DNA of 20,348 nt from a virus. Every line of letters starts with the position of its first letter. Positions within the stretch are counted from its first letter, which is position 1. The notes below the pieces were generated by a model, which worked only from the letters and a program-made list of their open reading frames with translations, was not told the origin of the DNA and ran no database searches. This document shows, piece by piece, positions 1 through 20,348 of this stretch. The position numbers and the translations under genes were made by a program. The stretch spans positions 1-20,348 of the IMG/VR virus record IMGVR_UViG_3300020172_002910, one strand, 5' to 3'.

Positions 1-1897
1 TAACTAAGGTAGCATATGATTCTTCCATTTTACCTCCAGGTATTTTTTTAGCCCAATATCCTTTAGATAAACCTTCTTTTTGTGTTGACATAGCAGTACG
101 TAAATCGTATGCTTTTTGTCTTGCTTCATCTCTTTCAGTGTATGATTTAGATGTATCGTCTGCTACAGCCATCAACGCTTTAATTTCTGGAGTATCTTTA
201 GATGAATCCCATCCTTTAGCGTTTTCTTCTACATTTTCTTTATTATGAGCATCGTATACTTTTTTGAATTCAGGGAAGCTGTTAACTTCTTCTCCATATA
301 ATTCAATTGTTTCGTTTTCTGTATTGATATAGATATCGGATGTTTGATAACCCATATCTAATATTAATGTACTATAATTTTTTCCAATTGCTGTTCCACC
401 ACGAATACCTTTACCTACTTTTTCAGCCCAACCTGCTACTTTATTAACTAAAGAAGATACACCTCTTTGTTTAGCGAATTTTTTAATGTTGTCAGGAACA
501 TATGCTTCATCTAACATAGTTTCATCTAAGGTTTCATCTTCAACTTCAATGTTGAAAGCGATAGTATCTAACATTTCCATTAGTTCATCAAAAGCACGTA
601 ATAAACCTAATTTGTCAGTTGTTGGAATATTTGAGTTGGTAGAAGTATTACTTTTTAAATTAGAAAGTGCTTCTATTGCTTTTTCTACTTGTTTTAATAA
701 AGCACCACTTATACCTTCATTTAAACCACGTTCTTGAGCATCTTCACCAGCTAAGTATCCTTCAACTGAATTTAAATAGTCTTCAGCTTTAGTTAATTTA
801 GATTGTACCCAAGCGTCTAATTGTTCTTTATCTCCAATCATGCTCATTAATTTAGAAGCATTTGATTGGATTGATTTTAATTGAGATTTAGCCATATCGG
901 ATTCATCATCCGCTTGCATCCAATCGTCTTCGTTTAACGCACCACTAAATATAGCTCCGTAGTCCGACATTGTTAACGTTCTACCTTCGCTACTTAATGC
1001 GATTGCTTTTTCAGCAACATCATGTAAGTCTAAGTCTGATTTAGCATCTTCACGAGCGTATTCCATCATGCGAATAAGCAATGGAACGTCCATCGCTACT
1101 ACATCCATTGGATTTATTTCTTCTTTCATTGATTTTTTATATCTAATCTCACCTTTAATTGTATTAATTAAAGAATTTATATCTTTATGGTCTGATGCTT
1201 TAGTTTCTTCGTAATTATCTTTACCATCGGCATCTTTCCAACTATATCCAATATAGTCTTTATTCTTACCTGTATATTCTATTTCGACTGATGTATTACC
1301 AACCTTAATAGTAGATTGATCTTTTGGTAATGATTCTTTTACAGCCATTGCTTTTTCAATTGCAGCATTGCGTTTTAAAAGGTAATCTTTAGAGTCGATA
1401 TCGCCATCTCCATCCATATCGGATTTTTTACCTTCGGATGTTTGTTTTTTGGAAATTTTATATATGACTCCTCCTTCTTCTGATCCTGTTTCTATTTCGT
1501 CCCAATCAAAACCGCTGGATTTTAGTTTGTTGATAAGAGTGGAGGGTAATTCGTCCCAATATTTGTATCTTACTTCAAATTCATCGTTTCTGGGTTTGAT
1601 ATACCCACCATCTAAATCACCTAATATTGATTTTAATGTTTCAATATCAGATGCAACTTCTTTAAGAGAAGCTGGTTTCATAAGAGCGGATTTAACCATC
1701 TCTTTAATTTTATCTTTATGCATATTTTCGGATTGTTGTTTTGCGCGTTTAGTTGCTATTGCGTACATAACCTTTTCCGCATCCTTTCCGTAGCGACTTA
1801 CAAAACTTTTTCTATTAGTCTTTAACGCGTTGATAACGTCTTCACGTTTTTCTAATTCCGGTTTTGTAAGCTCGCGTTCGGTTAGGTTCTTTTTCAT
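1..1897 (-). CDS. Large virion-associated-type protein with EF-hand loop, C-terminus beyond left edge
   Basis: The frame is open from an ATG at 1897 to the window edge with no stop, giving about 632 residues of an incomplete protein. The N-terminal part (about residues 10-55) is Lys/Arg-rich and holds the block [19 protein letters not shown]. Residues 160-171 form a canonical EF-hand calcium loop, with acidic side chains at loop positions 1, 3, 5, 7, 9 and 12, Gly at 6 and Ile at 8. A later segment contains [20 protein letters not shown] followed by [13 protein letters not shown]. From memory, all three blocks recur in structural proteins of aquatic T4-like phages; I could not search. An LNE|G site (residues near [11 protein letters not shown]) fits prohead-protease processing. 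The start lies 1 nt after the stop of the histone-like gene, so the two are probably translated together. The exact role (prohead core, neck or other virion part) is unknown. Confidence 0.8.
1385..1420 (-). other. EF-hand calcium-binding loop within the left-edge protein
   Basis: The loop reads [12 protein letters not shown] (residues 160-171 of the left-edge protein). It has Asp at loop positions 1, 3, 5, 7, 9 and 12, the invariant Gly at 6 and Ile at 8, which matches an EF-hand or dockerin-type calcium site. The flanking sequence [13 protein letters not shown] could form the exiting helix. Calcium binding is inferred from the motif alone. Confidence 0.75.
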
Positions 1898-1898
1898 C

Positions 1899-2072
1899 TT
1901 ATTTCGCTTTGTCTTCTGCTGTAGATGCTTTACGGTATTCAGTGATTAATTTTTTCATTTCACCTAATGCTTTACGTGCACGAGCATGTGCTGCTTTAGA
2001 AGTTCCAGCTTGTTCAGCTTTGAAAATTTCATACAATGAATCCATTTTTTCGAATAATTCTGTTGTGTTCAT
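1899..2072 (-). CDS. Histone H1-like (Hc1-type) small basic protein
   Basis: This is a 57-residue protein with ATG at 2072 and TAA at 1899-1901. It is predicted to be almost entirely helical. The N-terminal half starts [20 protein letters not shown]. The conserved-looking core [20 protein letters not shown] is followed by ITEYRKAS and a Lys-rich tail. This matches, from memory, the Hc1/histone H1-like family of Bacteroidota and Chlamydiae, whose core reads roughly GNKAAGTRARKAL-ELKKL-KEFRK. Such proteins bind and compact DNA or modulate transcription. In a phage it could condense packaged DNA or act on the host nucleoid; that is inference. It sits between the 468-aa scaffold-like gene (19 nt gap) and the left-edge virion protein (1 nt gap), so it is probably made late in infection. 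Confidence 0.75.
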
Positions 2073-2091
2073 ATACTTTTATTTTTTTTGT

Positions 2092-3498
2092 TTACAAAGA
2101 TTTCATTAATTTGTTTATACGTTCTTTAATGTTTGATTCTGCAGCCATTGTTGGTTTATCAACGATATGGGTACGAGTAAAGAATGTAATTGTATTTCCA
2201 ATTTGGTCTGTTAATTTATCGTCGCCTAATTTTTCTGCTGCTACTTGAGCTTGAGTTAAAGCATCTTGTACTGATTTTACATTTGGGTCAACTTCAGCAG
2301 TAGTAACATCAGCCATTGTTTCTTCATCGCCTACTGTTACATCAACGTCTTTAATATCTTCTACTTCTTCATCTTTTTTAGCTTCGCTTAATTTAGAATT
2401 CATTGCTTCTTCTTTAGCAGCTTTTATTACCATTGAAATAGCAGAAAACAAATCATCATTTAAGTACAATTCTGCGTGATATTCATCTACAAGCTTATTA
2501 AGTGCTATAATAAATTCTTTGATACGTGCTGCTTTATTCATATCAAATTCACTTGCTTCATATACTGGATCGTATAATGATTCGTCATCGTTGATGTTTA
2601 AATCTTCTTCACCTTCAGCTAATGCTTTAATTGCTGCTTTAAGTTCAGACATTTTCATTTTTTTCTTTTCGATTTCTTCGCCTTTTTTAACGCCAGCACC
2701 GTATATATTTTTTTCACCTTTTTTACCTAAACGTTTAGCGTCTTTAGCTCTATCGTAATCGGTATCGCCTTCGTTAATATTTTGTTCAGCTTCTTCTTTT
2801 GATTTATACATTCCTTTTCTTTTACCAGTTTTTTGATTATATAAAAAGTAATGTTTTTTACCACCGATAATTTCTTCACCTACAGTCCAATCAGATTTTT
2901 CTGATGCTTCTTTAATATTAGAGTTAAGTAATTTATCAGCATCAACTGTGATTTGAACATAGTCATCTAAAGCTTCAACTTTACCACCTATAGAATCTAT
3001 AATTTTAACAAAAGCATGGTCTGATCCTAGCACATCTTTCCAATTTTCTTCAGTGATACCTTCTAGTCCGAATTCATTTTCTATATCTTCTATATCATCG
3101 AATACAACAGAAAAACTTATTGTACCATCATCTTCAATAAATCCAGAATAATCACCACTGTCAGCTGATATTTCAATTTGATCATCATAAGGTGCAGGTC
3201 CTTTTATAACTTTAAATCCTTCTTCAATATTTTCATCTAAAAAATGTCCATAATCATCTAGTAAGTCCCAGTTAGATAAAAGATTTTTAATAGCTAATTT
3301 ACCTTTTGGAGTTAATTCACCATTTCTATCTGACCAACCAACAATAGCGCTTTCTAAATCACTGTAGAAATCACTATCTTTACCAAACTCATCTGCTACG
3401 TCAGCTAACATAGCGTAAAGTTTAGATTTATTTTCGTTTAATTGTGACTCGGTAATTAAACCAGCCAATTTTTGCATTCTTTTAAATTCGTTTGCCAT
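2092..3498 (-). CDS. Acidic, scaffold/prohead core-like protein with multiple protease-type sites
   Basis: A 468-residue, strongly charged protein that is mostly helical with low-complexity acidic and Lys-rich stretches. It starts MANEFKRMQKLAGLITESQL, and from memory the FKRMQKLAGLITES type of N-terminus is frequent in structural proteins of aquatic phages. Six sites fit the T4 prohead-protease rule [L/I]-x-E followed by a small residue: after E17, E93, E197, E243, E295 and E372. A compact alpha/beta-looking segment (about residues 203-240, including HYFLYNQKTGKRKGMYKSKE) sits between the charged regions. No catalytic motif was seen. The profile suits a head scaffold or internal core protein cut during maturation, but the assignment is inference. 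It follows one of the three long intergenic gaps and heads a unit with the histone-like protein and the left-edge virion gene. Confidence 0.7.
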   Translation of the reverse strand: MANEFKRMQKLAGLITESQLNENKSKLYAMLADVADEFGKDSDFYSDLESAIVGWSDRNGELTPKGKLAIKNLLSNWDLLDDYGHFLDENIEEGFKVIKGPAPYDDQIEISADSGDYSGFIEDDGTISFSVVFDDIEDIENEFGLEGITEENWKDVLGSDHAFVKIIDSIGGKVEALDDYVQITVDADKLLNSNIKEASEKSDWTVGEEIIGGKKHYFLYNQKTGKRKGMYKSKEEAEQNINEGDTDYDRAKDAKRLGKKGEKNIYGAGVKKGEEIEKKKMKMSELKAAIKALAEGEEDLNINDDESLYDPVYEASEFDMNKAARIKEFIIALNKLVDEYHAELYLNDDLFSAISMVIKAAKEEAMNSKLSEAKKDEEVEDIKDVDVTVGDEETMADVTTAEVDPNVKSVQDALTQAQVAAEKLGDDKLTDQIGNTITFFTRTHIVDKPTMAAESNIKERINKLMKSL

Positions 3499-3517
3499 GT
3501 TATTTTTTAGTTTATAT

Positions 3518-3528
3518 GTTATAAATAT
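3518..3528 (-). promoter_or_regulatory. Candidate phage promoter element upstream of the scaffold-like gene
   Basis: The sense strand reads ATATTTATAAC in the 44-nt gap 3499-3542. The 9-nt core ends 21 nt before the ATG at 3498. The same 11-mer occurs in the gap at 15173-15219, and its first nine bases occur in the gap at 10107-10151. Promoter function is inferred from recurrence and position only. Confidence 0.35.
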
Positions 3529-3542
3529 GTGGGGTTTTCGTA

Positions 3543-3755
3543 TTATTTGGATTTTTTCGCTTTTGGTTTAGTTTCTTGTACCATTGGCTCTAGCGACGGT
3601 TCACCGCTCATTATAACTTTAATTTCCGGTTCCGGTTGAGATTCAATTACCGGTGGAGGATCTACTTGATTTACTATGTCATCGGTAGCAACATTTGCAC
3701 GAATTGGCGATTCATAGTATGTTTTTGGTTTTAGGAAAGGGACTGGTGATTTCAT
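3543..3755 (-). CDS. Small Pro/Lys-rich protein of unknown function
   Basis: A 70-residue protein when started at the ATG at 3755, which overlaps the TGA of the upstream GAF-like gene in an ATGA arrangement like other junctions in this block. A longer start at 3827 would add 24 residues and 76 nt of overlap with the neighbour's coding sequence, so the shorter start is preferred. The protein runs from MKSPVPFLKPKTYYESP through a Pro/Glu-rich middle (DPPPVIESQPEPE) to a basic end, KPKAKKSK. It looks disordered. No domain or function is recognised. It is the last gene before the gap holding the promoter-like element. Confidence 0.6.
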   Translation of the reverse strand: MKSPVPFLKPKTYYESPIRANVATDDIVNQVDPPPVIESQPEPEIKVIMSGEPSLEPMVQETKPKAKKSK

Positions 3756-4360
3756 TTTTTTACTGATTTTAGATAATCTGTTAATAATGTTCCAATAACG
3801 CCTACTTTTTGACGTACGAATATCCATTCGTCTTTAGTTAGTTTATGTTCTTTGTTGTAAGCAATTCCCATAACACCTATCAAATGGTCGTCTAAACTAT
3901 ATAAACCAACAGCATAAAATGATTTAGATTCTAAATCTTTTGCTATTGTTTCTAAATCATATGTTTCGCCTTCAGTGTATGTAGGTATTGCTAATTCTCC
4001 ATCTTTATATATTTTACCTAACATCTTAGGAAACAAAGATACAGGTATGTTTTGGAATGTGTGTTGTATTGAAGATGAATTTGGAGTTATTTTCTCATAA
4101 AACATAGAAAATTTCTGTATTGATTTACCTGTTGGGTAAAAATGTCCACCGTTGTGGAATTGAATAATCCATGTTCTATCACATCCAATGGTTTCGAGAA
4201 TTAAATCTAGTTGATGGTCAACTAATTCATTCATTTCAAGTGCTTCTTGAATTGGAGATTTTTTGGGCTTAGACTTGAATTTTGTTTTTGCCCATTCCAT
4301 TGCTAAAGGTCCTAATACAGCTGTGATAAACGCTACTAATACAGGTATAATATAATCCAT
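3752..4360 (-). CDS. Membrane-anchored GAF-like domain protein
   Basis: A 202-residue protein. Residues 3-20 (YIIPVLVAFITAVLGPLA) form one transmembrane helix, followed by a basic stretch (KTKFKSKPKK) typical of a cytoplasmic flank. Residues about 38-195 resemble a GAF fold: a helix with MNELVDHQLDLILETIGCDR, a strand WIIQFHNGG, and a late strand pair FYAVGLYSLDDHLIGVMGIA followed by a closing helix. GAF domains bind small molecules or mediate dimerisation. Here there is no attached kinase, cyclase or effector domain, so what it senses or does is unknown. The ATG overlaps the upstream TAA by one base. Its neighbourhood of membrane and lysis-like proteins makes a role at the cell membrane plausible, but this is inference. 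Confidence 0.7.
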   Translation of the reverse strand: MDYIIPVLVAFITAVLGPLAMEWAKTKFKSKPKKSPIQEALEMNELVDHQLDLILETIGCDRTWIIQFHNGGHFYPTGKSIQKFSMFYEKITPNSSSIQHTFQNIPVSLFPKMLGKIYKDGELAIPTYTEGETYDLETIAKDLESKSFYAVGLYSLDDHLIGVMGIAYNKEHKLTKDEWIFVRQKVGVIGTLLTDYLKSVKK

Positions 4361-4926
4361 TATTTCTTTAAACTTTGTAAATATTTAATTGTTTCTTCTC
4401 GGCTTTGTAACAATGCTTGTTTACCTTTACCTACCCAACTTTCAATATCACCCGCTTCAGTAATAAACTCCTCATTGCTGTTTATAACTTCATCGCTCCA
4501 AATCATAAAATCCTTTATTAGGAAATCCATATCTGAATTGACAATGTTTTTTTCATATTCTTCCCACAGTCCTTGTTTTTTAATTTCTGCTTCGAAGTCT
4601 ACTTGACAATTGAAACAACGTTTATACATAATCCAAAAGACTTTATCAAGGTGGGGTTTCATCATTCTACTACAATGTGGGCAAAACAATGGTAAATGCA
4701 ATTCTTTTTTTGCTTTATCAAGTTTGGTTAAATTTTGTTTTATACCATTCTTGATTGTCCATTGACGTCCATCTTCTTCCCAAACATCCCCTTCATTGTG
4801 AAACTCTTCTTTCTTAGTGTAACCTATTCCAACTACCGTTTTATCTCCATGCTTACCTTTCATTAGGTTACGCATGCGCTCAATATCGCGTTGTTGAAAC
4901 TCTTTTTTTAAAACTGATTCTGACAT
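4360..4926 (-). CDS. Zinc-ribbon phage protein, conserved-type, unknown function
   Basis: A 188-residue protein. The N-terminal region (MSESVLKKEFQQRDIERMRN) is a charged helix. A segment with GDVWEEDGRQWTIKNGIKQN follows at about residues 46-65. A four-cysteine zinc ribbon uses C82, C85, C104 and C107 (CPHC and CFNC). The C-terminal third is helical and acidic. From memory this layout matches a family found in cyanophage and pelagiphage myoviruses with no assigned function; I could not verify this by search. Zinc binding is strongly suggested by the paired CxxC motifs. It is coupled to the GAF-like gene by a one-base TAATG overlap and follows the signal-peptide gene after 3 nt. Confidence 0.75.
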   Translation of the reverse strand: MSESVLKKEFQQRDIERMRNLMKGKHGDKTVVGIGYTKKEEFHNEGDVWEEDGRQWTIKNGIKQNLTKLDKAKKELHLPLFCPHCSRMMKPHLDKVFWIMYKRCFNCQVDFEAEIKKQGLWEEYEKNIVNSDMDFLIKDFMIWSDEVINSNEEFITEAGDIESWVGKGKQALLQSREETIKYLQSLKK

Positions 4927-4929
4927 AAT

Positions 4930-5433
4930 TTATTTTCCTGATGAAACGAATAAAAATAAAAGTCCGCCTAAAATAACTAACATACCAGCACCTGTTGCTA
5001 GGTGATTTTTTACTTTAGCTTTTTTAACGTCTTTCTTTAAATCTTTTGTATAATTAATATATTGTGATTCTTTTTCTTTATATAATAGTATTTGTTTAGC
5101 GTATGCTTGGGTTTTAACCTGGTGAGCGCTAATAATACTATCTTGCATTTTTGATTTTTGTTCAGTTGCTTTATACATATCGTATATAGCAGATAATTGT
5201 GCTTTAGCACTGTCGCCGCTCATTAAATCTAAAATCATTTGTTTAGCTACATAAGCCGGGATGATTATTTTTGTTGTATCTTTATATTCATTTACAACCG
5301 TATAATGATCAATAACTTTATTATTTGAATCAGTAATGGTTACTATAGCTACGGTATCTTTAATATCTATTAATTGTTGAGCATTAGTATTAAATGAAAA
5401 TAATAATATCAGTATGGTAATTAAATATTTCAT
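4930..5433 (-). CDS. Exported coiled-coil protein with C-terminal membrane segment, possible lysis factor
   Basis: A 167-residue protein. Residues 1-18 look like a Sec signal peptide (MKYLITILILLFSFNTNA, with likely cleavage before QQ) and contain no lipobox cysteine. The mature part has a short beta-rich start and then a helical, probably coiled-coil segment (about residues 75-140). A C-terminal transmembrane helix covers about 146-163 (ATGAGMLVILGGLLFLFVSS). A periplasmic coiled coil between a cleaved signal and a C-terminal anchor resembles some spanin-like or lysis-associated proteins of Bacteroidota phages, but no family is recognised. It overlaps the preceding gene, another N-terminally anchored coiled-coil protein, by one base. 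That pairing is the main reason to suspect a joint envelope function. Confidence 0.65.
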   Translation of the reverse strand: MKYLITILILLFSFNTNAQQLIDIKDTVAIVTITDSNNKVIDHYTVVNEYKDTTKIIIPAYVAKQMILDLMSGDSAKAQLSAIYDMYKATEQKSKMQDSIISAHQVKTQAYAKQILLYKEKESQYINYTKDLKKDVKKAKVKNHLATGAGMLVILGGLLFLFVSSGK

Positions 5434-5771
5434 TAGTAGTTGTATCTAGATTTAAAGAATGAATCAATTTGAGAAGGATGATATTCTGATGCTTTTAAAC
5501 GAGCTTCTTTATATTTTTTCTCAATATTAACTATTTTTGTTTTTTCTACTTCAATAATATTATCTAAATAAACAATACTATCTTGATAAACTACAATAAT
5601 ACTGTCTTGTTTAACGTGTACTGAGTCTAGTATAGTTACTTCATGAGATAGACTATCGATTGCGTGTTCGTATTGTTCGTATTTAGCAGTATTGTCTTGG
5701 AATACTTTATATACCATCCAAATACAAACTAGTATTGCTACGACTGTAATTATTTTACCTAAGTATTTCAT
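5433..5771 (-). CDS. N-terminally anchored periplasmic coiled-coil protein, i-spanin-like
   Basis: A 112-residue protein. Residues 4-24 (LGKIITVVAILVCIWMVYKVF) form a transmembrane helix. It is followed by a long helical region with repeated QDSI/LDSV elements (KQDSIIVVYQDSIVYLDN) and a polar C-terminus. This topology, one N-terminal anchor and a periplasmic coiled coil of modest length, is that of inner-membrane spanins (Rz type). No sequence-level family match can be claimed. Its stop overlaps the start of the next gene, which encodes an exported coiled-coil protein. No endolysin or holin gene is visible in the window, which weakens a lysis assignment. Confidence 0.65.
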   Translation of the reverse strand: MKYLGKIITVVAILVCIWMVYKVFQDNTAKYEQYEHAIDSLSHEVTILDSVHVKQDSIIVVYQDSIVYLDNIIEVEKTKIVNIEKKYKEARLKASEYHPSQIDSFFKSRYNY

Positions 5772-6004
5772 TATTTAAATTTAGCATTTAATTCTTTTTC
5801 ATATTCGTTACATAGTTTAATTAATAAACTTTGTATTTTGTATGATTCTACAGTACCTGTAACTCCTAAAGATTCAAGATAAGCACCTAATTCAGAGGCA
5901 ACAGCATTTGTATTAGTTAAACCATCAAATACATTATCATAAGATAATGATTCTTCGTTTAACAGTCTTTGTTGCCATTCTGATATGTTAATATTTTTTG
6001 ACAT
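5771..6004 (-). CDS. Small protein with LNE leader, unknown function
   Basis: A 77-residue helical protein. It begins MSKNINISEWQQRLLNEESL, where LNE (residues 15-17) followed by a polar residue resembles the prohead-protease-type leader seen in several neighbours. The rest (LGAYLESLGVTGTVESYKIQ and a closing acidic/basic helix) has no recognised motif. The ATG lies 5 nt after the previous stop, and its own stop overlaps the next start by one base. Confidence 0.6.
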   Translation of the reverse strand: MSKNINISEWQQRLLNEESLSYDNVFDGLTNTNAVASELGAYLESLGVTGTVESYKIQSLLIKLCNEYEKELNAKFK

Positions 6005-6009
6005 GTTGT

Positions 6010-6348
6010 TTATTTGAGTGTTTTAAGAATTTCTTCCTTAATCATTGCTCTAAATTCTGATTTTTTCATAAGTTTAGATTCATTTGCCGGGGTTAATTTA
6101 ACGTCTGTTTTAATTTTAACAGCAACGCCGTGTTTACCACCTAAGTCTTTTAATTTTTTAGCTACTGAATCTGCACCTTCTCCGTTTACGTCGACAATCA
6201 AAGTATCAGGTTTAACTGAAGGTTTAATTGTTACTTTACAGTCTGGGAATTTGATTTGGAAGTTTTTAGTATCAACTAAACGATTTACGTCTTGTTTAAC
6301 TGTGTCTAATTTACTGTCTGATGTGAATATTACTCTTCTGAATGCCAT
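6010..6348 (-). CDS. Small alpha/beta protein with C-terminal FRxxIKEEI helix, unknown function
   Basis: A 112-residue protein. The body has alternating predicted strands and helices (RRVIFTSDSK, CKVTIKPSV, DTLIVDVNGEGADSVAKKL, HGVAVKIKTD), consistent with a small ferredoxin-like fold. The C-terminal 20 residues, KLMKKSEFRAMIKEEILKTL, form a distinct amphipathic helix. From memory, KSExRxxIREEI-type helices recur at the ends of unrelated proteins in aquatic phages, possibly as virion-targeting or protease-processed tails. Here IKE lies inside that helix. No enzymatic motif was found. Confidence 0.6.
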   Translation of the reverse strand: MAFRRVIFTSDSKLDTVKQDVNRLVDTKNFQIKFPDCKVTIKPSVKPDTLIVDVNGEGADSVAKKLKDLGGKHGVAVKIKTDVKLTPANESKLMKKSEFRAMIKEEILKTLK

Positions 6349-6349
6349 G

Positions 6350-6883
6350 TTAAAGTCCTAGTTTTTTTAAATCGTTAATTGTTTGTTCTGTGGATATAAA
6401 TAATATACCTTTTCCGCCTTTAGCGTTCCATTCGTCAATGGTATCAGGTCTATCGTCTATTAATATTGTGTTTGGTTTTGCGTAATTTTGTTTTGTATCA
6501 CGAGATGCTAAAATCAATTTAGTTCCGGGTATGTTATTTTTAACCCATAATCTTTTACCTAAACGTGATTCGTTTTCTCTTGAAGGTGCGGATAATAAAA
6601 TTGGGTTATATTGCTTAATGTAATCCCATAATTGTTTTCCTTGTGGCATCCAAGGGATACCAACCCAATATTTAACGCCTTCTTTAGATATTGCATTCCA
6701 AAATTGTTCTTTACCAAATTTGGATTCGTATTCTCTAGGAGACATTTTAAAAAATTGTTCAAAACGCTTATCAAAGTCAGCTATAACTCCATCCATATCA
6801 CAATATATAGTGTATTGTGGTTTGGATGCTTCTTCTTCCTCTCTCAATTGCTGGATTTTGGGTGTTAATTTATATTTATACAT
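6350..6883 (-). CDS. HAD-family 5'-nucleotidase-like phosphatase
   Basis: A 177-residue protein of the haloacid dehalogenase superfamily, closest in layout to 5'(3')-deoxyribonucleotidases. Motif I is CDMDGVIADF, with nucleophile D29 and acid/base D31. Motif II is probably the serine in ILLSAPS (S98). The metal-binding acidic pair is D143-D144 in TILIDDRPDTI. The N-terminal 22 residues (including KIQQLREEEEASKP) precede the fold and contain an LRE that may be part of a leader. It is a clear paralog of the N-terminal domain of the gene just upstream, sharing KRLW/KRFW, an aromatic-polar linker, KPNTILIDD and KGILF/IGILY. The two coding regions overlap by 8 nt. The probable role is dephosphorylating nucleotides or another small phosphate ester; the substrate is unknown. 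Confidence 0.85.
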   Translation of the reverse strand: MYKYKLTPKIQQLREEEEASKPQYTIYCDMDGVIADFDKRFEQFFKMSPREYESKFGKEQFWNAISKEGVKYWVGIPWMPQGKQLWDYIKQYNPILLSAPSRENESRLGKRLWVKNNIPGTKLILASRDTKQNYAKPNTILIDDRPDTIDEWNAKGGKGILFISTEQTINDLKKLGL

Positions 6884-8474
6884 CTTTTCTTTTTAAAACT
6901 ACAAAACGACCTTTTCCTTGAGGTGTATCAAATCCAAGACTAACATCTTTTCTGAAGTATCCTGGTATTCTGTTAAATTTATTGTCAGTTAAATTAGCGT
7001 ATATTTTATGATAATTTTTAGTATCATTATTATCTAAAGATGCTATACCAATATATTCTGGTTCTACTTCTTCAGCAAAATCTAATATAACTTTGTACAT
7101 TGTGTTTAGAATCTTAATATAGTTTTCTTTACCTTGTTGTGGTGCAGAAGTTTTATTATCTTTAGGATGAAACATTATGTTATAAAAGTCACCACCATCA
7201 TCATATGGGTTTTTAACTTGTGCTATATCATAAACATATATTATATCTCCTACTTGAAATTTTCCATTAGTTAAACCACCATATATCTCAGCAGCATTAC
7301 TTGGATTTAAAGTAAGTTCATTTATAGTATGCCATAGATTTTCAGTTAATGTTTTTGGATAATTAAATTTATGATCATCTAAAACATGTTCATTTATTGA
7401 ATTCTTAATACTGTCTTCCCAATTTCTAAACATCATATTTCCTTTTTCATATGCTTCTTTTTCTATATCCGGGAGATTTCCATCTTCGTTTGTGTTGGTA
7501 GTGGTAATATTACCTAATCTACCTTCTAGGTTCTGCATATGGTGAACCATTTCATGAGCGTAAGAACGTAATACGTCTTTTGGATGTCTTCCTAAGGTAT
7601 ATAATGTGATTGATTTTTCACCGGGATTGTAATAGGCTGTGTATCCAAGCAATTTTTCGGCATTTTCAATATCATCATTTATAACCTTTATTTTAGGAAA
7701 CGGTTTGATATTCATCCCGTTATCCATCATGTGTTTAGTTAAAGATACGACCCCTTTCTTGAGATTCCAACCGTTTTCGTGGTTTTCTTTTGAAGGATTA
7801 TTGTCATATCCACATTTATGGCAAATATATAAATCATCTCCACCATCTGCTATGGACCAATGCCAACCGCAATTATCACAAACTATTTCATCTCCAACTA
7901 TTGCTTCTTGAACTGGTTGGTTTTTTAAAGCTTGTAATTGAGCTATAACATTGGAAGGATTATCATATAATATTCCTATACCACCTGCTTTTTGAAATGC
8001 TCTAATATTTTCTGGTTTATCGTCGATTAAAATAGTGTTTGGACGAGCAAATGCCGCTTTTTGGCTTCCGCTTCTTGTCCAGTTTGTTTTAATTTTACCA
8101 ATATTATCTTTTAACCAATCTTCTTTACCTACAATTGGAGCGTCCCAGAAACGTTTTCCTGTTTCAGCTTGTTTAGCTTTAGATAATTCAGGTACCGCTG
8201 ATAGTATTTCTACTTTATTAAAATTATTTTTTATATAATTTACCATTTCCTCAGCTCCCGGTAACCATTTAGCACTAGACCAGAATTCTAAATTATCAAT
8301 AGTATCAGATGCCTTGATAGGACGTTTTTCGCCTGTTTCAGGATCATCTATTATCATTGATTTTAAGCGTTCAGAATAATTGGTTAAAGTATCATCTATA
8401 TCCAAATACACGGTATAGTCTTGATTCTTTTGTTCTAAAAGATCCTTAATTAATTCTTGAACGAGTTGGTTCAT
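6876..8474 (-). CDS. Fusion: HAD phosphatase, zinc ribbon, HExxH metallopeptidase and C-terminal domain
   Basis: A 532-residue protein with at least four parts. Residues 1-14 (MNQLVQELIKDLLE) resemble a leader ending LLE. Residues 19-185 form a HAD domain with motif I VYLDIDDTLTNY (D25, D27) and late acidic pair ILIDDKPENI (D151-D152). Residues 196-225 form a zinc ribbon with C199, C202, C218 and C221 (CDNCGWHW, CHKCGYDN). Residues about 240-370 form a zinc peptidase with the catalytic helix SYAHEMVHHMQNLEGR (H307, E308, H311). A likely third ligand is Glu in DIEKEAYEKGN (E338 or E340). Residues about 385-532 form a further alpha/beta domain. The linker NQPVQEAIVGDE could mark an old gene junction. 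The ATG overlaps the upstream stop by one base. Zinc-ribbon metallopeptidases of this kind are known to me as separate phage genes. The biological substrate is unknown. Confidence 0.85.
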   Translation of the reverse strand: MNQLVQELIKDLLEQKNQDYTVYLDIDDTLTNYSERLKSMIIDDPETGEKRPIKASDTIDNLEFWSSAKWLPGAEEMVNYIKNNFNKVEILSAVPELSKAKQAETGKRFWDAPIVGKEDWLKDNIGKIKTNWTRSGSQKAAFARPNTILIDDKPENIRAFQKAGGIGILYDNPSNVIAQLQALKNQPVQEAIVGDEIVCDNCGWHWSIADGGDDLYICHKCGYDNNPSKENHENGWNLKKGVVSLTKHMMDNGMNIKPFPKIKVINDDIENAEKLLGYTAYYNPGEKSITLYTLGRHPKDVLRSYAHEMVHHMQNLEGRLGNITTTNTNEDGNLPDIEKEAYEKGNMMFRNWEDSIKNSINEHVLDDHKFNYPKTLTENLWHTINELTLNPSNAAEIYGGLTNGKFQVGDIIYVYDIAQVKNPYDDGGDFYNIMFHPKDNKTSAPQQGKENYIKILNTMYKVILDFAEEVEPEYIGIASLDNNDTKNYHKIYANLTDNKFNRIPGYFRKDVSLGFDTPQGKGRFVVLKRKDV

Positions 8475-8860
8475 TATTTTAATTTTTGTATTAATTCTTT
8501 AGCTTTCGCTTTTTTATCTTCGATATCTTTTTTAGTTGTTCTATATTCTTCCATTGAAGATTTAAGTTCATCTAATTGTGTATCACGTGCTTTTAAAAGC
8601 TCAGTTGCTATACGATTAGCATCGGATTTGTTTTTGTAAATACCAACAACGTCTTCAGTACTTAATCCGCCTTTTATTTGGTTAGCGAAATAAAATATGT
8701 CTGATTGGAATAAAATATCGTCTTTAGTACTGTCTTTTGATGGTTTTGTTACTACAAAAAATTTACCTACTTCGTCTACTAAATCAGGATGTTTCGCTCC
8801 TTCAGATAATTCGCCTAGTTCGGCTGATTCTTTTAATAAATCTAATAATGATGTTCTCAT
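8474..8860 (-). CDS. Small leader-bearing protein, unknown function
   Basis: A 128-residue protein. The N-terminus MRTSLLDLLKESAELGELSE contains LKE|S at residues 9-12, a T4-type prohead-protease site preceded by a short helix. The middle (GKFFVVTKPSKDSTKDDILF, YKNKSDANRIATELL) looks like a small alpha/beta domain. The last 40 residues are a charged helix or coiled coil (SSMEEYRTTKKDIEDKKAKA). No known family is recognised. It overlaps the kinase gene by 4 nt upstream (ATGA) and the fusion-enzyme gene by 1 nt downstream, so the three are probably translated in step. Confidence 0.65.
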   Translation of the reverse strand: MRTSLLDLLKESAELGELSEGAKHPDLVDEVGKFFVVTKPSKDSTKDDILFQSDIFYFANQIKGGLSTEDVVGIYKNKSDANRIATELLKARDTQLDELKSSMEEYRTTKKDIEDKKAKAKELIQKLK

Positions 8861-9657
8861 GATAAGAATTGTTTAATTTTTGATTGTGCTTCTTTAGCAG
8901 AAACAGATGAATTAATTATATTTTGAGTTTGATCTGAATTTAGGAAGGATTGCATATCAGCGTTTAATTTAGCTGCTTGTTCTTTTGATTTTGCTTTTTC
9001 CTTATCGGTTTTAGGTTTAGCGTCTTTTGGAGTAAATGGATAGATATATTTTTGTAATATCGCTTCAATATCCTTTAAAGTCTCATCGTTACCTACATTT
9101 GATACCGATACAAAATTATCACCGAATAATTGTTGATATGTTTCGAAGTTTTTAGCTACGCTTAACCAGGTACTTAATACTGCTCCGGGATATAGGCTTC
9201 TATCTTCGCCTTTAGATTTTTCAAATCGTTTTTCGTTACGTTCTAATGCTGTTTCTAAGTCAGTATAAACATATAACATCATCACATCGTAACCAGCATC
9301 TTCAAGTTGTGTTTTAAGTTCTGTTGTGTTTTTAACAGATGCTGAAGTACCGTCTAATATAAAAGAATCCCCATTTGCTATCGCATTAGGGATTAATTCT
9401 GTTTTTATATTTTTGGTTGCAGCGGCCATTGCGGTTGCAAATTTACTACGTTCTTCTGCGCTGGCTGATTTTTGATTTAGTGTAAATCCTTGTTGTTTAG
9501 ATAAAGCGGCAATTGTATCGTCTAAGTTAAATACTTTTAGATTACTTAAATTTAAACCACCCAATACAGTACCTTTACCCGCACCTGGAGCGCCAGCAAG
9601 AATAATGGCTTTAGGTGAATTAGTCGCCTCTTTTAGTATGTTTAATAGTTTAATCAT
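8857..9657 (-). CDS. P-loop kinase, adenylate-kinase/zeta-toxin-like
   Basis: A 266-residue protein. The N-terminal leader MIKLLNILKE|A ends in an LKE|A site. The kinase core begins at residue 15 with strand AIILAGAPGAGKGT, whose Walker A has K28 and T30. NLDDTIAAL (D46-D47) and FILDGTSASV (about 99-108) occupy the positions of the substrate-binding and second acidic strands of nucleoside-monophosphate kinases and zeta-type kinases. Residues 134-158 (LETALERNEKRF...) are the Arg-rich lid-like region. The C-terminal 55 residues are Lys/Ala/Gln-rich and helical. It may phosphorylate a nucleotide, a sugar nucleotide or a polynucleotide end; sequence alone does not decide. The ATG overlaps the upstream stop by 4 nt. 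Confidence 0.8.
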   Translation of the reverse strand: MIKLLNILKEATNSPKAIILAGAPGAGKGTVLGGLNLSNLKVFNLDDTIAALSKQQGFTLNQKSASAEERSKFATAMAAATKNIKTELIPNAIANGDSFILDGTSASVKNTTELKTQLEDAGYDVMMLYVYTDLETALERNEKRFEKSKGEDRSLYPGAVLSTWLSVAKNFETYQQLFGDNFVSVSNVGNDETLKDIEAILQKYIYPFTPKDAKPKTDKEKAKSKEQAAKLNADMQSFLNSDQTQNIINSSVSAKEAQSKIKQFLS

Positions 9658-10106
9658 TTTAATTTTACTATAGTATTATCTCCGGATTGAGTAACTTCAG
9701 CACCAGGATATGCTCTTTTAATATAAGCTAAGTATATGTTTTTTCTTCTATCGTCATCCGTACCTTCTTTTTTAGCTGAGAATTGTAGGGTTTTGATTGA
9801 TTTATTTTTCTTTAATACCATTTTCATAGCTTCCTGTACAGTAGCCATTATGGATAACATTTCGAATCTATTAGTTAAGGTATGTTCATCACCACCTTTT
9901 TCATCATTATCTAACGCTTCAAAATTAGCGATTGCCGTTGGACCTTGACCTTCAATGTCTTCAACGGCAATGCTTAATTCATATTTTAACCCGGATTTTG
10001 TGGTAAAGTAAAATGTACTTATCCATTCGGGATCTACTTCCTTGTATGTAAATTTAAGAGGTGATGAATCTCCTATTTCTAATATTAAATCTTTAAATTT
10101 TATCAT
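9654..10106 (-). CDS. Leader-bearing small alpha/beta domain protein, conserved-type unknown
   Basis: A 150-residue protein, first gene of the 13-gene block. The N-terminus MIKFKDLILE|IGDSS fits the leader pattern (ILE at 8-10). A beta-rich part follows (STFYFTTKSGLKYELSIAVE), then a helix with MLSIMATVQEAMKMVLKKN, a strand IKTLQFSAKKE and a segment KNIYLAYIKRAYPGAEV. From memory this is a common aquatic-phage domain of unknown function. The C-terminal domain of the HAD/peptidase fusion (about residues 385-532) shows a similar order of elements by eye (IKILNTMYKVILDF, IYANLTDN, IPGYF), suggesting the same domain family. It follows a 45-nt intergenic gap with a promoter-like element. Confidence 0.7.
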   Translation of the reverse strand: MIKFKDLILEIGDSSPLKFTYKEVDPEWISTFYFTTKSGLKYELSIAVEDIEGQGPTAIANFEALDNDEKGGDEHTLTNRFEMLSIMATVQEAMKMVLKKNKSIKTLQFSAKKEGTDDDRRKNIYLAYIKRAYPGAEVTQSGDNTIVKLK

Positions 10107-10124
10107 AAACAGATGAATGTTACC

Positions 10125-10133
10125 TATAAATAT
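10125..10133 (-). promoter_or_regulatory. Candidate phage promoter element before the 13-gene block
   Basis: The sense strand reads ATATTTATA in the 45-nt gap 10107-10151, ending 18 nt before the ATG at 10106. This 9-mer is shared with the gaps at 3499-3542 and 15173-15219. It would drive the run of overlapping genes ending at 3543. Function is inferred from recurrence and position. Confidence 0.35.
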
Positions 10134-10151
10134 TAAAGAAATACGGACAAT

Positions 10152-10988
10152 TTATTTTTTCTTCTTAGTTGACTTTTTTGTTTCCTCAACAAGAAGCGCC
10201 GGTTTTCCAGTAGCTATTTTGATTGTTGTAGGTAAAGTCTCGGTTGCAGGTTTAGAATCCGGGTTTTCCATACGGTATATATCGTATATTTTTGTAAACA
10301 TATCAAAATGTTTTTCAATTTCCCCGATTTGTTTTAACTGCCATCCGTTACCTTGAATTTTATCTTTAGAAGGACCACGTGTAGATGATTTTAACCATAC
10401 TATACCTGTGTCGACTACTTTTTCATTGTGTGTTTCATTCCAAGCTTGAGCATAAGCTGCTAACTGTAAATTATATGAGCTATGAATTGAATTAGATGTT
10501 TTAATATCAAGTAAATGTAATTTTCCATCTATACGACAAATAATATCGGCTGTACCTGCAAATTCATATTCATCTGAGAATAAGTGATATTCAGTTGAGA
10601 TAAGTTCAGGTTGAATTGTGTTCCAGAAATCAGCGAATCGCAATATCATTCTCCAAACATCTAGATTAAATAAAGCATTTCCGTCTTTATCTATCCAGGT
10701 AATTTCGTTTCCTTCAAGGAAACTTTCAACTGCGTTGTGTACTTGAGTACCTTCCCAAGCTGCTTTTTGAGCTATAATATCACTATTGTGACCTACGTCT
10801 TTCAACCAACTGTGGAAATATTGGTTTTTAGGAAAATAATTTAAAATACTAGATACAGATGGGTAATATTTTTCATTACGTCTATAAAATCTTTTATCTA
10901 ATACGTTTACTTGTTTATTATCGTTGCTGTATTCTACAATTCTTTTAATTTTAGGATCGCGGATAATGTTTGAATGTTTATCAATCAT
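10152..10988 (-). CDS. PD-(D/E)XK nuclease (RecB/Cas4-type exonuclease-like)
   Basis: A 278-residue protein. The core motifs are in the order of the RecB-type PD-(D/E)XK superfamily. AAWEGTQVHNAVESFL carries the helix with H84. STEYHLF carries E133. FAGTADIICRIDGKLHLLD carries D148. LDIKTS carries D161 and K163. YNLQLAAYAQAW carries Q175 and Y179. All metal- and DNA-binding positions are present, so it should be an active nuclease. The C-terminus ends in a run of Lys (KKSTKKKK). Its ATG overlaps the primase stop by 4 nt (ATGA), which suggests a role in replication or recombination, such as end resection or removal of host DNA. The exact substrate is not determined. No iron-sulfur cysteine cluster of the Cas4 type was seen. 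Confidence 0.88.
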   Translation of the reverse strand: MIDKHSNIIRDPKIKRIVEYSNDNKQVNVLDKRFYRRNEKYYPSVSSILNYFPKNQYFHSWLKDVGHNSDIIAQKAAWEGTQVHNAVESFLEGNEITWIDKDGNALFNLDVWRMILRFADFWNTIQPELISTEYHLFSDEYEFAGTADIICRIDGKLHLLDIKTSNSIHSSYNLQLAAYAQAWNETHNEKVVDTGIVWLKSSTRGPSKDKIQGNGWQLKQIGEIEKHFDMFTKIYDIYRMENPDSKPATETLPTTIKIATGKPALLVEETKKSTKKKK

Positions 10989-11917
10989 AACATGAGTTTT
11001 TTAGCTAACAAGTCTGAAAAGTTTAAATAATCAGTTTCTTGTATAACATTGGTGAATTGTTTAAATCCCATTTCAGATGGGTCTTTGTCTTGCATATCAA
11101 CTAGATATACTTCTTTGCCTTCATTCATAAGTTGTTGGCAAAAGTTTAATGCTTGTTTTTGAGCATCTTTATCTAAAGCGATGTATATTTTAGAAACAGA
11201 CGACATAACAATTTTTTTCATTAAACTAGTTTGTATGTTTTTACCTAATAAAGGTATAACATTACGTTTAATAGCAATAGCATCAAATGGTCCCTCACAT
11301 AATACCAATGGTAAATCCCAATTTATAAAGAATTCAAATGGAATAATGTTACGAGAAACATTTGGGTTTTTATATTTGATTGGATTTGTTTTTTCGAAAC
11401 TGCGTGCTGTAAAATAATTTAAATTACCATTCTCGTCATAAGATGGTATTATAATACGATTGGCATATACTCCTTTTTCACAATATCCTAGATTATATTT
11501 TATAATATCACATTCAGTAATATTTCGTTTTTTCAAATAAGCCATAGCATGTTTAGCCATAATTGACTTAGATGGATTAACTAACGAAATAAATTCTTTA
11601 GGTAAACTAATTTTTTCAGTTGATGTTATTACGTTATAGTCCGTATCTGATTTTAGATAGGTTTTTAACTCAAGTATTTTTTCGGGTGGTGTATCTATTA
11701 ACTTGAATAGTTGTACAAGTTTTTTACCTTTCCTATCACAAGCCCAACAATGCCAAGCGTTTTCACCTTTAGCATTTTCAGTAAAATTAATTTCTAGTTT
11801 TGGTTTGTGGTGTTTACAGAAAGGGCAAGTATAAGCATAGTTGTTTCGTGCAGTGGATTTACCACTACCTAACACCGAGTTTGTAATTGCAATTAAAGCT
11901 TGATTTACCATAACCAT
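10985..11917 (-). CDS. DNA primase (zinc finger plus Toprim domain)
   Basis: A 310-residue protein that should make RNA primers for phage DNA replication. An N-terminal zinc finger uses C31, C34, C57 and C60, with H36/H37 nearby (YTCPFCKHHKPKLEI, AWHCWACDRKG), as in CHC2-type primases. The middle holds YLKKRNITECDI and NRIIIPSYDENGNLNYFTAR, typical of the primase RNA-polymerase fold. The Toprim domain has the catalytic Glu in LVLCEGPFDA (E208) and the metal-binding pair in IYIALDKDA (D249, D251). It is shorter than bacterial DnaG and lacks an obvious helicase domain, so a separate helicase is expected elsewhere. Two nearby ATGs are possible, at 11917 and 11911. It starts 12 nt after the GIY-YIG gene. 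Confidence 0.9.
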   Translation of the reverse strand: MVMVNQALIAITNSVLGSGKSTARNNYAYTCPFCKHHKPKLEINFTENAKGENAWHCWACDRKGKKLVQLFKLIDTPPEKILELKTYLKSDTDYNVITSTEKISLPKEFISLVNPSKSIMAKHAMAYLKKRNITECDIIKYNLGYCEKGVYANRIIIPSYDENGNLNYFTARSFEKTNPIKYKNPNVSRNIIPFEFFINWDLPLVLCEGPFDAIAIKRNVIPLLGKNIQTSLMKKIVMSSVSKIYIALDKDAQKQALNFCQQLMNEGKEVYLVDMQDKDPSEMGFKQFTNVIQETDYLNFSDLLAKKLML

Positions 11918-11929
11918 TAATATACAACC

Positions 11930-12397
11930 CTACTCTTGGGAAGCCAAATCTTTCGGGAAGAATTTTCCTAGTATATTGCTGTTAACCCATACTTTATCAT
12001 CGGCTAATACATCGTAATCGAATAGGTATTTAGTCTCATAGTAGGTTAATGCCTTCGATGACCTACATAAACGTAATACAACACGAGTGAGTTTATCAGT
12101 AGGCGTTGTTTTAGCCCATTGTTTAACTTCATCCGCGGAACCATAATATGTTTTCCAGTCAGATTCTTTAACTACTTTCTTTTTAGATGGGACACGACCA
12201 CGTTGAGTTGGTAAAGCAGCTAGTTCCTTTTTACCTAATTTTTTATTTGTGGTATGTTTAAATATTTTTTTGCCTATATACTGACGACCTGTTTCTAAAT
12301 TGGTTGTCATGTAAACGTAACCGTAATAATCATCTGTGTTGAAATTTGGATCATTCATAAGATCCTCAACATAGATGCATTTTTCTTTTTGCATCAT
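11930..12397 (-). CDS. GIY-YIG nuclease, SegE-like
   Basis: A 155-residue protein. The GIY-YIG signature appears as GYVYMTTN (residues 26-33) and RQYIGKK (38-44). Further family positions are SDWKTYYGSADEVK (79-92) and the catalytic Glu in LTYYETKYLFDYDVL (E121), with a final Asn-bearing element VNSNILGKFF. The order and spacing match, from memory, the SegE-type GIY-YIG endonucleases of T4-like phages. No separate DNA-binding module is evident, which is normal for this short type. It may be a homing-type endonuclease or a repair/host-DNA nuclease. Its position directly beside primase and PD-(D/E)XK genes fits either. Two adjacent ATGs exist at 12397 and 12394. Confidence 0.85.
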   Translation of the reverse strand: MMQKEKCIYVEDLMNDPNFNTDDYYGYVYMTTNLETGRQYIGKKIFKHTTNKKLGKKELAALPTQRGRVPSKKKVVKESDWKTYYGSADEVKQWAKTTPTDKLTRVVLRLCRSSKALTYYETKYLFDYDVLADDKVWVNSNILGKFFPKDLASQE

Positions 12398-12400
12398 AAC

Positions 12401-13450
12401 TTACATATCTATGTTTACTAATATTGTTGTATCTGTTGTTGCAGATGTTGGTAATGGTTGAGATAATTTTCCTACAGCAAGTAAATTTTGTGCTTCATCA
12501 TATAAACCTACTGTTGTTACATATGGAGCCCATTGTGAACTTGTTGTGTAAGATTGTAAAGAACCACTTGGATCTGTTTGTAACGTTGGGTTTAATGTAT
12601 AATTAAATTCATTTTCTCTAATAGTACACTTATATTGGTTTTCATAAATGGTAAGGGAAGATGAAAACGACATTGTTACATTTGAATAATTTATAAAACT
12701 TGTGATTAAATCCTGATCAGATAATCCGGAATAAGTATTAGCTCCATAAACTGTGGTACCATACAATCCATAACCATATCCTGATATATTTGAGGATGTG
12801 TCTGGTAGAGCAGGAGTACCTGTTATAGTTACAATTCCTTGACCATAGAAAATATTTCCTACTATAGGTGCATTACTTCCCGATAATAAAATATTTCCTT
12901 CACCATCGTCATATATAGTTCCACTAACTGAGGTAGCTATAAATGAGCTAGGTTGAATAAAATCTCCAAACAAACGTGATGGTATAGATAATATTCCAAT
13001 AATATCGTTTGCTCCGGTTGGAAAAAATTTCTTAAAGGTTAAGGTTGTTTGAAGATAGTTATCGTATAAACCGGGTGATGGAATTGTACCTACTAATACT
13101 CCTTCAACAGGTGTATTTCTAGGAACAAGTATGGGGACTGAATTAGGTATAAGACTTGCTGAGTTAGCAGTGTCCATATAACTATCAGGATTATAACTTG
13201 AACTTATATAATTACTATAGTATAGTTGTTTAATAGAATCATATATTAATTCTTGATCCTGTTTTGATATATAACCCGTTGATGGGTTAGAACCAGATAT
13301 CCATGGATCAGAATTAATGTTTTGACCTTGAAATCTATCGATTCCAACTATAGAAGAAGTAAATTGACTGCCTCTAAAGGTAAACGCTTTGTTTACCTCT
13401 AGTGGCGTCACAATGACATCAGATGTTAAAAGTTGTTTGAACGCTATCAT
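12401..13450 (-). CDS. Virion structural protein (paralog pair, second copy)
   Basis: A 349-residue Ser/Gly/Tyr-rich, beta-rich protein of the kind found in phage tails and baseplates. The N-terminus MIAFKQLLTSDVIVTPLEVN is followed by Asn/Ser-rich sequence. A segment with TIYDDGEGNILLSG and FYGQGIVTIT lies at about 179-210. The C-terminal module, about residues 270-349, contains NEFNYTLNP, VTTVGLYDEAQNLLAVGKLS and QPL, and matches the neighbour's C-terminus closely. I recall similar proteins from aquatic phage genomes, but their exact virion location is unknown to me. It starts 3 nt after the paralog and ends 3 nt before the GIY-YIG gene. Confidence 0.75.
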   Translation of the reverse strand: MIAFKQLLTSDVIVTPLEVNKAFTFRGSQFTSSIVGIDRFQGQNINSDPWISGSNPSTGYISKQDQELIYDSIKQLYYSNYISSSYNPDSYMDTANSASLIPNSVPILVPRNTPVEGVLVGTIPSPGLYDNYLQTTLTFKKFFPTGANDIIGILSIPSRLFGDFIQPSSFIATSVSGTIYDDGEGNILLSGSNAPIVGNIFYGQGIVTITGTPALPDTSSNISGYGYGLYGTTVYGANTYSGLSDQDLITSFINYSNVTMSFSSSLTIYENQYKCTIRENEFNYTLNPTLQTDPSGSLQSYTTSSQWAPYVTTVGLYDEAQNLLAVGKLSQPLPTSATTDTTILVNIDM

Positions 13451-13453
13451 TCA

Positions 13454-14494
13454 TTAGAAATCTAACTTAACTCTTACTAGAGCTTCTTTGGTGAAATTTT
13501 TCAATAATGGTCTTGATAATTTAGCTACTGCTAACAGTTCACTACTCTCATTATATAAACCAATTGTTGTAATATATGTTTGAGGATTGTTGATAAAATA
13601 TGGATATAATACTTCACCAGTTGAACCTGAAATAAATGATGGGTTTTCTGAGTAGTTAAATTCTGCGTTTCTTGCTCTTACGAAAATATAGTCTGAAGTA
13701 ATTGTTTCTTGACTATTTAACATAAATGCTCCAGATGCACTGATTGAATTAAACATAGAAGCATTTGGAGATAGGTTAGGATAAACTGAACCTGAAGATG
13801 AGCCACTATATTGGAAACCAATACCACCACTAACAGCAAAAGTAGCTAATGCTAATGGATTTAAAATAATAGTTCCAATATCAGGTAATAACCATCCATA
13901 AGATCCTGAAGTTGCTGAGTATCCATCTGCTGTATTTCTATTAGTAATAGGAGCCATAGTACCTTGAGAACCAGTAATAAGTTGAAATACTCTACCAGCA
14001 GCGGTATATTGAACCGCGGTTACATAAGCACTATTATCAGTTAAAACAATTGATCCTGATGCTCCTGTTAATTTTAAAGATAAAGAACCTAAAAATAAAG
14101 ATTCTTTATATCTTGTTCTATCAATAGATAAAGCGTAAAATTGTGAAGATGTAATAGTACCAAATGTAAAGTTTGTAGTAGGACTTCCTATTACTAAATC
14201 TTGCCATTGACCATAAATGGTTCCGGTTGGGGATTTTCCATTCACAGCAGCATTATAAACTTGACTACCACTACCTAACAAATTACCATAAGCAATTGCA
14301 AATTGGATAGCAGCGTTTGCATCGTTTGATGCTGTTTGGAATACATTCAAGTAAAAGTCTCCTGAAGAGCCGGCTGCTTGAGTTGATGAAGTGAAGAATG
14401 TAGTTAAAGTTGGGTTACCACCAGACCATAAGGTTGCTGATATTGCGTCCGAGCTTACTACAAAATCTTCAGGGGCGAATCTATTAAAAGCCAT
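13454..14494 (-). CDS. Virion structural protein (paralog pair, first copy)
   Basis: A 346-residue beta-rich structural protein. It begins MAFNRFAPEDFVVSSDAIS, then has a long Ser/Ala/Gly-rich region with TIYGQWQDLVIGS, the element TIILNPLALA, and YSGSSSGSVYP. The C-terminal module (about 268-346) has AEFNYSENPSF, YITTIGLYNESSELLAVAKL and SRPL. These align with NEFNY, VTTVGLYDEAQNLLAV and SQPL in the next gene, so the two arose by duplication. The N-terminal halves have diverged, which suggests that a shared C-terminal attachment or assembly module carries different outer parts. It starts 24 nt after the 217-aa gene. Confidence 0.75.
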   Translation of the reverse strand: MAFNRFAPEDFVVSSDAISATLWSGGNPTLTTFFTSSTQAAGSSGDFYLNVFQTASNDANAAIQFAIAYGNLLGSGSQVYNAAVNGKSPTGTIYGQWQDLVIGSPTTNFTFGTITSSQFYALSIDRTRYKESLFLGSLSLKLTGASGSIVLTDNSAYVTAVQYTAAGRVFQLITGSQGTMAPITNRNTADGYSATSGSYGWLLPDIGTIILNPLALATFAVSGGIGFQYSGSSSGSVYPNLSPNASMFNSISASGAFMLNSQETITSDYIFVRARNAEFNYSENPSFISGSTGEVLYPYFINNPQTYITTIGLYNESSELLAVAKLSRPLLKNFTKEALVRVKLDF

Positions 14495-14518
14495 ATTTGA
14501 ATTATTTTATTTTAATTA

Positions 14519-15172
14519 TTAAGGAACTTTAACTACGGTTACAGGAATTGAAAGTCTAGCACCACTATCTCTACCTACTACTGTTAATGTAGTATATAAT
14601 GATGTGTTAGAACCAAACAATGTATTTACAGTAGTTGCAGTCAAGTTAATTGTTGTACCAACAACTGTTTTAGATACGCTTGTACCCAATGTTGTAGTTG
14701 CATTTAACGCTGTAGCATTTGGAGTATTAATACCAACACCTTCAAATGTATTCATTGTTCTAACATCGGCAATAGTTGCTGTGTAACCACTTGTTTCAAA
14801 AGTATTACCACCTAAATAGTTTAATGTTTGAGGAGTAATAGCTAAAGAAGCACCTTGTTTAATTACAATCGATGTATATCCTAAGTTAAGGATTGGCATC
14901 TTAGCTGTACCACGAGGTAAGGTAATTAATTTATATTTCATCATTTGAGTTTCCTGAGGGAAAGCTTCAAGTAAAGGCATGTTGTCTATGGCTTGACCAT
15001 AATAAGCAGAACCTGATGGATGACTTGGATTGTACAATGTGTAATCAATTTCATCATCGGCTAGAGCAAATTGTGTGATTCGAAATGTACCATCGTTTTG
15101 AGCTAGTAACTGGCGACCTTTTGTTGTTAGGATCGCGTCAACTGTTACTATCGTGTTATTTAAATATCCCAT
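14519..15172 (-). CDS. Virion structural protein, conserved-type
   Basis: A 217-residue protein. The N-terminus is MGYLNNTIVTVDAILTTKGR, followed by RITQFALADDEIDYTLYNPS and PLLEAFPQETQMMKYKLITL. From memory, this combination is a recurring structural family in aquatic phages with no defined role. The C-terminal half is Thr/Val/Ala-rich and Ig-like in look (TTINLTATTV, LTVVGRDSGARLSIPVTVVK), with many beta strands. It probably forms part of the tail or baseplate. It is the first gene after the 47-nt gap with a promoter-like element, so it may head a unit running through the replication cassette. Confidence 0.75.
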   Translation of the reverse strand: MGYLNNTIVTVDAILTTKGRQLLAQNDGTFRITQFALADDEIDYTLYNPSHPSGSAYYGQAIDNMPLLEAFPQETQMMKYKLITLPRGTAKMPILNLGYTSIVIKQGASLAITPQTLNYLGGNTFETSGYTATIADVRTMNTFEGVGINTPNATALNATTTLGTSVSKTVVGTTINLTATTVNTLFGSNTSLYTTLTVVGRDSGARLSIPVTVVKVP

Positions 15173-15188
15173 TTTCTAATGTTATTTT

Positions 15189-15199
15189 GTTATAAATAT
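15189..15199 (-). promoter_or_regulatory. Candidate phage promoter element before the 217-aa virion gene
   Basis: The sense strand reads ATATTTATAAC inside the 47-nt gap 15173-15219. It is identical over 11 nt to the element at 3518-3528, and the 9-nt core ends 18 nt before the ATG at 15172. It is preceded by an AT run (AAAAATTATAT). Function is inferred only. Confidence 0.35.
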
Positions 15200-15219
15200 A
15201 TATAATTTTTGATTTTTAA

Positions 15220-17355
15220 TTAAGGATTTGGATTATTACCGTATGTTTTTGTAATATGATTTGTGTTTTGGGTAATTATAGATTTTGGATATTGTGTTGT
15301 TATATATCCAGGACCAATGTTACTAAATCTACTCCATGAACCTGAAGGGGTAGGAATATAAGATGGAATAAAATTAGATGAAGGGTTGCCTGACATTAAT
15401 ATTAGACCTAGACCATACCATTGTCCTCCTCCTACTTTTAGTGAGCCTATTGGTTGAAAATTAGGTGTGTAAGGACTACGACTTGAATAAGGATTAATAT
15501 TATAATCATTCATAGTGTTAAATAAATCAGGAGGAGCATTTTTAATAATAATATCCCAATACCCATAAGAGGCAGAAAATGTTGGAGATGGAGCAGTATT
15601 ATTATATTTTATACTATATATCTCAAAAGGATAACCCATTTGATAAACATTAGGTAACCCAGCAGTTGATGCAGGTAAGCCTGGTTGGTAAATAGTATCT
15701 GGGTTTAAAGCATCCCCCCACCCATAATAAAGACTTGCAAACCATGGTGTTCCGGAATTACTACTACTAATTATAGTATTTAAAGCTGTAAATGTTGGTA
15801 ATTGTGAACCTGTTTGTTGCACACCATTAACTCTAGTACCTGTTGGAATATATTGCGGTAATCCATTACTTCCAGTATTAAGTATTCTAATAAAAGGTTG
15901 GGTTATTGAACCTGAGCCAGTAGGGTAGAAAAATCCTATTGTTGGGTTATCCAAAATACTACTAGATCCATCATAATTGGAAGGGGCCCAATAAGCCGCA
16001 TCATTTAAACTAATACCAGGATAAAGCGAAGTTGCTTTAATAGTAGAAGCAACGGTTTGATTATATTGTTTGATAAAAAATTCGGTTCCAAAAGGAATAT
16101 TTTTAGTCAGAATATCAAAATAAGATATATTATCATCTGGTATAGCGGCAACATCATCTTTAGTAGAACCTACTAAAAGTATATCATTGGTTTGTAGACC
16201 ACCACCATTAGCATTTTCAGGATAGCCTCCACCTCCCCAGTTTGTTGTATATATACAACTATCTAGATATTCAACTACTACGCCACCATTAATTAAAGGA
16301 GATGTTGTGTCACCAGGCCATGAACCTGTAAAACCAAAAGATGATTCTGTTACAAATTGACTTGCACTTGTATAAACATTGTAAGCAATTGCATTTTGTT
16401 CTTTACCAACATATCTACCACTGATTTGAGAAGCATAAGTATAATTCCAGTTTTGGATTTGTGCTCTAGTAGCTGAACCATTTAATATTGATTGTTGGTT
16501 TGTAGCTATTATTGAACCATTAGTATAATCCACAACCATATAAAAGGCATTTGGACTATTTAATATAGCGTTATTTTGTAAAATATCACAGTCACTTCCT
16601 CTAAATTCCTCATCAATATATGGTTCTAATACAGTTAATGTGGTACCAGGAGAGGCATAAGGTACTACTGATTGTGTAGATAAAAATTGGGTTGATGTAC
16701 TACTAGGTGATGTAGTATTAGCGACATTTCGAAATATCCAAACATATGTTTCTCCTTCAATAGGTATAAAAGAACCAGTTACTGTAAGATTATAAGTACC
16801 AGTAGTAATTATTCCTGAGCCTGCACTTAACGTGGGTGTGTATGGAGGGGTGGATAAATTATTTATATTGTATAAATCTAATTCCATACCTACACCTCCC
16901 ATACTTACAACACTATAATTGATACTACAAGTAACTATCATAGATATATTAGGTGTATTTCCAAACGTCCAGTAACCTGAAGATGCTGTAAAATAGGTTA
17001 ATGTGTTTGTACCTCCTTGAATAGTAAAATTATTTACTAATCCTACCCAACCGCCAACAGCGGGGTAAGATGAGGAAACATTATTAGTTGTTGATGAGCT
17101 TCCGGATACTTTATAATTTAAGATTTCATTATCAACTGATGAAGTTGTATCTGTTGGTATAATAGTATATAAATAATAATCAGGGTATTCTGATATAGAT
17201 ACAGCAGGGTAATCTATTGGATTAATATAATCCGAAAATAACATTCTTATATTAGTAATGTTTTGAAGTTGATTGGTTTGGTCTACTCCATTAGCATCAA
17301 ATCTTGATACTTTGATATATTTAACTCCTTTGGTATATGATGTTGTTATTGCCAT
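15220..17355 (-). CDS. Large Ser/Gly/Thr/Asn-rich tail-associated structural protein
   Basis: A 711-residue protein with a low charge density and high Ser, Thr, Asn, Gly, Tyr and Pro content, as in phage fibres and baseplate-peripheral proteins. The N-terminus MAITTSYTKGVKYIKVSRFD is followed by beta-rich domains. A central block holds EPYIDEEFRGSDCDILQN, AFYMVVDYTNGSIIATNQQ and RAQIQNWNYTYASQISGRY, and I recall similar blocks from other phage structural proteins. The C-terminal third contains GGGQWYGLGLILMSG and ends NNPNP. No enzymatic motif or transmembrane segment was seen. It starts 13 nt after the large tail gene, so it is probably co-expressed with it. A receptor-contact or decorating role is possible but unproven. 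Confidence 0.7.
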   Translation of the reverse strand: MAITTSYTKGVKYIKVSRFDANGVDQTNQLQNITNIRMLFSDYINPIDYPAVSISEYPDYYLYTIIPTDTTSSVDNEILNYKVSGSSSTTNNVSSSYPAVGGWVGLVNNFTIQGGTNTLTYFTASSGYWTFGNTPNISMIVTCSINYSVVSMGGVGMELDLYNINNLSTPPYTPTLSAGSGIITTGTYNLTVTGSFIPIEGETYVWIFRNVANTTSPSSTSTQFLSTQSVVPYASPGTTLTVLEPYIDEEFRGSDCDILQNNAILNSPNAFYMVVDYTNGSIIATNQQSILNGSATRAQIQNWNYTYASQISGRYVGKEQNAIAYNVYTSASQFVTESSFGFTGSWPGDTTSPLINGGVVVEYLDSCIYTTNWGGGGYPENANGGGLQTNDILLVGSTKDDVAAIPDDNISYFDILTKNIPFGTEFFIKQYNQTVASTIKATSLYPGISLNDAAYWAPSNYDGSSSILDNPTIGFFYPTGSGSITQPFIRILNTGSNGLPQYIPTGTRVNGVQQTGSQLPTFTALNTIISSSNSGTPWFASLYYGWGDALNPDTIYQPGLPASTAGLPNVYQMGYPFEIYSIKYNNTAPSPTFSASYGYWDIIIKNAPPDLFNTMNDYNINPYSSRSPYTPNFQPIGSLKVGGGQWYGLGLILMSGNPSSNFIPSYIPTPSGSWSRFSNIGPGYITTQYPKSIITQNTNHITKTYGNNPNP

Positions 17356-17368
17356 TATAAAAATTTAA

Positions 17369-20348
17369 TTATGGGATAAAAGGTACTGGGTCAAATTTGT
17401 ATGGATTTTGGATAAAAATATTACCAAAATCACTACCTGAATCCCAATAAATATATATTTCGCCTGAATTTGGGGATGTATTTTGGTTTAAAAATAATGA
17501 TTGAGCATTACCTGATCCTCCTAAATCTGTTGATTTATAAAATGTAATATTATAAGGAGTATTAACCGTACTAGCACGTAGATAAGGTAAACAATCGGGA
17601 TCGGTTAGATTGCCAAACTTATCTGTAACTATAGTTGAACCACTTAATTCACCATTAAAAAATTCACTTTTATCATCATGTAATGTTGTTACAAAACCAA
17701 GTAAACTTGGAGTTGTAATATCATAACTTTGAGTAATATTTACAAAAAGATCTGTTGAAGCTGTACCTGGAAACTCAGGCATTACTCCTCCTTGTCCACC
17801 TACAGCTGATTCAATTGGAAAAGATTCATACTGAGTAGATGAAGTAAATATTCTTTGACCATTTAATATTCCCGGGATTCCTCTTATTGAAGCGGTAATT
17901 GTAATATCTTCAACAGCATTTGGTGAACTCCAATATATGCTTGGGGTACTACCACTACCGTAAACGGATTGGGTAGTATTAATGTTCATCTGAGGTTGAG
18001 GATATCTATTTCTTTCTAATAAATGTTGTTTTATAACAACCCCAGATGCTAAACCAGTATGAGCTGGAATCCAATCTTGGATCATTTTAAATAAAGAATT
18101 ATCAAAGAATTTGATAAGTTTTACATAATCCCAAATATTATAGTTGTGAGTATATTTTTCAAAATAATAATCTCTTAAAGCATCTAATGATGGGTAGTGA
18201 GTATTACGTGATGGTACTTCTCTAGGATCACCTATTAGTTCACCTATATTGAAATATCCAATTTGATTATTTATATCTTCATTTATTTCATTTTGAGGTG
18301 AAAATGCTACTTCAAGATAATCAACATTTGCTGTGTACGAACTACTTGCAGGTACTGTTTGTTGAACTGAAATAAAAGGTGATAATACTTTATTATTAGG
18401 AATATTTGTATAACTTGTATTACTACTTGTAAAGGGTAATACTATATTTTTGTTTTGAATCTTTTGAGAAACAGCATCCTGAATGCCTGCTGGTACTTGG
18501 TCATAAAAATGAGTTTCAACATTAGTTGTAAATACATTATTATTATTAATATTAAAACTGTTTCCTGCGGTTGCAAACGAAGCTGTTGTAGTCCAAGAAC
18601 CTGTTACTTTTGGATGAATAGATACACTTCCTGTATATAATTCTCCACCTAAAGATGCTCTAAAGGCAAGTTCATTTGGTGTTGTGGTAGTTGAAGTTCC
18701 TTCAATTGAATCCGAATTCATAACGAAATTCTTAAATGAATCTTCACTTATATTAGTACTATAATATCTAATTTCTTGAATTGAACCTGAAAAAGGGCGA
18801 TAATCTGTTCCGTTTATTGATACAAAATTATCAGCAGGTAAGAATACAGATTCAGTACGAGTTGCCCAACCTGTTGAATTTCTTATAACAGAAGAAGAAG
18901 CAAAGAAACCTATAATATTTCCATCAGCCCCATTATATGGACTATTACCAGCATATAATGTAAATCTATTTGTGCTTGAATTTAAAGTTACAGCTACTGA
19001 CCACCAATCACCATTAAAGAAAGGTAAATACACACTTGCTGTATCCACATAATTGGTATTTTCAGTATATAGAGTTAAAGTAGCCCATTCGTTATATGGG
19101 TTAGGAATTGAACCCTTATATGAACCACTAGTATAACCTGAGCCTGTATAATTTAATACTAATGAAGGAGTATTAGTACCATTAGCTAAAGTCCAAAGAG
19201 ATTGATTTGGAAAATCTATACCGTATTGTAAACCTGTTGACTTAAATCTAAATTCTAAAGTTTGAGGTCTATTATTATATGAATTCCAAGGTCCTCTTAA
19301 AACCCAATCTGTAGTTACTGATGGGTTTTGAAATTCAGTGTCAGGTTTGGTTAAAGCATAATTAAATTCATCTTGCCAATAATCGTAAGTATTTGTATTT
19401 TTATCTTTACCACCAAATTCATTTATACGTAAAATAGTATCAGGAATACCATATAACGTAATTAATGCTCTTAAACCTTCAGGAGTACCTTTTTTCTTAA
19501 GTAAGTAAGGTAAATTATTATAAATGCGTTTATATGTTTCAGCATTAATATCATATGTAGGCATTAAAGAACCAGTAGCAGAAGCTGTTACATATGTGTT
19601 AACATAATCTAAAAACGTTCCTGCTGGTACAGGTAAAGAACCAGTTGTATAAGGTAAATTATATAAACTACCTGAAGGTGTTATACCTAAAAGAGCAGAA
19701 TATAAATCATCAGTTGAGAAGTTATTTTGGTATATTTTAACACCTAAATCTCTTAAGATATCAGCTACTAAGTCTTTGGATACACCATAATTTAAACGGT
19801 TATCCGAATCAAATTTATTTGTAACATCTTTAATATAAACCCAAATACTATCAAAGTTTTGACCAACCATATCAACAAATAAAAAGTATTGACTGTTGCT
19901 AGGGTCATCAGTTAAATATGAAGGTATAGCATTTAAAAGACGATTATTATTTTCGTTATCATAATCTTCCGCTACTATAGATCGAGCATTTAAAAACGCT
20001 AATCCCGCCACTGAATTTGCTCCAGCATTTATATAAGGGTATGTAGCATTAGTTTTAGGCCAAGCTGTACTTCCTGATTCAAAATAAAGATAATATTCAT
20101 AACCACTAAATCCAGTTATGATTTCATTTATTTTATTAAACCAAACGTTATTGCTTGCTGATATATAGGTACTAGTAGTACTAGGACCAGCTATACTTGC
20201 ACTATATTGGTACTGTTGAAGTAGAGTTAGTTTATAGTAAAAATTTTCTAATTGTGTTTGTGCAGAACCAAAAGATACAAACTGAGAGTAATCTGAGTAG
20301 TCGATGTTTGTCTCAATTCCTCTTTCAGCTAATAAACTATTAATTTGA
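17369..20348 (-). CDS. Large tail/baseplate-like protein with LamG-like domain, N-terminus beyond right edge
   Basis: The frame is open from the right edge, giving 992 residues of the C-terminal part. A GTG at 20011 is a possible internal start but probably not the real one, because the 112 codons before it read as a continuous, protein-like sequence (such as DYSDYSQFVSFGSAQTQLEN and WFNKINEIITGFSGYEYYLY). In window numbering, about residues 270-315 hold RIYNNLPYLLKKKGTPEGLR followed by ALITLYGIPDTILRINEFGG, which resembles phage tail protein I/baseplate-type sequences. About 340-560 is a LamG/concanavalin-like beta sandwich ending GSIQEIRYYSTNISEDSFKN. About 675-790 holds AFSPQNEINEDI, IGYFNIGELIGDPRE, LIKFFDNSLFKMIQDWIP and GVVIKQHLLERNRYPQPQ. 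From memory these recur in large structural proteins of metagenomic phages. It is probably a tail or baseplate component; the LamG part may bind glycans. Confidence 0.8.
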   Translation of the reverse strand, partial: QINSLLAERGIETNIDYSDYSQFVSFGSAQTQLENFYYKLTLLQQYQYSASIAGPSTTSTYISASNNVWFNKINEIITGFSGYEYYLYFESGSTAWPKTNATYPYINAGANSVAGLAFLNARSIVAEDYDNENNNRLLNAIPSYLTDDPSNSQYFLFVDMVGQNFDSIWVYIKDVTNKFDSDNRLNYGVSKDLVADILRDLGVKIYQNNFSTDDLYSALLGITPSGSLYNLPYTTGSLPVPAGTFLDYVNTYVTASATGSLMPTYDINAETYKRIYNNLPYLLKKKGTPEGLRALITLYGIPDTILRINEFGGKDKNTNTYDYWQDEFNYALTKPDTEFQNPSVTTDWVLRGPWNSYNNRPQTLEFRFKSTGLQYGIDFPNQSLWTLANGTNTPSLVLNYTGSGYTSGSYKGSIPNPYNEWATLTLYTENTNYVDTASVYLPFFNGDWWSVAVTLNSSTNRFTLYAGNSPYNGADGNIIGFFASSSVIRNSTGWATRTESVFLPADNFVSINGTDYRPFSGSIQEIRYYSTNISEDSFKNFVMNSDSIEGTSTTTTPNELAFRASLGGELYTGSVSIHPKVTGSWTTTASFATAGNSFNINNNNVFTTNVETHFYDQVPAGIQDAVSQKIQNKNIVLPFTSSNTSYTNIPNNKVLSPFISVQQTVPASSSYTANVDYLEVAFSPQNEINEDINNQIGYFNIGELIGDPREVPSRNTHYPSLDALRDYYFEKYTHNYNIWDYVKLIKFFDNSLFKMIQDWIPAHTGLASGVVIKQHLLERNRYPQPQMNINTTQSVYGSGSTPSIYWSSPNAVEDITITASIRGIPGILNGQRIFTSSTQYESFPIESAVGGQGGVMPEFPGTASTDLFVNITQSYDITTPSLLGFVTTLHDDKSEFFNGELSGSTIVTDKFGNLTDPDCLPYLRASTVNTPYNITFYKSTDLGGSGNAQSLFLNQNTSPNSGEIYIYWDSGSDFGNIFIQNPYKFDPVPFIP

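What the first reader, a model, noticed from the sequence alone, without database searches (positions are those of the whole stretch)
5771..10106. Capsid-targeting-like leaders on a set of enzymes: possible injected cargo
Seven proteins in or next to this block begin with a short amphipathic-looking stretch ending in [L/I]-x-E. They are the 150-aa protein (ILE, residue 10), the kinase (LKE|A, 10), the 128-aa protein (LKE|S, 11), the HAD/peptidase fusion (LLE, 14), the second HAD (LRE, 15), the 77-aa protein (LNE, 17), and outside the block the 468-aa protein (ITE|S, 17). In T4, internal proteins IPI-III and Alt carry an N-terminal capsid-targeting sequence cut after [L/I]-x-E by gp21 and are injected with the DNA. 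Several catalytic domains begin directly after the site. A coordinated operon of packaged enzymes (kinase, phosphatases, metallopeptidase) that act at the start of infection would be an interesting cargo system. The sites are seen directly; cargo status is inference.
Basis: partly seen in the sequence, partly recalled or inferred. Interest (0 to 1): 0.8.

Follow-up and report, generated by a model that had tools for sequence, protein, structure and literature searches.

The report
Phage enzymes tagged for capsid packaging
A virus of marine Flavobacteria-type bacteria carries a set of enzymes and unknown proteins that begin with short, swappable "address labels" like those phage T4 uses to pack proteins into its head, suggesting that these phages inject a large, changeable kit of enzymes along with their DNA.

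Summary
All seven leaders are at the stated positions; 8 of 21 window proteins carry [L/I]-x-E at residues 8-20 against about 2 expected (p=3e-4), while two Bacteroidota phages used as controls show no excess. A sister contig of 147 kb (about 82-93% DNA identity over most shared genes) encodes a gp21-type prohead protease and the T4 head gene order. The kinase's leader site is kept in 96 of 97 distinct homologues, with hydrophobic residues at 4, 7 and 8 and Glu at 10, the positions that T4 IPIII uses for targeting (4, 7) and processing (8, 10). At least four leader classes recur on unrelated proteins, and class 2 (RMQKLAG) also forms the C-terminus of the scaffold protein in six genomes. The same [L/I]-x-E marks the joints of multidomain relatives (108 of 195 joints, 38 expected), so the protease could also cut polyproteins into separate enzymes. 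Best reading: a T4-type capsid-targeting cargo system, much expanded and joined to "polyvalent" effector proteins. Packaging, cleavage and injection themselves are inferred; no virion proteomics was found.

The parts
9654..10106 (-). 150-aa cargo protein, distantly related to DUF6934-type modules inside multidomain relatives; leader MIKFKDLILE|I
   Evidence: gene precisely absent from sister G001 (blastn gap between window 9657 and 10096)
10077..10106 (-). class-1 leader of the 150-aa protein (residues 1-10)
   Evidence: T4-IPIII register 4/7/8/10
8857..9657 (-). P-loop kinase, zeta-toxin / polynucleotide-kinase-like; leader MIKLLNILKE|A
   Evidence: Pfam Zeta_toxin 3e-16; AlphaFold model pLDDT 88; Foldseek to PezT, zeta, Clostridium PNK
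9628..9657 (-). class-1 leader of the kinase (residues 1-10); low-confidence helix outside the fold
   Evidence: [LI]xE in 34 of 35 and in 62 of 62 further homologues; model
8474..8860 (-). 128-aa cargo protein of unknown function; leader MRTSLLDLLKE|S
8828..8860 (-). class-1 leader of the 128-aa protein
   Evidence: held-out profile score above all shuffled decoys
6876..8474 (-). 532-aa multidomain cargo: HAD phosphatase, zinc ribbon, HExxH metallopeptidase, C-terminal domain
8433..8474 (-). leader of the 532-aa protein, MNQLVQELIKDLLE|Q
7905..7913 (-). internal site VQE-190|A between HAD and zinc ribbon/peptidase (IQE in sister G001)
7389..7397 (-). internal site INE-362|H between peptidase and C-terminal domain; the G001 protein ends 2 residues before this point
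6350..6883 (-). second HAD phosphatase, 5'(3')-deoxyribonucleotidase-like; leader ...QQLRE|E
   Evidence: phrog_2643 1e-29; [LI]xE in 44/44 homologues
6839..6883 (-). leader of the second HAD (residues 1-15)
6010..6348 (-). 112-aa protein with a class-3 label at its C-terminus instead of its N-terminus
   Evidence: held-out profile hits at residues 94-107 of 112; same in L083 orthologue
6013..6066 (-). C-terminal label KKSEFRAMIKEEILKTLK; no conserved [LI]xE in front of it
5771..6004 (-). 77-aa cargo protein; leader MSKNINISEWQQRLLNE|E, like Immuto gp069 (MENNFDIHKWQAKFLKE|S) encoded between protease and scaffold
5954..6004 (-). leader of the 77-aa protein
2092..3498 (-). 468-aa protein with class-2 leader FKRMQKLAGLITE|S
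   Evidence: top held-out class-2 hit
3448..3498 (-). class-2 leader; same peptide as the scaffold C-terminus

Best explanation
The leaders are capsid-targeting propeptides of the T4 kind. During head assembly each leader docks its protein onto the scaffold core or inner shell. The gp21-type protease then cuts after [L/I/V]-x-E, frees the leader and leaves the mature protein inside the head, from where it is most likely injected with the DNA. The labels are interchangeable: at least four classes occur on unrelated proteins, and class 2 is the same peptide as the scaffold protein's own C-terminus, so cargo probably docks by imitating core proteins. The enzymes in the window (zeta/PNK-like kinase, two HAD phosphatases, gluzincin-type metallopeptidase) would be injected early effectors. 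In relatives the same modules are fused into long polyproteins with [L/I]-x-E at the joints, which the head protease could cut into separate enzymes. Shown: leaders, their conservation, protease and head genes in relatives, class sharing, sites at joints. Inferred: docking, cleavage, packaging, injection and what the enzymes do to the host.
For: Positional excess with controls. gp21-type protease in the sister genome and 8 other records, in T4-like order portal - small genes - protease - scaffold - major capsid protein. The six capsid proteins carry a conserved V-x-E at about residue 62, just before the conserved core, where T4 gp23 is cut. Kinase family: E10 is as invariant as the P-loop, and residues 4, 7, 8 are always hydrophobic, the same positions as in T4 IPIII (PMC9026906). 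Profiles from Immuto, G002 and G003 hit held-out genomes almost only at protein ends. Scaffold C-terminus carries class 2 in six genomes. Leader swap on the same kinase: L181 has a class-4 leader. Standalone peptidase LINE|IYAEPS against internal PIEE|MYAEPS and PLNE|MYAEPS. Joint test 108/195 vs 37.9 expected. Leader of the kinase is outside the predicted fold. Module-exact differences from sister G001: 150-aa gene, C-terminal domain of the 532-aa protein, and an extra class-2 gene in G001.
Against: No proteomics, so neither cleavage nor packaging is shown. The window itself is a 20-kb fragment without the protease. Whole-proteome enrichment is weak in two relatives that do have the protease (G005 p=0.08, G006 p=0.02). 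The NMNAT-like multidomain relatives start without an [LI]xE leader in about half of the distinct cases (16 of 29), and Immuto gp088 has none. The C-terminal labels have no consistent cut site outside the scaffold. No T4-type late promoter (TATAAATA) was found upstream of the window genes, so late expression is not shown.
Confidence: 0.82

Rival explanations
1. The leaders dock proteins onto the scaffold and are cut, but the proteins act as core or head-assembly factors and are not injected enzymes.
For: T4 IPIII also affects head morphogenesis (PMC9026906). Several carriers sit among core genes next to the protease. Many carriers have no recognised enzyme domain.
Against: The window set consists largely of enzymes with complete catalytic motifs; cargo genes are gained and lost between sister phages and differ between relatives, unlike core head genes.
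Confidence: 0.12
2. The shared N-terminal peptides are assembly or interaction tags with no proteolysis; the [L/I]-x-E is only part of an amphipathic helix.
For: C-terminal versions exist without a clear cut site.
Against: The [L/I]-x-E is kept in 96 of 97 kinase leaders while neighbouring positions vary. At joints of polyproteins the leader is gone but [L/I]-x-E stays, and [L/I]-x-D is not enriched.
Confidence: 0.05
3. Chance: hydrophobic N-terminal helices with a Glu are common and the seven cases are a selected list.
For: [L/I]-x-E at residues 8-20 occurs in about one protein in six by chance, and at least one further window protein with it (the exonuclease, residue 19) is probably chance.
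Against: Excess over matched background, controls without excess, conservation over 97 homologues, positional specificity of held-out profiles.
Confidence: 0.01

Closest known systems
Phage T4 internal proteins IPI-III and Alt with capsid-targeting sequences cut by gp21 (PMC9026906)
   Same: Short N-terminal leader ending [L/I]-x-E, register 4/7/8/10 as in IPIII, gp21-type protease, T4 head gene order, cargo of unrelated proteins; T4 Alt also shows processing at its C-terminus.
   Different: Here many more carriers, at least four leader classes, one of them nearly identical to the scaffold C-terminus, kinases, phosphatases and peptidases as cargo, and sites at the joints of multidomain proteins. 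Packaging is not shown.
Polyvalent proteins of phages and conjugative elements (Iyer et al. 2017, PMC5512222)
   Same: Several unrelated enzyme domains in one chain with a zincin-type metallopeptidase, predicted to enter the cell with the DNA.
   Different: That paper proposes the metallopeptidase as the processor and, in the passages read, describes no T4-type leaders or gp21 sites. Here the joints carry head-protease-type sites and the modules also occur as single proteins with their own leader.
Phage P1 DarB capsid-targeting signal (PMC9024508)
   Same: N-terminal signal (within 30 residues) that brings a large antidefence protein, and a reporter, into the head.
   Different: No shared consensus among P1 Dar proteins; here the consensus is clear and shared by many proteins.
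Giant phage SPN3US / phiKZ head protease substrates (PMC10052503)
   Same: Head protease removes propeptides from ejected proteins.
   Different: Cut motif A-x-E (SPN3US) and mostly long propeptides; here [L/I/V]-x-E and short leaders.

Membership tests
T4-type capsid-targeting sequence (CTS) | short N-terminal propeptide ending in [L/I]-x-E | tested here: met
   sequence motif only
T4-type capsid-targeting sequence (CTS) | hydrophobic residues at 4, 7, 8 and Glu at 10 (IPIII targeting and processing positions) | tested here: met
   class-1 leaders only: 52/52 kinases cut at 10, T4 IPIII itself; classes 2-4 have other spacing, like T4 IPI with its site at residue 19
T4-type capsid-targeting sequence (CTS) | gp21-type (S77) protease in the same phage | tested here: met
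   sister genome G001 and 8 other records; the window is a fragment and does not hold it
T4-type capsid-targeting sequence (CTS) | leader is transferable between unrelated proteins | tested here: met
   by comparison only: classes shared by unrelated bodies, swaps between orthologues
T4-type capsid-targeting sequence (CTS) | protein found in the virion, cut after Glu | not testable with these tools
   no proteomics of these phages found
T4-type capsid-targeting sequence (CTS) | protein injected with the DNA | not testable with these tools
   inference
Polyvalent proteins | two or more disparate domains in one chain | tested here: met
   532-aa protein and relatives with NMNAT-like, HAD, Zn ribbon, peptidase, ADP-ribosyltransferase-like and nucleotidyltransferase domains
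Polyvalent proteins | zincin-type metallopeptidase as common module | tested here: met
   invariant HExxH plus downstream Glu, gluzincin-like model with weak Foldseek support, E 0.03-0.1
Polyvalent proteins | belongs to one of the described MPTase clades | not tested
   clade alignments were not available
Polyvalent proteins | delivered into the host with the DNA | not testable with these tools
   inference

The most novel reading that the evidence does not exclude
A general cargo code in T4-like Flavobacteria phages: a set of short address peptides copied from the termini of scaffold and core proteins is placed at either end of any protein to load it into the head, and long polyproteins are loaded through one such label and cut at [L/I]-x-E joints by the head protease inside the capsid, so that one gene delivers several separate enzymes into the host.
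Probability: 0.45. Interest if true: 0.85.

Novelty: new variant of a known kind. Interest (0 to 1): 0.72.

Why it matters
T4 capsid targeting is a textbook case with a handful of cargo proteins. If these leaders work as they look, sequence alone predicts many injected proteins per phage in a common, mostly uncultured marine group, among them many unknown proteins that probably act on host defence or metabolism in the first minutes of infection. It links two literatures that had been separate (T4 leaders and polyvalent proteins), suggests how cargo docks (by imitating the scaffold end), and gives a set of natural, swappable labels for loading proteins into phage heads. It is directly testable in a cultured phage.

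Tried and rejected
Direct DNA match to known phages: none. Pfam and PHROG annotation of the other leader-bearing proteins: almost all without a family. T4-type late promoter TATAAATA upstream of the cargo genes: none within 150 bases in the window and 5 in 147 kb of G001, so no support for a T4-like late promoter. Nucleotide search with part of the protease locus against cultured phages: none. Published virion proteomics for Immuto or related flavophages: not found. Considered and dropped: that all multidomain relatives are labelled (about half of the NMNAT-first ones lack an [LI]xE leader; several apparent cases were wrong start calls). Considered and kept as weaker: the second HAD and the 57-aa and exonuclease proteins as carriers; only the HAD is supported by homologues. 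Bias noted: in the joint test the alignment can extend over the site, which favours offset 0; the wider window (-15 to +2) and the control motifs are therefore the main result. Profiles include G001 strings and are not held out; those are, although the seeds were picked by eye.
Full report
What the window is. The window is a whole IMG/VR fragment of 20,348 bases from a T4-like phage. A sister contig of 147,248 bases (G001) is about 82-93% identical in DNA over most of the shared genes. The nearest cultured phage found is Flavobacterium phage vB_FspM_immuto, with the same order of tail genes, primase, exonuclease and cargo genes. Two kinase homologues in bacterial assemblies include one in a Flavobacteriales MAG. 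The host is therefore probably a flavobacterium (inference).

Check of the observation. All seven sites are at the stated residues. Counting proteins with [LI]xE at residues 8-20 and taking the expectation from later parts of the same proteins gives 8 of 21 in the window (about 2 expected, p=3e-4), 46 vs 26 in G001, 60 vs 38 in G002, 57 vs 34 in G003 and 46 vs 32 in Immuto; G006 (44 vs 32) and G005 (41 vs 33) are weak. crAss001 (17 vs 15) and phi38:1 (8 vs 8), used as controls, show no excess. The motif is specific: [LI]xD, [KR]xE and [AG]xE are not enriched. In G001 the carriers are concentrated in two blocks, 24.5-53 kb around the head genes (21 of 38) and 89.8-95 kb (5 of 6), against 20 of 112 elsewhere.

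The protease and head genes. Pfam PF03420 (prohead core protease, T4 gp21 family) matches in 9 of 14 relatives including G001 at E=3e-30. The order portal, small genes, protease, scaffold, major capsid protein is that of T4. Six capsid proteins carry a conserved V-x-E near residue 62, just before the conserved core, where T4 gp23 is cut (T4 gp23 has an [LI]xE at residue 65).

Leader classes. By eye the leaders fall into at least four classes: (1) MIKLLxLLKE, (2) FKRMQKLAGLITE, (3) MKKSxLRxLIKEEI, (4) xNFDLKKFLxENKL. Profiles made from Immuto, G002 and G003 were run on the held-out G001, window, G005 and G006 proteomes. The top eight hits of class 1 and of class 2 all start at residues 1-8; class 3 hits lie mostly at the N-terminus or, for the window's 112-aa protein and its G001 copy, at the C-terminus. 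Over 2,338 proteins, hits above the shuffled background were at the N-terminus for 67 of 74 (class 1), 44 of 49 (class 4) and 62 of 92 (class 3), and for class 2 at the N-terminus in 24 and the C-terminus in 9 of 35, although N-termini make up only 8% of positions (these profiles include G001 strings).

Link to the scaffold. In all six genomes the protein between protease and capsid protein ends in the class-2 peptide (RMQKLAGI or RWQKLAGI), preceded in each by an [IV]xE. In G005 the gene before the protease ends in a class-4 peptide, NFDLRKFLKENK. The simplest inference is that cargo is loaded by imitating peptides through which core proteins dock; in T4 the IP propeptides are known to have affinity for the core (PMC9026906).

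Conservation. In the kinase family, 34 of 35 distinct N-termini (down to about 27% identity) carry [LI]xE; the exception (L081) is called without the first residues of the leader. Glu is invariant in the 34, the leader's three key positions are always L or I, and neighbours vary. In the full alignment E10 is as invariant as the P-loop lysine. A second set of 62 distinct homologues, found with patterns from the P-loop and another inner motif and not from the leader, has the site in 62 of 62; all 52 cut at residue 10 are hydrophobic at 4, 7 and 8. Some members of the two sets may be the same phage. T4 IPIII uses residues 4 and 7 for targeting and 8 and 10 for processing (PMC9026906; sequence). 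One homologue, L181, has a class-4 leader in place of class 1. The AlphaFold model shows the leader as a helix of low confidence outside a well-predicted kinase fold.

Modules and polyproteins. The 532-aa protein has only a few candidate sites, and three of them fall at its domain borders: LLE-14, VQE-190 (IQE in G001) and INE-362. The G001 protein ends two residues before the last one. Relatives of the peptidase domain are mosaics of NMNAT-like (PF01467, below cut-off), HAD, zinc-ribbon, peptidase, DUF6934-like, nucleotidyltransferase and, in L003, an ADP-ribosyltransferase-like domain (PF15633, 22.4 bits, under the 25-bit cut-off). The same modules occur alone with their own leader. At the joints the leader is mostly gone but the site stays: LINE|IYAEPS alone, PIEE|MYAEPS and PLNE|MYAEPS inside; LLRE|NDPKKG alone, PLNE|ADPK inside. 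Over 195 non-redundant family pairs, 108 joints have [LI]xE within -15 to +2 against 37.9 expected (z=12.9); [LI]xD, [LI]xQ, [LI]xN and [KR]xE show no excess, [VF]xE does, and the reversed motif shows a smaller one. Some fusions even keep the start Met of the downstream leader.

Function of the cargo. The kinase is zeta-toxin/polynucleotide-kinase-like by Pfam and fold. The second HAD is 5'(3')-deoxyribonucleotidase-like. The peptidase has HExxH and a downstream Glu, invariant in 31 sequences, and resembles minigluzincins weakly. What they do to the host is not known; by analogy with T4 Alt and IPI, early takeover or antidefence is likely (inference).

Relation to known systems. By mechanism this looks like T4 capsid targeting; all sequence-level features tested are met, while cleavage, packaging and injection could not be tested. 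The multidomain relatives fit the definition of polyvalent proteins (PMC5512222). In that paper the metallopeptidase is proposed as processor and T4 Alt-type enzymes are said not to be in genuine polyvalent proteins; the link between T4-type leaders, head-protease sites at joints and polyvalent proteins was not found in the papers searched.

Limits. Starts were called by a simple script and adjusted; single proteins may be wrong. Relatives share ancestry, so counts over homologues are not independent events. About half of the NMNAT-first multidomain forms lack a leader and may not be packaged, may ride with the labelled kinase next to them, or may use another label.

Noticed in passing
window 11930-12397 (-): Protein annotated in PHROGs and in Immuto as 'NAD synthetase' reads like a GIY-YIG nuclease (GYVYMTT...YIGKK) and also matches a homing-endonuclease family; the public name is probably wrong.
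   Followed up: no
NC_055915 125626-126867 (Immuto gp067, L154): Annotated 'DNA polymerase phi-like protein' but by position and sequence it is the head scaffold protein with the class-2 C-terminus.
   Followed up: yes
window 9654-10106, 6893-7413 and 5298-5432 against G001: Module-exact differences between sister phages: the 150-aa gene and the C-terminal domain of the 532-aa protein are missing from G001, which instead has an extra class-2 gene (28192-28938).
   Followed up: partly
window 4930-5433 and 5433-5771 (-): Two small genes in a row, one with a signal-peptide-like start and a C-terminal membrane stretch, one with an N-terminal membrane helix and coiled coil; possibly a spanin-like lysis pair.
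   Followed up: no
L003:3660-7088, residues 548-594: HYD1-type ADP-ribosyltransferase-like domain inside a leader-bearing polyprotein, recalling T4 Alt; below Pfam cut-off.
   Followed up: partly
L011:11871-12797, L030:17691-18401, L014:12821-13321: Internal class-3 leaders that still contain their start Met, as if two cargo genes had been fused head to tail.
   Followed up: no
PP395634.1 24611-24967 (Microcystis phage Mel-JY01): A cyanobacterial phage has a relative of the scaffold C-terminal part, so the docking peptide may reach beyond Flavobacteria phages.
   Followed up: no
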